Source: Cytophagales bacterium
Lineage (GTDB): Bacteria; Bacteroidota; Bacteroidia; Cytophagales; UBA9547
DNA: 64,000 bases
Assembly (NCBI GenBank): GCA_013297755.1
Contig: JAAFIH010000013.1
Location: 1-64,000, forward strand
Direction of reading: 5' to 3'
Shown: positions 1 to 64,000 of the stretch, piece by piece
Layout of the letters: the number at the start of each line of letters is the position of its first letter
Position numbering within the stretch: position 1 is the stretch's first letter
Notes under the pieces: model-generated
Seen by the model: the letters and a program-made list of their open reading frames with translations, nothing else
Told to the model about the DNA's origin: nothing
Database searches by the model: none
Program-made: the position numbers and the translations under genes

Positions 1-109
1 TTAAAAGTTATATAAAAAAAATATAAATAAAATATTTATTACTTAATTTATAATATTTAAAATAAAATAAATTGTACTATTTCTATATCTTAAAAATGAA
101 ATTTCTTAA

Positions 110-547
110 TTAAATAGTGTTGCCCTGCAATGTTTGAGGATTAAGTTTTAGTAATAGCACCTCATCCAAAATTGCTTTGCCATTTTTCTCGCTGATTTTA
201 TAGGGGGCAGTCAATACTACAATCACATAAACTGTTTGGTCTATGTTGTATTCTTTGCTACTTTTTTGCTGTTCTGCTATCAACATCAAAAAATAATGTA
301 AGAATCTATCAAAATGATGGTCGTACTCTACTCGTTGGATTTCTATACAAATCCGTTTATCTATACTTTCTGCAAATATATCTAATTCAAAATCTACGTA
401 ACCAATTTTGGGATCAAACTTCTTTTCGGTCTCAATTTTGTCAACTTCTATCTCTATACCTAAAATATCAAGTACAAAAGCCTTGAAAACTGTTATATTT
501 GTAAAGGCTTTTTTGAAAATTACTTCGTTGTCTAAGTTGCCTAGCAT
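110..547 (-). pseudogene. truncated Rpn-family PD-(D/E)XK nuclease/transposase-like gene
   Basis: The first 140 or so residues are almost identical to the N-terminal half of the neighbouring gene at 601-1407, beginning MLGNLDNEV. After LNPQTLQG the similarity stops and the frame ends three residues later. It therefore keeps the nuclease core (Asp in VDFELDIF, then the EIQ motif of IEIQRVEYD) but lacks the C-terminal half and the helix-turn-helix-like tail. I chose the start at 547 by comparison with the paralogue; an upstream in-frame Met exists at 577. The gene ends exactly where the direct duplication ends, so it looks like a by-product of that duplication. Family members (RpnA-E) are recombination-promoting nucleases. 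Whether this fragment makes a stable protein is unknown. Confidence 0.7.
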
Positions 548-713
548 GTTAATAGTTTGTTTTTTATTACAATACAAAGTTAAAAAAAAGTGGCATAATT
601 TTATTGTTTTTCGTTGCGTAACTTTTCTATTTGCTTACGTTCTAAGCCTGTTCCTTTTGCAATGGTATTATCATCTAAACCAATAGAAATAAAGTTTTTA
701 GCAATTTCGATTT
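123..713. repeat. direct duplication, left copy
   Basis: This stretch matches 983-1572 at an offset of about 860 bases with few differences. It holds the 5' half of one Rpn gene, the spacer, and the 3' end of the next gene (tail module AKNFISIGLDDNTIA). Confidence 0.85.
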
Positions 714-1407
714 TTTCTGACATTCTCTCTTTTGTCAAAACAATTTTTGATGCTTCTTTATTTTTTGCCTGTGTTCGTTCTTCTGGCGTTAAATTTTCAA
801 AACTTATCAACTCTACTGCTTTTTTTATCCCTACATTTTTTGTGTTCAAAACAGGTCTCTCTGGACTATGGATAGATTGATAAATTAAATCTAGCCAATC
901 TCTTATCTGTTTGGGCGTTTCTTCGTTGGGATGGTTGGGATTTAAACATACAAATTGATGGCCATACAAATCTCTCACTTCTCCCTGCAATGTTTGAGGA
1001 TTAAGTTTTAGTAATAGAACCTCATCCAAAACTGCTTTGCCATTTTTCTCGCTGATTTTATAGGGGGCAGTCAATACTACAATAACATAAACTGTTTGGT
1101 CTATGTTGTATTCTTTGCTACTTTTTTGCTGTTCTGCTATCAACATCAAAAAATAATGTAAAAATCTATCAAAATGATGGTCGTACTCTACTCGTTGGAT
1201 TTCTATACAAATCCGTTTATCTATACTTTCTGCAAATATATCTAGTTCAAAATCTACGTAACCAATTTTAGGATCAAACTTCTTTTCTGTTTCAATTTTG
1301 TCCACTTCTATTTCTATACCTAAAATATCAAGGACAAAAGCCTTGAAAACGGTTATATTTGTAAAGGCTTTTTTGAAAATTACTTCGTTGTCTAAGTTGC
1401 CCAGCAT
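601..1407 (-). CDS. Rpn family PD-(D/E)XK nuclease / transposase-like protein
   Basis: 268 residues, intact. The N-terminal half carries the PD-(D/E)XK core of the Rpn/YhgA-type family: an acidic residue in VDFELDIFAES followed by the E-x-Q motif in ICIEIQRVEYDHHFDRF, where E-x-Q replaces the usual E-x-K. The C-terminal tail (about residues 232-268, IEIAKNFISIGLDDNTIA...) reads like a short helix-turn-helix and is shared almost unchanged with the gene at 1463-2389. Known members are metal-dependent endonucleases that stimulate RecA-independent recombination. It sits in a cluster of three related genes on the same strand, typical for these multi-copy, fast-evolving genes. The start at 1407 is an ATG beginning MLGNLDNEV. 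Confidence 0.8.
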   Translation of the reverse strand: MLGNLDNEVIFKKAFTNITVFKAFVLDILGIEIEVDKIETEKKFDPKIGYVDFELDIFAESIDKRICIEIQRVEYDHHFDRFLHYFLMLIAEQQKSSKEYNIDQTVYVIVVLTAPYKISEKNGKAVLDEVLLLKLNPQTLQGEVRDLYGHQFVCLNPNHPNEETPKQIRDWLDLIYQSIHSPERPVLNTKNVGIKKAVELISFENLTPEERTQAKNKEASKIVLTKERMSEKIEIAKNFISIGLDDNTIAKGTGLERKQIEKLRNEKQ

Positions 1408-1572
1408 GTTAATAGTTTGTTTTTCTACAATACAAAGTTAAAAAAAAGTGGCATAGTTTTTATTATTTTTCGTTGCGTAACTTTTCTATTTGCTTAAGTT
1501 CTAAGCCCGTTCCTGTTGCAATGGTATTATCATCTAAACCAATAGAAATAAAGTTTTTAGCAATTTCGATTT
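983..1572. repeat. direct duplication, right copy
   Basis: Partner of 123-713. It starts inside the gene at 601-1407 and ends inside the 3' end of the gene at 1463-2389. The two copies differ at scattered single bases, so the duplication is not brand new. Confidence 0.85.
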
Positions 1573-2389
1573 GTTTATTTAGTTCACCTTGTTCATGTGC
1601 TTTTTCTATTGCCTCTTTCATAAAGGCATTTTGGTCAAACCAAAACTTTTGTTGGGATTCATAATATCTTTTTTCTTGCTCATCAAGATACATGACTTCT
1701 AATTGCAAGTTGGCTTTGCTTATTTCTTCAATTTCTGCCAATTCTTTTGGCAATGTCTTTTTGTTGTACTTGTGAGCATTATTTAGAAAAGTTATCCACC
1801 TTTCTAAAGTTGTTTTTACATTTTGAAGTTCGCCTTTATACTTTTTGAGTTCTATAAAATATAAGTCCAAATAGTCCAAATCCTTGTGTGTTTCATTCGT
1901 TTCCACATCTTTCAGCATAAAACAACGCTGATACTTTTTATCAGGAAAAAAATTGAAGTCCATTAAACTTATCACAATACATTTTTTCAGTCCTGAGTAG
2001 CCCAATTTACCTTGTTGTTCGAGGTCTGCTAATTTTTCTAATTCTGAAATTTGTTCAGTAGCCGTAGGTAAATCATTGATATAATCTAACTGTGAGCCAA
2101 ACATTTTTGCCCAATAAAACAAGGTACGTCTGCCATAAAAGTCTGTACCTTTTATTTGCATTTCTATGTCGTAAAAAACACCATTTTCATCTTGGGCTTT
2201 GATATCCAAAATGGTTAGTTTACCTTCTGCATAGTCTGATACATTATATGGATTTTTTATTTCTACTTCTGTAATCTGTTGATTATCAGGCAGAACTGCG
2301 TTAATCAAAGATTTAAGAATGTCTTTGTTTTCCTCAGAACCAAAAAGTTTCTTGAAAACTAAGTCTATTTTAGGATTTACTTTGCTCAT
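1463..2389 (-). CDS. Rpn family PD-(D/E)XK nuclease / transposase-like protein
   Basis: 308 residues from the ATG at 2389 (a GTG lies one codon upstream). It opens with KVNPKIDLVFKKLFGSEENK, the standard start of this family. The nuclease core follows: Asp in LTILDIKAQ and the E-x-Q motif in YDIEMQIKGT, then the YWAKMFGSQL helix. Residues 260-308 contain a charged coiled region and the same tail module as the gene at 601-1407. The rest of the protein is clearly diverged from that neighbour, so only the tail and the nuclease fold are shared. Likely role is a DNA endonuclease of mobile or recombination type; the natural target is unknown. Confidence 0.8.
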   Translation of the reverse strand: MSKVNPKIDLVFKKLFGSEENKDILKSLINAVLPDNQQITEVEIKNPYNVSDYAEGKLTILDIKAQDENGVFYDIEMQIKGTDFYGRRTLFYWAKMFGSQLDYINDLPTATEQISELEKLADLEQQGKLGYSGLKKCIVISLMDFNFFPDKKYQRCFMLKDVETNETHKDLDYLDLYFIELKKYKGELQNVKTTLERWITFLNNAHKYNKKTLPKELAEIEEISKANLQLEVMYLDEQEKRYYESQQKFWFDQNAFMKEAIEKAHEQGELNKQIEIAKNFISIGLDDNTIATGTGLELKQIEKLRNEK

Positions 2390-2669
2390 CACATTTTAAG
2401 GTTTTGTTGTGTAGCAAAGCTACAAAATTTTTTACCAAATTTCTTGTTTACAATTTTTTTATACAGTCAGCATACAAGTTAGCATTGCAACCATTTAACT
2501 ATCCAAAACACTAGCAATTCCAAAATATAAAAGTAAAAATATTACATAATGATTAAAAACATCATTTCTTTACAATTCGTCTGTCGTATTGCTAAGTTTT
2601 AAATAGTAATTGAAAGGGGTCGAAAAGCATGGACTTTATATTAAAAACAGTAATTTTATCATTTATCAA

Positions 2670-3770
2670 TTATGTTTTAAGAAGAGTATGTTTTGCCTTA
2701 TTTTTTTTATAATTTAAAAATTCATTAATAAAGTGAGATATTATCGTAAAAACAAAAATGAGCACAAAGAAAGTTATGTAGTTACATTTGTTAAACCCAA
2801 ATATTGGAATACTCCAATTAATAAGAATCCATTGTGAGAAGTAAATGGTCGTTACACCACCACTCCATTTGAAAAGTAATTCAAAAATATTGTTCATTGG
2901 CAAAATATCTATAATTAATTTGGTAATATAAATCCACAAAACAACAAACCCACACATATAAATCATTGCTCCTTGGCGGCTATGGTAGTAGTCGTTGAAA
3001 TGATAGTCAAAGTTAAAACATGAAATACCAAGACCAATAAATAAAACCAAAACACCAATAATACCAAATTGCTTAAAAGTAAGATTTTGATTTGTAGAAT
3101 TTTTCATAGTTTCGCCAAGATACATTCCCATCAAAGGAAATGTAAGCCAAGGAAATACTGGAAAAGAAATTCTATTTGAAATTATACCAAATCCAACAGG
3201 TTGGTCTCCCCAAAATAAATCTAAAAAGAAATCTATTATAGGAATGTTAACGTGTATACCCCAAAAAAATGGCGAAACCATACTTATCAAAAAAGCCATC
3301 AACAATATAGTATTTTTATTGATTTTCAATTCCTGTATAATAGCCATTATCATTAAAGCTAAACCAGCAAATTGCAAAATATCTACATCAGTCAAAAGGG
3401 TATATTCATTAATTTTATCAGTAGGAAAAGAATTTAAAAAATCTAGTTTTAAATAAGAAGATACCATAAATGGAATAACTCCTCTGAAGATATTCAAGAT
3501 ATATCCTGATAAAAATATTAAAAATCCACGCCATAATTTAGGTTTTAATCCTGATTTTTTGGAATAGATAAATGAAAATCCCATCAAAGTCATAAAAACG
3601 GGTGCGGCAGGTGTGCTACCAAGAAATTCTATTAATTGCCCGAAAATGGAATTTTTGACATCTGCATTTCCAAAAACTTCGAGCGTGTGCACAGAAATCA
3701 TAAAAAGTACTGCCAAGCCTCTGGCTAGGTCTATAGACAAAAGTCTGTTGTTTTGAGTGATTATATTCAT
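2670..3770 (-). CDS. multi-pass membrane acyltransferase (heparan-alpha-glucosaminide N-acetyltransferase / DUF1624-like)
   Basis: About 366 residues from MNIITQNNR at 3770; a longer frame to 3821 exists but lacks family support. The N-terminal signature RLLSIDLARGLAVLFMISVHTLEVF is that of membrane acyltransferases related to DUF1624/HGSNAT proteins, with the His that usually takes part in acyl transfer. At least nine hydrophobic segments follow (for example around FGIIGVLVLFIGLGISCF and NYITFFVLIFVFTIISHFI). The acceptor molecule cannot be told from sequence; family members modify sugars or other polar heads. The gene follows a Crp-like regulator on the same strand by about 70 bases, which could suggest joint expression. 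Confidence 0.65.
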   Translation of the reverse strand: MNIITQNNRLLSIDLARGLAVLFMISVHTLEVFGNADVKNSIFGQLIEFLGSTPAAPVFMTLMGFSFIYSKKSGLKPKLWRGFLIFLSGYILNIFRGVIPFMVSSYLKLDFLNSFPTDKINEYTLLTDVDILQFAGLALMIMAIIQELKINKNTILLMAFLISMVSPFFWGIHVNIPIIDFFLDLFWGDQPVGFGIISNRISFPVFPWLTFPLMGMYLGETMKNSTNQNLTFKQFGIIGVLVLFIGLGISCFNFDYHFNDYYHSRQGAMIYMCGFVVLWIYITKLIIDILPMNNIFELLFKWSGGVTTIYFSQWILINWSIPIFGFNKCNYITFFVLIFVFTIISHFINEFLNYKKNKAKHTLLKT

Positions 3771-3840
3771 ATTCAATAATTTTTTAGAATGCAAAATTGC
3801 AAAGCCAGAAACGTATTTCATTTGATATATGTCACAAAAA

Positions 3841-4410
3841 TCATTTAGCTCTCAATCTGCTTAGTGTTTCTCTTGATATACCAAGATATGATGCTATATA
3901 GGTGAGCGGAATGCGTTGAAAAAGTTTTGGTTCTTTGTCTAGCAACAATACATATCTATCCATAGAACTCAGCATTTGTGAAGAAAAAGCTTTATCTTCC
4001 AAAAATAAGGCATAATCTTCTATAATAGCGTTTACAAAATTGGCAATTTGAATATTTGTAAACATCAAAGGTTTAATTTTTTTGAAATTAATAGCTATCA
4101 AGGTACTATTCTCGAGTAGTTCTATTGTTTCTCTAGAGGGTTTATCCTTAAAGTTATTTAATGAACCAACCATTTCATTTTCCATTGCAAACCAAGTATT
4201 TACTTCTATACCGTCTTTGAGGTAATAACTTCTTACAGCACCTTTAATTACAAAATAAGCAAAGTCATGGTATTGATTTTCTTTGATTAGTATATGCTTT
4301 TTGTCCAAATTTAAGACTGACAAATGAGTGCATATTTCAGCTTTTGTCTGTTCAGTTAATTGTTGGTTAATTGAAAAATAGTTTATAAATGTTTTAAATA
4401 AAATGTTCAT
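3841..4410 (-). CDS. Crp/Fnr family transcriptional regulator
   Basis: 189 residues. An N-terminal cyclic-nucleotide-binding-type beta barrel runs over roughly residues 20-120 (ILIKENQYHDFAYFVIKGAVRSYY), followed by a long dimer helix and a short C-terminal helix-turn-helix (IPLTYIASYLGISRETLSRLRAK, 167-189). The barrel lacks the RxS/T phosphate-binding signature, so cAMP binding is doubtful; many Bacteroidota proteins of this size are small-molecule or redox independent variants. It ends at the recognition helix, as usual for this subfamily. Neighbours are an acyltransferase and an SMR exporter, either of which might be a target. Confidence 0.8.
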   Translation of the reverse strand: MNILFKTFINYFSINQQLTEQTKAEICTHLSVLNLDKKHILIKENQYHDFAYFVIKGAVRSYYLKDGIEVNTWFAMENEMVGSLNNFKDKPSRETIELLENSTLIAINFKKIKPLMFTNIQIANFVNAIIEDYALFLEDKAFSSQMLSSMDRYVLLLDKEPKLFQRIPLTYIASYLGISRETLSRLRAK

Positions 4411-4532
4411 TTGAAAATGTAAGATCTTTATATTAATTGTTTAAGCGTACTTTGAAACATTATATTATCTAATCAATTCAAAACAATGCAAATAATGGTT
4501 TTAAAAGCAAAATTTAGATTTAGCACCAAAAT

Positions 4533-4853
4533 TTAATGAAATACTTTTAACCCAATAATTCCTGTTACAATTAAAAATACAGAAAGCATTCGCCAAATAC
4601 TTGAGGAATCATTAAATAAAAAAATACCAACCGTTAGAGTACCTACAGCACCAATACCAGTCCAAACTGCATATGCGGTTCCTATGGGAATTGTTTTTTG
4701 AGCAAGCCAAAGTAAATAACCACTTACAGCCATCGAAATTACTGAAATAATTAACCCCCAAACTTTAAAACTTGCATTTGTTTGAGATAATTTTAACCCA
4801 AGAGGCCAACCAATTTCAAAAATACCTGCTAACAATAATAATATCCAATTCAT
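4533..4853 (-). CDS. SMR family exporter, Gdx/SugE type (guanidinium exporter)
   Basis: 106 residues with four membrane helices. The motif IPIGTAYAVWTGIGAVG and the early Glu in LLLLAGIFEIGWPLGLK are those of the Gdx/SugE branch, which exports guanidinium in antiport with protons as an antiparallel dimer. EmrE-type polyaromatic exporters differ at these positions. The ATG at 4853 fits the family length of about 105. I looked for a guanidine riboswitch in the 379 bases upstream and found nothing convincing. Confidence 0.85.
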   Translation of the reverse strand: MNWILLLLAGIFEIGWPLGLKLSQTNASFKVWGLIISVISMAVSGYLLWLAQKTIPIGTAYAVWTGIGAVGTLTVGIFLFNDSSSIWRMLSVFLIVTGIIGLKVFH

Positions 4854-5232
4854 TTAAAAACTAAATTTAATATGATTTTTTTTGGTTTATGTAGTCATCC
4901 AACTTTTGATTATAACCCTTTTTCACACCCTTACACAATATTAATCCCTTTTATTTAACATACAAATCTATTCAATAAATTTTCAATAACTTACTTTTAA
5001 ATCCATTATGCTTATTGCTTTTTTTGAGTTTATTTTCAAGTGATATTGCAGAATAGAAATCTAATATTGGTTTAAAAAAACCCAAGAATCTACTAAATTT
5101 GGTATTTAGTCAAGCTAGTTTTATATAATTTTTACTCAAATGAAAGGCTTGTTCAATTATAACTTGTCTTTGTACAATGATATACACATTGTATTAAAAT
5201 TACTAATAAATAAACATAGCTATATTTTTGGA
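4854..5232. other. intergenic stretch without a recognised gene
   Basis: 379 AT-rich bases between two genes of the same strand. No reading frame with coding character, no riboswitch and no clear terminator were seen. Confidence 0.6.
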
Positions 5233-6684
5233 CTAGGCTACATGTAAGATTTTGTCGTAATTGATTTTTAAAAAATCGCTTTTTGGGCTTTCGCAAGTGG
5301 GGCAGCAGTAATCGTGGGGCAAATCGGCAAAAGCTGTTCCTTTAGATATATTTTGCATATTATCGCCATACCGCTCGTCATATACCGTAAAACAACTGTT
5401 ACACTGATACAAATCTAGGTCTAGTTGTTCGGTTTGTTTTCTAGTTTCTGTAGTTTTATTTATCGAAAAACTTACTTGTAGTTCGTTGAGCGAATTATAA
5501 AACTTCTTACTCAATTCTAGTAATTTTTCTGATAATTGTTTTTTATAAACTCCGCTAGCAAATAGATTTCTATTTGGATTATTAGGATTAAAATTATCTG
5601 TATAATAAATGTCAAAAGAGGGCAAACTGTTGGTACCTGTATCACATTTTTCAATTATTACAGAAGCTGGTATAAATTTTCGAGCATTTAGTTTTATACC
5701 AAAAACCATACCAAATGTACGTACATCGTCTATATTAAAATTGGTAATAATTTCTTTTTTTAGTTCTATTTCTTCTGAATTTATATCATCTACTATCCAG
5801 TTGAGTTCGTTTGAGGAGTGCCTTAGATTAATGCCATGTTTGCCTAATAGTTTCTCCCATTGTATTCTTTCTCTTGATTCTATTCCTTTTACTATAAGCG
5901 TTCTCCACGGAGTTATACACAACTGACCTATATTTGTGTCATTACAAAGCCTACACAATTCATAAATAAATGGTATGGGATACAAATAATCTCTACGATA
6001 TACACCAAGCCAGTATTTATCACCATATTTTACCATGCCTTCGTAGTATGGAAAAACATAGCGAGGCACTTTCAATTCTTTTGTAATATTTTCAAATAAA
6101 AATACAGTATTTTCATTAACTATATCTATGATTTCTGAAGGATTTTTTATTTTATTATTGATATATAATTCTTCAATTTCTTTGCAAATTTTTGGAATAT
6201 CAGTGGTATAGATTAATCTATTCCATAAAACTACGTTGTCTTGCCCTTCAAAATTGAGATACAAATACCAATATTGATAAGATTGAGAGCTAATAAAATT
6301 TAATTCTCCCGAAAAAAACGGGACCAGTGTTTGCACAGAATCGCAAATATTGATTTTTAGCTTTGGTTGTGTATCAAATTGATCAAAGATATCTTTATAA
6401 ATACCTTCTGTAAGCCAGTTGTCTGGTGCCAATATACTTTCGGCTACATAAGAACTGACTATATTAGGGTAGTTATCCACATCAAGTTCAAAATCTATGT
6501 GAATATCTTTGAGTTTTTGTTGAAACGAATCTATATTGTCTTGGCTTACATTGAGATATATCTCTTGTCGTGGACCAAAATTGATGTTTTCTACTTTTTC
6601 TGAATACGCAATTTCGACTATGTCCTGCAACACTCTTGGTGTAAAAATACCACCTACTGCATTAAATTTTACAATGTGATTCAT
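5233..6684 (-). CDS. sulfite/nitrite-reductase-like protein with C-terminal rubredoxin domain
   Basis: 483 residues. The N-terminal part (VKFNAVGGIFTPRVLQDIVEIAYSEKVENINFGPRQEIYL) resembles the ferredoxin-like half-domain of siroheme sulfite and nitrite reductases. The middle has scattered Cys (ELCRLCND, QLCITPW), but I cannot find the canonical Cx5C...Cx3C siroheme/4Fe-4S ligand set, so catalysis by such a cofactor is not supported. The last 60 residues are a rubredoxin: CNSC near the start and CPTCESPKSDF at the end, the two CxxC pairs that hold one iron. Expected place is the cytoplasm, as an electron carrier or a redox enzyme using rubredoxin in cis. The partner gene is not evident nearby. 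Confidence 0.65.
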   Translation of the reverse strand: MNHIVKFNAVGGIFTPRVLQDIVEIAYSEKVENINFGPRQEIYLNVSQDNIDSFQQKLKDIHIDFELDVDNYPNIVSSYVAESILAPDNWLTEGIYKDIFDQFDTQPKLKINICDSVQTLVPFFSGELNFISSQSYQYWYLYLNFEGQDNVVLWNRLIYTTDIPKICKEIEELYINNKIKNPSEIIDIVNENTVFLFENITKELKVPRYVFPYYEGMVKYGDKYWLGVYRRDYLYPIPFIYELCRLCNDTNIGQLCITPWRTLIVKGIESRERIQWEKLLGKHGINLRHSSNELNWIVDDINSEEIELKKEIITNFNIDDVRTFGMVFGIKLNARKFIPASVIIEKCDTGTNSLPSFDIYYTDNFNPNNPNRNLFASGVYKKQLSEKLLELSKKFYNSLNELQVSFSINKTTETRKQTEQLDLDLYQCNSCFTVYDERYGDNMQNISKGTAFADLPHDYCCPTCESPKSDFLKINYDKILHVA

Positions 6685-6706
6685 GCTACATTTTTTTACC
6701 TTCTAC

Positions 6707-7231
6707 TTATTTTGACAAAGCCAAAACTGGAACATATTTTTTGGCCAAAGCAAATATGCCAAATAAAACCGAACAATAAAAAAAATCGCCCAACAAAGTA
6801 TTGGTAAAAAATGGAATAGCCAATGTATAACACTCCACAAAACCAGCCCAAGTTTTAGCATAAAAATCATAGCTTATCCATACGCCAAAATTTGTAATTA
6901 CAAAAAACAAGATGGATGAAAGCAAAGCAGATCCAAAAATTCTAAACAACGATATTTTTTGCAACATAATCTGACCTACACATACAATTACGGCCAACGA
7001 ACCATATACCCAAATCATGGTAGAATGAAAACCCAAAAACATATCGCTTATCAACATAGCTACCAAAGGCACTAAATAAGCATATATTTTTCTTTGAAAA
7101 AACGATGCTGCAAACAACCCAATGGCTGCTACTGGCGTAAAATTTGGTATGTGGGGAATCAAACGACTCAGGGCAGCTGCCAAAACCATCAAAAATACTA
7201 TTATTGCCGATTTTGATATTTTATTTTGCAT
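6707..7231 (-). CDS. DUF6580 family membrane protein (ECF-transporter S-component-like)
   Basis: 174 residues with about five hydrophobic segments. The opening LAAALSRLIPHIPNFTPVAAIGLFAASFF and the LVPLVAMLISDMFLGFH segment are typical of the DUF6580 group, which resembles substrate-binding S components of ECF vitamin importers. Substrate unknown. It lies 22 bases downstream of the start of the rubredoxin-fusion gene on the same strand, thus upstream in transcription, so the two may form one unit. No cobalamin-type riboswitch is visible upstream. Confidence 0.65.
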   Translation of the reverse strand: MQNKISKSAIIVFLMVLAAALSRLIPHIPNFTPVAAIGLFAASFFQRKIYAYLVPLVAMLISDMFLGFHSTMIWVYGSLAVIVCVGQIMLQKISLFRIFGSALLSSILFFVITNFGVWISYDFYAKTWAGFVECYTLAIPFFTNTLLGDFFYCSVLFGIFALAKKYVPVLALSK

Positions 7232-7638
7232 ATTATTTAAAACTTAAATTCTATATTTTTTGATTTTTCGATTCTGTTGCAAAGTAAACATTTTTTCAAA
7301 TACTTTAATAAAATAATCCCATACTTATTTATCCTCAAATCTGCTGCCTTTATTATTATTATTAAATATTTATTTAAAAAAATTTTATTATTATAATAAC
7401 TACGTGGATAACTGCATAACTTTTTGTCCCATGTTATACATTTTTTATCAACTTCAAAATCTTAGCTGTGTGGCTTTCAAAGCACATTTATTTTTGTTTT
7501 TATGTTTGATGTATATCTTTGTTGTGGAATAATTCGTTGGGTATAACTTTTAGTAAATTGATTATGTTTTTATAAATCGTATACATTATCAACTTTTAAT
7601 GTTTTTCATTATTTCTATTCATTTTTGTTCACATTATT
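7232..7638. other. intergenic region with DnaA-box-like 9-mers (weak origin candidate)
   Basis: 407 AT-rich bases without a coding frame. Two 8-of-9 matches to the DnaA box TTATCCACA occur: TTATCCTCA at 7329-7337 and, on the other strand, the complement of CGTGGATAA at 7404-7412. Three 7-of-9 matches follow (7445-7453 and 7586-7594 TTATCAACT, 7625-7633 TTGTTCACA). In such AT-rich DNA weaker matches arise by chance. The location 1.6 kb from mnmG and 3.5 kb from parS-like sites is what makes the region worth noting. Confidence 0.25.
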
Positions 7639-9273
7639 TTAAAAGTCAATGTTTATATCTTCTAAGTCCCAGTTGGTTTTTACCTCCAATACATTTTTGA
7701 AAAGGTAGCTTTTTTCTGGTTTTGTATTGTTTTTGTAATGTCCAGGGTTCCAATAGCCATCTTCGTTTTCGTCTATCCAAGCCAAAATACTGTACTTTCC
7801 ATTAGGTATATTACTAAGTCTAAATTTATTATTATTAAATGTTTTAAAATAGGTTTTGCCTTTATCATCTAATACTTCTATAAAGTAATTTTTGTATTTG
7901 GTATTAATTATAAATGATACAAAATTGTTTTCTTCTATTTTTTTATCTTTTTTAGGCTTAAATATGACTTCTAATTTGCTATTTGTATCTTTTTTTACAG
8001 AATAAAAAGCCTTGTTTTCTACACAAAACTTTAATTCTTTTTTAGGTTTTATTTTTGGTCTAGTATAATAATTAAGTGTGGTTTTTTCATTATTCCATTT
8101 TATATCTTTTTCTGTAATTTTTACTTTTTCTGTACTATCTATTATGATGTATAATTTATTAAAATTTGTTGCTATTACTGGATCGGTAAATTTGATGGTG
8201 TAGTTTATACTATCTTCCAAAGATTGTTCTTCGTTGTTTTTATTAACTATAATATTTTTAGTATGTTTTATTTTGCTAGTATCTGTTCGTAAGACTTTTA
8301 CCAAAATAGTGGTATCGTTATAGCTACTATCTTTGAGGTATATTTTTATGGGTATGCTATCTTTATCAAATATGTTTTTGTAAATGGTAATTTCTTTTTT
8401 GTTATCGGCCATTTTGTATATTACTGTACTATCTACATCTATTTTATATTCTTTTATAGGATTATCTAGCTTTATTAATATTTCAGCATCGTCTTTTATT
8501 GATAATATGCTTGGTTTTGTTATATCGTTTTGGGATAATTCTAGTGCAATTTTTTCTTCTATATTTTCATTAACAATAATGGTGTTTTGGAGAAAGCCAA
8601 GTTTTTCTTTTTTGCTTTCGTATACCATGTTCTTGTTTTTATCATCAAAGGCTATAATTTTGTAAATGCTTGGTTTTATAAAATCAATAAAAAATGCTCC
8701 TTTTTTGTCTGTAAATCCGTAGTAATCAGGCTTTTGTGTCTCTATGTTTAAAGTATCACTATTGGTGTAGAGTGCGATAAAAATATTTTTTAGGGTATCT
8801 CTACTGTACGCATCAACTACAAAGCCTGCAATTTTGGCTGTATCTATTCTATCACAGTTGCTAAATATAAATTTGTTTGCTTTTAGTATATTTCCTTCAT
8901 TAGCATCTTTGATACCATCTCCTAAATAAATACTATATGTTTTGCAATTTTTATTTAAGAATGTTGTTTTAGGAAATTTTATTACAAGCTGATTATTGTC
9001 TGCATTTGTTTCTATTTCGCCCTCAATTTTAGGATTAATGATAAGATGATTTTTTAGGTCTTTAATATCTATTCTTTCGTTAAAATAAAAAGTAACAGTA
9101 TTTTTTTTAACATTTGTATCGTAGTTTTTTGGCTTTGTATCTACAATATTTGGTGGTATAATATCTTTTTTGCCTCCTTGAGGTGGACTTATACTGGCAC
9201 AATCATACATCAACATACCTATTGTTGTACTTACTAAGTAGGTGTATATTTTCTTAATCTTAATTTTTTTCAC
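7639..9273 (-). CDS. lipoprotein with N-terminal Ig-like (SbsA/Big_5-type) domain
   Basis: 544 residues, starting at a GTG that directly follows the mnmG stop codon. The signal peptide is followed by Cys25 in MYDCASISPPQGGKKDIIPP, the lipidation Cys plus a Pro/Gly-rich stretch that is a hallmark of a widespread Bacteroidota lipoprotein family. Residues about 40-135 form the Ig-like domain (NIVDTKPKNYDTNVKKNTVTFYFNERID). Further beta-rich segments follow and a C-terminal region, YSILAWIDENEDGYWNPGHY, that looks like a second beta domain. Probably outer-membrane anchored; function unknown. Head-to-tail contact with mnmG suggests translational coupling. Confidence 0.75.
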   Translation of the reverse strand: MKKIKIKKIYTYLVSTTIGMLMYDCASISPPQGGKKDIIPPNIVDTKPKNYDTNVKKNTVTFYFNERIDIKDLKNHLIINPKIEGEIETNADNNQLVIKFPKTTFLNKNCKTYSIYLGDGIKDANEGNILKANKFIFSNCDRIDTAKIAGFVVDAYSRDTLKNIFIALYTNSDTLNIETQKPDYYGFTDKKGAFFIDFIKPSIYKIIAFDDKNKNMVYESKKEKLGFLQNTIIVNENIEEKIALELSQNDITKPSILSIKDDAEILIKLDNPIKEYKIDVDSTVIYKMADNKKEITIYKNIFDKDSIPIKIYLKDSSYNDTTILVKVLRTDTSKIKHTKNIIVNKNNEEQSLEDSINYTIKFTDPVIATNFNKLYIIIDSTEKVKITEKDIKWNNEKTTLNYYTRPKIKPKKELKFCVENKAFYSVKKDTNSKLEVIFKPKKDKKIEENNFVSFIINTKYKNYFIEVLDDKGKTYFKTFNNNKFRLSNIPNGKYSILAWIDENEDGYWNPGHYKNNTKPEKSYLFKNVLEVKTNWDLEDINIDF

Positions 9274-11139
9274 TTATTTTTGTAAATGTATCATCAATAT
9301 TGATATATCAGAAGGATTAATTCCACTTATTCTTGAGGCTTTTCCTAATGTATCAGGTTTTATTTTAGTTAATTTTTCTTTTGCTTCTGCTGATATGGCA
9401 TGTACTTTTCTATAATCAAATTCAGGTGATATTTTAATAAAATCAATTTTCTTTAGACTTTCGGCCACTTTTTGTTCTTTTTCTATATAGCTATCATATT
9501 TTGCATGAATCTCTACTTGCTCTAGTACATCTTTATTGATTGTATCAAAATATCTTTTTGTTTCCTCGTTGATAGTTTTAAGATTGGATATTTCTATTTG
9601 AGGCCTTTTCAAGAGATTATAAAACGATGTTTTTTCTCTTACTTCTGTATTACCACTATTTCTTAGAAAAGTATTTATGAGTTCTAGCGGCATTTTCATT
9701 TCTTTTATTTCTTCTAATATTTTTTCGGAGCTTTGAATTTTCACATTTACCAAGTTTAATCTTTCATTGCTTGCCAATCCTACATCATGTCCTTTTTTTG
9801 TTAATCTGATATCAGCATTGTCTTGTCGCAATATAATTCTGTATTCTGCCCTTGATGTAAACATACGATATGGCTCGTCTGTCCCTTTGTTTATTAAATC
9901 ATCAATCAATACAGCTATATAAGCATCTGATCTTTGAAGTTCAAAAGGTTCTTTTTCTTGTACAGCAAGCGATGCGTTTATACCTGCCATTAGACCCTGA
10001 GCTGCTGCCTCTTCGTAGCCCGTAGTACCGTTTATTTGTCCTGCAAAGAATAATTTTTTTATTAATTTAGTTTCTAGTCTAGCATTTAATTGTGTTGGTG
10101 GGAAATAATCGTATTCTATGGCATAGCCAGGTCTAAACATTTTTACGTTTTCGAAACCCTGTATTTTGGACAATGCTCTGTGTTGCACATCTTCAGGTAG
10201 CGAGGTCGAAAATCCATTGACATAAACCTCTACTGTATTCCATCCTTCTGGTTCTACAAATATCTGATGTCTATCTTTATCGGCAAATCTACTTACTTTA
10301 TCTTCTACTGAAGGACAGTATCTAGGCCCAAGCCCTTTGATTCGCCCAGAGTACATGGGTGATTTTTCAAATCCAGTTTTTAGTATGTCATGTACCTCTT
10401 CGTTTGTGTATGTTATATGGCAACTTCGTTGTATGGTAGCAGGACTTGTGATGGGTAGATACGAAAATTTATCTGGGTTTTCGTCTCCTTTTTGTTCTTC
10501 CATGATGGCATAGTTGAGACTGCGTCCGTCAATTCTGGGTGGTGTACCAGTTTTCATACGTCCTGCCTCAAAACCTAAACTTATTAATTGCTCTGTAATT
10601 CCTGTTGCTGCTTTTTCGGCTGTGCGTCCGCCCGAAAATTGTTTTTCTCCTATGTGTATGATACCATTCAAGAAAGTGCCATTGGTTAGTACAACCGATT
10701 TTGCATTTATATCGAGTCCCATGCCAGTTTTTACACCACAAGCTCTTCCATCTTTTATGATTAAACTAGACACCATTTCTTGCCAAATGTCGATATTTTG
10801 GTTTCTTTCCAATGCCAATCGCCACTCTTCAGTAAATTTCCATCTGTCGTTTTGTGTGCGTGGGCTCCACATGGCTGGTCCTTTGGAGCGATTCAGCATT
10901 CTAAACTGAATAGTAGTAAGGTCTGATACAATGCCAGACATACCACCAAGTGCGTCTATTTCTCTTAGGATTTGTCCTTTGGCAATGCCGCCCATAGCTG
11001 GGTTGCATGACATTTGCCCGATACGACCCATGTCCATAGTTATAAGCAATACACTGCTACCGATTGTGGCTGCAGCATGAGCCGCCTCACAGCCTGCATG
11101 GCCGGCACCTACTACTATTACATCATAAGTTTTAAACAT
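9274..11139 (-). CDS. mnmG: tRNA uridine 5-carboxymethylaminomethyl synthesis enzyme MnmG (GidA)
   Basis: 621 residues, the normal length. The N-terminal FAD site is VIVVGAGHAGCEAAHAAA, followed by DMGRIGQMSCNPAMGGIAKG and the second GidA signature GPRYCPSVEDKV. The C-terminal helical domain ends in ASRISGINPSDISILMIHL, which contacts MnmE. With MnmE it builds cmnm5U at wobble position 34 of several tRNAs using FAD and methylene-tetrahydrofolate. In many bacteria this gene sits next to oriC and partition sites. Here its upstream side carries two parS-like palindromes within 160 bases. Confidence 0.97.
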   Translation of the reverse strand: MFKTYDVIVVGAGHAGCEAAHAAATIGSSVLLITMDMGRIGQMSCNPAMGGIAKGQILREIDALGGMSGIVSDLTTIQFRMLNRSKGPAMWSPRTQNDRWKFTEEWRLALERNQNIDIWQEMVSSLIIKDGRACGVKTGMGLDINAKSVVLTNGTFLNGIIHIGEKQFSGGRTAEKAATGITEQLISLGFEAGRMKTGTPPRIDGRSLNYAIMEEQKGDENPDKFSYLPITSPATIQRSCHITYTNEEVHDILKTGFEKSPMYSGRIKGLGPRYCPSVEDKVSRFADKDRHQIFVEPEGWNTVEVYVNGFSTSLPEDVQHRALSKIQGFENVKMFRPGYAIEYDYFPPTQLNARLETKLIKKLFFAGQINGTTGYEEAAAQGLMAGINASLAVQEKEPFELQRSDAYIAVLIDDLINKGTDEPYRMFTSRAEYRIILRQDNADIRLTKKGHDVGLASNERLNLVNVKIQSSEKILEEIKEMKMPLELINTFLRNSGNTEVREKTSFYNLLKRPQIEISNLKTINEETKRYFDTINKDVLEQVEIHAKYDSYIEKEQKVAESLKKIDFIKISPEFDYRKVHAISAEAKEKLTKIKPDTLGKASRISGINPSDISILMIHLQK

Positions 11140-11155
11140 TTTCTTTTTATGTTAA

Positions 11156-11171
11156 TGTTCCACGTGGAACA
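11156..11171. other. parS-like palindrome 1
   Basis: Perfect 16-bp palindrome TGTTCCACGTGGAACA. It matches the chromosomal ParB-binding consensus TGTTNCACGTGNAACA. Confidence 0.8.
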
Positions 11172-11278
11172 ATTATAGTATATTTAATATGAATCAATTT
11201 ATTTAATATTATTACAAATCTAATCAATAAATTGTTTTAATTTATTAATGATTTATAATAAATAGCATTGGCATGGGT

Positions 11279-11298
11279 TTTGTTCCACGTGGAACAAA
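11279..11298. other. parS-like palindrome 2
   Basis: The same 16-bp core (11281-11296) extended to a perfect 20-bp palindrome by TT on the left and AA on the right. It lies 110 bases from palindrome 1. Confidence 0.8.
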
Positions 11299-11603
11299 CA
11301 AAGCTATTGATTATATTTTTTTTAATTCTTAAAATCTAATCGAGGCTACATGTCTTCTGACAAGATATCAATATTATTAAAAAATAAATTTTGTAAATAA
11401 ATAAGAAAATCCTTCTTTGTTAGGTGTCTTTCAAAATAAAAAAATTTTTCTATTTTGCCATATCTATGTGTTTTGTGTTTTTGTCATATATAAATATTAT
11501 TGATGGATATTTGTATCTATAAATGAATGCAATGAAATAGAATTTTATTTCTGTGTTTTTTAATTTAATTATATCTAAACTTATAGATTAATTTTGGTTT
11601 CTC

Positions 11604-12090
11604 GTGATACCTCAAGTCATTACAAAGCCAATTAAAGATGTAATTTCTTGTTTTGAAATGGAATTTGATAAAATAAAATCTCCAGATTTTAACTTATCAA
11701 GTAATGAAGTTTTAGAAGTACTAAGACCTCATTTAGAAAAAATAGATTTTATTTGCGAAACAGGAAAATCGAAAGAGAAAAAAAATAAGTGTTCCTGTTT
11801 TGTTTGGATATGACAATAAAATAGATAAATCTTTTAATGCTGACGCTGTTAGTAATGATGGTAAAATCGTTATTGAAATAGAGGCAGGAAGAGCTACAGA
11901 AAATAATCAATTCTTGAAAGATATTTTTCAAGCTTGTATGATGTTTGAAGTTGAATACTTAGTAATTGTAGTTAGAAATGTTTACAGAGGACATAAAGAT
12001 TTTGAAATCATACATACATTCTTAGAAACACTTTACATTTCAAATCGTCTTCATCTGCCCCTCAAGGGAATTTTATTAATAGGATATTAA
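11604..12090 (+). pseudogene. PD-(D/E)XK-like hypothetical gene broken by a frameshift
   Basis: Two frames together give one protein: the first (GTG start, 11604) carries about 58 residues of a helical N-terminus, then a run of eight A at 11778-11785 shifts the frame. With seven A the reading continues as KKISVPVLFGYDNKID and on to 12090. The second part has the pattern FNADAVSNDGKIVIEIEAGRA, an Asp followed by E-x-E as in restriction-endonuclease-like folds, and ends LPLKGILLIGY. I recognise the shape but not a characterised family. The shift may be real decay, slippage on the A-run, or a sequencing error. It lies between parS-like palindromes 2 and 3. Confidence 0.6.
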
Positions 12091-12098
12091 AACTTAGG

Positions 12099-12118
12099 AT
12101 TGTTCCACGTGGAACAAT
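12099..12118. other. parS-like palindrome 3
   Basis: The same 16-bp core (12101-12116) extended to a perfect 20-bp palindrome by AT on the left and AT on the right. It lies 8 bases after the stop of the frameshifted gene and 0.8 kb from palindrome 2. Confidence 0.8.
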
Positions 12119-12202
12119 TTTTTTTCATATTTAATAATATTGGCTCTTCCATTTTTTATCATTTTTTCATGTTAAATTTATGTTAAGTAGGTTTCAATAG
12201 GT

Positions 12203-12210
12203 TATCTTTG
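12203..12210 (+). promoter_or_regulatory. Bacteroidota-type -7 box
   Basis: TATCTTTG fits TAnnTTTG and lies 20 bases before the start codon of the amidotransferase gene. A -33 box is weak (TTTATG near 12177). Confidence 0.5.
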
Positions 12211-12230
12211 AAGCATATTAAACCAATATA

Positions 12231-14123
12231 ATGAGCGAACCAATAAAGCATGAATGTGGCATAGCATTGATACGTTTGCGAAAACCATACAAGTATTATA
12301 TCAACAAGTATGGTTCGGCTTTTTATGGCCTCAATAAATTGTATATTTTAATGGAAAAACAGCACAATCGTGGCCAAGATGGTGCTGGGGTGGCCGTAGT
12401 AAAACAAGATATAGCTCCTGGTGTGCCTTATATTCACAGATGTAGGTCGATAGAAAAACAACCCATTCCTGATATTTTTTCGCGCATCAATCGTAAAGCC
12501 AAAAAAGCCCTCAAAGGTAATAAAGACAAAAGAAACGATGCCAACTGGATGAAACAAAACGTGCCTTTTACAGGCGAAGTTTTGTTGGGTCACCTTAGAT
12601 ATGGCACTTATTCGGGCAATGCAGTGGCCAACTGCCATCCTTTTATAAGAGAAAATAACTGGAAAAGTAGAACGCTAGCAGTGGCCGGCAATTTCAATAT
12701 GACCAATGTGGATCAGCTGTTTAGCAAACTCGTGGAGCTTGGTCAGCACCCCAGAGAGATGGCCGACACAGTAACCGTTCTCGAAAAAATTGGACATTTT
12801 TTGGACGAAGAAAATCAATATATTTTTGACTTACACAAAGACAGATTTGATAATATTGAACTAAGCAACATTATAGAAGAAAAAATAAATCTCCAAAAAG
12901 TACTCAGACGATCTTGCAAAGATTTTGACGGTGGCTATACTATGGCTGGTATTACAGGATATGGTGGTGCTTTTGTGGCACGAGACCCCAATGGTATCAG
13001 ACCAGCGTACTATTATGCCGATGACGAGGTAGTGGTGGTGGCCTCCGAAAAACCAGCCATTAAGATTGCTTTTAATATCAATTATTCTGACATCAAAGAA
13101 ATTCAGCCTGGCCATGCACTTATTATCAATAAAGATGGCGAGTATGCCGAACATCAATTTAGAGAGCCACAACAAAAATTGTCGTGTAGTTTTGAGCGTA
13201 TTTATTTCTCTAGAGGCACCGACCCTGATATTTATACAGAACGCAAACGACTAGGCAGCAATCTATGCCAACAAGTATTAAAAGCGGTAGATTATGATTT
13301 AGAAAACACTGTTTTTTCTTATATTCCAAATACGGCCGAAACAGCATTTTTGGGCTTGATGCAATCCGTAGACGATTATTTGGTAAACCATAGAATTGAT
13401 TTTATCAAAAAAGGAAAATACACCACAGAAGACTTACACAAAACATTGTCGTTTAGACCAAGAGTAGAAAAATTGGTGATAAAAGATGCTAAATTGCGTA
13501 CATTTATTACCAACGACAACGATAGAAGCGACATGATTTCGCACGTGTACGACACCACGTATGAGGTTATCAAAAAACGTATCGATACTTTAGTCATACT
13601 CGATGATTCTATCGTGAGGGGAAGCACCTTGGAAAAAAGCATTTTGGCCATGCTCGAGAGGCTAGAACCCAAAAAAGTAATTATAGTATCTTCGGCCCCG
13701 CAGATACGCTACCCTGATTGTTATGGCATAGATATGTCAAAAATAGGGGAGTTTGTAGCTTTTAGGGCTATGCTAGAATTAATTAAAGATTTTGATAAAG
13801 AATATCTCTTAGACGAGGTTTATCAAAAGTGTAAAAACAGCCTTTCACTTGAAATAGAAGAAGTCAAAAATCATGTTCAAGAATTGTATGAGCCATTTAC
13901 GTACAATCAAATTTCAGACAAAATTTCTGAAATAGTAACTCCCCCAGATATGATTGCCAAAGTACAAGTCGTTTATCAAACAATAGAAGGCCTACACGAA
14001 GCCATACCCTATCATTCTGGCGATTGGTATTTTACAGGAAATTACCCTACACCAGGTGGTAATAGGGTTGTAAATAAGGCTTTTGTCAATTTTATGGAAG
14101 GCAAAACGGGCAGAGCTTACTAG
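12231..14123 (+). CDS. long amidophosphoribosyltransferase (PurF-type class II glutamine amidotransferase)
   Basis: 630 residues against about 450-510 for ordinary PurF. The N-terminal class II amidotransferase domain begins after an eight-residue leader at Cys9 (KHECGIALIRL), the presumed catalytic Cys once processed. The signatures RGQDGAG and HLRYGTYSGN follow. The phosphoribosyltransferase half has the PRPP loop VILDDSIVRGSTL. Insertions (a basic stretch INRKAKKALKGNKDKRNDANW near residue 90 and about 100 extra C-terminal residues) account for the length. It would make phosphoribosylamine, the first step of purine synthesis. Many Bacteroidota carry this long form beside a standard PurF; whether it is the main enzyme here is unknown. 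Its stop overlaps that of the convergent nagB-like gene in the shared bases CTAG. Confidence 0.8.
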   Translation: MSEPIKHECGIALIRLRKPYKYYINKYGSAFYGLNKLYILMEKQHNRGQDGAGVAVVKQDIAPGVPYIHRCRSIEKQPIPDIFSRINRKAKKALKGNKDKRNDANWMKQNVPFTGEVLLGHLRYGTYSGNAVANCHPFIRENNWKSRTLAVAGNFNMTNVDQLFSKLVELGQHPREMADTVTVLEKIGHFLDEENQYIFDLHKDRFDNIELSNIIEEKINLQKVLRRSCKDFDGGYTMAGITGYGGAFVARDPNGIRPAYYYADDEVVVVASEKPAIKIAFNINYSDIKEIQPGHALIINKDGEYAEHQFREPQQKLSCSFERIYFSRGTDPDIYTERKRLGSNLCQQVLKAVDYDLENTVFSYIPNTAETAFLGLMQSVDDYLVNHRIDFIKKGKYTTEDLHKTLSFRPRVEKLVIKDAKLRTFITNDNDRSDMISHVYDTTYEVIKKRIDTLVILDDSIVRGSTLEKSILAMLERLEPKKVIIVSSAPQIRYPDCYGIDMSKIGEFVAFRAMLELIKDFDKEYLLDEVYQKCKNSLSLEIEEVKNHVQELYEPFTYNQISDKISEIVTPPDMIAKVQVVYQTIEGLHEAIPYHSGDWYFTGNYPTPGGNRVVNKAFVNFMEGKTGRAY

Positions 14124-16012
14124 AATTTATATCTTACAAAGGCTTCTATGGCCTGATATTCGGGCAGGCCTAGTTGATTGTAAGTATCAGCAGTAGCATG
14201 GTTTCGGTCTTCGGCACGCACCCAAAACTCACGCTTATCGTTGCCAGGAAATAGGGCAGCGTCTTTTTGAGATTGATGCTTAAATATAGCCTTTCGTTTA
14301 CGCATAACCTCTTCAGGGCTGAGTGGAACTGCCATTTCAATTTGGTCTACATCCCACTCTTGCCAAGCCCCTCTGTAGAGCCAAACATAGCAATTTTGCA
14401 TCCAAGATTCAGACTTTAATCTGTCCAAAGCACTAAAAAGAGCCGATAGGCAGACCCTATGTGTGCCATGTGGGTCGCTCAAATCGCCAGCTGCATATAT
14501 TTGGTGTGGCTGTATTTTTTGTAACAAATCTACAATAATCAAAATATCGGCTTCGCTGATGGGTTTTTTCTTGATTGTACCAGTTTCATAAAAAGGCATA
14601 TCCAAAAAATGAATATTTGTGTCTGGTATTCCTACATACCTACAAGCAGATTTGGCTTCGCATTTTCTGATAATTCCTTTGATATTCATTACTTGTTGGT
14701 TGTCTACCTCGCCAGCCATTTTATTTTTAGTAAGATTATATATTTTTTCATATATATTAAAATTTGATTTTGGCACGTAAATGGAATTAAATTCTTGGAT
14801 AAAATCGGCAAATCGCACGGCCTCATCGTCAAAAACGGCAATATTACCTGATGTTTGATAAGCCACATGTACTTGGTGGCCTTGGTCTACTAATCGTATA
14901 AAAGTGCCACCCATCGAAATTACATCATCGTCTGGGTGAGGCGAAAATATGATTACTTTTTTGGGAAAAGGCATAGCTCTTTCTGGTCTGTTGCTGTCAT
15001 CGGCTTTGGGTTTGCCGCCTGGCCATCCAGTAATGGTAGCTTGCAATTCATTAAAAATGCGTATATTTATTTGATATGCAGAACTAAATTCGGTTACCAA
15101 ATCGGCCATACCATGTTCCATATAATCGGCATTGGTAAGTTTGAGTATGGGCTTTTGGGTCTTTTGGCAAAGCCACACCACTGCCTTTCTTATCAACTGG
15201 CCATTGTTCCAATCGCAATTTTGAACCAACCAAGGGGTTTTTATTCGAGTAAGTTCACAAGAAGCCGCCTCGTCTATTATAATGTGCGTGTTAGGATGGC
15301 TTTGCAAAAAAGTAGCTGGTATGTGTTCTGAAACTGGTCCTTCTACCGTTTTTTGAATAATTTTAGATTTTCCTTCTCCCCAAGCCATCATCATTATCTT
15401 TTTGGCAGCCATGATAGAGCCAATACCCATAGTGAGGGCTTTGCGAGGCACATGCTCTTCACCAAAAAAGTCGCTTGCTGCATCAATTCTGGTTATTTGG
15501 TCGAGGGTAACAAGGCGAGTGGTCGAATTTATTTCTGATCCTGGTTCGTTGAATCCTATGTGTCCAGTGCGGCCAATGCCTAGCAACTGCAAATCTATAC
15601 CGCCCAATTTATTTATTTCATTTTCATATTCTTTACAATAATTGAAAACATCTTTTGGATCTATGGAGCCATCTGGGATATGTATGTGCGATTTGGGAAT
15701 ATCAATATGATGAAATAAATGTTCGTTCATAAATCGAACATAGCTTTGCAAATGATCGGGTTGCATAGGAAAATATTCGTCCAGATTGAATGTATATACA
15801 TTGTAAAAACTTAGCTTTTTTTGTACAAACAAATCTATCAATTTGGTGTAGATTCTGGTAGGAGTAGAGCCAGTGGCAAGCCCTAGAACATAGTTTTTGC
15901 CTTCTTTTTGTTTTTGCAATATGTCTTTGGCTATTTCGTTGGCTACATAGCTAGAGGCATTTTCGGAGGTGTCGAATATAGAAGTGGGTATTTTTTCGTA
16001 TTTTGTTGGCAT
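14120..16012 (-). CDS. nagB: glucosamine-6-phosphate deaminase fused to a PIG-L/LmbE deacetylase-like domain
   Basis: 630 residues. Residues 1-260 are a NagB domain: LGLATGSTPTRIYTKLI, the active-site region LLGIGRTGHIGFNEPGSEI and a C-terminal VEGPVSEHIPATFLQSH. After a linker, residues 350-630 form a PIG-L domain with the zinc motif FSPHPDDDVISMGG and DLSDPHGTHRVC later on. NagB turns glucosamine-6-phosphate into fructose-6-phosphate and ammonia; PIG-L enzymes are zinc-dependent N-deacetylases of GlcNAc-type sugars. A single chain performing deacetylation and deamination of GlcNAc-6-phosphate is a reasonable inference but not shown. The fusion is common in Bacteroidota. Confidence 0.88.
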   Translation of the reverse strand: MPTKYEKIPTSIFDTSENASSYVANEIAKDILQKQKEGKNYVLGLATGSTPTRIYTKLIDLFVQKKLSFYNVYTFNLDEYFPMQPDHLQSYVRFMNEHLFHHIDIPKSHIHIPDGSIDPKDVFNYCKEYENEINKLGGIDLQLLGIGRTGHIGFNEPGSEINSTTRLVTLDQITRIDAASDFFGEEHVPRKALTMGIGSIMAAKKIMMMAWGEGKSKIIQKTVEGPVSEHIPATFLQSHPNTHIIIDEAASCELTRIKTPWLVQNCDWNNGQLIRKAVVWLCQKTQKPILKLTNADYMEHGMADLVTEFSSAYQINIRIFNELQATITGWPGGKPKADDSNRPERAMPFPKKVIIFSPHPDDDVISMGGTFIRLVDQGHQVHVAYQTSGNIAVFDDEAVRFADFIQEFNSIYVPKSNFNIYEKIYNLTKNKMAGEVDNQQVMNIKGIIRKCEAKSACRYVGIPDTNIHFLDMPFYETGTIKKKPISEADILIIVDLLQKIQPHQIYAAGDLSDPHGTHRVCLSALFSALDRLKSESWMQNCYVWLYRGAWQEWDVDQIEMAVPLSPEEVMRKRKAIFKHQSQKDAALFPGNDKREFWVRAEDRNHATADTYNQLGLPEYQAIEAFVRYKF

Positions 16013-16126
16013 ATCTAAAGTTTAAAATGAATTTATTTTAGATACGAATTATTTTGTTTCAAATCTATAAAAATCGAAATATTTTATAGACTTTAAAAAA
16101 AATGGTACTAGCCGAGAGGTAGCTGT

Positions 16127-16182
16127 TAAAAAATAATGGTTGTTATTTATGAAGAATTACTTTCTTTTAAACAACAACCATT
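16127..16182 (-). terminator. intrinsic terminator of the efflux operon
   Basis: On the minus strand a perfect 10-bp stem AATGGTTGTT/AACAACCATT (arms 16173-16182 and 16135-16144) is followed by a run of T. A smaller AAGAA/TTCTT stem lies in the loop. It begins 16 bases after the stop of the adaptor gene. Confidence 0.7.
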
Positions 16183-16198
16183 GAATAATAAAATATGT

Positions 16199-17308
16199 TT
16201 AGTAAGTAATATTCTGACCATCAGCCAAATCTGAATAGCCAGTGGTGATTAATTTTTCGCCTATTTGCAATCCTTTAGTAATAAGTATGACATTGCCATA
16301 AGTTTCGGCCGCAAGTACTGTTTTTCTTACTGCTTTGTTGGCTTCTGCTACGTATACATAGCGGTCGTCTCGGCTCGATTGTATAGTATTGATGGGTACC
16401 ACAATGGCATTGGATTTAGAAAAATCTTTTATTTTCAAATATGCAATCATGTTTGGTTTGATAGTGGCATTTGATGGTGGTACGTTTATTTCGATTTTGA
16501 ATGTACGATTTACGTTATTGATGGCACTACCCACAACAGCTATTTTTGACTTAAATTCTTTTTTTAGATCAGGAAACGATACCAGTACTTCGTCTCCTAC
16601 ATTTACGTTTCCTATATAGCTTTCGGCCAGTTCGCCTGTTACTTTATATTCTGTAAAATTGATAACTTGAAACACAGGCATACCTGGTCCTACCATTTCG
16701 CCCAATTTTTTGTAGCTTACATCCAAGTATCCATCAATAGAGGCCACTATTTTGGCTTTTTTGAGTTGTTCGTTTAAAGATGCTTTTTTTGCTTCTAGGG
16801 CTTCTTTGCCAGTTTTGGCCTGCAAATATTGCACTTCTGTGCCAATATTTTCTTTCCATAATTTTTCTTGTTTTTCAAACAATACGTTGGCCAGTTCTAG
16901 CTGAGTGTTTAGCTCGTCTATACCTTTTCTTAGCAAAATGGCATCAATTTCGGCCAATACTTGCCCTTTTCGTACCTTATCGCCTTCTTTGGCATACATT
17001 TTTGTGATAACTCCACCAGATTCGGCACTTACGATTACATTTCTATCAGTTTCTACTTTGCCTTGTATTTCTATAAAGTGGCTAAATGTTTGTGGCTCAA
17101 TGGCAGTAATGGCTACCATTTTCGATTTTACTTCTTTTTTGGTTGTGTCGGTAAGAGCAATTTCGGCTTGCAAAGTTTTGATTTGTGCTGCTATTTCTGA
17201 TTGCTGTTTGATTAAACCCTCTAATTGAGCCTTTTTATCAGGGTTTTCTTTGCTGCAAGCCAGTGCTAAAACGGTACTTGCTACTATAATTTTATTTATA
17301 TTTTTCAT
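16199..17308 (-). CDS. RND-type efflux periplasmic adaptor (membrane fusion protein), lipoprotein
   Basis: 369 residues. The signal peptide ends in the lipobox LALACSKENPD. A coiled coil at 30-55 and another at 140-185 (LNTQLELANVLFEKQEKLWKE) flank the lipoyl-type halves: VIVSAESGGVITKMYAKEGDKVRKGQVLAEID and ASIDGYLDVSYKKLGEMVGPGMPVFQV. A beta-barrel domain follows. Such adaptors link an inner-membrane pump to a TolC channel. It is the last gene of a TetR-TolC-YhcG-adaptor run, and no inner-membrane pump gene follows: the next gene is nagB after a terminator. The pump must be encoded elsewhere or the cluster has been trimmed. Confidence 0.88.
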   Translation of the reverse strand: MKNINKIIVASTVLALACSKENPDKKAQLEGLIKQQSEIAAQIKTLQAEIALTDTTKKEVKSKMVAITAIEPQTFSHFIEIQGKVETDRNVIVSAESGGVITKMYAKEGDKVRKGQVLAEIDAILLRKGIDELNTQLELANVLFEKQEKLWKENIGTEVQYLQAKTGKEALEAKKASLNEQLKKAKIVASIDGYLDVSYKKLGEMVGPGMPVFQVINFTEYKVTGELAESYIGNVNVGDEVLVSFPDLKKEFKSKIAVVGSAINNVNRTFKIEINVPPSNATIKPNMIAYLKIKDFSKSNAIVVPINTIQSSRDDRYVYVAEANKAVRKTVLAAETYGNVILITKGLQIGEKLITTGYSDLADGQNITY

Positions 17309-17312
17309 TTTT

Positions 17313-18308
17313 TTAATTATTTAATTCTTGTTTTGCTAACTCTGAAAATTCGTGTAATTTTTGTAATAATATTTTTTTGTCAATCAATTTGGTTTCATAT
17401 TCGGCTATCATCATAGGCGATGTGTTTCTGGCCATAGCAAATTCTACAACTTCTGTGTCTTTGCCTTTGCATAGCAATATGCCAATACTTGGATTTTCGT
17501 GTTCTTTTTTTACGGTTCTGTCCAACGATTCTAAATAAAAGTTCATTTTACCCATAAATTCAGGCTTAAACTCTTCTATTTTTAATTCTATGGCTACCAA
17601 GCAATTCAAATCACGATGATAAAATAGTAAGTCTAAGTAATAGTCATGGTTGCCAACCTGCAATCTAAATTCGTTTCCTACAAAAGCAAAACCTTTGCCA
17701 AACTCAAGTATAAAAGATTTTAGGTTTTCGATTATTCCTTTTTGAAAATCTTTTTCACTATGATTTTCGGGCAGATTTAGAAATTCTAGTATATATTTAT
17801 CTTTAAAATATTCTTTTTGTAATTGTGTCATCAGTGATGACACAATTTGATTTTTAGAATTTGTACGCTCGTAATAACACGAATCTATTTGCCTCTCTAA
17901 TTCTCTTACACTTAATTTGTCGTTGATGGTTAAAGTAATATAAAACTCTTTTTCTTCAATACTTTTTGTTTTACTTAGTATAGATAAATGTTGCGACCAG
18001 CTAATTTGTGTCAACACTGTTGACACTATTTCAGATTGGTAATAAGTTTCATAAAATTGTTTCATTCTATATAAACTTCTGGCATTAAATCCTTTTATCG
18101 TAGGTAGCTCATTATCAATGTGTTGTGCCAAGTTTTTGACAGTTCCATCACCCCAAATACCAGCATTAACTTTCTCAAAAACAGTTTTTCCTATTTGGTA
18201 ATATAATTGCACTAATGTAGCGTTTACAAATTGGTAAGATTTGTACTGAGCTTCTTTAATAAGATGCACAATAGTTGAAAAATCTTTACCGTTTTCTAAT
18301 ACCGACAC
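17313..18308 (-). CDS. YhcG/DUF1016 family PD-(D/E)XK nuclease
   Basis: 331 residues, GTG start. The N-terminal DUF1016 helical domain (ATLVQLYYQIGKTVFEKVN, LPTIKGFNARSLYRMKQFYE, ISWSQHLSILSKTKS) is followed by the nuclease domain: FVGNEFRLQVGNHDYYLDLLFYHRDLNCLVAIELKIEEFKPE, with Asp in YYLDLLFY and E-x-K in IELK. The C-terminus has GILLCKGKDTEVVEFAMAR. Family members accompany type I restriction systems or stand alone; their biological role is not well settled. It is squeezed between the TolC gene (9 bases) and the adaptor gene (4 bases), so it is transcribed with an efflux operon, which is an unusual address. Confidence 0.85.
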   Translation of the reverse strand: MSVLENGKDFSTIVHLIKEAQYKSYQFVNATLVQLYYQIGKTVFEKVNAGIWGDGTVKNLAQHIDNELPTIKGFNARSLYRMKQFYETYYQSEIVSTVLTQISWSQHLSILSKTKSIEEKEFYITLTINDKLSVRELERQIDSCYYERTNSKNQIVSSLMTQLQKEYFKDKYILEFLNLPENHSEKDFQKGIIENLKSFILEFGKGFAFVGNEFRLQVGNHDYYLDLLFYHRDLNCLVAIELKIEEFKPEFMGKMNFYLESLDRTVKKEHENPSIGILLCKGKDTEVVEFAMARNTSPMMIAEYETKLIDKKILLQKLHEFSELAKQELNN

Positions 18309-18317
18309 TGCACTAAA

Positions 18318-19727
18318 TTACTTTATGTTTCCTACTGCCAAATCATAATCTACTTTAGATGTAATGGCATCGAAAAGTGAATTATAATAATTTACTTGAG
18401 CTTCTTTTAAGGCACTTTCGGCAGTGGTTACTTCAAGGTTTGAACCAACACCTTGTTTGTATTTTTTGCGGGCCACATTCGATACATTTTCTGCTAAGGC
18501 CATGTTTTTCTTTTGCATTTCTACAGTTATGATACTATTTTTTAGATTTACTTCGGCAGATTTTGTTTGTAAATCAACGGTCTTTTCAAACATAGCAATA
18601 TTGTTTTCAGTTTTTCTTAGTGCAAGTTTGCTTTGCTGTACTTTTGCAGATTTTCCAAAACCATCAAATATAGGAATTTGCAAGCCCAATTGCACTAGCC
18701 CATACGTTGCCCAACGACTTTGAAAGCTTTTACCTGATCTTGGATCTGTATAGCCGTAAAAATTGTTTCCTGTTATAACATTTCCTAAACCATTGGCAGA
18801 GGTAAATAATCCTACATTGCCAGAAAAAACTAAAGTGGGCAAATAAGTTGATTTTTGATTTTTTAAATCCAACTCTTGCAATGCTTTAGATGCTGTAAGT
18901 TGCATATATTCTGGTCTGTTGTTGTAGTCGGCTTTGCTATTTTGTATATCATTTGTAGAAACTGTTATGTCAGAAATTTTTGCAGTAGGCATCAAATTGG
19001 TCTCTAGTGGCATTCCCATCTGAAATTTTAATGCAAGCGAACTCAAAGCCAATAATTGAATCGTTTTCTCACGCTCGGTTTTTAAATTGTTGAGAGTAAC
19101 CTCTAATCTATCTACATCAATTTTTTCTACGAATCCTTGTGTGTTTAATTTTTGTGTTTGAGTAAAAGTAGAATCTAATCTGGCAATATTGGCATCAAAT
19201 AGTTTCATGCGCTCGTTGCTTATGATAGACGAGTAATATGATTTAGTAACAGCTGCTATAGTTTGTGTTCTTGATTGGTTGGTGTTTCTTTTGGCTAGTT
19301 CTGCATACGTTTTTGCTGCTTTTAGACCAATAAGGTATGAATTAGAAAAAATTATTTGTGAAAAACTAATGGAACCATCTATTGAACTTGGTAACTGAAA
19401 CAAATTTGCACTACGAAAATCTTTTCCATTTGCTTCGTTTGGTAGTGAACCTGCAAAGGGGTTGTTTTCATTTTTTGTCAGAAAAAAATCTCTAAGTTTC
19501 AAATTATGTTGAATTCCAGCTGTACCATTAATTTGTGGAAGTCCAATAGAACGCACTTCAGAGATTTTTGCTTTTGCAATCTCTTCATCAATACTACTAT
19601 TTTTCATAGAGGTACTATTTTTTAACGCATAATCCACACATTCCTGCAAACTCATTTTGAGGGTATCTGTTTGTGCTGATGTTGCCAAAAAACTTAATCC
19701 TACTAGGGCAATGATTATATTTTTCAT
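18318..19727 (-). CDS. TolC-family outer membrane efflux protein
   Basis: 469 residues with a signal peptide (MKNIIIALVGLSFLATSAQ). Two related helical repeats of the OEP type are visible, beginning LKMSLQECVDYALKNSTSM and ending KYKQGVGSNLEVTTAESALKEAQVNYYNSLFDAITSKVDYDLA. It would form a trimeric channel in the outer membrane, used with the adaptor encoded two genes downstream. A TetR-type gene lies only 6 bases upstream on the same strand, so repressor and channel probably share an mRNA. Confidence 0.9.
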   Translation of the reverse strand: MKNIIIALVGLSFLATSAQTDTLKMSLQECVDYALKNSTSMKNSSIDEEIAKAKISEVRSIGLPQINGTAGIQHNLKLRDFFLTKNENNPFAGSLPNEANGKDFRSANLFQLPSSIDGSISFSQIIFSNSYLIGLKAAKTYAELAKRNTNQSRTQTIAAVTKSYYSSIISNERMKLFDANIARLDSTFTQTQKLNTQGFVEKIDVDRLEVTLNNLKTEREKTIQLLALSSLALKFQMGMPLETNLMPTAKISDITVSTNDIQNSKADYNNRPEYMQLTASKALQELDLKNQKSTYLPTLVFSGNVGLFTSANGLGNVITGNNFYGYTDPRSGKSFQSRWATYGLVQLGLQIPIFDGFGKSAKVQQSKLALRKTENNIAMFEKTVDLQTKSAEVNLKNSIITVEMQKKNMALAENVSNVARKKYKQGVGSNLEVTTAESALKEAQVNYYNSLFDAITSKVDYDLAVGNIK

Positions 19728-19733
19728 TTTTAA

Positions 19734-20330
19734 TTATTTTAAGTTAAGCAATAATTTGTGGCCTTTTTCGGTAGCCAAGCCAAGCAAAAAGTGCATAAAT
19801 ATGGTTTGTTGTAATTCTTCAAAATTAAATTTATTGACAGGAAATATCTCTGGATTAAAACACATTTCGCAGGCCTCCATCCTATACGTAGCCATCATTT
19901 CTACATTTATGTTTTCTCTAAAAATACCTTCTGCTATGCCTCTATGTATACTTTTGGTAATTTTTTCTACCAAAAAACCTTTACTAAATTCCCTAAATTT
20001 GGAGTGGCTTGCGGGATGATACTTTTTTAAATCATACAGCAGCGATGGATTCATGTTACTGACATGTTCTTTCATATACAAAGCCGTTTTTACGAGCTCT
20101 TCTAATATATTTTCAGAATTTTCAGTAATTTTGGTCAACCTTTCTACATCTTTTTTCATTTCATGCTCTACCACACTCAACACCAACTGATCTTTATCTT
20201 CAAAATGTTGATAAATAGTTTTTTTTGAAATAGACAAGTGCTTGGCAATATCATCCATACTGATGGATTTGATGCCATATCTCAAAAATAATTCTGATGC
20301 TCCTGCTATGATGTTTTCTTTTACTTCCAT
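19734..20330 (-). CDS. TetR/AcrR family transcriptional regulator
   Basis: 198 residues. The N-terminal helix-turn-helix is MDDIAKHLSISKKTIYQHFEDKDQLV (about 27-50). The C-terminal ligand and dimer part is all-helical and not assignable to a known ligand. As the first gene of the efflux run it probably represses its own operon. The 220 bases upstream are AT-rich; no clear operator palindrome was picked out. Confidence 0.88.
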   Translation of the reverse strand: MEVKENIIAGASELFLRYGIKSISMDDIAKHLSISKKTIYQHFEDKDQLVLSVVEHEMKKDVERLTKITENSENILEELVKTALYMKEHVSNMNPSLLYDLKKYHPASHSKFREFSKGFLVEKITKSIHRGIAEGIFRENINVEMMATYRMEACEMCFNPEIFPVNKFNFEELQQTIFMHFLLGLATEKGHKLLLNLK

Positions 20331-20550
20331 AATTATTCTGATGCAAAACTATGGAAACTTTTTTTATATCAAAAGTTTTTTGAGTTTTTTTAAAAAATTT
20401 ATTTAAAACAAAAGACTAATCTGTTTTGGATGTTTATCAAAAAATCAAAAATTAGTTAAAATAAAAATTATTTTTGGATACTGACTATATTTATGATTGC
20501 AATCAGGCTCATATAATATAAAGTCTTTTAAATATTTATAAATTTTAATG

Positions 20551-20668
20551 GGAACTTCTAAAAACCATAATTTAATTTCAAAAACCCCACCCAAACCAAT
20601 TTCTGTTTCGATGCCACAGAATCCAAGAGGGAGGGCTTTATAGGAATTAGGGTTTTTAGAAGTTCCCT
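20551..20668. mobile_element. family A MITE-like element, copy A1
   Basis: 118 bp beginning GGGAACTTCTAAAAACC and ending in its inverse complement (GGGTTTTTAGAAGTTCCC). It is flanked by the 4-bp duplication TAAT. It is about 98% identical to copy A2 at 43442. It fills part of the 567-base gap upstream of moxR; no gene is seen in the rest of that gap. Confidence 0.85.
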
Positions 20669-20840
20669 AATGACTATTTCCTTTTGGATAAATCTGAAAA
20701 GGGCATATTCAAAAAAAATTTCGTAAATATTTAATAGATTCAATAAATCAAAAAAACATTCATTTGAACGACTTGATATATAATATAAATTTGAATTAGA
20801 GATAAATTTTTTAATTTTTATTTATAATTTTTTAAATCCT

Positions 20841-20873
20841 TTTGATTTTACATAGTTTAGTATATTATATTTG
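20841..20873 (+). promoter_or_regulatory. promoter of moxR
   Basis: TTTG at 20841-20844 and TATATTTG at 20866-20873, separated by 21 bases, matching the Bacteroidota vegetative promoter. The moxR start codon is 25 bases downstream. Confidence 0.7.
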
Positions 20874-20897
20874 CATTTAAAAAAAGAATTTTAAGAA

Positions 20898-21890
20898 ATG
20901 GAACAAGAAATCCAAAACATAGATACAGTAGCATCTTTGCAAGATAAAATAGATTTGGTAATAAGTGAAGTTGGAAAAGTTGTAGTTGGGCAACAATATA
21001 TGGTAAATCGATTATTGGTGGGTTTGTTTACCAATGGACACATTTTGCTAGAAGGTGTACCTGGGTTGGCCAAAACCCTTACTATCAACACTTTGGCCAA
21101 AGCTCTAGCCCTTGATTTTCAGCGTATTCAGTTTACGCCAGATTTATTGCCAGCCGATGTCATAGGTACCATGATTTATAACCAAAAAGAGGGTTCGTTT
21201 GAGGTAAAACGAGGTCCAATTTTTTCTAACCTTATTTTGGCCGATGAGATAAATCGTTCGCCAGCCAAAGTCCAATCAGCATTGCTGGAGGCCATGCAAG
21301 AAAAACAAGTTACCATTGGTGCTACCACTTATAAACTAGAAAAGCCTTTTTTGGTATTAGCCACCCAAAATCCTGTGGAGCAAGAAGGCACATATCCTTT
21401 GCCCGAAGCCCAAGTAGACCGTTTTATGATGAAAATATATGTTGGATATCTTAATAAACAAGAAGAGCTTGAGGTAATGCGTAGGATGTCGGATCTAAAT
21501 TTTAATCCAAATGTGCAATCGGTTTTAGGTAAAGATGATATTGCAGCTATTCGTAATCAAATAAATAAAATAAATATAAACGAAAGTTTAGAAAAATATA
21601 TCATAGAATTAGTATTTGCTACACGCCAGCCCAAAGATTATGGATTAAAAACAGAAGCCGATTATATACAATTTGGAGCTTCGCCACGTGCCAGCATCAA
21701 CATTAGTTTAGCAGCCAAGGCCATAGCATTTATGAATCGCAGAGAGTATGTGCTGCCAGAAGATATAAAAGAAATAGCCAAAGATGTACTCAACCACCGC
21801 ATTACGCTCAACTACGAAGCCGAAGCTGATGGCGTAAAAAGTGGTCAGATAATTGACACAATACTTCAAAAAGTGGCCATTGGCAAATAA
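20898..21890 (+). CDS. MoxR family AAA+ ATPase
   Basis: 330 residues. Walker A is LLEGVPGLAKTLTI, Walker B LILADEINRSP, then the MoxR stretch AKVQSALLEAMQEKQVTIG, sensor 1 VLATQNPVEQEGTYPLPEAQVDRF and a C-terminal lid with QFGASPRASINISLAAKAIA. MoxR proteins act as chaperone-like ATPases with a DUF58/vWA partner. In Bacteroidota they usually head a bat operon, but here the following gene is a SemiSWEET and no DUF58 or vWA gene is present, so the partner must be elsewhere. Confidence 0.92.
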   Translation: MEQEIQNIDTVASLQDKIDLVISEVGKVVVGQQYMVNRLLVGLFTNGHILLEGVPGLAKTLTINTLAKALALDFQRIQFTPDLLPADVIGTMIYNQKEGSFEVKRGPIFSNLILADEINRSPAKVQSALLEAMQEKQVTIGATTYKLEKPFLVLATQNPVEQEGTYPLPEAQVDRFMMKIYVGYLNKQEELEVMRRMSDLNFNPNVQSVLGKDDIAAIRNQINKININESLEKYIIELVFATRQPKDYGLKTEADYIQFGASPRASINISLAAKAIAFMNRREYVLPEDIKEIAKDVLNHRITLNYEAEADGVKSGQIIDTILQKVAIGK

Positions 21891-21891
21891 T

Positions 21892-22143
21892 ATGATAACA
21901 CTTCTAGGATTTGTTGCCGCTTGTTTGACAACTATTTCGTTTGTACCTCAAGTGTATAAAATTTGGAAAACAAACAATACTGAAGGTATTTCGCTAGAAA
22001 TGTTTCTTTTGTTTACTCTTGGTGTAGCTTTATGGTTTATCTATGGCATAATAAAGCAAGATATGGCTGTATCCATCGCCAACTTGTTTACCTTAATTAT
22101 GTCAAGTTATATTTTATATAAAAAACTTTTTCCATTCAAATAA
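21892..22143 (+). CDS. SemiSWEET family sugar transporter
   Basis: 83 residues from the ATG at 21892, one base after the moxR stop; a longer frame reaching into moxR is not likely. It has three membrane helices with the PQ-loop motif TTISFVPQVYKIWKTNNTEGIS in the first. SemiSWEETs work as dimers that let sugars across the inner membrane. The contact with moxR suggests one transcript, and a hairpin terminator follows. Confidence 0.87.
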   Translation: MITLLGFVAACLTTISFVPQVYKIWKTNNTEGISLEMFLLFTLGVALWFIYGIIKQDMAVSIANLFTLIMSSYILYKKLFPFK

Positions 22144-22154
22144 TAGATAACTTT

Positions 22155-22211
22155 AATGCGTTTCTAAAAGTCTTAATTTTTCTAAGAAATAGATTTAAAG
22201 ACGCATTTTTA
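22155..22211 (+). terminator. probable terminator after the SemiSWEET gene
   Basis: Stem AATGCGT (22155-22161) with ACGCATT (22201-22207), partly extended inward, followed by TTTT. Confidence 0.5.
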
Positions 22212-22247
22212 AGATATATTCTTGAGCTTTTTTAGAAATGCTCATGC

Positions 22248-23141
22248 CTATTTTTTTGATTTCATTACACCTACATTTACTAAATAAATGCCAACTAAAG
22301 TAATAAATAATGAAATAATTGTTTTAATACCAAACACCTCTGATTGAAACAAGGCCGCCAAAGCCATAGCCACTACCACATTGGCATAACTATTGATAGA
22401 TACCAAAGTAATAGGCAGTCTGCTAACAGCATAAAAATAGCAACCAAAGCCAACAGCAGAACCAAAAACGACTAGATAGACGATAGACAAAATGCCATTT
22501 GTGGTAAACTGCAAAGATGAGTAGTCTTCAAAAATAAACGAAAACACCAAAACTAAGCCCCCTACCATCAACATTTGTAAACCCGCAGAAAATAAAGGAG
22601 CTATCGAAAAAGGGTTTCTTTTGGTATAAATTGTGCCAAGAGCCCAAGCAATATTGGCCACAATAGTAAGAATAATACCAAGCGTATATGCAGGCTGAGC
22701 TAGCAAAACTATATTATCGCTAAAAATAAGCACGCTACCCACAAGTCCCAAACTTAAGCCCAGCAAACTTGTTTTGTGAATGGCCTCAGATTTTTTGGAC
22801 AAAAGATTGAAAACAAGCATATAAAATGGCATAAAACAACACAAAAGCGATGTTAAGCCACTTGGAATATATACCTCGGCCCAAGTAACAAAACTATTTG
22901 CAAAAAATAATAGTAATAAACCTATAAAAAATAACCTTAATAATATGGCTCTATTTGGTAATTTTTCTTTTTTTAATACGATAAAATAAAATGTAAAAAG
23001 CACGCCTGCCATAAAATGACGAATACCTGCAAACAAAAAAGGAGGAATGTGTTTTACGCCTTCTCTAATAAAAAAATAGGTTGTGCCCCAAAAAAAACAA
23101 ACACAAGCTAGTGCTATATAGGCAGTTCGTTTATTTTCCAT
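22248..23141 (-). CDS. DMT superfamily (EamA) exporter
   Basis: 297 residues with ten hydrophobic helices in two EamA repeats. The first begins AYIALACVCFFWGTTYFFIREG and the second LGIILTIVANIAWALGTIYTKR. These are typical of EamA exporters of metabolites or amino acids; the substrate cannot be predicted. It converges with the moxR/SemiSWEET unit and stands alone on its strand. Confidence 0.85.
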   Translation of the reverse strand: MENKRTAYIALACVCFFWGTTYFFIREGVKHIPPFLFAGIRHFMAGVLFTFYFIVLKKEKLPNRAILLRLFFIGLLLLFFANSFVTWAEVYIPSGLTSLLCCFMPFYMLVFNLLSKKSEAIHKTSLLGLSLGLVGSVLIFSDNIVLLAQPAYTLGIILTIVANIAWALGTIYTKRNPFSIAPLFSAGLQMLMVGGLVLVFSFIFEDYSSLQFTTNGILSIVYLVVFGSAVGFGCYFYAVSRLPITLVSINSYANVVVAMALAALFQSEVFGIKTIISLFITLVGIYLVNVGVMKSKK

Positions 23142-23327
23142 TTTATAATAAATTTCATTAATATGAGCATAGTAAATAATGTCGTTTACTTAACCATTTT
23201 TTATTGCCTGTATGTTAGTATTTCTCCAAAGGATATAGTAAATAATATTCTTAAGTAAACAACATTGTTATGGCAAAAGCAAATCTATGATTAGTAATAA
23301 GTATTGGTTTAATATTAAATAAATGTA

Positions 23328-24332
23328 TTAAATTCCTAGTACAAAAATTTTCCATAAACAACTGATCAAAACCATAGCTAAGGCAAAAGGGGTAAGAAAT
23401 TTCCATCCTAAGGTCATCAGTTGGTCTATTCTAAGTCGAGGAAAAGTCCAACGAATCCATATTTGAATAATCATACAAATAAAAGTTTTGAAAATCAACC
23501 AAAAGCCACTCCAAAGCACCATCACAAGACTTGCATTTTGAGGATTTATTACTTTACTAGAAAATGGACTATTCCAACCCCCAAAAAATAAAATTACACC
23601 AAAAAGGCTTACTAGAAACATCATGGCATACTCGGCCAAGAAAAATATAGCAAATCTAAAACCAGAATACTCCACATGAAACCCAGCCACCAACTCACTT
23701 TCGGCCTCTGGAATATCAAATGGAGCTCGATTGCACTCGGCCAATGTGGCTATAAAAAAAATAATCCATGACACAATCAAATGAGGTGCCTTGCATACAT
23801 TCCAACTCAATAAACCAAAATTTGATTGCTGCAATGTAATTTGCTGTAAATCAAGGGTTTGAGAAATACACACAACCGACAAAACGGATAAGCCAATAGG
23901 AATTTCGTAAGAAATTATCTGGGCAACCGACCTCATGGCACCCAACAAAGCATACTTATTGTTAGAAGCCCAGCCAGCCATCAGCAGCCCAATGACATCT
24001 AAAGAAACAATAGCTAGTAAAAAATAAAGTCCAGTTTCGATACCAGCTGCTGGCCCCCACACACAAAATGGAATAACCGAAAAACCGCCAAAAACCGCCA
24101 AAAAAACCATGATTGGAGCTATTTTGAAAAAAAATTTGTCGGCCGTAGTAGGCACTATATCCTCTTTTTGGATTAATTTTAGCAAATCTGCAATGGCTTG
24201 CAACACACCAAATTTGCCAACCTCCATAGGCCCAAGCCGATCTTGAATAAAAGATGCAATTTTGCGTTCGAGGTAAAAAATTACCAAAACACAGCTCAAA
24301 AGCAAAGGCAAAACTATAAAAAATGCTATCAA
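23328..24332 (-). CDS. nuoH: NADH-quinone oxidoreductase subunit H (NuoH)
   Basis: 334 residues with eight membrane helices. Family marks are YLERKIASFIQDRLGPMEVGKFG, the quinone-site loop LLGAMRSVAQIISYEIPIGL and AECNRAPFDIPEAESELVAGFHVEYSG. NuoH connects the quinone cavity of complex I to the membrane arm. The start is taken as TTG at 24332, because no ATG lies upstream before a stop and the distance to ERK fits other NuoH proteins. It stands alone: no other nuo gene lies within 30 kb. Confidence 0.95.
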   Translation of the reverse strand: MIAFFIVLPLLLSCVLVIFYLERKIASFIQDRLGPMEVGKFGVLQAIADLLKLIQKEDIVPTTADKFFFKIAPIMVFLAVFGGFSVIPFCVWGPAAGIETGLYFLLAIVSLDVIGLLMAGWASNNKYALLGAMRSVAQIISYEIPIGLSVLSVVCISQTLDLQQITLQQSNFGLLSWNVCKAPHLIVSWIIFFIATLAECNRAPFDIPEAESELVAGFHVEYSGFRFAIFFLAEYAMMFLVSLFGVILFFGGWNSPFSSKVINPQNASLVMVLWSGFWLIFKTFICMIIQIWIRWTFPRLRIDQLMTLGWKFLTPFALAMVLISCLWKIFVLGI

Positions 24333-24393
24333 CGCTTGGTATTTTAATATCAGTTACAAAAATGCAACGATTTTTAATTTTATTCGTTATAAA

Positions 24394-24424
24394 TTGCAAA
24401 AAATATAAATTGTTTATATATTTG
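24394..24424 (+). promoter_or_regulatory. promoter of the small basic protein gene
   Basis: TTG at 24394-24396, 20 bases, then TATATTTG at 24417-24424. The start codon follows 54 bases later. Confidence 0.6.
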
Positions 24425-24477
24425 AATACTGATTTAATAAAATTCATTCATTTTCAACTTAAAACTGTTAGATAGCC

Positions 24478-24582
24478 ATGTCAAAAGGATTAGACAAAAA
24501 AAAGGAGACTAAAAAAGAGCCAACCAAAACATTGAAAGAAAAAAGAGCCGAAAAAGCCGAAAAAAAAGCTGGTAAAAATTAA
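24478..24582 (+). CDS. 34-residue lysine-rich basic protein
   Basis: The frame reads MSKGLDKKKETKKEPTKTLK and on to EKKAGKN, with 15 Lys and one Arg in 34 residues. It has its own promoter upstream and an intrinsic terminator 10 bases after the stop, which makes it a monocistronic gene rather than a chance frame. Short MSKG...-type basic peptides of this kind occur in Bacteroidota; none has a role I know of. The composition suggests binding to nucleic acid or ribosomes, but this is inference. Confidence 0.7.
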   Translation: MSKGLDKKKETKKEPTKTLKEKRAEKAEKKAGKN

Positions 24583-24591
24583 AAAAATCCT

Positions 24592-24622
24592 AGTCCCTCT
24601 TTTTTTGAGGGACTTTTTTTTT
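24592..24622 (+). terminator. intrinsic terminator
   Basis: Perfect 8-bp stem AGTCCCTC/GAGGGACT with a T7 loop, followed by eight T. Confidence 0.9.
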
Positions 24623-24660
24623 GGTATTTTTTTTTAACAAAATAAAATACATACATTTAT

Positions 24661-24789
24661 AGGAACTTTTAAAATCCTATCTCATATCTTTTCATCTCAC
24701 TTAATGAAAAAACGAAAGCATTGATTGAGTTTGTTTGGCTCAGCTTAGATGGAGGTTTTTGAGAACAAAAAGGGGGTTGTGAAGTTCCC
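24661..24789. mobile_element. family A-like element, diverged copy A3
   Basis: Begins AGGAACTTTTAAAATCC and ends GAAGTTCCC, so the termini match family A. The interior is different. The flanks share ATTTAT. Confidence 0.5.
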
Positions 24790-24833
24790 ATTTATTTATA
24801 ATTATATATATATTCTTACGATTTATCTAAATA

Positions 24834-25565
24834 ATGATTTTAAAATCCGAGCATTTGCTCAAAAAATATAAAGGGCGAAAAGTTGTAGATGATGTATCAT
24901 TTTATGTTAATCAGGGCGAAATAGTAGGGCTTTTGGGGCCCAATGGGGCTGGCAAAACTACAAGTTTTTATATGACTGTAGGTCTTATCAAACCCAATGC
25001 TGGTAATATTTATATTGATAACGAGGACATTACAGCCCTACCTATGTTCAAACGTGCACAAAAAGGTATAGGATATTTGGCACAAGAAGCCTCCGTTTTT
25101 AGAGACTTGTCGGTAGAAGACAACATCATGGCAGTACTCGAAATGACCAATATGAGCAAAGAAAAATGCCACGAAAAAGTAGAATCTTTGCTTGAAGAGT
25201 TCAGCCTTGGCCATGTACGCAAAAATCTTGGAAAAGTACTATCTGGGGGCGAAAGACGCAGAACCGAAATTGCTCGTGCATTGGCAGTAAATCCTAGTTT
25301 TGTGTTGCTAGACGAGCCTTTTGCTGGCGTAGACCCCATAGCAGTAGAAGAAATTCAGGGCATAATTTCTAAATTGAAACAAAAAAATATTGGTATTCTT
25401 ATCACCGACCACAATGTAGACGAAACCTTATCTATCACTGATAGGGCTTATTTGATGTACTCTGGCAGATTATTAAAAGCAGGTACACCCAAAGAATTGG
25501 CCGAAGACGAAGAAGTACGAAGACTCTATTTGGGCAAACATTTTGAACTTAAACGTAAGATTTAA
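24834..25565 (+). CDS. lptB: LPS export ABC transporter ATP-binding protein LptB
   Basis: 243 residues. Walker [17 protein letters not shown]-loop [19 protein letters not shown], signature [16 protein letters not shown], Walker [20 protein letters not shown] and the switch His in [10 protein letters not shown] are those of LptB. With LptF and LptG it powers lipopolysaccharide extraction from the inner membrane. The GH3-family gene follows after 18 bases. Confidence 0.95.
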
Positions 25566-25583
25566 CTTTTTTATTTTACAGTT

Positions 25584-27092
25584 TTGGGAATCAAAAATAG
25601 TATAGTCAAATTTTTTATTGAGCCACGATTGCATGAAATTCAGCGATTTATGGCCAATCCTTACGAAGTGCAACATCTTGTTTTTGTAGAATTGATTTCT
25701 AAAGCTGCCAAAACAGAATGGGGACGCAAGTATGATTATGCCAGTATAGATAGCATAAAAAAATACCAAGAGCGAGTGCCAGTTTCAACTTATGAAGAGC
25801 TTTTTCCTTATTTTGAACGCATATTAAAAGGCGAAAACAACTTGCTTTGGAACACCAAAATAGATTGGTTTGCAAAATCATCGGGCACCACCAATAGCAG
25901 AAGTAAGTTTGTGCCAGTTTCGAGAGAAGCCATAGCCGATTGCCACCACAAAGCAGGCAAAGATATGCTTGCCATGATTTTTGAAAATTATCCAGAAACC
26001 AAAGTTTTTGATGGCAAAACACTGGCCATAGGTGGCTCTCATACCCCAAATCCACAGGCTGAAGGCACCAACATTGGCGATGTATCGGCCATTATTGTAG
26101 AAAACTTGCCTCTATGGGCCGAATATTCTAGGGCACCCAATCGTGAAGTTTTTATGCTCTCGAAGTGGGAAGAGAAGATAGACAAAATGATTCAATCGAC
26201 TGTAGATGAGAACATTACAAGCCTGTCTGGGGTGCCTACTTGGATGGTAGTGTTGCTCAACAAAGTATTGGAACATACCCAAAAAAACAATATCAAAGAG
26301 GTTTGGCCAAATTTAGAAATATTCTTACATGGGGCAGTATCTTTTGTGCCTTATAAAGGTGTTTTTTCGCAACTTTGTCCAGGCATGAATTACATAGAAT
26401 TGTATAATGCCAGTGAAGGTTTTTTTGGCGTACAAGACGACAAAAACCGTGATGATATGCTTTTGATGCTCGACCATGGCGTGTTTTATGAATTTATACC
26501 AAGCGATGATTTTGATAAAAAACATCCCAAAACGATAACTTTAGATAAGGTTCAATTACACAAAAACTATGCTTTGGTTATTTCTACCAATGCTGGTCTT
26601 TGGCGATACAAAGTAGGCGATACCATAAAATTTACTTCGCTCAAACCATTTAGAATCAAAATTTCGGGACGCACAAAACACTTTATCAATGCTTTTGGCG
26701 AAGAGTTGGTTATCGAAAATGCCGATTTTGCCATTGCTACTGCCTGCCAACAGACCAATGCTGTCATTTCTGATTACACAGCTGCACCTATTTACCTACA
26801 AAATAAGTCTAAAGGTGGACATCAATGGTTGATAGAATTTGATGTAATGCCTACAGATATTAACCAATTTACACAAATACTCGACCAAACTTTAAGAAAC
26901 ATAAACTCAGATTACGATGCCAAACGCTACCAAGATATGGCCTTGCTAGGTCCCAAAATATCAGTTTTGCCCCAAAACACTTTTTATAAATGGCTCAAAT
27001 CTGAAGGCAAACTTGGTGGCCAACACAAAATACCACGATTAAGCAACGACCGAAATTTTGTAGACAAATTACTCAATGAATTTGTACAATAG
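25584..27092 (+). CDS. GH3 auxin-responsive promoter family protein (acyl-adenylate-type enzyme)
   Basis: 502 residues, TTG start. GH3 marks are the ATP-binding loop WFAKSSGTTNSRSKFVPVS, the strand YNASEGFFGVQDD and the hinge YKVGDTIKFTSLKPFRIKISGRTKHFINAFGEE. Plant GH3 proteins join amino acids to plant hormones through acyl adenylates. Bacterial members are common in Bacteroidota but their substrates are unknown. Its position behind lptB suggests co-expression with envelope export genes. The start codon is a rare TTG; ATG options downstream would cut the conserved N-terminus. Confidence 0.88.
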   Translation: MGIKNSIVKFFIEPRLHEIQRFMANPYEVQHLVFVELISKAAKTEWGRKYDYASIDSIKKYQERVPVSTYEELFPYFERILKGENNLLWNTKIDWFAKSSGTTNSRSKFVPVSREAIADCHHKAGKDMLAMIFENYPETKVFDGKTLAIGGSHTPNPQAEGTNIGDVSAIIVENLPLWAEYSRAPNREVFMLSKWEEKIDKMIQSTVDENITSLSGVPTWMVVLLNKVLEHTQKNNIKEVWPNLEIFLHGAVSFVPYKGVFSQLCPGMNYIELYNASEGFFGVQDDKNRDDMLLMLDHGVFYEFIPSDDFDKKHPKTITLDKVQLHKNYALVISTNAGLWRYKVGDTIKFTSLKPFRIKISGRTKHFINAFGEELVIENADFAIATACQQTNAVISDYTAAPIYLQNKSKGGHQWLIEFDVMPTDINQFTQILDQTLRNINSDYDAKRYQDMALLGPKISVLPQNTFYKWLKSEGKLGGQHKIPRLSNDRNFVDKLLNEFVQ

Positions 27093-27109
27093 TTTGAAAT
27101 GTAGTCTAT

Positions 27110-27224
27110 TTATATCAAACCGAAAAATTAAAATTACATTCCTATAATTTTTCTCCCACTTGGGAAGAAATTAAAAGAAGGGTTTAAAATAAAATTGAAA
27201 TATTTGCTTTTCGGTTCAATTTAA
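27110..27224 (+). mobile_element. family B palindromic repeat, copy B1
   Basis: 115 bp starting TATATCAAACCGAAAA and ending TTTTCGGTTCAAT, with a central TTCTCCCA..TGGGAAGAA hairpin. It begins 18 bases after the GH3 stop. The remainder of the 473-base gap to the kinase gene is AT-rich without a gene. Confidence 0.9.
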
Positions 27225-27565
27225 TAAAACAAAAAATGATAAAAATTTCAGCATTTTGATTACAAATATCTTTTTTTGGTATAATTTTAGATTTTTTTTA
27301 CTGCCCAAAACTACTTTTTAGATTTTTATTTATTGTGTATCTTATTACTATTATTATGGTTATAATTTAGTAAATATTTCTGTAAAAAAATTTTTTTTGA
27401 TAATTTTTATGTTTATCTCTGTTTTTTCGATGAATAATGATTTTTTGTAAAATAATATTTTTAGTATTGCATAAAGAATGAAGTTGTTCGTCATTGGCAT
27501 ATCAAATTAAGAAAAAAATAAACAACAATTATATAACTTGCTTTGGTTTATAAATAAGATAATTA

Positions 27566-28402
27566 ATGGCAAACTGGAATATACATAAAGAAATAGACAA
27601 AGGAGGATTTGGTAAAGTTTATGAGGTTAGATCAGAATCAGGACAAAAAGCTGCATTAAAAGAACTTTTGAAAGACTCTCATACTGCCAATTTGCAAAGG
27701 TTTCTAACTGAAATAAAAATTCTTCAAAACTATAACCACAAGCATATTATTACAATTCTTGACTCAAATATACAAGGCAATCCCCCTAACTATGGACCTT
27801 GGTATGTAATGGAATTTATGGAAGGTGGCTCTCTTAGAAATAAGAATGTAGAAATTTTTAGAAACGGGAAATTGTGGTCTCAAAAATGGGCTTTACAACA
27901 TGTAATCTTTCCTGTTTTGGATGCTATACAATATGCACATGAACACAAATCCTTTCCATCGCTTCATAGAGACCTTAAGCCAGCAAATCTTCTCTTCACA
28001 GACCAAAATCACATTAAAGTTGCAGACTGGGGAATTGGTAAAGACATCAACAAACAATCTATTGCATTAACCGTTGGTGGAATGGGGACACCAGGATACT
28101 GTTCTCCAGAACAATGGCTTTGGTTTCCAGGAAGCAATATAACTGTTGATGGGCGGACAGACATCTATTCACTTGGAATAATTTTTTATGAAATGATGAC
28201 TGGAAAAATACCACAAGTATTTAACGGTAACACTGGTCAGATTTTTGCATCTCCTCCACCTCCACCATCACATAATCATGTTTCAATTTCTAGAGATTTA
28301 GATGCTGTCATTCTTAAAATGATTGCTTATAGTACTACAGAACGCTACCAAAACATTCATCAAGTAAAAAATGATTTACAACCAATTTTAAATAGCCTTT
28401 AA
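27566..28402 (+). CDS. soluble Ser/Thr protein kinase
   Basis: 278 residues, essentially one kinase domain with no membrane helix or sensor domain. The glycine loop is DKGGFGKVYEV, the ATP Lys lies in AALKELL, the catalytic loop is HRDLKPANLL, the metal-binding motif is DWG (ADWGIGKD) instead of DFG, and the activation segment has GTPGYCSPEQW. DGRTDIYSLGIIFYEMMTG completes the C-lobe. It is a Hanks-type kinase. A PP2C phosphatase gene follows after one base, so the pair probably works on a common substrate. No target or forkhead-domain protein is encoded nearby. Confidence 0.92.
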   Translation: MANWNIHKEIDKGGFGKVYEVRSESGQKAALKELLKDSHTANLQRFLTEIKILQNYNHKHIITILDSNIQGNPPNYGPWYVMEFMEGGSLRNKNVEIFRNGKLWSQKWALQHVIFPVLDAIQYAHEHKSFPSLHRDLKPANLLFTDQNHIKVADWGIGKDINKQSIALTVGGMGTPGYCSPEQWLWFPGSNITVDGRTDIYSLGIIFYEMMTGKIPQVFNGNTGQIFASPPPPPSHNHVSISRDLDAVILKMIAYSTTERYQNIHQVKNDLQPILNSL

Positions 28403-28403
28403 A

Positions 28404-29183
28404 ATGACAGAAAAATCAAAAAAAATACAATCGTTATCAATTTTTGCTGAAACAGACATTGGCAAGGAAAGAAAAACAAATGAAGACAGCGTTGCTTCTC
28501 TTATTCTCACAGCCAAAAGTTTCAAAAAAAGTTTTGATTGTGGAATACTTGTAGTAGCAGATGGCATGGGTGGTCATGATTTTGGAGAAGTTGCTTCTGG
28601 CATTGCTTCAAAAAAATTTATCGAAGATACTATTCAAAATATCCTTTTTTTTTCAGAAAAAAACGAAAAAATTGATTTTTCAAAAATCTTATTACATTCT
28701 ATTAAAGCGGCAAACAAAGAAGTTTGGAAACTATCTAAATACCAAACAAAACAAATAGGAACAACACTTGTTGGAGCAGTTATCGTTGATAATAATGTTT
28801 TTATTGTTAATGTTGGAGACTCGAGAGCTTATTTAGTGATTCCACAAAAATCCATCAAACAAATCACAAAAGACCACTCTGTAGTCCAAGAGATGATTGA
28901 TGCAAATGTAATTACAAAAGAACAAGCAAAAATCCATCCTAGACGAAATATAATTACAAAGGCCTTGGGTCTCTCAGAGGAAATTACTCCTGATATTTTT
29001 GAAGTAGAAATTAATAATCAAACATTATTGCTTTGCTCAGATGGATTACATGGAATGATTAATGAAGACGAAATTGTGAAGACTGTAAATGGTAGTATTT
29101 ACAATAGCGTAGAGGACTTAATAATGCTTGCAAATAAACATGGCGGCCATGACAATATTAGTGTTGCTTTAGCAAGAATTTGA
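28404..29183 (+). CDS. PP2C family Ser/Thr phosphatase
   Basis: 259 residues. The metal-binding motifs are present: ERKTNEDSVA at the start, VVADGMGGHDFGEVAS, FIVNVGDSRAYLV, LLLCSDGLHGM and GGHDNISVALARI at the end. This is the compact Stp/PrpC form, soluble and manganese dependent. It is translated right behind the kinase gene and probably reverses its action. Confidence 0.93.
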   Translation: MTEKSKKIQSLSIFAETDIGKERKTNEDSVASLILTAKSFKKSFDCGILVVADGMGGHDFGEVASGIASKKFIEDTIQNILFFSEKNEKIDFSKILLHSIKAANKEVWKLSKYQTKQIGTTLVGAVIVDNNVFIVNVGDSRAYLVIPQKSIKQITKDHSVVQEMIDANVITKEQAKIHPRRNIITKALGLSEEITPDIFEVEINNQTLLLCSDGLHGMINEDEIVKTVNGSIYNSVEDLIMLANKHGGHDNISVALARI

Positions 29184-29539
29184 TAATCCAATAGAAATGA
29201 AATTTCTGCTAATTATTGGTTGGCATTAAAATGGGGCACGTTTTATCAAGGAAAATACTTGATTTATTTGAAGTAGGTTTATTTTCAACATTACTGCTAA
29301 AATCCAGCACATCGTAAATCTGCAAATCGTAACTTACATTAATAATAACTAAAATTTTATAAAAAAATATATAAACCCATCTTTGCTCTTTAAAAATATT
29401 AAAAACTAATTTAAAATTATATAAATTGCACTAAAATAAAAAATATTTTGCCTGATATTTACCCAACATGAATTTACGTTTTTTTAAATTAGATAATCAA
29501 AATATCAATGCTATATTTCAATCGAAAATGGAATAACAA
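29184..29539. other. intergenic region before the ParA/chemosensory operon
   Basis: 356 AT-rich bases with no gene. TATTTTG at 29444-29450 with TTG near 29425 is a possible but imperfect promoter for parA. Confidence 0.4.
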
Positions 29540-30301
29540 ATGAAAACAAAAATAATTTCGGTTATCAACCAAAAAGGCGGCACTGGCAAAACAACTACCT
29601 CTGTCAATTTGGCTGCTGCATTTGGCCAAATGGGGCTTAGTGTACTTGCTATCGACTTTGATCCACAAGGCAATATGTCGTATTCGCTTGGTTTCGAAGA
29701 CTGTGCTTGTAGCATAAATGCCCTATTGGTAGATAATGTGGCTCCAGATAAAGCTATTTTAGAATCCGAAAATTTTAAATTAATTCCCTCTGACATAAGC
29801 CTTGCAGATACAGAACTGGCCCTTGTCAATGCCGAAAATAGATACAATTTGCTCAAATCAGTGCTATCTAAAAAAACTATCGAGACCTTTGATTATGTCA
29901 TTATTGACTGCCCACCCTCGATGTCGCTACTTACCATCAATGCTCTAGTGGCCTCTGATTATATTTTGATTCCTATGCAGCTTGAGGTGTTAAGTTTGCA
30001 AGGGCTTAAAATGATTTTAAAAACCTACAATCATATTACATCATCACTAAACCCAAGTCTAAAAATCGCAGGCATACTGCCTGTAATGTACGACAAACGA
30101 AGAAATATTACTAAAGAAATAAAACAACATATCATAGATACTTACGACTTTGCTTTGTTTGATAACTGTATTCGCACAGATGTAAAGGTAATAGAAGCTC
30201 CATCGTTTGGACAAAGTGTACTCAAATATGCACCTCTATCGCCTGCAAGTGTCGATTATTTAGCTTTTGCAAATGAAATTCATCAACGATTAAACAATTA
30301 A
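29540..30301 (+). CDS. ParA/MinD-family ATPase linked to chemosensory genes
   Basis: 253 residues. Deviant Walker A is [19 protein letters not shown]; Walker A' lies in [15 protein letters not shown] and Walker B in [13 protein letters not shown]. The C-terminal part [19 protein letters not shown] is typical of Soj-type ParA. There is no parB gene after it; instead a soluble chemoreceptor starts 14 bases downstream, followed by cheW, cheY, cheB and cheA. This order points to a ParA that places cytoplasmic chemoreceptor clusters, as PpfA does in Rhodobacter or ParC in Vibrio. A role as chromosomal ParA acting with the parS-like sites 17 kb away remains possible. Confidence 0.9.
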
Positions 30302-30315
30302 AAAATTTTATAAAA

Positions 30316-32559
30316 ATGGCACTAGGTAATAACGTAAAAAAAGACAAATTGATACCAGATGTAGCAACTGCTATACCTGCAAAAACTCAAAATCAATCTG
30401 CTGAAATTCCACAACAAACCAACATAAGTATGAACTCTAATGATTTGAACAATGCCAAATTGATGGCCATAGACAAAGCCTTTGCGGCCATCGAATTTAC
30501 AAACGAAGGCAAAATAATTGCTGCTAATGGCAATTTTCTTAATCTTATGGGATACACCCTAGACGAAATCAAGGGCAAGCATCATCGTATTTTCTGTGAA
30601 CCAGAATATGCCAAAAGTGCCGCTTATGCCGATTTTTGGCGTACTCTCAACAATGGCCGATACCTTAGCGATAGATACAAAAGAAAAAATAAAGCAGGCG
30701 AAGATGTATGGATACAGGGCAGCTATAGCCCGATTGTAGACAGCCAAAACCAAGTTGTTGGTGTAGTAAAATATGCCCAAGACATCACTATACAAAAAAA
30801 ACTCGAAGACGAGGTACAACTCATGGTAGATACCATGCAGACCCGTGAAGTAGAAATGAAAGCCATTATACAGGCCGTAAATTTAAGTTATGCTTTTATA
30901 GAATTTGACCCAGAAGGCAATATTTTGCATGCCAATCAATTATTTTTATCTAATATGGGCTATACATTAGACGAAATCAAGGGCAAACATCATCGTATTT
31001 TTTGTGATAAAACCTATATTCAAACCAAAGAATATAGCGATTTTTGGGAATCGTTGAGAAGTGGCAAAACAAATCAATCTGAATTTAAACGATTTGGCAA
31101 GACTGGCAACGAAGTGTGGCTCAATGCTGCTTACTGCCCCATGAAAGACAAAGAGGGCAAAATCGTAAAAGTAATAAAAATAGCCTCTGTAAGCACCAGT
31201 TTTAGGGTTGGTTTTGAGGCAGCATCAGCTTTTATCAACGACATGAAATTGGGCAATTTTGACTCAGAAATGGATTTTAAGGGCGTAATATTAGATGGAG
31301 AAATAGCAAAAGTTGCTTCAAACCTCAATGGATTGAGAGATGTATTAAAAAATATCATTAGCGAAGTCAATAAAGTGGTAAAACTTGCAGGTGTTGAAGG
31401 CCAATTAAGAGAACGCCTCAAGGTAAATACCCTCGAAGGCTCTTGGAAAGATTTAGGGCAATCTATTAATATTCTGCTCACCAATATAAGTGAACCTATT
31501 TTGGAAATAAACAAAATAGTAACCCTCATGGCTCAAGGCGACTTGACAAATACATTTAAAATGAAAGCCGAAGGCGATATTATGGAAATGGCCAACGCTA
31601 TCAATATTGCTATTAAAAACATCAATACATTGCTCAAAGAAATCGAAAAAAGTGCTTTTACAGTAGCTACCTCATCATCACAAATGACAAAAAGAAGCGA
31701 GGGAATGAAAAAAAGCACCAAAGAAGTATCTTCTGCAATTCAGCAAATGGCCGAAGGCGCCCAAGAACAAGCATTAAAAACAGACGAAGCCTCAAAATTG
31801 GTAGAGATAATATTAAAATCGGCCAATGACATGGGTTCAAAATCAGAAATAATCAATACCTCGGCCGATTCTGGCCAACTAAGTTGCCAAAATGGCCTCA
31901 AAATAATCAAACAAGTGGTCGAAAACATGACAGGTATCTCTGGAGCTGCCGATATTACCTCAAATTCTATTGATGTGCTCACCAATAGATCCGAAGAAAT
32001 ATCAAGAACACTAAGTGTAATCACAGATATAGCCGCTCAAACAAATTTATTGGCCCTCAACGCAGCCATAGAAGCCGCTCGTGCTGGCGATGCAGGCCGT
32101 GGTTTTGCGGTAGTGGCCGAGGAGATTCGCAAACTGGCCGAAGACTCCAGACGCTCTGCCATAGATATTGATAAAGTAATCAAAGATGTTCAAAAAGATA
32201 TTTTATCGGCCAACAAAGCCATCGACAAAATGAAAAATAGTGTAGAAAGTGGCGGCAAGGCCTCAAAAGATGCCGAAACTGTATTTGAAGAGATATATAA
32301 AACCAGCACCCAAACCTTAGGCTTGTCTAAAGAAATATTGGAATCGACAAAACTTCAAAAAAATAGCATTGGCAATGTTGTAAAAAATATAGAAAAAATA
32401 GTAGTAGTGGCCGAAGAAGTGGCGGCTGGTACACAAGAAATAGCCAGCTCATCTGTGGAACTCAACAACTCTATGGAAGAAATTACTAACGTAAGCGAAA
32501 ACCTAGCCTCTATTGCTAATGACTTGAAAGTAGGTGTCCAAAAATTTAAACTAAACTAA
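30316..32559 (+). CDS. soluble methyl-accepting chemotaxis protein with two PAS domains
   Basis: 747 residues without a membrane helix. Residues 1-45 are a polar, partly basic tail ([15 protein letters not shown]). PAS 1 (about 50-165) and PAS 2 (180-295) each contain the string [15 protein letters not shown], so one arose by duplication; they resemble aerotaxis-type PAS modules. A helical HAMP-like region follows (300-440), then the signalling domain whose tip is [41 protein letters not shown]. It should form cytoplasmic arrays with CheW and CheA. The N-terminal tail is a candidate contact for the ParA encoded directly upstream. Confidence 0.93.
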
Positions 32560-32566
32560 GCCAACC

Positions 32567-33058
32567 ATGGAAGAAATAGAAAAAAAAGGGAACTCTAATA
32601 AAAAAAATCAACTCATCGTTTTCAAACTAGGCTCCGAAGAGTATGCCTTGATGATAGACCAAATCAAAGAAGTAGTCATTACACCAGCCATCACCAAAGT
32701 ACCACTTACGTCCAAATTTATCAAAGGTGTGGCCAATATCAGAGGGAGTGTCCTTACAATCATTGATTTAGAAGAAAGGCTGGGTCTCTACCATTCCAAC
32801 GAATTGCAGATAGACGACAAAATAAATTATACGTTGGTTGTAGAAAACGAAGACCTCAAATTAGGAATTTTAGTCAAAGAGCTGCCCAATACACTCTCTA
32901 TATCAGAAGCCGACATAGACCAATCGCCAAACATCATCCACGACCATCAAGTAGATAAAAATTATATCAAAGGCATAGTAAAATATCAAAAAAGATTAAT
33001 AATTTTGATTGATATTTATAAAATTATTACCAAAGAAGACGTTTCAAATAATCCATAA
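32567..33058 (+). CDS. cheW: chemotaxis coupling protein CheW
   Basis: 163 residues. The SH3-like CheW fold is marked by LIVFKLGSEEYALMIDQIKEVV, the core GVANIRGSVLTIIDLEERLG and IKGIVKYQKRLIILIDIYKI. It links the receptor to CheA. It lies 7 bases after the receptor gene, and cheY starts 21 bases later. Confidence 0.94.
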   Translation: MEEIEKKGNSNKKNQLIVFKLGSEEYALMIDQIKEVVITPAITKVPLTSKFIKGVANIRGSVLTIIDLEERLGLYHSNELQIDDKINYTLVVENEDLKLGILVKELPNTLSISEADIDQSPNIIHDHQVDKNYIKGIVKYQKRLIILIDIYKIITKEDVSNNP

Positions 33059-33079
33059 AAATATAAAATAAGTAACAAA

Positions 33080-33445
33080 ATGGCCAAAAAAATATTAATT
33101 GTTGATGATTCATTATACATGCGAACAATCATCAAAGATGCCCTCACGGGTGCTGGTTTCGAGATTGTAGGCCTGGCGGGCAATGGCGAAACGGCCATAG
33201 ACATGGCCATAGACTTGCAACCAGATGTAATCACACTCGACAATATTTTGCCTGATATGCTTGGCCTTGATGTACTCAATGTATTAAAGGCCGAAGGCAT
33301 AGATTCCAAAGTAGTCATGATAAGTGCTGTTGGCCAAGAATCAGTTATTAGCGAGGGAATAAAAAGAGGTGCAAACAACTACATCGTAAAACCATTTACC
33401 ACCGACCAGTTGGTAGAAGCCATCAACAAAGCAATATTATCGTAG
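33080..33445 (+). CDS. cheY: CheY-type response regulator
   Basis: 121 residues, one receiver domain. Acidic pocket D9/D10 (LIVDDSLYMR), phosphate acceptor D54 (VITLDNILPDM), Ser in VVMISAVG and Lys in YIVKPFTTDQL are all in place. It is the only free-standing receiver in the cluster, so it probably carries the output signal. No flagellar genes are present here, so gliding or another output is more likely. Confidence 0.92.
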   Translation: MAKKILIVDDSLYMRTIIKDALTGAGFEIVGLAGNGETAIDMAIDLQPDVITLDNILPDMLGLDVLNVLKAEGIDSKVVMISAVGQESVISEGIKRGANNYIVKPFTTDQLVEAINKAILS

Positions 33446-33568
33446 GGTCAGGGCATGCTCTGGCCGTCATTGAATATACAGGGAACAACATTGTAGGGCC
33501 AGGGCAAGCCCTGGCCATGCATTAAAAAACACAAAATAACATTTTACGGACAGGGCATGCCCTGTCTC
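33446..33568. repeat. REP palindromes upstream of the RAYT gene
   Basis: Three imperfect to perfect palindromes: 33446-33465 (core CAGGGCATGCTCTGG), 33496-33516 (CAGGGCAAGCCCTG) and 33548-33567 (ACAGGGCATGCCCTGT perfect). The first two lie 51 bases apart with the same spacer type as in the gene. Confidence 0.9.
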
Positions 33569-33615
33569 TACGATTCCAAAAAAAAACAAACCCCAATAAT
33601 CCAACAAACAATAAA

Positions 33616-34341
33616 ATGAACGAAAACAATCCACACAAAAACCGTAAAATCATACGATTACAAACGTGGGATTACCGTTGGGCTGGTTCTTATTTTATTA
33701 CAATTTGTACTCAAAATAGGACTAATTATTTTGGAGAAATTCTCCATGGAAAAATGCAACTATCACACGTAGGTGTCATTGCTAATATATTATGGTATGA
33801 GATAAAAAATAGATCAAAAAATGTAGAATTGGGCGAATTTGTGGTCATGCCCAACCATATTCACGGAATTTTAATATTAAACGATGCCGTAGGGACAGGG
33901 CATGCCCTGTCCGCCATTGAACAAACAGGGAACGACATTGTAATGCCAGGGTATGCCCTGTCCGCCATTGAACAAACAGGGAACGACTTTGTAATGCCAG
34001 GGCATGCCCTGTCCGCCATTGAACAAACAGGGCTTGCCCTGTCTGGTGATAACGATATAAAAAGGCTAGGGCATGCCCTGGCCCTACAACAAAACGAAAA
34101 CCACATCATGGGGCAATAACGATTTCAAAATATTGGCAAAAATTCCATATCATCTATTGTAGGTGGTTACAAATCGGCTGTAACTAAACATTCCAATCGT
34201 TTGGATATTGTATTTGGCTGGCAAGAAAGATTTCACGACCATATTATACCTGACGAAAAAGCTTTTAATTTCATATCAGAATACATCATCAACAACCCTG
34301 AAAAATGGGAGGATGATAAATTTTATTGTCAAAATTCTTAA
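33616..34341 (+). pseudogene. REP-associated tyrosine transposase (RAYT, IS200-like TnpA) with internal stop
   Basis: The frame starts with a typical RAYT N-terminus (RKIIRLQTWDYRWAGSYFITICTQNR) and the HUH motif in VVMPNHIHGILIL. It then runs through REP palindromes that are translated as the 17-residue repeat PGHALSAIEQTGND-FVM. A TAA at 34117-34119 stops it after GQ. The same frame then continues as RFQNIGKNSISSIVGGYKSAVTKH and EYIINNPEKWEDDKFY up to 34341, which is the conserved C-terminal half with the probable catalytic Tyr. Related proteins have Lys at the stop position, so a single AAA-to-TAA change is the simplest explanation. It lies between cheY and cheB. Confidence 0.85.
33893..34083. 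repeat. REP palindromes inside the RAYT coding frame
   Basis: Five palindromes with cores at 33893-33912 (perfect, GGACAGGGCATGCCCTGTCC), 33945-33962, 33996-34013, 34027-34043 and 34064-34083. The first three repeat at exactly 51 bases, a multiple of three, so the insertion keeps the frame. Confidence 0.92.
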
Positions 34342-34365
34342 ACAAAACTAAAATTTACTGAAGCT

Positions 34366-34418
34366 AACGTATTTAAAAATATTATAAGTTGTAATAATAA
34401 AATATTACTTTTTAAATA
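34366..34418 (+). repeat. family C left-end fragment (C3)
   Basis: Matches the first 50 bases of family C (AACGTATTTAAAAATATTATAA...) but has lost the CAGGGC terminus. The rest of the 423-base gap before cheB shows no gene. Confidence 0.6.
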
Positions 34419-34764
34419 AAATTTTATGAAACATTTACATCAAAATCTTATCCCATTTTTGAGCTATAAGCATTGAGTAAAATTTATTGGTATGGGATTT
34501 AAAAAATGGTAAGTTTGTAGAAAATATCATACCTGATTTTGACCTGTATTCTAATAAATAAATAATAAAGCCAAAATAATTACGCTTTTTTTGAAAAAAT
34601 CCCTTTTCTTTTAGGTATTTTACACATACACTAGAATTTGTTGTAGTAAGTCTGAAACAAGCTCAACGATAGTTATTTTGGTATTATAGTACATAAATAT
34701 TGATTAAATTTTATAAAATTGCAGAAAATTATATTTTTCACATCTTTTTTCTAATCAATCAATC

Positions 34765-35823
34765 ATGAGCCAATCAAGTGTTAAAATAAAAGTCTTATTG
34801 GTAGATGATTCTAGTTTTATGCGTGTGGTGCTTGCTGATATTATCAATGCACATCCAAAAATAGAAGTAACAGACACCGCAAGTAATGGCAAAGAAGCCA
34901 TTGAAAAAACACTGACTTCACGGCCAAATGTGGTACTTTTAGACCTAACCATGGCCGACTATGATGGCATGTACGCTCTCCAAAAAATTATGGAACAGCA
35001 TCCTGTGCCAGTCATTATTCTCAGTTCTATACGTTCTACCAACCCCAGAGCCATAGTTGAGGCACTCAATGCTGGTGCTTACGATTTTTTGGACAAACCC
35101 ACAGGACTTGTTGGCTCCAAAATTCGTCAGATTGAAGACCAAATTTGCCATAAAATTATAGAAGCATCGCAGGTTGATCCTCAAAATTTGGTACTAAAAA
35201 TTAAAAAATCTACTAATTTTAATCACAGTTTTCAAGATTCTACGCTACATTATCAAATCATAGCCATAGGAGCATCTACAGGTGGCACAGGAGCAATAGA
35301 GCATATTTTGATGAATTTCCCAAAAAACTTGCCTGTTCCAGTTGTTATTTGCCAACACATGCCAGCAGACTTTATCGTTTCTTATGCCGAAAGGCTAGGC
35401 CACGCTACTCAGTTGCTAGTAAAAGTTGCTGCTCATAACGAACCTCTAGTAGACGGCACTATTTATCTATTGCCAGGACATATCAACACCAAAATTGTGA
35501 AAAACAACATCAACGGCCAACCACATTTTGAGTTTACTTCAGAAATTTTTGAAGAGTATAACCACCCATCTATTGATTGTATGATGCAGTCTGTGGCCGA
35601 AGTATATCTGCAAAAATCTATAGGAATCATACTTACAGGTATGGGCAAAGATGGAACTTTTGGATTATCAAAAATATTTAAAAATGGGGGCTATACTATT
35701 GCTCAAGACCAAAAAAGTTGTGTAGTGTATGGCATGCCTAAAGCTGCCTTTGAGGCAAATATAGTAAATAAAGTAGTTTCTTTACATGATATGCCAAGTT
35801 TTATCATCAGTGCAATTGCCTAA
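34765..35823 (+). CDS. cheB: chemotaxis protein-glutamate methylesterase CheB
   Basis: 352 residues. An N-terminal receiver (VLLVDDSSFMR, acceptor D60 in VVLLDLTMADYDG) is joined to the methylesterase domain with the catalytic Ser in AIGASTGGTGAI, the His in VICQHMPADF and the Asp region GIILTGMGKDGTFG. It removes methyl groups from receptor glutamates when phosphorylated by CheA. No cheR methyltransferase gene is present in the cluster, which is unusual because the two normally go together. Confidence 0.95.
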   Translation: MSQSSVKIKVLLVDDSSFMRVVLADIINAHPKIEVTDTASNGKEAIEKTLTSRPNVVLLDLTMADYDGMYALQKIMEQHPVPVIILSSIRSTNPRAIVEALNAGAYDFLDKPTGLVGSKIRQIEDQICHKIIEASQVDPQNLVLKIKKSTNFNHSFQDSTLHYQIIAIGASTGGTGAIEHILMNFPKNLPVPVVICQHMPADFIVSYAERLGHATQLLVKVAAHNEPLVDGTIYLLPGHINTKIVKNNINGQPHFEFTSEIFEEYNHPSIDCMMQSVAEVYLQKSIGIILTGMGKDGTFGLSKIFKNGGYTIAQDQKSCVVYGMPKAAFEANIVNKVVSLHDMPSFIISAIA

Positions 35824-35930
35824 AAAATAGTATAATATATAAGTAAGAAATATACTATCAAAATAATTTTAAATTTATAATAAAAGCACTAAAACATTAC
35901 TTTAAATATAATATTAGTTTTGCAAAACAG

Positions 35931-36045
35931 ATTATATCAAACCGAAAAATTAAGATTACATTCCTATAATTTTTCTCCCACTTGGGGAGAAATTAAATAG
36001 GGGTTATAAATAAAATTGTAATATTAGTTTTCGGTTCAATATAAT
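35931..36045 (+). mobile_element. family B palindromic repeat, copy B2
   Basis: 115 bp with ends ATTATATCAAACCGAAAA and the inverse of ATTATATTGAACCGAAAA (16 of 18 pairing). The central stem is TTTCTCCC/GGGAGAAA around ACTTG. It sits between cheB and cheA. Confidence 0.92.
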
Positions 36046-36110
36046 GACTTTATTTTTGAATTTTAAAATGATTTTTTTTATTACTAAAATTAGATAACTT
36101 TACCTACACG

Positions 36111-37856
36111 ATGAAAGTAAACGAACTAAAAGAAATATTTTTGGCAGAAGCCCTCGAAGGATACGAAGAGCTTAATAAACAACTCATTGTCCTCGAAAAA
36201 GATTATAAAAATAAAAAAGCAATAGAAACAATTTTTAGAATCACACATACCCTCAAAGCCAATGCTGCTGGAATGGGTTTTGACGATGTGGCTGCCATGG
36301 CACACACTTTTGAAGATGTGTTTTCGGAAATAAAAAACAATACTATTGCCTTAGAAGCCACACTTTTTGAAGACTTATTCAAAGCTAACGATATTTTTGG
36401 TCTATTAATAAATGCCGTTAAAACCGAAACTAAAGTACCCATACGTTACAAAGGGATTAAAGCAAAACTTGAAGTACTGGTAAGAAAATCAAAATATGGC
36501 GAAAATTCATTGCCCCAAATTATAGACAATACATCGGTAAGCAGTCTTTTGGCTCAAAACGATAGTATTGAAAATAAAATTCCAAAAAATGATTCAATTA
36601 TTGCTACAACTGAAGAGCTACAACACCCTGATAATCAATATGAAAATAAGGTTTCGTTCTCAGACTTGGTTTCTATTCCAATCCGAAAACTCGATAATTT
36701 GCTCAACTTGGTAGGCGAACTTATGATTGAGCGTGATAGAGTTGTTACTACTCTTACCAGTCAATTAAAAAACAGAAATGAATTTTCGAGGTTGCAAAAA
36801 ATTACTTCAGAATTGCAATACTCTGTCATGGACGTAAGGTTGGTTCAAGTAAATGTACTTTTTAGTAAATTTAATCGCATTGTAAGAGATACAGCTCAAC
36901 TCGAAAACAAAAAAGTCAATCTTACACTCGAAGGCACCGAAAACGAAATAGATCGAAATATCCTACAAATTATCAGCGATTCTTTAGTACATATTGTAAG
37001 AAATGCCATCAGCCATGGCATAGAAACATCCGAAAACAGAACGGCTTTTGGTAAATCTGAAGTAGGAAATGTAATCATACGTGCCAAAAGTCAAAAAAAT
37101 ACTGTAATCATAGAGGTAGAAGACGATGGGCGTGGAATTAATCCCAAAATAATAAGGCAAAAAGCACTCGAAAAAGGTGTAGCTACCAAAGAAATCTTAC
37201 AACTAATGACAGACGATGATGTCATTCAACTCATCTTTGAGCCTGGGTTTTCTTCTGCCGAAATAGTTACATCTGTCTCTGGTCGTGGGGTAGGGATGGA
37301 TGTAGTCAAAAAATCTATTGATTCTATTGGCGGTAAAGTAAATATAAAAACGAATGTAGGACAAGGCTCTACTTTTAGTTTAATTTTGCCCTCGTCTATG
37401 GCCCTAAAATCGGCACTACTTTTTGGCCTTGGCGATACAGACTATGCCATACCACTTTCGTACACAGATGCTGTTATCCAATTATATAAAACCGACATTC
37501 ATAAGGTTTCCAAAGGATTGATAGCCAGTCATTTAAACAAAAATATAAGCATTGTATTTTTAAACGATTTGTTTTCGGCTCCATCGCTGGAAGTAATATC
37601 TGAAGGAAACATCTATCATAATAACTACAATGCCATGCCAATGGATGGTAGGTTTTATACAATAGTGGTTTCGTATGGTCCACGCCAAGTTGGCTTTGTA
37701 GTAGACAAATTGATGCAACAAAAAGAAATAGTAGAAAAACCGCTTTCGCAACCATTAAAAAATGCTACATTTATTAGCGGAGCCACCATTCTTGGCAATG
37801 GCAAAGTATGTTTGGTATTGGATGTGCCCTCTATTATAACGCATATTTTTAAATAA
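36111..37856 (+). CDS. cheA: chemotaxis histidine kinase CheA
   Basis: 581 residues. Hpt domain with H46 (IFRITHTLKANAAGMG), a low-complexity linker where a CheY-binding P2 domain would be, P3 dimer helices (FSDLVSIPIRKLDNLLNLVGELMIERDRV), the ATPase domain (N-box HIVRNAISHGIE, G1 VEDDGRGINP, G2 SGRGVGMDVV) and a C-terminal CheW-like domain (LFGLGDTDYAIPLSYTDAVIQLY). P2 appears absent, so phosphotransfer may be slower or direct. It is separated from cheB by a family B repeat. Confidence 0.95.
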   Translation: MKVNELKEIFLAEALEGYEELNKQLIVLEKDYKNKKAIETIFRITHTLKANAAGMGFDDVAAMAHTFEDVFSEIKNNTIALEATLFEDLFKANDIFGLLINAVKTETKVPIRYKGIKAKLEVLVRKSKYGENSLPQIIDNTSVSSLLAQNDSIENKIPKNDSIIATTEELQHPDNQYENKVSFSDLVSIPIRKLDNLLNLVGELMIERDRVVTTLTSQLKNRNEFSRLQKITSELQYSVMDVRLVQVNVLFSKFNRIVRDTAQLENKKVNLTLEGTENEIDRNILQIISDSLVHIVRNAISHGIETSENRTAFGKSEVGNVIIRAKSQKNTVIIEVEDDGRGINPKIIRQKALEKGVATKEILQLMTDDDVIQLIFEPGFSSAEIVTSVSGRGVGMDVVKKSIDSIGGKVNIKTNVGQGSTFSLILPSSMALKSALLFGLGDTDYAIPLSYTDAVIQLYKTDIHKVSKGLIASHLNKNISIVFLNDLFSAPSLEVISEGNIYHNNYNAMPMDGRFYTIVVSYGPRQVGFVVDKLMQQKEIVEKPLSQPLKNATFISGATILGNGKVCLVLDVPSIITHIFK

Positions 37857-37906
37857 AAAACACTAATCATTTGTAGGTTTTGATTTATTTTTAGTTTGTA
37901 ACTTCA

Positions 37907-38222
37907 ATTATATCAAACCAAAAAATTATAATTACATTCCTATAATTTTTCTACCACTTGGGGCAGGGCAAACGCATTTAAAAATATTATAGTATAAAAT
38001 AGTAAAATATTACTAAAAAAGAATATTTTTTAAATAGTTGAATGTAAAGTCCCTCCCTTTGGATTCTGTGTATCAAACAGAAATTGGATTTAGGGTGGGG
38101 TTATTAAAATAATAGGTAATTTTATTTAAAATATTTTAAAAGATTTTGCCCTGCACTTGGGGTGAAATTAATAGAGGGGTTTAAAATAAAACTGTAATAT
38201 TTGTTTTTCGGTTAAATATAAT
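37907..38222 (+). mobile_element. family B palindromic repeat, copy B3, split by element C1
   Basis: The left half (37907-37963) and right half (38154-38222) together rebuild a normal B element. The break is at its central apex. Confidence 0.92.
37964..38153. mobile_element. family C element, complete copy C1
   Basis: 190 bp starting CAGGGCAAAC and ending TTTTGCCCTG (9-bp perfect inverted ends CAGGGCAAA). It is flanked on both sides by CACTTGGGG, a 9-bp target duplication. It has no coding capacity. The interior holds an inverted, shortened copy of the family A core. Confidence 0.92.
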
Positions 38223-38318
38223 AATTCATAAAAAAACAATAAACATTATTTATTATATCTTAAATTATATTTATTTTGATGTTGATTTAATTTTATTAAA
38301 AAAATATTAAAAGATAAT

Positions 38319-39527
38319 ATGAAAATAGGGATAATTAGAGAAGGAAAAATTCCAATTGACAAACGTACACCACTTACACCCATGCAATGTGTAATGCTCA
38401 TGAAGACCTATCCTGGCCTTCAAATTGTTGTCCAATCAAGCAAAATCAGAACTATATTAGACGAAGAATATAAAGCACTTAAAATACAAATAGTCGAAAA
38501 CTTAGACGATTGTGATTATATTTTTGGAATCAAACAAATACCCGTAGGAGAAATACTGCCTAATAAAAAATATTTATTTTTTTCTCATACCATAAAAAAA
38601 CAAGCCGAAAACCAAAAAATGTTTCTCACTTTGGCTCAAAAAGGCTGTACATTGATTGATTACGAATGTATAAAAAATACAAATGGAGATAGATTGATAG
38701 CTTTTGGTTATTTTGCAGGTATCGTTGGTGCATATAACACCATCAAAACTTATGGACACCGCTACAGATTATTTGATTTAAAACCAGCTCACCTATGCTA
38801 CGACTATGCCGAAATGCGTAGTTTTTATAAAATAATAAAACCAAAATTAAAACCAATCAAAATTGTACTCACTGGGGGCGGCCGTGTAGCCGATGGTGCT
38901 ATGGAGGTTTTAGACCAAATGAAAATTAAAAAAGTAAACATAGAACCTTTTTTGGATCAAATGTATGATCACCCTGTATACACTCAAATAAGAAGCGAAC
39001 ACTATAATATAAGAAACAATACCAATGTTTTTGATAAAAAAGAGTTTTATAAAAATCCAGAACGATATAGTTCTGCTTTTTTGAAATTTGCTCACAATGC
39101 CGATATGCTCATCGCTTGTGCCTTTTGGAACCCCCTAGCTCCACGTCTATTTACGCCAGAGCAGATGCAAGATAGTGCTTTCAGAATAAAAGTAATTGGA
39201 GATATTACCTGCGACATAGATGGCTCTATACCAAGCACCCTGAGGTCTACCTCTATTGATAATCCAGTATACGACTACAATCCCACGACAAAAGATTTGG
39301 AAACGCCTTATACATCCGAACAAAATATTACAACCATGGCTATAGATAATTTGCCTTGCGAATTGAGCAGAGATGCCAGCCAAGACTTTGGAAGCCAAAT
39401 CATCAAACATTTGTTTCCTTTAATAATGACAGAAGATAAAGACAATATCCTCTCTAATGCTACTATTTTATCTAATGGCGTTCTAAATCCTTATTACGAA
39501 TATTTATCAGATTATTTATCTAAATGA
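38319..39527 (+). CDS. NAD-dependent saccharopine-dehydrogenase-type oxidoreductase (AlaDh/PNT fold)
   Basis: 402 residues. N-terminal IGIIREGKIPIDKRTPLTPMQC is the start of the alanine dehydrogenase/transhydrogenase and lysine-forming saccharopine dehydrogenase families. A Rossmann segment IKIVLTGGGRVADGAMEVL lies near residue 185. DITCDIDGSIPSTLRSTSIDNPVYDYNP is close to lysine-type saccharopine dehydrogenases. It may take part in lysine breakdown or synthesis of an opine-like compound; partner genes are not nearby, so the reaction is uncertain. Confidence 0.78.
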   Translation: MKIGIIREGKIPIDKRTPLTPMQCVMLMKTYPGLQIVVQSSKIRTILDEEYKALKIQIVENLDDCDYIFGIKQIPVGEILPNKKYLFFSHTIKKQAENQKMFLTLAQKGCTLIDYECIKNTNGDRLIAFGYFAGIVGAYNTIKTYGHRYRLFDLKPAHLCYDYAEMRSFYKIIKPKLKPIKIVLTGGGRVADGAMEVLDQMKIKKVNIEPFLDQMYDHPVYTQIRSEHYNIRNNTNVFDKKEFYKNPERYSSAFLKFAHNADMLIACAFWNPLAPRLFTPEQMQDSAFRIKVIGDITCDIDGSIPSTLRSTSIDNPVYDYNPTTKDLETPYTSEQNITTMAIDNLPCELSRDASQDFGSQIIKHLFPLIMTEDKDNILSNATILSNGVLNPYYEYLSDYLSK

Positions 39528-39566
39528 TTTGAGTATAATAGGTTATTATTTTTAAAAATATCTTAC

Positions 39567-41552
39567 ATGAGAAGACGACCATTTATTGCTAGTATAACAG
39601 CTATGGGTATGACCAGTTTTTTGAGCAAAACTACTGAAGCCTCTGTAGATGAAGTTAATTCTAATAAAGAAATAAGTTTTGATAATCAACTTTATACTCC
39701 GTTTGTATTACAAAAACTTGAAAACGATTTTATTCAATTTACTTGGATGAGCGATGGCTCTGCTACAATCAAAGACAAAAAAAATAATGCTATATGGCTA
39801 ATGGCTAATGTTGCTTTTCAAGAAGAATACGAAATAGAACGCAACCACGTGTGGGTACGACAAGATAGGTCGATTTGCGAGCAGTTTGCTGCTAGGTTTA
39901 GAGGTCGATTTCAAAACGATAAAGTAATATTTACAATTCTTAATACAGAACTACAAATTGTCGGAAGCTTTGCTTGTAAGGCTGTTTTAGAAAATGAATA
40001 TTTGTCTTTTATTATTACTGATATAGATGAAATGTTACCAAATTTGATGTTTCCTCCATCTATTCAAAACGAAATTTTAGTGCTACCACAAGGAGCAGGT
40101 AAACTTATAAAAAAATCTTGGGATCGAAAATATTTATCTTGGGTGGCTCACTTGAATATGCGTTTTGTGGGTGGGCTCAATAATCAAAACAAGGGATATT
40201 TGGCCTTATTTGATGCTGGTTTTGAAGATTCAGGTATTCTACAAGTGGGCACTAATGTAACACCAGTTTGGCAAAAGTCACTTGGCAAATACTCGACTTC
40301 TCGTACTGTAAAATATACTTTTACTGATGGTGGATATGTGGGTATGGCCAAAAAATTTAGGGCGTATGCCAACTCCATAGGATTGGTAAGAAAATTAGAT
40401 GAAAAAATAAAAAATACACCCCTACTAAACCATTTAGTGGGTGGCAGGCAAATTACTTTTTATCAATGTATACCTAAGGCAAAGTTTTCGACCCAAGAAA
40501 ATCAGCTTAAAAATGCCGAACAACTAGAAAAAGCTCGTAAACAGGGCGAAAATCCAGAGCCAAATATCGTTTTTTCTCACAATACTGTCAAAGAAATTGT
40601 AGCCGAACTCAAAACAAATTGGGGTTTTAGCAAAGGAATAATCAATCTTAGGGGTTGGATAAGCGGTGGCTACGATTATTCTCACCCTGATGTATGGCCA
40701 CCCGAACCTAGGCTGGGCACTACCCAAGAACTAAAAGATCTTTGTGCCTCTCAACCCAATTATTTTACTTTATTGCACGATAATTATCAGGATATTTATA
40801 AGCAAAACATTAGTTTTCCAAAAGGTATAAATATTACTAAAAATGACAAATGGATGAAAGGAGGTTTATGGCCTGGTGGTCAAGCCTATATTCTCAATTC
40901 GAGAAATAGTTTGATGTATGCCAAACGAAACTGGCAACAAATAAAGCAACTTCAAACAGGTGGTATGTTTATAGATACAACCTCGGCAGTGCAATTATAT
41001 GAATCTTATGAAAAAGGAAATGAATCAACAAAATCAGATGATTTGAGAAATAAAATTGCATTAATCAAGTTTTTTAAATCCCAAAATCAGGTTTTTGGAA
41101 GCGAAGAAACGGCCGATTTTGCCGTAAAAGACATAGATTTTTTTGAAACCAGACATGCCCGCAAAGCTGGCGAAACTATACCCTTGTGGTCGTTGGTGTT
41201 TCATGATTGTGCATTTGTAAGCAGATATGCAGATAGTTCTAACATGGAGCTTTCTGCAAAACCCTGGCTCGAAGATATGCTTTGGGGATATTTTGTGCTT
41301 TTTAGAATAGGAAATTGGGGTGAGTCTGCATGGAAACATCAAAAAACCGAATTTATGGCTTCGTTGCCTGTAGATAACTGGTTTGCACAAATTGCTACAT
41401 CTGAAATGACAAACCATGAATTTTTGAGCGATGATTTTGAAGTAGAAAAAACTACTTTTAGTAATGGAAAATCAGTAACTGTGAATTTTTCTAATACTCA
41501 AAAAACCATCAATGGCCAAGTATACGAGCCATTGATGTATGTTATAAAGTAG
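39567..41552 (+). CDS. secreted glycoside-hydrolase-like protein
   Basis: 661 residues. The N-terminus MRRRPFIASITAMGMTSFLSKTTEA looks like a signal peptide with paired Arg, possibly Tat-type. Residues 40-260 are beta-rich, and the later half (INLRGWISGGYDYSHPDVWPPEP, LHDNYQDIYKQ, GGMFIDTTSAVQLYE, FGSEETADFAVKDIDFFETR) has the acid-rich barrel strands seen in glycosidases of the GH101 or GH31 kind. I cannot settle the family. It starts 39 bases after the dehydrogenase gene on the same strand. Confidence 0.5.
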   Translation: MRRRPFIASITAMGMTSFLSKTTEASVDEVNSNKEISFDNQLYTPFVLQKLENDFIQFTWMSDGSATIKDKKNNAIWLMANVAFQEEYEIERNHVWVRQDRSICEQFAARFRGRFQNDKVIFTILNTELQIVGSFACKAVLENEYLSFIITDIDEMLPNLMFPPSIQNEILVLPQGAGKLIKKSWDRKYLSWVAHLNMRFVGGLNNQNKGYLALFDAGFEDSGILQVGTNVTPVWQKSLGKYSTSRTVKYTFTDGGYVGMAKKFRAYANSIGLVRKLDEKIKNTPLLNHLVGGRQITFYQCIPKAKFSTQENQLKNAEQLEKARKQGENPEPNIVFSHNTVKEIVAELKTNWGFSKGIINLRGWISGGYDYSHPDVWPPEPRLGTTQELKDLCASQPNYFTLLHDNYQDIYKQNISFPKGINITKNDKWMKGGLWPGGQAYILNSRNSLMYAKRNWQQIKQLQTGGMFIDTTSAVQLYESYEKGNESTKSDDLRNKIALIKFFKSQNQVFGSEETADFAVKDIDFFETRHARKAGETIPLWSLVFHDCAFVSRYADSSNMELSAKPWLEDMLWGYFVLFRIGNWGESAWKHQKTEFMASLPVDNWFAQIATSEMTNHEFLSDDFEVEKTTFSNGKSVTVNFSNTQKTINGQVYEPLMYVIK

Positions 41553-41567
41553 ATTTTTGACTATTTT

Positions 41568-41682
41568 TTATATCAAACCTAAAAATTAAAATTACATTCC
41601 TATAATTTTTCTCCCAGTTGGGAAAAAATTAAAAGAAGGGTTTAAAATAAAATTGTAATGTTTGTTTTTCGGTTCAATATAA
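41568..41682 (+). mobile_element. family B palindromic repeat, copy B4
   Basis: 115 bp, TTATATCAAACCTAAAA to TTTTCGGTTCAATATAA, beginning 15 bases after the preceding stop codon. The following 300 bases up to 41987 are AT-rich and show no gene. Confidence 0.9.
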
Positions 41683-41987
41683 ATAAAAAATATTATTTCT
41701 TAAAATTTTAAACAACAATGATGTTGTAAGTTGGCTTCTTTTCAAAATTAGTTTTGCATAACAAATCAAAATAATATTCTGTTTTAATAAATTATTCATC
41801 TATAAGCTAAATTTTATTTTGAATATTTAAAATTCTTTTAAACATTGTATTTTTAAAAATTCTTACATTTTTAAAAATGAATTGTAGCAGTAAAATTTAT
41901 TGCCTATAAAATTCATAAAATATTTATAATCAGCAGTTTTCGTTGTTAAATGGGATCCTAAAATATATATTATAAAAATAATATTTA

Positions 41988-43409
41988 TTACGCTTTATAC
42001 CCAAAAAGATTTTTAGTTTTGATGGTATTGGCCACAGCATCAGGCACCATAGAGTCCCAACCAGGCTCTCCTTTTGATATTTTTTTGTGTACCTCGTCTG
42101 ACATTATTTTCAATAAATCCAGATTATAGGTTTCTATATCCTCTATTTTATTGCTTTCGTACAGGTGCTGATACAAAAGTTTGTCAGCTTGAGGTGCATC
42201 AAAATTTTTGCAGTTATAAAGTTGCCCAGTTGTATAATTAGTGGCTGGATATACATATAATTTTACATTTCCGCCAAACAACATTCCGAAAGCCTCAAGC
42301 ATACCACCTTTTAGTTTTTGATACAAATTACTTGTAAAAATATCGTTGAGATTATAAATTCCAAGTATAATGCCTGTTTTCTTTTTGGTAAATCTCGAGA
42401 GATAAGAAGCCAATCGATAATAGCCCTGATAGTCAGATATAAGCACAGTATAACCCAAAGAGCAAATAATATCTACACGATCGATAAAATCTTTGTAGTT
42501 GATTTCGCCAGTTTCGCTACCCGATGCCAGGTTGAAAAGCGTAAGCTCGGCCACTGTTACTAACTGATTTTCGTCTACATCAGCCTCTTTTTTAAATTGC
42601 TCTATGCCTTTGAGGTACATATCTTGGTTGAGTAGCGTAAATGGTCGAAAGCGACCACGATAAGCAAGTATATTTTTTTTGTAAAACACATCAGAGGCTT
42701 GCAATACATCGCCATTAGGCCCAAAAAGTGCTGTTCTGGTCATCTTATTTTTTACCAACTGCAGTGCCAATATGCGGTTGTCGGCCTGCTCAAAATCGGG
42801 CCCTTTGAGCCTAAACATATCAATTTCTATCCTATCTCTATCAATTTCTTCAATCAAAGATGTAATAATATCTTCTGGGTTGGCGTAGCGATAAATACAA
42901 GCATATATCAGATTGACCCCCAATATACCCACTGCTTGTTGCTGCATGTGCACATCGTTGTCGAGCAATCGCACATGTATCACACATTCGTTGGGAGCTG
43001 TGTTGGGCGATAACTGAAATTGCAGACCCATCCAACCGTGAGCTTCGTTGTCTTTTTTAAAATTAATCGTAGTAAAAGTATTTGCATAAGCAAAAAACAA
43101 GGTTTCGGCACCTCTTTTTTCTTTTAAACGCTCGTTGAGCAAGCCAAATTCACGTTGCAACATCTTGAGAAGCCTCGACTGAGTTACATATCGCCCCCCA
43201 GGCTCGGCTCCATAGATGGCATCGCTAAAAGTCATATCATAAGCACTCATGGTTTTAGCAATGGTTTGAGAGGCGGCACCTACTTTAAAAAAATTGGCTG
43301 CCACCTCTTGCCCTGCACCTATTTCGGCAAACGAACCATACGTTCGTTTATCCAAGTTTATTGCCAGTGCTTTTTGCTTAGAACCTAATAATTGGGTATT
43401 GGTAGCCAT
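41988..43409 (-). CDS. conserved protein of unknown function
   Basis: 473 residues, soluble by composition. The N-terminus QKALAINLDKRTYGSFAEIGAGQEVAANFFKVGAASQTIAKTMSAYDMTFSDAIYG is strongly patterned, and GRYVTQSRLLKMLQREFGLL follows. A later run SDYQGYYRLASYLSRFTKKKTGIILGIYNLNDIF looks like part of an alpha/beta domain. I recall proteins of this kind in many Bacteroidota, often with unreliable labels, and know no proven function. There is no signal peptide. It is monocistronic, with a family A element just upstream of its start. Confidence 0.75.
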   Translation of the reverse strand: MATNTQLLGSKQKALAINLDKRTYGSFAEIGAGQEVAANFFKVGAASQTIAKTMSAYDMTFSDAIYGAEPGGRYVTQSRLLKMLQREFGLLNERLKEKRGAETLFFAYANTFTTINFKKDNEAHGWMGLQFQLSPNTAPNECVIHVRLLDNDVHMQQQAVGILGVNLIYACIYRYANPEDIITSLIEEIDRDRIEIDMFRLKGPDFEQADNRILALQLVKNKMTRTALFGPNGDVLQASDVFYKKNILAYRGRFRPFTLLNQDMYLKGIEQFKKEADVDENQLVTVAELTLFNLASGSETGEINYKDFIDRVDIICSLGYTVLISDYQGYYRLASYLSRFTKKKTGIILGIYNLNDIFTSNLYQKLKGGMLEAFGMLFGGNVKLYVYPATNYTTGQLYNCKNFDAPQADKLLYQHLYESNKIEDIETYNLDLLKIMSDEVHKKISKGEPGWDSMVPDAVANTIKTKNLFGYKA

Positions 43410-43441
43410 TGTTTTTTTGTTTAATTAATCTATTTTATTAT

Positions 43442-43560
43442 GGGAACTTCTAAAAACCCATAATTTAATTTCAAAAACCCCACCCTAACCAATTTCTGTT
43501 TCGATGCCACAGAATCCAAGAGGGAGGGCTTTATAGGAATTAGGGTTTTTAGAAGTTCCC
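43442..43560. mobile_element. family A MITE-like element, copy A2
   Basis: 119 bp with perfect 18-bp inverted ends GGGAACTTCTAAAAACCC. It is flanked by the 4-bp duplication TTAT. Only a couple of differences from A1, so one or both moved recently. Confidence 0.9.
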
Positions 43561-43642
43561 TTATAAAAATGCTATTTAATATAATATCAATAGATTTAAA
43601 AGTTTTTGATAAAAAAAATTTTTAAACCAATAGCTACATTTA

Positions 43643-44320
43643 TTACTCTATAGTAGTTGTTTCTAGCAACAATTTATCCATATCAAACATCAATTTATTG
43701 ACATCGTTTTCGTTGGTGCCATCGTAATATCCTCTTATATTTTTGTGGGTATCTACAAGTACAAATTTTTCGGTATGCACAAAATCATCAGCCCCGCCAT
43801 CTCCCTGAGTGGCTGTCACGTAATAGGCCTCACGGGCCATATTGTATAAATCTACTTTAGAACCAGTAAGAAAATGCCAATGATTACCCTTAGCAACTCC
43901 TTGTTTTTGAGCATATTCTAAAAGCACACTTGGTGTATCGCTCTCTGGGTTTACTGTATGCGAAAGCAATACTACTGATGGGTTGTTTTTGTAAGCCTCA
44001 AAAACTCGTTTCATTTGTGCAGTCATTTTTACACAAATACCAGGACAGTTTACAAAAAAGAAATCTGCTACATAGATTTTGTTTTTAGTAATATTTGATG
44101 TAATGGTGTCGCTGTGTTGATTGATAAAACTAAAATCTTTGACAACGTGATACATAGTGTCTATCTTTGGTTGCCCATCAACCATTGTGGTATCAAATCT
44201 ATCGAAACCATAATATGGTAGCAATGACTTAGGTTTACGATTGCTGTGATTTTTTTGGTAAAAAAACATAAAAACCAACACTGCACATAATCCTAAGGAT
44301 ATACCAATAATTTTTTTCAT
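43643..44320 (-). CDS. SCO1/SenC family copper-chaperone-like thioredoxin-fold protein
   Basis: 225 residues from the Met at 44320 (a longer frame to 44350 exists). An N-terminal membrane anchor is followed by the SCO domain with the copper ligands in FVNCPGICVKM (CxxxC) and the His in DDFVHTEKFVLVD. SCO proteins deliver copper to cytochrome c oxidase or act as thiol reductases outside the inner membrane. No oxidase genes are nearby. Its first codons are contained in the 163-base stretch that is duplicated at 49351. Confidence 0.88.
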   Translation of the reverse strand: MKKIIGISLGLCAVLVFMFFYQKNHSNRKPKSLLPYYGFDRFDTTMVDGQPKIDTMYHVVKDFSFINQHSDTITSNITKNKIYVADFFFVNCPGICVKMTAQMKRVFEAYKNNPSVVLLSHTVNPESDTPSVLLEYAQKQGVAKGNHWHFLTGSKVDLYNMAREAYYVTATQGDGGADDFVHTEKFVLVDTHKNIRGYYDGTNENDVNKLMFDMDKLLLETTTIE

Positions 44321-44464
44321 TCCTATTTTATTAAAACCCAAAAATGACATTGATAGTATTCAATACTTGTTTTTGAAAAACTATTATTAAATAACCATTT
44401 ATAGGAAATAATGTTATGGTAGAGTTTTTATTTTTACAGAAATGGATAAAAAATATTTTGGCGT
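44302..44464. repeat. 163-bp direct duplication, copy 1
   Basis: About 95% identical to 49351-49516. It covers the start and upstream region of the SCO gene and ends at TTTTGGCGT, after which the two loci differ. Confidence 0.88.
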
Positions 44465-44552
44465 TACATGACTTGGTAATTGTGGATCCTATCTATGATA
44501 TTTCCAAAAAAAGTGAGTCTTTTGATACTACTATTTCCTAAAATATTTTTTT

Positions 44553-44606
44553 TAAAGTAATATTTTATTATTATTACTTGTAATATTTTTAAATGTGTTT
44601 GCCCTG
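44553..44606 (-). repeat. family C left-end fragment (C4)
   Basis: Read on the minus strand it starts CAGGGCAAACACATTTAAAA and continues like C1 and C3 for about 50 bases. The right end is not found. Confidence 0.65.
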
Positions 44607-45018
44607 ATTTTTGTATTCAAAGCAACTATTTTTAGATAAATTTTCTTGTATTACAGCAATACTTTATAGGTAAATTTTTTTAACTCAACTTGTATCAAAT
44701 TTTTCATAAAGCCTTGATAACCAGTTAATTACGTTGGAATAATTTTTTATTGGGGTAACACAAACCTTTTGACTTACAAGGTATTATTGCCCCCATCAAA
44801 CAAATTCTTCCATTCTTTAGCAAGCATTTTAACTCCACTAGCAATAATCCATCAAAAATGTCAAGATTTATTAAGATATTGTATCTTTTTTACTTTTAAT
44901 ATAAGTGCTTTCACATTTTATATAAGCATATTCTTTTACCTTTATAGCTTTGCTAAGGATGTTTACTATTGGATAAAATAAGCAAGAATCAACTGATAAA
45001 AGATTTTAGAATTTTCTT

Positions 45019-45047
45019 TTATTCAATAGATTTTTTTTATTGAATAA
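45019..45047. promoter_or_regulatory. operator-like inverted repeat before the DUF6660 gene
   Basis: TTATTCAATA, 9 bases, TATTGAATAA: a perfect 10-bp inverted repeat ending 20 bases before the start codon. A -7-like box TAATTTTG lies at 45056-45063, so a bound repressor would block polymerase. Confidence 0.45.
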
Positions 45048-45067
45048 TAATATGTTAATTTTGTTAA

Positions 45068-45367
45068 ATGAAACTTACAAGTGTAATATTATCCATAATT
45101 TTAATATTTACTTCTCTGGTGCCTTGCACAGATGATGCTAATTGCGTAGATAGCAAACATGCAGAAACTGAACAAAATCACAAAAAAGATGTATGTTCCC
45201 CTTTTTGTATTTGTGCTTGTTGTGGATGTTTTGGTTTTTTACATCAAATTACTTGTCCCAAAATCCCTAAATTTGAATTAAAAATTTCTAAAAGTAATTT
45301 TCCTGAAATTAAATCTATTTTTCCAGTACAGCTTTTTTCTATTTGGCAACCGCCTAAAATCAGTTAA
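45068..45367 (+). CDS. DUF6660 family small secreted protein
   Basis: 99 residues. The signal peptide (MKLTSVILSIILIFTSLVPC) is followed by a His/Cys-rich centre: KHAETEQNHKKDVCSPFCICACCGC. This pattern and its place before a TonB receptor are typical of DUF6660 proteins, which are thought to be metal related. The C-terminus ends in IWQPPKIS, the usual tail. The TonB receptor starts 72 bases downstream on the same strand. Confidence 0.8.
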   Translation: MKLTSVILSIILIFTSLVPCTDDANCVDSKHAETEQNHKKDVCSPFCICACCGCFGFLHQITCPKIPKFELKISKSNFPEIKSIFPVQLFSIWQPPKIS

Positions 45368-45439
45368 TGATGTAGCTTTTTTTTATTGGTTTCTCTTCGA
45401 TATCAAGTCTTATCATTTTAACTATTTTAAAAATATTTT

Positions 45440-47638
45440 ATGAAAACATTATATTATGTCCTTTTAGGACTATTTCTTGCTTTGGGAATTTCCCAAGCAC
45501 AACATATATTCAACGCCAGTGTAAAAGACAAATCAAATGGCGAAGCTATTGTTGGTGCAACAGTTTTGTTATTTGGCACAAACAATGCAGCAACTACCAA
45601 TTCTAATGGAAAAGTACAATTAGTGAATATTCCTTCAGGAAAGCAGATTATTGTATTCAATTTTATTGGTTATGAACCACGTTTTGATACATTGACTTTC
45701 CCACTTTCTAGCCAAGAACCCATAGAAATACAGATGGTTGAATCAACAGAAGATTTAGAAGAAGTAATCGTAACCACAACCAGAAGCAGTAGAAGCATCA
45801 ACGATTTGCCCACACGTGTAGAGGCCATAACTGCCGAAGAATTAGACGAAAAAGCCACCATGAAACCTGGTGAAATTCGTATGCTTTTGAGTGAAAGTAC
45901 TGGCATTCAAACACAGCAAACCTCTGCCACTTCTGGCAACCAAACCATCAGAATTCAAGGCTTGGATGGACGCTATACCCAGTTACTCAAAGATGGTTTT
46001 CCTCTCTATGCAGGTTTTGCAGGTGGGCTAAGTATCATGCAAATTCCTCCCTTAGATTTAAAACAAGTAGAGGTAATCAAAGGCTCAGCTTCCACACTGT
46101 ATGGAGGTGGAGCCATTGCTGGACTCATCAATTTAATTTCAAAAACACCACAAAAAGAAAGAGAATTAACTTTTATGGCAAATGGCACATCTGCTAGAGG
46201 GCTGGATTTGAGTGGGTTTTATAGTCAAAAATTCAATAAAATTGGGTTTACAACTTTTGGAGCATACAATGGCAGTTTGGCTTACGACCCTTCAGGAAAT
46301 GGTTTTTCTGCCATTCCTCAATATGGACGATTTACGTTTAATCCAAGATTGTTTTATTATTTTTCTGAAAAAACAAAATTGATGATTGGGGTAAATACCT
46401 CAATCGAAAATCGCTTGGGTGGAGATATGCGTTATATAAAATCTCATAAAGATAGCCTATATTTTGAAAGGAATATTTCTCAACGCATAGCCACTCAGCT
46501 AAGTTTTGACCATGATTTTGGTAAATGCTCACACATTAATATAAAAAATAGTATTAGCATTTTTGGCAGAGATATTTCTAAACCCAATTATTTGTTTTCA
46601 GGCAATCAATTAGCTAGTTTTAGCGAGGTTACTTATGCCAATCATGATGAAAAACTAGATTGGGTTTTTGGAGCAAATCTATGGACAGACCAGTTTTATG
46701 AAAATAAAACAACCTCTGAAAAAAGCAGAAACTATAATAGCCTCACTACAGGAGCATTTGTACAAAACACATGGAAAACTGGCCCAATCTTTACTTTAGA
46801 AACAGGAATGAGGCTGGATTATGCCCATTTATCAAACAGTCATAGTCAATCTAAAGGAGAGATTTTTGCTCTTCCACGAATTTCAGGATTATGGAAATTT
46901 TTTCGCTCATTTAGTTCTCGTTTGGGTGGTGGTTTTGGATACAAATCACCTAGTATATTTACAGAAGCTGCCGAAAGTAGAGCATTTCAAGGAGTGCAAT
47001 ATGTTAATATTCAGGCAATTAACGCAGAGCGTTCTTATGGTGCAAATCTGGATTTTAATTATAAAACTGTGATTCTTGATAATTTTACCCTTTCTATCAA
47101 CCAACTATTCTTTTATACTATTTTGAATAAACCTTTGATTTTTAATACTGATAGCTTACCTAAAAATACGTATAGTTTTGAAAATGCCAAAGGCTATTTA
47201 GAAACCAAAGGCATGGAAACAAATGCAAAAATTGGGTACAAGTCATTCAAACTCTTTTTAGGATATACTTTTGTAGATGCTACTAGGAATTTTAATAAAA
47301 TTGAAACTGTAGTTCCGCTCACAGCCAAACACAGAATAAATGCCGTTTTGATGTATGAAAAAGAAAACAATATAAGAATTGGCCTGGAAGCATTTTATGT
47401 GAGTTCACAAACTTTGAGTACAGGTTTTCAGACCAGAGATTATTGGATTTTTGGCATTAGCATTCAAAAATGGTGGGGCAAATTTATTCCTTTTATCAAT
47501 TTTGAAAACTTTACAGACACCCGCCAAACTCGTTTTGCTCACATTTATTCAGGTGCTGCTATCAATCCTGATTTTATTGAAATATATGCTCCTTTGGATG
47601 GTTTTGTGTTTAATGGAGGGTTGAAAATCGTGCTTTAG
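45440..47638 (+). CDS. TonB-dependent outer membrane receptor
   Basis: 732 residues. A signal peptide is followed by a carboxypeptidase-regulatory-like domain (residues 25-110: ASVKDKSNGEAIVGATVLLFG), the plug domain (ESTGIQTQQTSATSGNQTIRIQGLDGRYTQLLKDG, VEVIKGSASTLYGGGAIAGLINLIS) and a beta barrel to the end. The small plug and barrel and the DUF6660 partner suggest a metal or metal-chelate importer, with copper or another transition metal more likely than large glycans. No SusD gene is present. Confidence 0.93.
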   Translation: MKTLYYVLLGLFLALGISQAQHIFNASVKDKSNGEAIVGATVLLFGTNNAATTNSNGKVQLVNIPSGKQIIVFNFIGYEPRFDTLTFPLSSQEPIEIQMVESTEDLEEVIVTTTRSSRSINDLPTRVEAITAEELDEKATMKPGEIRMLLSESTGIQTQQTSATSGNQTIRIQGLDGRYTQLLKDGFPLYAGFAGGLSIMQIPPLDLKQVEVIKGSASTLYGGGAIAGLINLISKTPQKERELTFMANGTSARGLDLSGFYSQKFNKIGFTTFGAYNGSLAYDPSGNGFSAIPQYGRFTFNPRLFYYFSEKTKLMIGVNTSIENRLGGDMRYIKSHKDSLYFERNISQRIATQLSFDHDFGKCSHINIKNSISIFGRDISKPNYLFSGNQLASFSEVTYANHDEKLDWVFGANLWTDQFYENKTTSEKSRNYNSLTTGAFVQNTWKTGPIFTLETGMRLDYAHLSNSHSQSKGEIFALPRISGLWKFFRSFSSRLGGGFGYKSPSIFTEAAESRAFQGVQYVNIQAINAERSYGANLDFNYKTVILDNFTLSINQLFFYTILNKPLIFNTDSLPKNTYSFENAKGYLETKGMETNAKIGYKSFKLFLGYTFVDATRNFNKIETVVPLTAKHRINAVLMYEKENNIRIGLEAFYVSSQTLSTGFQTRDYWIFGISIQKWWGKFIPFINFENFTDTRQTRFAHIYSGAAINPDFIEIYAPLDGFVFNGGLKIVL

Positions 47639-47728
47639 ATAAATATAATTCTAATTTTAATGGATTATAGCTAAGTAATAAAGTGGTATTATAAAGTAAA
47701 TTTTGTAATACCACTTACAAATTAATTG

Positions 47729-47878
47729 TTAAAAAATTTCAGAACGATTTTTATCAATTTTTATAAAAGGAGCTATTTTTTCAAAATTTATTTTTTGAAA
47801 CTCAGGTAGAATTTTTCTTATCTTACCAAATGCATTGAGCAGATCTGAGTTGCTAAATTTTGTATTGGTAATTCTCAA
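47729..47878 (-). pseudogene. possible gene remnant (49 codons)
   Basis: An uninterrupted frame from TTG reads LRITNTKFSNSDLLNAFGKI and ends KIDKNRSEIF. Its amino-acid use looks protein-like, but there is no ATG start and no recognised family. It could be the tail of a lost gene. Confidence 0.25.
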
Positions 47879-47951
47879 TTTTAAAAAAACAAATGATTAA
47901 TTTTAAAAAAAACAATGTAGGTAAAATGGGTCTAAATTAACACCAGATAAT

Positions 47952-47988
47952 AAAAAAACCATCTAAGTTGTAGGTAGGGTTTTTTTTT
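47952..47988. terminator. bidirectional terminator
   Basis: AAAAAAACCATCTA and TAGGTAGGGTTTTTTTTT form an imperfect hairpin with A-rich and T-rich flanks, between the TonB receptor and the convergent YhcG pseudogene. Confidence 0.55.
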
Positions 47989-48004
47989 GGAAGGTGGTTA
48001 GATG

Positions 48005-49036
48005 TTAGCAGATGTTGCTTTCTGATTTCTCGTTTTCTATAAGTTTTATGAGCGTTTCTTTACTTGGCAAAACTGTTAAATATTTACTTGCGAAAATTTG
48101 AGTGTTGTTTTCTGGCAATGTAAACTCAACAACTGCTTCACTTTTGTTTTGACAAAGAATTATGCCAATTGTTTTGTTTTCGTCTTCAAGTTTAACTTTT
48201 CGGTCGTAAAAGTTTACCTACATTTGCATTTGTCCAATGTCTTGATGTTTAAGTTCCCCAACTTTCAAATCTATAAGTACAAAACATCTTAAAATTCGGT
48301 TGTAGAAGACTAAATCTATTCTGAAATGTTTATCTTCAAAACTTATTCTGTTTTGTCTTGCAACAAAAGTAAAACCTGTTCCAAGTTCTAAAAGAAAATG
48401 TTCAAGTTTATCAATTAGCTTTTGTTCTAAATCACTTTCAGAATATAGATTGTTTTCGGGAAGTCCAATAAACTCCAAAATATAAGGATCCTTTATAGCA
48501 TCTTGAGGTTTTTCGAGGATTTGACCTTGTTCTGAAAGTTTTAAAATTTCGTTTTTGTCTTTACTTAATGCAAGTCTCGTAAATAAAGCCGAATTGTATT
48601 GTCTATCAAATTCTTTTAAGCTCCAATTGTTTTTGAATGTTTCTATTTCATAGAATTTTCGTTCTAATTCATCATCAATTCTCATTAGTTTGAGATAATG
48701 CGACCAACTCAATTTGAATTCGTCAGACAGTGTCTGACCTTTTTCTAAAGTCGCAAATTTTGAATAAGTCGAATAGAACTGCCTCATTTGTTTCAAATTC
48801 GTTAGAGAAAAACCTTTTCCAAATTCTTTTGTCAAATTTTGGGATAATTCGGTCAGTAATTGAGTTCCATAGTCTGCACATTCTTTTCCATTTTGTTCCT
48901 CTTCAACGATCATTCGTCCAATTTCAAAATACGTTAAAACCATAGTGTGATTTACCGTTTGAAGTACTCTTTTTCGAGCTTCAACGAGTAGGTTTGAAAT
49001 TTTTTTTGATAAATTGCTTTGGGAAATATTTGTCAT
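48005..49036 (-). pseudogene. YhcG/DUF1016 family nuclease gene with one in-frame stop
   Basis: The first 272 residues hold the DUF1016 helical domain (VNHTMVLTYFEIGRMIVEEEQ, LKQMRQFYSTYSKF) and the nuclease core (FVARQNRISFEDKHFRIDLVFYNRILRCFVLIDLKVGELKHQDIGQMQM), with D in FRIDLVFY but D-x-K (IDLK) instead of E-x-K. A TAG at 48218-48220 follows. The same frame then reads VNFYDRKVKLEDENKTIGII and continues to KSESNIC and a TAA at 48005, exactly the expected C-terminus. Relatives have Tyr at the stop. It is a second, different member of the family seen at 17313. Confidence 0.85.
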
Positions 49037-49171
49037 CTTAAATTCTTATTCAGTTCAGAACACAAATATACAATTTTAAAAGTCTGATTTTATGAAGAGT
49101 GGTCAAATACAATATTAGCTACCTGATTGCTTTATAAACAATGCTTTTTGGCACATTTGCTGTATTTCTAT

Positions 49172-49312
49172 TTACAAAAAATGATGTACTGATTTTTCGT
49201 TTATATAATTTGTAGCTATATGTTCGGCAAACTGACCAGTCCATACAATAGGTGTTTTACGACCTCTAATGATTACGTTTCCACTTCCAAAACTAATCTT
49301 GTTATTTTTCAC
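49172..49312 (-). CDS. small hypothetical protein or remnant
   Basis: 46 codons from GTG, reading VKNNKISFGSGNVIIRGRKT, PIVWTGQFAEHIATNYINEK, SVHHFL. The composition is protein-like and no stop interrupts it, but no family is recognised. It may be the remnant of a larger gene lost when the neighbouring R-M system or duplication arrived. Nothing else is seen in the rest of the gap 49037-49622 apart from the duplicated 166 bases. Confidence 0.3.
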   Translation of the reverse strand: MKNNKISFGSGNVIIRGRKTPIVWTGQFAEHIATNYINEKSVHHFL

Positions 49313-49350
49313 AAATTTACAAAATTTGCTAATGATAAATATTACTTAAA

Positions 49351-49516
49351 TCAATAATTTTTTTTCATTCCTTCCTATTTTATTAAAACCCAAAAATGAC
49401 ATAGATAGTATTCAATACTTGTTTTTGAAAAACTATTATCGAATAACCATTTACAGGAAATAATGTTATGGTAGAGTTTTTATTTTTACAGAAATGGATA
49501 AAAAATATTTTGGCGT
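49351..49516. repeat. 163-bp direct duplication, copy 2
   Basis: Copy of 44302-44464. Here it lies directly before the methyltransferase gene and no longer belongs to a SCO gene. Confidence 0.88.
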
Positions 49517-49622
49517 CTTGCTTATTTATATTTTTAATTTAATTATCAAAAAAAAATTAAAAATTATACTTGCAATTATCAATAAATTGAATGTATATTT
49601 GCATACTGAAAGTAGCAAACAC

Positions 49623-50348
49623 ATGATTGATCAACCTGACTTGTTTGGGAATTTTATAGAAAAATTTGAGAGGCCAATTTCTGGTTATAGAATTTACAAT
49701 AAAGAATTCGACAGAAAAACCGTTAGAAATGATTTACCTAGTTTATACCCTGACTTACCTGAAAAAAAATATGATATAATTTATTGTGACCCACCTTGGG
49801 ATTATGGAGGGAAAATGCAATTTGATAAAAGTGGGAAAAAAGATATTAATAAAAATTGGGAAAAAAATATTTTTATTAGTGCTGCAAATTTTCAGTACCC
49901 AACTATGGAAACTAAAGAATTAAAAAAAATACCTATAAAAGACCTAGCCAAAGAAGACTGCCTTCTATTTATGTGGGTAACTAGCCCACATTTAGAACAA
50001 GGAATTGAGTTAGGAAAATCTTGGGGATTTGAATTTAGAACAGTTGCATTTGTGTGGGATAAAATGGTACACAATCCAGGCAAATATACCCTATCTTATT
50101 GTGAAATGTGTTTAGTTTTTAAGAAAGGCAAAATACCAAGTCCTAGAGGTTCTAGAAATGAAAAACAACTAATAAGATTTCCTAGAAGTAAACATAGCGA
50201 AAAGCCGTTAGAAGTATTAAAAGCGATAGAAAGGATGTTTCCTACACAAGATAAAATTGAACTATTTGCTAGACATAAACCCAAAAACTGGGATGTATGG
50301 GGCTTAGATGTTAGAGAAGTCTATTTTGATGAAGTATCAAACCCTTAG
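49623..50348 (+). CDS. MT-A70 family DNA adenine-N6 methyltransferase, M.MunI-like
   Basis: 241 residues from MIDQPDLFGNF at 49623; an upstream in-frame extension to 49494 lies in the duplicated DNA and is not expected to be translated. The catalytic motif DPPWDYGG sits near residue 60 and the SAM-binding FMWVTSPH and KHSEKPLEVLKAIERMFP motifs follow. MT-A70-type bacterial enzymes include M.MunI, which methylates adenine in CAATTG. It faces a MunI-like endonuclease gene with a 4-base overlap of the ends, so it should protect the host from that enzyme. Confidence 0.9.
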   Translation: MIDQPDLFGNFIEKFERPISGYRIYNKEFDRKTVRNDLPSLYPDLPEKKYDIIYCDPPWDYGGKMQFDKSGKKDINKNWEKNIFISAANFQYPTMETKELKKIPIKDLAKEDCLLFMWVTSPHLEQGIELGKSWGFEFRTVAFVWDKMVHNPGKYTLSYCEMCLVFKKGKIPSPRGSRNEKQLIRFPRSKHSEKPLEVLKAIERMFPTQDKIELFARHKPKNWDVWGLDVREVYFDEVSNP

Positions 50349-50944
50349 TCAATTAAGGGTTTGATATAATTCAAAAAATGTTCAATCAATAATTCTGGTT
50401 TATTTTGATCTCGCCACATAAAATAGTGCTCTGGAATTCCCTCATACCAAAGTTTAACTTCTCTCACTCTACAAGGGTCTCTTGTAATATCACCAATAAA
50501 AACTACCCAAAAAGGAATAACATTCTCTGCCAAATTACCTTGTATTCTCAATTTGTTTTGCAAACCAGGTGTGAAAAATTTACATGACCTCTCGTGGGCA
50601 TTTCCTCTACCATCTGCTCTTGTTTTACCTTCAACCCAACCATCTTGTCGTTTTACTTCTACATAAATCGTTTTGTTGGTTTCAGTGTTAGATATTGCAT
50701 AATCAGGATTAACTCCATGCTTTGTAATAGATTCATTAGGTGTATAAATTTCAGATAGTTCTTGTTCTGAAAGTTCTACATTGACGTATAAATCTCTAAA
50801 TTCTGTAACACTTCTTCTAATATTGTAATTAGAATCTTTAAAAAGTGTTAAGAAAGTTTCAAAAAAACTATGTTCGGCCTTTTCGGCCTTTTGGCCACCA
50901 TAATCTTGCCATTTTCTTCTTAATCTATTCGCATCGCTTCCCAT
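50345..50944 (-). CDS. MunI-like type II restriction endonuclease
   Basis: 199 residues. The PD-(D/E)XK centre is VNPDYAIS...IYVEVKRQDGWVEGKT, followed by the recognition stretch GRGNAHERSCKFFTPGL and the C-terminal FWVVFIGDITRDPCRVREVKLWYE, all matching my knowledge of R.MunI. MunI belongs with EcoRI and cuts C^AATTG, so CAATTG is the predicted target. The start ATG overlaps the stop of the controller gene by one base, so the two are translated together. Confidence 0.88.
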   Translation of the reverse strand: MGSDANRLRRKWQDYGGQKAEKAEHSFFETFLTLFKDSNYNIRRSVTEFRDLYVNVELSEQELSEIYTPNESITKHGVNPDYAISNTETNKTIYVEVKRQDGWVEGKTRADGRGNAHERSCKFFTPGLQNKLRIQGNLAENVIPFWVVFIGDITRDPCRVREVKLWYEGIPEHYFMWRDQNKPELLIEHFLNYIKPLID

Positions 50945-51156
50945 TATTTCAATAATTCAATGATGTTTACATTAAGAGCCAAAGCAATTTTTTCAATATT
51001 TACAAGTGTAATATTTTTTTCTGCTCTTTCGATCATACCAATATATGTTCTATGAACAAATGCTAAATCTGCTAATTCCTCTTGAGATAGTCTTTTAGAC
51101 ATTCTGATTTCTCTTACTTTTTCGCCAAACTTGATTGAAATTGCTTTTTTAGCCAT
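50944..51156 (-). CDS. controller-type Xre-family regulator of the R-M system
   Basis: 70 residues from MAKKAISIKFGEKVREIR at 51156; a longer frame to 51267 would add a Cys-rich, unlikely N-terminus. The helix-turn-helix is LSQEELADLAFVHRTYIGMIERAEKNITL, as in C proteins of type II systems. Its stop overlaps the endonuclease start in TAATG. C proteins delay endonuclease expression until DNA is methylated, by binding boxes upstream of their own gene. Possible boxes lie at about 51190-51230 but are not clear. Confidence 0.85.
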   Translation of the reverse strand: MAKKAISIKFGEKVREIRMSKRLSQEELADLAFVHRTYIGMIERAEKNITLVNIEKIALALNVNIIELLK

Positions 51157-51354
51157 GTTGCTAATTTTAGTATGCAAAACTATACCCAACCTACAGTCTT
51201 TACAACCGACCAAAGTTAGCATGTTTGACTTTTTTATAGGATAAAATGGGCTTATAAGAAATGACAACTAATTAATATTCGATTAAAAAAATAAATATTA
51301 TAACTTTTATTACTAATATTGTAATTTAAAATCAAAATAAAAGCCCTGATAAAA

Positions 51355-51636
51355 ATGCTAGAAATAAGACAAAATTGCGAAAATTGTAGCATCCATTTGC
51401 CAAACGAATCAGATAGAGCCATGATTTGCACTTATGAATGTACTTTTTGTGTAGATTGTGTAGAAAATATTTTAGAAAATGTGTGTCCCAATTGTGGGGG
51501 TGGTTTTGAAAAAAGACCCACTAGACCACAAGTTCAATTACTAAAATATCCACCTAGGAAAGACAAAATATGGAACCCAGTTTTGGTAAATACTTTTTTA
51601 GCATCTAATAAAAACACAGATCCCCGAAAAAGATGA
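51355..51636 (+). CDS. DUF1272 family zinc-ribbon protein
   Basis: 93 residues. Eight Cys in knuckle-like pairs: C8xxC, then CTYECTFCVDC and CPNCGGGFEKRP. The string LPNESDRAMICTYECTFC is typical of DUF1272. Likely a small metal-binding cytoplasmic protein; function unknown. It is divergent from the controller gene. Confidence 0.85.
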   Translation: MLEIRQNCENCSIHLPNESDRAMICTYECTFCVDCVENILENVCPNCGGGFEKRPTRPQVQLLKYPPRKDKIWNPVLVNTFLASNKNTDPRKR

Positions 51637-51841
51637 TTAAAAAAATATTACTTTTTTACTTTTTAGTTTTAAATAATATATTAAAAACAAATACTGATTT
51701 TAAAAAACAACAACATCATTTTTGAATTTATAGTTTTTATCACTAATTTTATAGCAAAATGATTAAAAAATAACTATTTGAGTGATTTTACGTATCATAT
51801 GATTCAATTAATATATTTTATTAATAAATTTGAATCAATAT

Positions 51842-51968
51842 AGGACATTTCTCATAATTATGATTTTCACTCCTTTAAGGCAAAACTAAAGTTTTGAGCC
51901 TAGTAGTATGGTTGGGTTTTTGGGCTCTGTTTTTAAAAATAAAGGAGAGATTTTTAAAAGTTTCCTAT
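51842..51968. mobile_element. family A-like element, very diverged copy A5
   Basis: Starts ATAGGACATTTCT and ends AAAAGTTTCCTAT, which still pair with each other and resemble family A ends. It fills part of the 394-base gap 51637-52030; no gene is seen there. Confidence 0.4.
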
Positions 51969-52030
51969 AATTTAATTTAAAGATGTTAAGATTCAGTTCA
52001 CTTAAAAAAAAATGAATTACAAATAAAATT

Positions 52031-53758
52031 ATGTGGCATAATTTAACAATTAAAGCTCTATTTTTTACTTTCTTATTGCTTAATTTGGCTTCTGAGGCTC
52101 AATTTTTGTTTTTTAAAAAGAAAAAAGCAATTGAATTAAATAAAACTCAAAAACAAGATGCAGAATATACTTTTTCTGAAGGAATGAAAGAGTATATTCT
52201 TGAAAATTATGGTAAAGCAGTCCATTATTTTGAAAAATCATTGCAGGCAAACCCCACAAGTGCCGCCACAAACTATATGTTGGCTCAGATTTATTTCAAA
52301 CAACGCAACTGGTACAAGGCTCAATCATATAGCGAAAAAGCACTGCAGCTCAACGACCAAAATAAATACTATTATCAACTGTTGGCTCAAATTTATGAAC
52401 AAAAACAAGATTTTAACGAGGCCATAAAAATATACCAAGCACTTTTAAAAAAAATACCCAACACTGTAGAATTTAATTATGAATTAGGCAGCATGTATCT
52501 TACAGTAAACAAATTTGATGATGCCTTAAAATGCTATGATAAAATAGAAAAAGTCTATGGAATGTCTGAAGAAATAACTACTGCAAAACAACAAATATTA
52601 CTCAAAAATGGAAAATTAGATGAAGCCCTCAAAGAAGGTAAAAAATTGATAGACGCTTTCCCTGACGAGTCACGCTATGTAATGTTGCAAGTAGAATTGC
52701 TGCTAAATAACGAAAAATACGATGATGCCTTAAAATTGGTAAATCAGCTTTTGGTCAAAGAACCTGAAAATGCCTTTGGCATATTGGCACTTTCAGACAT
52801 ATATAGAGCCAAAGGAGATACCAACCAATCGAATAAATTGCTGATGCAAGCTTTCAAAAATCCAAATATGAACATGGATGCTAAATTGAATATTTTAGTT
52901 TCTAAAATAAGGCAATTACCCAACGATGGCATAAAAAAACAATGTTTAGAATTGGGTAAAGAATTAGTAAAATCGCACCCAACCGACTCGAGATCGCATG
53001 CCGTATATGCAGACATACTGGCCATAGATACCCAAAACAAAGAAGCCCTGCAAAGCTATCTGAAATCAATAAAACTAGACAATACACAATATAAAATATG
53101 GCAGCAAATCAATGTGCTAGACCACGAATTACAACTGTACGATAGCATGATGGTGCACTCAGAAAAAGCCCTAGAGGTCTTTCCAAATCAAAATATATTT
53201 TGGTTTTACAATGGCTTGGCTTATCAAATGAAAAAAGATTATAAAAAATCGACAGTAGCTTTTGAAGAAGGCAGAAAATTATCGCTCAACGATAGACCTA
53301 TGCTGCTCCAATTTATAACCATGCTTGGCGATAGCTACAATGGTGCCAAAGATTACAAAAAATCTGACGAAGCCTTCGAGGAAGTACTAAGATTAGACAA
53401 CGACAATCACTTGGTAATGAATAATTATAGTTATTACTTATCAGTAAGAAAAGAGAGATTAGATTATGCCAAAAAACTGAGCGAAAAAGTAATAAAAGAA
53501 TATCCTGATAACGCTACTTATCTTGACACTTATGCTTGGATATTGTATGCACTCAAAGACTACAAAGCTGCTGCTGATATTTTTGAAAAAATTGTGGATA
53601 AGTCAGACAATGCCACTATAGTAGAACATTATGGAGATGTTTTATATCAATTAGGCAAAAAAGAACAAGCATTAAGTTATTGGAAAAAAGCAAAAGAGAT
53701 GGGCGAAATATCTGAATTTTTGGACCGAAAAATAACCGACAACAAACTGTATGAATAA
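52031..53758 (+). CDS. secreted tetratricopeptide repeat protein
   Basis: 575 residues with a signal peptide (IKALFFTFLLLNLASEAQ). About ten TPR units run from residue 45 to the end, e.g. YILENYGKAVHYFEKSLQANPTSAATNYMLAQIYFKQ and ALKDYKAAADIFEKIVDKS. It is a periplasmic or surface scaffold. The next gene (DUF4292 lipoprotein) overlaps it by 8 bases. This pairing recurs in Bacteroidota and suggests a joint envelope role. Confidence 0.88.
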   Translation: MWHNLTIKALFFTFLLLNLASEAQFLFFKKKKAIELNKTQKQDAEYTFSEGMKEYILENYGKAVHYFEKSLQANPTSAATNYMLAQIYFKQRNWYKAQSYSEKALQLNDQNKYYYQLLAQIYEQKQDFNEAIKIYQALLKKIPNTVEFNYELGSMYLTVNKFDDALKCYDKIEKVYGMSEEITTAKQQILLKNGKLDEALKEGKKLIDAFPDESRYVMLQVELLLNNEKYDDALKLVNQLLVKEPENAFGILALSDIYRAKGDTNQSNKLLMQAFKNPNMNMDAKLNILVSKIRQLPNDGIKKQCLELGKELVKSHPTDSRSHAVYADILAIDTQNKEALQSYLKSIKLDNTQYKIWQQINVLDHELQLYDSMMVHSEKALEVFPNQNIFWFYNGLAYQMKKDYKKSTVAFEEGRKLSLNDRPMLLQFITMLGDSYNGAKDYKKSDEAFEEVLRLDNDNHLVMNNYSYYLSVRKERLDYAKKLSEKVIKEYPDNATYLDTYAWILYALKDYKAAADIFEKIVDKSDNATIVEHYGDVLYQLGKKEQALSYWKKAKEMGEISEFLDRKITDNKLYE

Positions 53759-54545
53759 AATTTTTTTGGCTTGGGTAATTATTACTTTTGCTTTGATAAG
53801 TTGCCACAAAAAAAAAGTAATAAAATCAACTACCCAACCTGAGTATAAAGTTGAAGTAAAACGAAAAATAAGAAAATTAATCAAAGCCAAAGATTCTGAT
53901 TTTAGCTACCTCAACTGCAAAAGTAAAATCGAATTCAACGATGGCGTAGAAAATATAAGTGCCAATGCTACTATTAGAGTTCGCAAAGATAGTGTCATTT
54001 GGGTATCGATAACGGCAACTTTGGGTATAGAAGCTGCTCGCTGTTTGCTAACCAATGATAGCATTTATTTTATCAATAAATTACAAAAAGAATATTATTG
54101 TTACTCTTACGAAGGCCTCAAAAAAAGATTCAATTTAGATATAAATTACCAAATTTTGCAATCAATATTGTATGGAAATGTGCCTTTTCAGGTAACAGAA
54201 ACGGATAGTTCGTATGATTGTGTAGATACAAGTTTTACAATCACCAAACAAACCAGAGGTGAGATTATGATTGATAATTATATTAAAAATAGCACCCTTG
54301 AATTGCACAGAATAGAGTTAAATCAAAAATTTACCAACGACCATTTAAGTATTTTTTATGATAATTTTCAAAGATTAGATTCTACCACCTATTTTGCATT
54401 TCTCAATAAAATATCGTTGAGCTACCAAAATAGAAATGGATTTCAAAATTTTTATATTGGTATTGAGCATCAAAAAGTAGAAACTGGAAATAAAGAGTTG
54501 AAATTTCCGTTTAATGTAAAACAGAAATTTGAGCGAAAGGAATAA
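53751..54545 (+). CDS. DUF4292 family lipoprotein
   Basis: 264 residues. The lipobox ALISCHKKK gives Cys19 as the anchor. After a basic linker, residues 45-250 form a LolA/LolB-like antiparallel beta fold (FSYLNCKSKIEFNDGVENISANATIRVRKDSVIWVSI, GIEAARCLLTNDSIYFINKLQKEYY). Function unproven; a lipid or lipoprotein carrier role is conceivable. It is translationally coupled to the TPR gene. Two small hairpins follow the stop. Confidence 0.82.
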   Translation: MNKIFLAWVIITFALISCHKKKVIKSTTQPEYKVEVKRKIRKLIKAKDSDFSYLNCKSKIEFNDGVENISANATIRVRKDSVIWVSITATLGIEAARCLLTNDSIYFINKLQKEYYCYSYEGLKKRFNLDINYQILQSILYGNVPFQVTETDSSYDCVDTSFTITKQTRGEIMIDNYIKNSTLELHRIELNQKFTNDHLSIFYDNFQRLDSTTYFAFLNKISLSYQNRNGFQNFYIGIEHQKVETGNKELKFPFNVKQKFERKE

Positions 54546-54570
54546 ATTGAAAATCACAGGCGGTAAATTA

Positions 54571-54616
54571 GGCATTTTTTAATGCCTTAGTCTAAGGCTT
54601 TCTCCAAAAGAGAAAG
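54571..54616 (+). other. two tandem hairpins after the DUF4292 gene
   Basis: GGCATT/AATGCC at 54571-54586 and CTTTCTC/GAGAAAG at 54598-54616. No strong T-run follows, so a terminator role is uncertain. Confidence 0.4.
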
Positions 54617-54663
54617 ATAATCTGATTATTAAGTAAACGACTTTGTATTGAAATCATTAAAAA

Positions 54664-54782
54664 AAACTTTTAAAAACCTCAAATTTATTTTCAAAAACCC
54701 CACATCTAAACAAATTTCTATTACGATACCTTAGAACCAATATAGGAGCTCTTCCAATGAATTGAAGTTTTTTGAAGTTTCC
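54664..54782. mobile_element. family A element, diverged copy A4
   Basis: 119 bases, AAACTTTTAAAAACCTC to TTTTTTGAAGTTTCC, with the family A interior still readable (CAAAAACCCCAC...CAAATTTCT...GATACC). Confidence 0.65.
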
Positions 54783-54796
54783 TAAATTTATAAAAT

Positions 54797-55444
54797 TCAA
54801 TTTTTATCTTTGATTTTTTTATTCTTCTTACCTTTTCTGGTTTTAGTTAAATCATCGGCCAACATCCAATCGTTTTGTTTAGCATCGTCTATATAAGTGC
54901 CCTGTGATGCTAATTTACCGTCAGAATCGTATAGTTTGAACCATCCATTTTTTAATCCTTGTGTATAATATCCCTCTTCTTGTAAAATATTTTTGGCAGA
55001 AAATATTTGCCAAGTGCCCTCTGGCAATCCATTGAGATAATATCCCTTTTTTTTGATGCTTCCATCTTCAAAAAAAGCAAAGTGCAATCCATGATATACG
55101 CCATTTTTAAAGTTAAATATTTTTTCGGGCTTTTCGTTAGGGTAAAACTCTTTTTGTTCGCCATGCTGAATGCCCTCTTTCCAAACTTCAATTTTTTGTA
55201 ATTTTCCATTCGATTCATGGTAATAACGCCATTCTGAGTGCATTTTGCCATTGTAATAAGCCCCTTCAGAATTTAGTTTTCCATTGATGTAATAAAACCG
55301 CCAAGGCCCTTGACGCAACGAATCTTTGGCTGAAAAACTGCCCTCAGATTTTACTTGCCCAGTGGCATAATACATGGTTTTGAATTGGCAAGGAGCCAAA
55401 TTATAAACAAAAAAAATTGAAATTATTAATGCTCTTTTTATCAT
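54797..55444 (-). CDS. secreted MORN/YwqK-type repeat protein
   Basis: 215 residues with a signal peptide. About six repeats of the type GxYxNGKxHxExxYY run through it (NSEGAYYNGKMHSEWRYY, KKKGYYLNGLPEGTWQIF, QEEGYYTQGLKNGWFKLY). It ends in a Lys-rich tail. In Bacteroidota these are annotated as YwqK-family antitoxins, but no toxin gene is nearby, so a structural or surface role is equally likely. Its start overlaps the stop of the glycosyltransferase gene by 4 bases. Confidence 0.75.
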   Translation of the reverse strand: MIKRALIISIFFVYNLAPCQFKTMYYATGQVKSEGSFSAKDSLRQGPWRFYYINGKLNSEGAYYNGKMHSEWRYYHESNGKLQKIEVWKEGIQHGEQKEFYPNEKPEKIFNFKNGVYHGLHFAFFEDGSIKKKGYYLNGLPEGTWQIFSAKNILQEEGYYTQGLKNGWFKLYDSDGKLASQGTYIDDAKQNDWMLADDLTKTRKGKKNKKIKDKN

Positions 55445-56619
55445 TTATTATTACTTATAATGGTTTGATATAATTTTAAAAAATCAGCAGCTACTTTTGA
55501 TATTTCATACTTTTCTGAAACCAATCGAGTGGCATTTTCGATATATGTTTTATTATTATCAGTATTATCTAGAATTTCGATAATGCCCTTTTTAACTGAT
55601 TCAACGGTAGTTTTAGTAACAATCCCAGCTTTATATTGAAGTATATCTTTGTAAATCCCCACTTGGTCGCTTATCACTACTGGGCAACCGCATATCATGG
55701 CTTCGACCACAGCCATGCCAAAATTTTCGGAATACGAACTTAGCACAAACGCTTTGGCATGTGTGTATAGTTGTGTTTTACTTAGGCCAAGTACTTGTCC
55801 AGTAAATATTACTTTTTGTTGCAATCCAAGTTGATTAACCAAGTTTTGCATCGTTTGCAAATATCCATTAGAATCTGGCCCTGCAACTACCAACTGCAAT
55901 TGCGTATATTTTTGGCTCAAATCTGCAAAAGCATTGATGAGTAAATCCAATCCTTTTTTGGCATCTATTCTTCCCAAAAAAAGTAAGTATGTGCAATTTG
56001 GAATAAATGAAGGAAAGCTAATTTCTGATTTTTTTATCTTTATTGCTTCTACTCCATTGGCAATGACAAATCCATTGTTCAAACCTAAATATTGTTGCAC
56101 TTTTTGCATTTCGTCTTCGGCAGTATAATGAATAGCTTTGGCCTTTTTTAAAAAAGGCAAAGCCAGATATTTCAAATACCATGATTTGAAAGAAACGCTG
56201 CCCATAGCCATAGTTTCAGGGTAAATAGTGCCTCTTGGAGATATAATATAAGGTTTTTTGTAATATCTGCAAGCCAAAGTGGCTGCCAATACAGGAAAAT
56301 TCCAAACTGCTGTAATATGAATTAAATCAAAATTTCTTACATTTTTGAACAAGGCTATCAATATTGGAATAGAAAAATTGAAGTGCTGATAACCCCAAAA
56401 TGAGAAATATGTGATGGGTATAGTATTGATGAGAGTTTTTGAATTAGGAGTAATATTTTGGTCTTTTGCAAGTCCAGCGTTGGTAGTATATATTTCTAGG
56501 TTAGTACATTTACTAATTTCGCTATTGAGCAAATGAACAGATTGAATAGGCCCACCAAAACTATGGGCGGGAAAATACGATGGCGACACATGTAGTATTC
56601 TATGCGTTTTATTTTCCAA
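55441..56619 (-). CDS. family 4 glycosyltransferase
   Basis: 392 residues, TTG start because an ATG just upstream runs into a stop. GT-B fold: N-terminal acceptor half with HVSPSYFPAHSFGGPIQSVHLLN, and the donor half with NCTYLLFLGRIDAKKGLDLLINAF, then FVLSSYSENFGMAVVEAMICGCPVVIS, whose E-x7-E pattern binds the nucleotide sugar. It would add a sugar in polysaccharide or glycolipid synthesis. It stands without other glycan genes apart from the overlapping YwqK-like gene. Confidence 0.88.
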   Translation of the reverse strand: MENKTHRILHVSPSYFPAHSFGGPIQSVHLLNSEISKCTNLEIYTTNAGLAKDQNITPNSKTLINTIPITYFSFWGYQHFNFSIPILIALFKNVRNFDLIHITAVWNFPVLAATLACRYYKKPYIISPRGTIYPETMAMGSVSFKSWYLKYLALPFLKKAKAIHYTAEDEMQKVQQYLGLNNGFVIANGVEAIKIKKSEISFPSFIPNCTYLLFLGRIDAKKGLDLLINAFADLSQKYTQLQLVVAGPDSNGYLQTMQNLVNQLGLQQKVIFTGQVLGLSKTQLYTHAKAFVLSSYSENFGMAVVEAMICGCPVVISDQVGIYKDILQYKAGIVTKTTVESVKKGIIEILDNTDNNKTYIENATRLVSEKYEISKVAADFLKLYQTIISNNK

Positions 56620-56774
56620 TTATTTCATTTGATATTAATTACAAATATAGTATTATTTTGCCAAAAAGTCAAAATGCTGAGGTTTTGTGAATTTTAATTT
56701 TTAGTAATTAATGTTACATTTCATACATTTGCAGTTTACCTGTTCCTTTTAATTATATGCTTCTAACATTATAA

Positions 56775-57794
56775 ATGATTAATAAAGAAAAATTAATTAG
56801 ACATATAAATGAAAAATTAGTAACTGTTCAAAAACATCCACAAGCTGATTTGTATATTTATAATTATGCCTCAAAAGTTCAATATGAAAAATTATGGAAC
56901 GAAATTACACTTCTTACAAGAGGATTAATTTTAGATGCAAAGATGAATGTAATAGCAAGACCATTTGGTAAGTTTTTTAATTTTGATGAGCATAAGCAAG
57001 AAGATATACCTAACTTACCTTTTGATTTGTTTGAAAAAATGGATGGGTCTTTAGGTATACTATATTGGCTAGACGATACGCCATTTATAGCAAGCAGAGG
57101 CAGTTTTGAGAGCGAACAAGCAATAAAAGCAACTGAAATACTCCACAATAGGTATGCTTTTACTTTTGCTCGATTAGATAAAAAAGCTACTTACCTATTT
57201 GAAATAATATACCCTAAAAATAGAATAGTTGTAGACTATGGCTCAACAGAAGATATATTTTTGATAGCAAAAATAGATAATATTACTGGACTTGATATGC
57301 CATTAGAAGAGGATTTAGGATTTTTGAAAGTAAAAAAATACGATGGAATAAATGATATAAATCAACTATTATTACTAAATGAAGAAAACAAAGAAGGTTT
57401 TGTAGTAAGATTTAAAAATGGATTTAGATTAAAAATAAAATTTTCGGAATATTTGAGACTGCATAAAATCATCACTGGTGTTTCAAATATAGCCATTTGG
57501 TAATTTTTAGCTAATGGAAACTCCATTGATAGCTTACTAGAAAAAGTACCTGACGAATTTTATGAATGGGTCAGAAAAACGCAATTAGAATTAACTGAAG
57601 AGTTTGATAGCATACTTGCATCATGCAAATTAGTATTTAGGCAATTTGAAAACAGAAAAGATACAGCCTTATATTTTCAAAAACAAAAATATCCATCCAT
57701 ATTGTTCAGTATGCTAGACGGAAAAAAACCAGATAAAATCATTTGGAAAATGATAAAACCCAAATATTCTAAACCCTACAAGGTTTTAGAATAA
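56775..57794 (+). pseudogene. T4 Rnl1-like RNA ligase gene with one in-frame stop
   Basis: The nucleotidyltransferase motifs are all present: motif I FEKMDGSLGILYW with the adenylated Lys, motif III YLFEIIYPKNRIVVDY, motif IV EGFVVRFKNG and motif V LKIKFSEYLRLH. A TAA at 57501-57503 comes after NIAIW. The same frame then goes on as FLANGNSIDSLLEKVPDEFY and ends KPYKVLE at 57794, the normal C-terminal domain. A GAA-to-TAA change would explain it. The truncated product would keep the catalytic core. Rnl1-like enzymes seal RNA breaks, for example in tRNA after anticodon nuclease attack. Confidence 0.85.
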
Positions 57795-57911
57795 ATAAAC
57801 TATTTACTGTATTTATTATTATTTTGAATTTTTTTAAATGTATTTAATACATAATTATTAATATTATAAAAATTTTAATAATTATCTTTTGCAAGAGTAC
57901 AAATAAAGTTT

Positions 57912-58307
57912 ATGTTTGTAGGTAAATTATTTCATACTTCCATGCAAGAACTGCCAATAAATTATTTTCCTATATTTTTACAATTTTTATTTGCCTCTGG
58001 GTTTGTGGTATCTACCATGGTAGGCACTCATTTTTTGGGCCCAAAACGCTATACCAAAAACAAACTGCAGGCTTTTGAATGTGGTATTCCTTCAGTGGGC
58101 AACGCTCGTAGTCCATTTTCTGTAAAATATTTTCTTACCGCAATTTTGTTTGTACTATTCGATGTAGAGGTTATATTTATGTATCCCTGGGCTGCCAATT
58201 TTAGAGAACTAGGTGTAAATGGTTTTCTCGAAATGTTGCTTTTTATGTCATTTTTATTATTTGGTTTCTTTTATGTTATTAAAAGAAAAGCACTGGATTG
58301 GGAATAA
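57912..58307 (+). CDS. nuoA: NADH-quinone oxidoreductase subunit A (NuoA), copy 1
   Basis: 131 residues, three membrane helices. Family marks are LQAFECGIPSVGNARSPFSVKYF and LFDVEVIFMYPWAANF. The true start may be the Met at 57942. It is a membrane-arm subunit of complex I. It is more alike to the classic NuoA with ECG than the second copy at 59636. It has no other nuo gene on its strand directly next to it. Confidence 0.92.
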   Translation: MFVGKLFHTSMQELPINYFPIFLQFLFASGFVVSTMVGTHFLGPKRYTKNKLQAFECGIPSVGNARSPFSVKYFLTAILFVLFDVEVIFMYPWAANFRELGVNGFLEMLLFMSFLLFGFFYVIKRKALDWE

Positions 58308-58523
58308 TTTTTTTATAACAACATAAAATTGATGAAGCCTTGCTTTTTTTTCAAATCAAGCTATTTAATAATTTTCTGAAACCTTTATATTTTTCAGAAA
58401 ATATTGTTGATGAAATAAAATCTATAAAATTCAAGCCCAAATTTGTCTTTATACAGAGAATAAGGGCTTGTAGTTGTTTTGGTGCTATGGAAATTGTTAT
58501 ACTATTGTATCAACCCTCTAAAA

Positions 58524-59504
58524 TTACGCAAATGCTGGATTTTCGGCATTAAGGCTTTTGCGTGGTGGCACTACTTGCTTGTCTGGGGCTAGTTCATAGT
58601 GATTTTGCGATTGCACAGAGGCACGATCAATTTTTCGAGGTCCTTCTATTGTCCAATCAGAAAGTTCTTTTTTCTCGAATCGGCAAGTGTTGCATATAAA
58701 TTCTTCTACTTCACCAAAGGCATCTTTTCGGCCTGTTACCCTTATGATTTCGTTTCCTTTTTGCCAAACAGTTACTTTTCCACAACATTTGTCGCAATCT
58801 CTGTGAGCATCCATTGGTTTGGTAAACCATACACGGTTTTTGAATCTAAAAGTTTTGTCTGTCAATGCACCCACTGGGCATACATCAATCACATTTCCCG
58901 AAAAATCGTTGTCTATGGCTTGGGATATATAGGTAGATATTTCGGCTGCATCTCCACGATTGATAATTCCATGTACCCTAGAGTTGGTTATTTGGTCGGC
59001 AGTAAACACACATCTAAAACACATGATGCATCTAGTCATGTGTAATTGTATAAATGGACCTATATCGATTTTGTCAAACACTCGTCTGTCTTCCTCGTAT
59101 CTGGTAGATTCGGCACCATGTGCGGCACCCAAATCTTGTAGGTGGCACTCGCCTGCTTGGTCGCACACTGGGCAATCGAGCGGATGATTGATAAGCAAAA
59201 ACTCTACTACACCTTTGCGGGCTTCTATTACTTTTGGCGATGTCAAGTTTTTTACTTCCATACCATCCATGACATTGGTGCGGCACGAGGCCACCAACTT
59301 AGGCATAGGTCTTGGATCTTTTTCTGATCCTTTTGATACTTCAACTAAGCATGTGCGGCATTTGCCGCCAGAATCTTTCAATTTAGAATAATAACACATC
59401 GCTGGTGGTACATTTTTGCCTATGCTACGAGCTGCATTCAAGATAGATGTGCCTTCTTCTACTTGAGTGCTGATGCCATCTATGGTTACATTGATTAGTG
59501 CCAT
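58524..59504 (-). CDS. nuoG: short NuoG-type complex I subunit (2Fe-2S and 4Fe-4S domains)
   Basis: 326 residues. An N-terminal 2Fe-2S domain (MCYYSKLKDSGGKCRTCLVEV), the His/Cys cluster HPLDCPVCDQAGECHLQD, a second 4Fe-4S set CIMCFRCVF...DVCPVGALT and a Fe4S4 motif CDKCCGK...FICNTCRF are visible. The large molybdopterin-like domain of enterobacterial NuoG is missing, as is usual in this phylum. It passes electrons from NADH to the rest of complex I. It is divergent from nuoA copy 2, with both promoters visible in the gap. Confidence 0.93.
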   Translation of the reverse strand: MALINVTIDGISTQVEEGTSILNAARSIGKNVPPAMCYYSKLKDSGGKCRTCLVEVSKGSEKDPRPMPKLVASCRTNVMDGMEVKNLTSPKVIEARKGVVEFLLINHPLDCPVCDQAGECHLQDLGAAHGAESTRYEEDRRVFDKIDIGPFIQLHMTRCIMCFRCVFTADQITNSRVHGIINRGDAAEISTYISQAIDNDFSGNVIDVCPVGALTDKTFRFKNRVWFTKPMDAHRDCDKCCGKVTVWQKGNEIIRVTGRKDAFGEVEEFICNTCRFEKKELSDWTIEGPRKIDRASVQSQNHYELAPDKQVVPPRKSLNAENPAFA

Positions 59505-59530
59505 TTGTACTTATTTGTCTATTGATGCTT

Positions 59531-59561
59531 CAAAAATAACAAATTAAAAATCATTTACAAA
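59531..59561 (-). promoter_or_regulatory. promoter of nuoG
   Basis: On the minus strand TTTG (59558-59561), 19 bases, then TATTTTTG (59531-59538): an exact Bacteroidota consensus. Confidence 0.8.
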
Positions 59562-59584
59562 CATAAAATTAAATAGTCAATATA

Positions 59585-59618
59585 TTTGCAAAGAAAAAAA
59601 TATAATATCATAGCTTTG
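59585..59618 (+). promoter_or_regulatory. promoter of nuoA copy 2
   Basis: TTTG at 59585-59588, 22 bases, TAGCTTTG at 59611-59618, 17 bases before the start codon. Confidence 0.7.
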
Positions 59619-59635
59619 TAAAAAAAAATCATACC

Positions 59636-60097
59636 ATGTCTCACTGGGCTGTAGTTTTAATTTTTATTGTGGGTTCAATCGTGTTTTTGTGTATAGGGCT
59701 TTTGGTTGCTAAAATTATTCGGCCCTATCAACCCAATGCCGAAAAACTATCAACTTACGAATCTGGTGAGCAAACTTTGGGTTCGGCTTGGGGGCGTATC
59801 AATATCAAATATATGGCCATAGCTTTATTATTTTTACTTTTTGAAGTTGAAATTGTTTTTCTTTTTCCTTGGGCCACAGTATATGCTCACCCAAATTTGA
59901 CACAAAAAAGCCAAGGCCAGTGGCTATATTTATCATTGATTGAAATGTTTATTTTTGTGTTTATTCTTACTCTGGGCTTGGCGTATGCTTGGCAAAAAGG
60001 ATTTTTGGATTGGACAACTTCTCTCCAAAAACCATCCAGTTTTATATCAGAAATCCCATCAAAAATGTATGATAAAGTAAATGAAAAGTACACCTAA
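59636..60097 (+). CDS. nuoA: NADH-quinone oxidoreductase subunit A (NuoA), copy 2
   Basis: 153 residues, three membrane helices. LSTYESGEQTLGSAWGRINIKYM and LLFEVEIVFLFPWATVYAHP identify NuoA; here ESG replaces the usual ECG, and a charged C-terminal tail of 25 residues is added. It is clearly different from copy 1, so the two probably come from different complex I sets or serve different conditions. An AraC-type gene follows after 47 bases. Confidence 0.9.
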   Translation: MSHWAVVLIFIVGSIVFLCIGLLVAKIIRPYQPNAEKLSTYESGEQTLGSAWGRINIKYMAIALLFLLFEVEIVFLFPWATVYAHPNLTQKSQGQWLYLSLIEMFIFVFILTLGLAYAWQKGFLDWTTSLQKPSSFISEIPSKMYDKVNEKYT

Positions 60098-60144
60098 TTA
60101 TTCGTAGGATATTTAATAAAAAGCAAGTTTTTTAATATTATTAC

Positions 60145-61269
60145 ATGAATGAATATATACTTTACCTCAATATTTTTGTAATATTTAATATTTTTTTAAT
60201 CATTATTTCAACACTAGGCGGTAATAAATTTGATTATAAAGCCAATATTTATTTTGTCATTTTTTTGGTTATTAGTTTGCGTCAATTGGTGGCCAATTTG
60301 ATGATTCAATATTTTAAAATTTCTACTTTTGTTTTTTCTGAAGTTTCGCTTGGAGGGATTAATCTGATCATTGGACCAGTTATTTTTCAATATGTATTTG
60401 TATTAACAGAGCAAAAAATGCCCAAAAATTGGTACTTGCATTTTGCACCAGCTTTAGGTTTTTTCTTATATGGTTTAAATTATCTTTTTTTACCAAAAGA
60501 AACAGAAATTACTTATTTCAACGAAATAAAATTGGGTGTACATTTGCCAGTCCTAATTTTAAATTATCTAATTTTATTACACACCATCGTATATTTTATA
60601 GTAATTAAAAAGGCTTTTAAAAAAATTATTTTTGAAAGTAATCATCCACGATTTATGTCTTTGATGTTGAAAAAAAAATGGGCAAACCAACTAGTTAATT
60701 ATCTGATTGTCTGTAATATAATTGTATTTTTTGCCTACATTATTACCCTTGTTGGTTTTTCGTTTGATATAATGATGGTAGAACTTGTGGTATTACCACT
60801 TATATTATTATCTATTTATTCATTTATTATTTTCAAGAATTTCAAATTTAGTGCTATTTACGACAATGTAGCCACACTAAACAATCCAAATTCGATACCA
60901 ACAAAACCACCTATTAATTCTCAAGAAAGCCAACAAATGGCTGATTTGTGGGTCAAAATAGAAGAGCATATTCAAAATAATAAAACTTATATCAATCCTG
61001 ATATTGGATTACAAAAACTTGCAGACGAACTACAAGTGAGTGCAGCCTTGTTATCAAAAACGATGAACTATCATGATATAAGTTTTACAGAATATATCAA
61101 TCAAAAAAGAGTAGATGAGGCCAAATATTTGTTGATTTCTGAAAAAAATCAACATTTAAAAATCGAGGTCATTGGCGAAATGGCTGGTTTCAACTCTAGG
61201 TCTACTTTTTATTTAGTTTTCAAGAAATATACTGGCATGACCCCTATTGCATTTAAAAGTATGAAATAG
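60145..61269 (+). CDS. AraC family regulator with N-terminal membrane domain
   Basis: 374 residues. About seven hydrophobic helices in residues 1-235 (LNIFVIFNIFLIIISTLGG, FHFAPALGF-type helices, MMVELVVLPLILLSIYSFIIF), then a linker and the AraC DNA-binding domain (280-374: GLQKLADELQVSAALLSKTMNYHDISFTEYINQKRVDEAKYLL, IGEMAGFNSRSTFYLVFKKYTGMTP). Such proteins sense a signal at the membrane and bind DNA from there. The target could be the porin gene downstream, but this is a guess. Confidence 0.88.
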   Translation: MNEYILYLNIFVIFNIFLIIISTLGGNKFDYKANIYFVIFLVISLRQLVANLMIQYFKISTFVFSEVSLGGINLIIGPVIFQYVFVLTEQKMPKNWYLHFAPALGFFLYGLNYLFLPKETEITYFNEIKLGVHLPVLILNYLILLHTIVYFIVIKKAFKKIIFESNHPRFMSLMLKKKWANQLVNYLIVCNIIVFFAYIITLVGFSFDIMMVELVVLPLILLSIYSFIIFKNFKFSAIYDNVATLNNPNSIPTKPPINSQESQQMADLWVKIEEHIQNNKTYINPDIGLQKLADELQVSAALLSKTMNYHDISFTEYINQKRVDEAKYLLISEKNQHLKIEVIGEMAGFNSRSTFYLVFKKYTGMTPIAFKSMK

Positions 61270-61270
61270 T

Positions 61271-61420
61271 CAGGGCAAATGCATTTAAAATTATTATACG
61301 TTAAAATAATAAAATTTTAAGAAATAGTAATATCAAAAACCCACCCTTTTGGATACTGCAACAGGGTAACAGAAATTGGGTTTGGGCTTAAAAAAATTTT
61401 GGGATTTTTTTAAAATTTCA
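61271..61420 (+). mobile_element. family C element, copy C2, right end unclear
   Basis: Starts CAGGGCAAATGCATTTAAAA just after the AraC stop and contains a diverged A-type core (GGATACTG...ACAGAAATTGGG). The matching TTTGCCCTG end is not found. The rest of the 582-base gap to 61851 holds a terminator and a -7 box. Confidence 0.65.
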
Positions 61421-61432
61421 TTCATAACAAAA

Positions 61433-61461
61433 AAGCCATCACAATTGTGGTGGCTTCTTTT
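61433..61461 (+). terminator. probable terminator after the AraC gene
   Basis: AAGCCATCACAA and TTGTGGTGGCTT form a 12-bp stem with one G-T pair and almost no loop, followed by CTTTTT. An A-run precedes it. Confidence 0.6.
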
Positions 61462-61813
61462 TGGGTGTACAACGATTTAAAATCTTAATTGCTTTAAACA
61501 ATAACAACGATGCAATATTATATACAATTTTTTTAATATAAAATCAGTGCTAGCACTGATTTTTTTAAGTAGTCTACTTATATGTTTTAATTTTTTGACC
61601 TTATTTTTTTTAAATCAATCATATAACACATTGATAATGAGAGGTTTACGAAAATATATTAATAAATAAAGCCTTGAAAAGCATCTTAATTAAATGAATA
61701 AAAAAATTATTTTCTTGTCGATACTATACCTATATTAATCGTTTTATAATATATTTTCATAGAAATATTCAAAAATAGTTTTGAAAACAAGCATTTTAAA
61801 AATTCTAAAAACG

Positions 61814-61821
61814 TACATTTG
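61814..61821 (+). promoter_or_regulatory. -7 box of the porin gene
   Basis: TACATTTG fits TAnnTTTG, 30 bases before the start codon. A well-spaced -33 box is not seen. Confidence 0.45.
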
Positions 61822-61851
61822 CTAAAATACAATTTAAAAAAATAACAATCT

Positions 61852-62946
61852 ATGAAAAAAATAAACATAATTATTACATGCATTTTTTTATCAATCTATT
61901 CATTTGGCCAAGACACCAAGTTGCGATTTTTTGCACAACCTGGGTTAGATTTGTTGCATAATCCAGTAACAGGTAATGCAGGAGCGGTTTTTAGAGGTGC
62001 CGAATTTGTGGCTTACATTACTTCTGATATTACAGATCGATTGAGTGCTGCTGTAGAGCTACACCCACACGTGATGTTCAAAACTGGACCAGAATTTGAA
62101 ATAGAGCGTTTGTTTCTTAAATATTACATCAAAGATTATTTTAGTTTAAGAGCTGGACGAATGTTTATGCCCATTGGTTTTTGGAATCAAAACTATAATT
62201 TTGCTTATGTGATGAACCCTGTCATTCATAGGCCAAATGTGTTGCAACCTATACATGACGATGGATTTATTAATACTCGAGATGTTGGGGTTCAATTTGA
62301 AGGAAATGATATTGGTGATATACGTTTTTCTTATAAAGCTATGGTATCCAATGGAGTCGGCAAAAATGGTGGATTACTTGGAAATTACAAAAATTTTGAT
62401 ACCCATTTTGCTTATTCGGCCAACATAAGCATTCAGCCTTTGGATGGACTTAGGTTTATAGCATCAGGGATTTTCAACGAATCTCACAAGGGCGACCCTA
62501 CTCAATTTGAAGGTGTAGTTTTTTTAACCAAAATCCAAAAAATACTTTACAACGCAAGTATAGTATATATGAATCCAGAAACAAAGTTTGAGTTTATTGC
62601 CGAATATATTGGATGTATCAATAGATATGAAAATCCAATAGGAAACAAAAATTTGTATAGTGGTTTTTTATATTCAGGATATAAATTAAGCGACAAAATA
62701 ATCCCTTATTTATTTGCAGAATTTACAAAATTTAACTATTCTGATCCACTTTATGCCCCAATCACTGGGGTAGATCTCAATAATGTAAACGATGAATTAT
62801 CATTTCAAAGCAACTTAAAATTTTCGCCAGGCATAAAATATAGGTTTTCTACAAATGCTGTCCTTAAACTTGAGTATCAACTAAATTATTTCGATAAGGA
62901 AAAATTTGTACACGGCCCATCTACTCAATTTGCTATTGGTTTTTAA
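61852..62946 (+). CDS. outer membrane beta-barrel porin (phosphate-selective porin O/P-like)
   Basis: 364 residues with a signal peptide ending SFGQ. Alternating beta strands with conserved LFLKYYIKDYFSLRAGRMFMPIGFWNQNYNF and the terminal aromatic residue (FAIGF) are typical of OprO/P-like porins. It is followed by a phosphate-binding-like protein gene after 35 bases, so the two may serve phosphate or another anion. Transport specificity is not shown by the sequence. Confidence 0.75.
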   Translation: MKKINIIITCIFLSIYSFGQDTKLRFFAQPGLDLLHNPVTGNAGAVFRGAEFVAYITSDITDRLSAAVELHPHVMFKTGPEFEIERLFLKYYIKDYFSLRAGRMFMPIGFWNQNYNFAYVMNPVIHRPNVLQPIHDDGFINTRDVGVQFEGNDIGDIRFSYKAMVSNGVGKNGGLLGNYKNFDTHFAYSANISIQPLDGLRFIASGIFNESHKGDPTQFEGVVFLTKIQKILYNASIVYMNPETKFEFIAEYIGCINRYENPIGNKNLYSGFLYSGYKLSDKIIPYLFAEFTKFNYSDPLYAPITGVDLNNVNDELSFQSNLKFSPGIKYRFSTNAVLKLEYQLNYFDKEKFVHGPSTQFAIGF

Positions 62947-62981
62947 TATTTTTATTCTAATACATCATCTTACACAAAACA

Positions 62982-63443
62982 ATGAAAAATCTAAAATATT
63001 TCGCATTTCTATTTCTAATCTTACTTTGTGGCAGTGCTTTTATTCAAAAAGGAACGCCAGACCAATCAGTATTGATTATTGTAAATAAAGATAATCCAAT
63101 CGAAAAATTATCAATGGCAGAAGTAAAATTGTACTGGTTGCGAAAAGTAAAAAAACGATGGCCAGAAATAAACAAAAACATTCGCCCTGTGGATAGAAAA
63201 AACAAAAGTAGCGAACAAGAATCTTTTTATAAAAAAGTGCTTAAAATGGAAGCCAACGATGTAGAAGCCTATTTTAATCAAAGACAGTACGAATCGGCCG
63301 AAAAACCTCAAGACAAATTCTCGAACGATAGAGATATAGTACAATTTGTATCAGAACAAGAAGGCTCTATTGGCTATATCAATGCCAACTACTTGGATTC
63401 TGATTTGAAATCTAAAGTAAAAATAGTTGCTAAAATTGATTAA
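62982..63443 (+). CDS. small PstS-like periplasmic substrate-binding protein
   Basis: 153 residues with a signal peptide. VLIIVNKDNPIEKLSMAEVKLYWLRKVKKRWPEINKNIRPVDR is the first half of a PBP-like fold of the phosphate-binding type, and VQFVSEQEGSIGYINANYL its later strand. It is half the length of full PstS, so it may be a one-domain sensor protein rather than part of an ABC importer. It lies between a porin gene and a membrane sensor gene, all on one strand. Confidence 0.72.
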   Translation: MKNLKYFAFLFLILLCGSAFIQKGTPDQSVLIIVNKDNPIEKLSMAEVKLYWLRKVKKRWPEINKNIRPVDRKNKSSEQESFYKKVLKMEANDVEAYFNQRQYESAEKPQDKFSNDRDIVQFVSEQEGSIGYINANYLDSDLKSKVKIVAKID

Positions 63444-63637
63444 AATAATTAGTAAGATAACTTTAATTATAAATTGAAAATAAATACTTAATCAATTTTT
63501 GGACTATACTTCAACCTTTTTCCTAAATATTGAGGGTTTATTAAAAGAAAGTATAGCTTTAATGTATTATGACGTAAATTCAGAAGTTCGCATAAATAAA
63601 AATAAGATAGAAATGAGTTCTATTTGATATTTAAAAG

Positions 63638-63645
63638 TATATTTG
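63638..63645 (+). promoter_or_regulatory. -7 box before the sensor gene
   Basis: TATATTTG, 16 bases before the start codon at 63662. Confidence 0.45.
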
Positions 63646-63661
63646 AAAAAAATAAAAAACT

Positions 63662-64000
63662 ATGAATAAAGGATATTTTTACGGAATTGGAGGCAAAATT
63701 CTACAAGGATATGTATTGATTGTTGCCATTTTTTTGTTGATTTCAGGAATAATTTTTTATCAATCACTCCAAAGTAAATCTGAAGACGTATTGATAACCA
63801 AAAAATATTTTCCACTATATACCCACCTTATTCAATACAAATATGCCCTCGAAAATAGCGAACGATTGATACACAACTGGGTAAACCAACCCAATAGATT
63901 AGACAAAGAAAAGCTAACATTGCTACTAGAAAGCGAATTTCCTAGACTCAAAAACGATATAGAAGACATTGCTCTCATTGGTGAAACAACCAAAGAAGAG
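63662..64000 (+). CDS. membrane sensor protein, N-terminal part (cut by the window end)
   Basis: 113 codons, open to the end of the window, beginning MNKGYFYGIGGKILQGYVLIVAIF. A membrane helix at 15-33 is followed by a helical periplasmic part (SLQSKSEDVLITKKYFPLYTHLIQYKYALENSERLIHNW). This is the layout of a four-helix sensor, as in histidine kinases or chemoreceptors. The output domain lies outside the window. Upstream genes encode a porin and a PstS-like protein, so it could sense the ligand bound by the latter. Confidence 0.7.
   Translation, partial: MNKGYFYGIGGKILQGYVLIVAIFLLISGIIFYQSLQSKSEDVLITKKYFPLYTHLIQYKYALENSERLIHNWVNQPNRLDKEKLTLLLESEFPRLKNDIEDIALIGETTKEE

Follow-up and report, generated by a model that had tools for sequence, protein, structure and literature searches.

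A family B palindromic repeat interrupted by element C, a 190-bp ISAs1-type MITE, occupies positions 37,907 to 38,222 of the window (the 64,000-nucleotide stretch of a Cytophagales bacterium contig analysed here; Table 1). Direct reading of the sequence confirmed that CACTTGGGG stands on both sides of a 190-bp piece with perfect 9-bp inverted ends, as stated in the original prediction, the outermost bases being CAGGGCAAA (37964-37972) on the left and TTTGCCCTG (38145-38153) on the right. The 9-bp perfect match is a property of the window copy, and the ends of the family are longer (CAGGGCAAACGCATTTAA and beyond), with the right end of the window copy altered. When C and one CACTTGGGG were removed, the flanks corresponded to B as had been proposed, with 88.9–89.8% identity over 115–118 bp to the three other copies in the window (E-values 1e-39 to 5e-44). 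The insertion point was likewise correctly placed in the hairpin loop of B, since the duplicated 9 bp include the whole ACTTG terminal loop of the copy at 35928-36048, a single long hairpin with a fold z of -5.5. Such strong folding is not universal among B copies (z -0.2 for 27109-27229), and the interrupted copy of the window is an imperfect palindrome at its apex. In the window, C is too short at 190 bp to encode a transposase and is overlapped by no listed ORF of ≥100 aa, and it has the attributes by which MITEs are recognised, being short, non-coding and bounded by terminal inverted repeats (9 bp perfect, 18 or more bp imperfect).

Table 1. Coordinates of element C, the repeat that it interrupts and related repeats (window positions unless a locus is named)
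Feature	Position	Strand	Remarks
Left half of family B palindromic repeat, including first duplication copy	37907..37963	+	93-95% identity to three other B copies; nhmmer, B positions 1-57
Target-site duplication, left copy CACTTGGGG	37955..37963	.	Spans B hairpin loop; read directly
Element C, 190-bp ISAs1-type MITE	37964..38153	+	
C left terminal inverted repeat CAGGGCAAACGCATTTAA	37964..37981	+	0 mismatches; also at the L118 ISAs1 element
C right terminal inverted repeat CAGGGCAAAATCTTTTAA	38136..38153	-	1 scored mismatch to family pattern
C internal hairpin core (C positions 84-144)	38047..38107	.	Common to MITE families B (tip-2 copies) and D and to other palindromes
Target-site duplication, right copy CACTTGGGG	38154..38162	.	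Read directly
Right half of same family B repeat	38154..38222	+	87% over 38154-38221; nhmmer
Intact B copy, comparison	27110..27225	+	
Intact B copy	35928..36048	+	Folds as long hairpin
Intact B copy, comparison	41568..41682	+	
Old degenerate C-family copy	34363..34546	+	Model positions 5-190
Partial C-family copy	44504..44606	-	Model positions 1-99
Degenerate C-family copy	61271..61417	+	Model positions 1-170
MITE D, carries hairpin core of C	20553-20671, 43445-43564, 54665-54785		Ends GGGAACTTCTAAAAACC
Palindromic repeat E, 89 bp	23178-23266, 54561-54643		Ends AATGTCGTTTACTTA, apex CTCCTTTGGAG
B copies with alternative tip	L197:13183-13308, L197:15243-15372, L222, L236, L237, L240		

A search of the window against Rfam gave no family at the gathering threshold. 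The palindromic repeat E had 49 non-overlapping matches in 1.26 Mb. By eye, B copies were seen inside the end of E at several loci (L191, L196, L024 and L044), seemingly at one point (CTTA/TA), and an E copy was seen within B at L189, flanked on either side by a repeat of about 11 bp. A different hairpin repeat, also present near 15113 in L189, contributes a 90-bp piece that breaks the apex of the B copy at L196:18939-19028, and no clean duplication accompanies it. The window further contains a pair of about 595 bp (123-716 and 983-1575, 96% identical) overlapping neighbouring reverse-strand ORFs, and a 165-bp pair (44305-44464 and 49352-49516, 94% identical) that did not match the models of B, C190, C142, D or E.

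Copies of C were sought in the genome to which the window belongs (4.24 Mb, 70 contigs), with the best 40 of 385 candidates scored for C and the best 40 of 160 for B, and the places of the end pattern listed in part, so that the copy numbers of both families are lower bounds. The end pattern CAGGGCAAANNCATTTAA was found at 95+90 sites in the genome scan with up to 3 mismatches, compared with 25+25 for the reversed control, and C occurs in two size classes, of about 170–230 bp and 142 bp. The 81 pairings of ends include chance pairings and second partners of one copy; a set of 40 two-ended copies was defined at 40 distinct places (135–235 bp, up to 5 end mismatches), of which the most degenerate may be chance. 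Of these 40, 24 are flanked by 9-bp duplications that differ at no more than one position, and 17 of the duplications are perfect. When the right flanks were shuffled among the 40 copies, such duplications averaged 0.6 with a maximum of 5, which excludes chance as the source of those observed, and dispersed copies with duplications of constant length are a further mark of a MITE. The other 16 copies have 2–7 mismatches in the 9-bp register, although in one of them, L020, a duplication of 8 bp lies out of register. Together with a composite element of 695 bp (L015), which is outside the 40, the 24 make up the 25 duplication-bearing copies considered below. Further copies with 9-bp duplications, whose absence had been named as refuting the original prediction, were thus found outside the window, 16 of them perfect and 8 with one mismatch.

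Among 58 relatives searched (best 13 candidates or fewer each), C was matched in two, the genus-mates G001 and G002. These matches cover mostly the core of C (positions 84-144), and some lie inside elements with other ends, while one in G002 (contig C22) is near full length (positions 4-161, 72%). The gene to the right of the locus is present in both genus-mates at 70–72% identity; the left neighbour lies outside the flank examined.

A scan of named genomes with one 21-base end matched 14 stretches. In a Bacteroidales MAG (L118), an ISAs1 element of 1,247 bp (801-2047) is bounded by CAGGGCAACCGCATTTAA and CAGGGCAAACGCATTTAA and flanked by a perfect 10-bp duplication, its 18-bp ends being equal to those of C or one base off. 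Its transposase frame is interrupted, with both parts matching NF033564 (transpos_ISAs1) at 289 and 87 bits (cut-off 70), as well as Pfam DDE_Tnp_1_assoc and DDE_Tnp_1. The same-genus genome G002 contains an element of 1,239 bp (L135) with ends CAGGGCAACCGCTTTTAAA, a close variant of those of C, and a 378-aa ISAs1 transposase (346 bits); a clean duplication was looked for around this element and none was found. Derivation from ISAs1 is indicated by the same ends around an ISAs1-family transposase gene, as seen in both L118 and L135. Target duplications of the ISAs1 family are generally 8–10 bp.

In the genome of the window, matches to PF13808 (the ISAs1-type domain) were present only at the ends of contigs C63 and C40, with inner end sequences differing from those of C, and domain searches found no complete ISAs1 gene in the assembly. 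Four contigs (C10, C14, C25 and C27) break off about 126 bp inside an element with the ends of C, and the flanks are common to C14 and C27 (CTAAAGGAG, 9/9) and to C25 and C10 (GATTATAT, 8/9). These pieces probably belong to a resident ISAs1 element, of which the assembler collapsed two or more copies; its body is missing from the assembly and its identity is taken from its ends. Past the 18-bp ends, the left side of C190 resembles resident end 2 (0/200 shuffles as good) and its right side resident end 1 (1/200), which are the best two results among 16 comparisons scored against shuffles, and the 142-bp class is less like the resident ends (best 3/200). A 24-residue C-terminal peptide at contig C10 gave no family match. 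A transposase gene between ends like those of C was seen in the ISAs1 elements of L118 and G002, and the assembly of the window's own genome contains end pieces without a complete gene.

Other transposases of this genome were also considered. Two further DDE_Tnp_1 genes, with frames of 500 and 631 aa, fit worse than ISAs1 as the parent of C, as no end within fewer than 4 mismatches of those of C lies nearby. The 631-aa gene (L114, C69:51452-52303) has flanking inverted ends CAAGCCCAACTGATTTAA at 4 mismatches, a faint likeness, and no end closer than 5 mismatches was found around the other. Since the ends near these genes are at least 4 mismatches away from those of C, ISAs1 is preferred as parent. 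Transposases of the REP-associated (Y1) type, with ten Y1_Tnp matches in the genome, were discarded as movers of C, since the inverted ends and 9-bp duplications of C point to a DDE enzyme.

Judged from its terminal sequences, the transposase family behind C is ISAs1, and this identity is firm. The proposal that C is non-autonomous holds as well, as it lacks a transposase, has ends of the ISAs1 family and carries 9-bp duplications in many copies. Cut-and-paste chemistry is known from DDE transposases. C probably arose as a deletion derivative of the resident ISAs1-family insertion sequence, and a DDE transposase encoded elsewhere in the genome would recognise the CAGGGCAAACGCATTTAA ends and move it; the target would be cut with a 9-bp stagger and C joined, and gap repair would then produce the 9-bp duplication, with the loop of the B palindrome having served as the target at the window locus. 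The resident element would accordingly be a complete, active ISAs1 element that mobilises C by cut-and-paste.

The original prediction had also suggested that the transposase favours hairpin structures. Empty sites were rebuilt for the 25 duplication-bearing copies, for L004 (which has no duplication and is hence outside the 25) and for the two resident-element sites, and were compared with profiles of the repeats B, E, C and D. The exact apex of a repeat was hit in 2 of the 25. The empty site of the window corresponds to B 2-115 (E-value 3.3e-31, profile search), and that of L105, a copy of the 142-bp class with the duplication CTTTTGGAG/CTTTTGAAG, to E 2-89 (E-value 1.6e-19); in both, the apex is base 4 of the 9 duplicated bases, and hence in the same register. 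The left flank of L004, which is of the 190-bp class, matches E 1-43 and stops at the junction (E-value 2.4e-10), at the same position of E as L105, while its right flank is a B copy and the right half of E is gone. Among the others, L012 sits in the apical loop of another, older C copy, L024 meets E at its outer end (by motif) and L006 borders on weak matches to B and C (E-value about 3e-4), and the rest fall outside these repeats or just next to them. Altogether 22 of the 25 lie away from the tips of B, E, C and D, the repeats modelled.

The background for apex hits was taken from 1.264 Mb of sampled sequence with 182,768 intergenic bases and the apexes of 36 B and 50 E copies, a slight overcount, allowing 3 or 5 central positions per apex, with or without 37 C/D cores. 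Under these settings 0.04–0.09 exact hits (about 0.1) are expected for 28 sites, and the binomial probability of the 2/25 observed is 0.0006–0.003. As the window copy itself had suggested the palindrome hypothesis, the test was also run with the window omitted, which gave 1/24 (P 0.03–0.08), or 2/27 when L004 and the two resident sites were added (P 0.0007–0.004). The apex count includes repeat entries for the interrupted copies of the window and of L197, making the test slightly conservative.

The insertion at the B apex may nevertheless be due to chance, with C having no structural preference and intergenic palindromic MITEs merely being common targets. The palindromy of the 25 empty sites was not raised above that of 62,772 intergenic positions from a 464-kb sample (Mann-Whitney P 0.63), with none of the 25 exceeding the 99th percentile and the window site ranking at 27%, and a preference for palindromes in general was rejected on these grounds. 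Matches to B, E, C and D make up 8% of the sampled intergenic DNA, and three of the 25 insertions are clearly inside them (window, L105 and L012), and 22 do not lie at a tip of these repeats. However, three of the four insertions within the body of B or E are central (window, L105 and L004, with L024 the exception; P about 0.0005), as are two of three with the window omitted (P about 0.007), and counting L012 and L006 as misses still gives 3/6 (P 0.002) and 2/5 (P 0.02), respectively. In addition, L105 and L004, of different size classes, share nine E bases in different copies, and the shared register of the B and E hits is not what chance would suggest. We give coincidence a little under an even chance of being the explanation.

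Alternatively, sequence rather than structure may be favoured, with targets like CNNTTGGAG or CTAAAGGAG that palindrome tips happen to hold. The apex targets are CACTTGGGG, CTTTTGGAG and CCTTTGGAG, the resident element sits at CTAAAGGAG in a site that none of the models of B, E, D and C matched, and the information content of the nine bases is slightly higher than in 500 random intergenic draws (P 0.008 oriented, 0.018 symmetrised). This excess is small, however, many duplications fall outside the motif (for example AAAAATAAA, CTCAAAATT and ATAAATGAA), and a strict target motif was rejected because the preference is weak only, which makes the explanation a tentative one with perhaps a third of the weight. 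Recombination between palindrome tips, instead of transposition, could also have brought C into B, and the same tip in B, C, D and other repeats, the C/D hybrids L016 and L095 and the different repeat at the apex of the L196 copy of B, lacking a clean duplication, would fit such an event. It is highly improbable, however, as it does not predict both ends of C and a perfect 9-bp duplication in the window, like the 16 perfect cases outside B.

Transposition with a modest bias of C towards the apexes of certain palindromic repeats is therefore likely, with the numbers small and E recognised after the fact, and we consider this bias suggestive. It may have its basis in extruded or replication-exposed hairpins, or in a GGAG/GGGG sequence at the target end. 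A choice of palindromes by C, which would be the stronger claim, finds no support, and C does not require them, since most of the insertions examined lie elsewhere. An insertion sequence specific for REPs would have all or most of its copies at a fixed point of a repeated palindrome and targets more palindromic than background, and neither was found for C. The suggested liking of the transposase for hairpins is thus weakly supported by the 2/25 exact apex hits, and the 22/25 insertions elsewhere and the unraised palindromy speak against it. The account as a whole, in which C is a MITE derived from a resident ISAs1-family insertion sequence, with a likely modest bias to apexes and no need for palindromes, is in our view very probable.

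The hairpin core of C contains TTGGATTCTGTG...CAGAAATTGG, and related tips are found in other families. A loose tip pattern occurred 38 times in the 1.264-Mb sample, and 29 of the occurrences fall within matches to the models of B, C or D. Some such places are other repeats that match the models by their core alone, and the remaining 9 look like chance. In six full-length B copies the tip TTGGATTCTGTGGCATCGTAACAGAAATTGG replaces the usual B apex CACTTGGGGAG, and 24 are without it. The B copy in L240 and the D copy in L242 are identical over 46 bp at the tip with unrelated ends, and the C copy in L196 has 31 bp of tip in common with both. The arms of the six alternative-tip copies are slightly more alike (96.2% identity) than those of other B copies (92.6%), and a single exchange followed by spread is thus possible. 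The ends of the tip-sharing MITE families differ, which suggests that they are moved by different transposases; for D, apparent 4-bp duplications (TAAT and TTAT) were noted by eye at the first two window copies. Hybrids joined at the shared core were found as L016 (C23:125419-125562) and L095/L062 (C1:124003), with D-left/C-right and C-left/D-right arrangements, and the outer nine bases of L016 and L095 agree at 7/9 positions (by eye), as reciprocal recombination would leave. Several copies of the tip form an irregular array at L237 (253-2334) and L252 (contig C56, near 103326), close to one of the ten Y1_Tnp matches. The tips of palindromic mini-transposons could serve as general sites of exchange and landing, with extruded or replication-exposed hairpins attracting transposition as well as strand exchange, and Y1 transposases possibly seeding the process, but we regard this as unlikely.

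Element C is an ordinary kind of element, an ISAs1-type MITE, in an interesting place. The abundant mini-transposon of this Bacteroidota-like genome can now be assigned to a transposase family, and a structural idea has been made countable, as the frequency with which ISAs1-type elements land on hairpin tips. If true, a mild apex bias of ISAs1 adds a family to those that target REPs and helps to separate structure from sequence preference, and the tip common to MITEs whose ends differ naturally records an exchange among mobile elements.

No published description of C was found in the open-licence literature on ISAs1, MITEs and hairpin targets. Insertion sequences of the ISAs1 family (NCBIfam NF033564) share the CAGGG ends of C, and the autonomous members, of about 1.24 kb, have 18-bp ends identical or nearly identical to those of C, whereas C has no transposase and its hairpin-core middle is absent from the autonomous relatives L118 and L135. 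A bacterial MITE from a resident insertion sequence has been described in Cardinium, where MITECca01 derives from ISCca4 of the IS982 family (PMC9769881). As reported there, this element is, like C, short and geneless, with the ends and subterminal bases of the resident insertion sequence and many intergenic copies, some inside mobile elements, but C differs in its transposase family, in occurring as two size classes of 142 and about 190 bp and in a core common to unrelated MITEs.

Insertion sequences targeting REPs are known from the IS3, IS110, IS4, IS256 and IS5 families, with ISPsy8, ISPa11, ISPpu9/10 and ISRm22 as examples (Tobes and Pareja 2006, PMC1525189); the name ISAs1 is absent from the main text of that study. 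REP-specific elements there had, for example, 5/5, 6/6 or 7/7 of their copies in REPs (PMC1525189). As described for ISPsy8 and ISRm22, insertion splits a repeated palindrome on its symmetry axis and creates a short duplication (PMC1525189), which is also the case for C in the window. The geometry is therefore shared but the exclusivity is not, as these elements were in REPs in every copy and only a small minority of C copies occupies such sites. In IS1272, new insertions targeted inverted-repeat structures by inverted-repeat-replacing transposition (PMC5678879); in that description the inverted repeat is replaced without a duplication, whereas C keeps the palindrome and duplicates 9 bp of its target.
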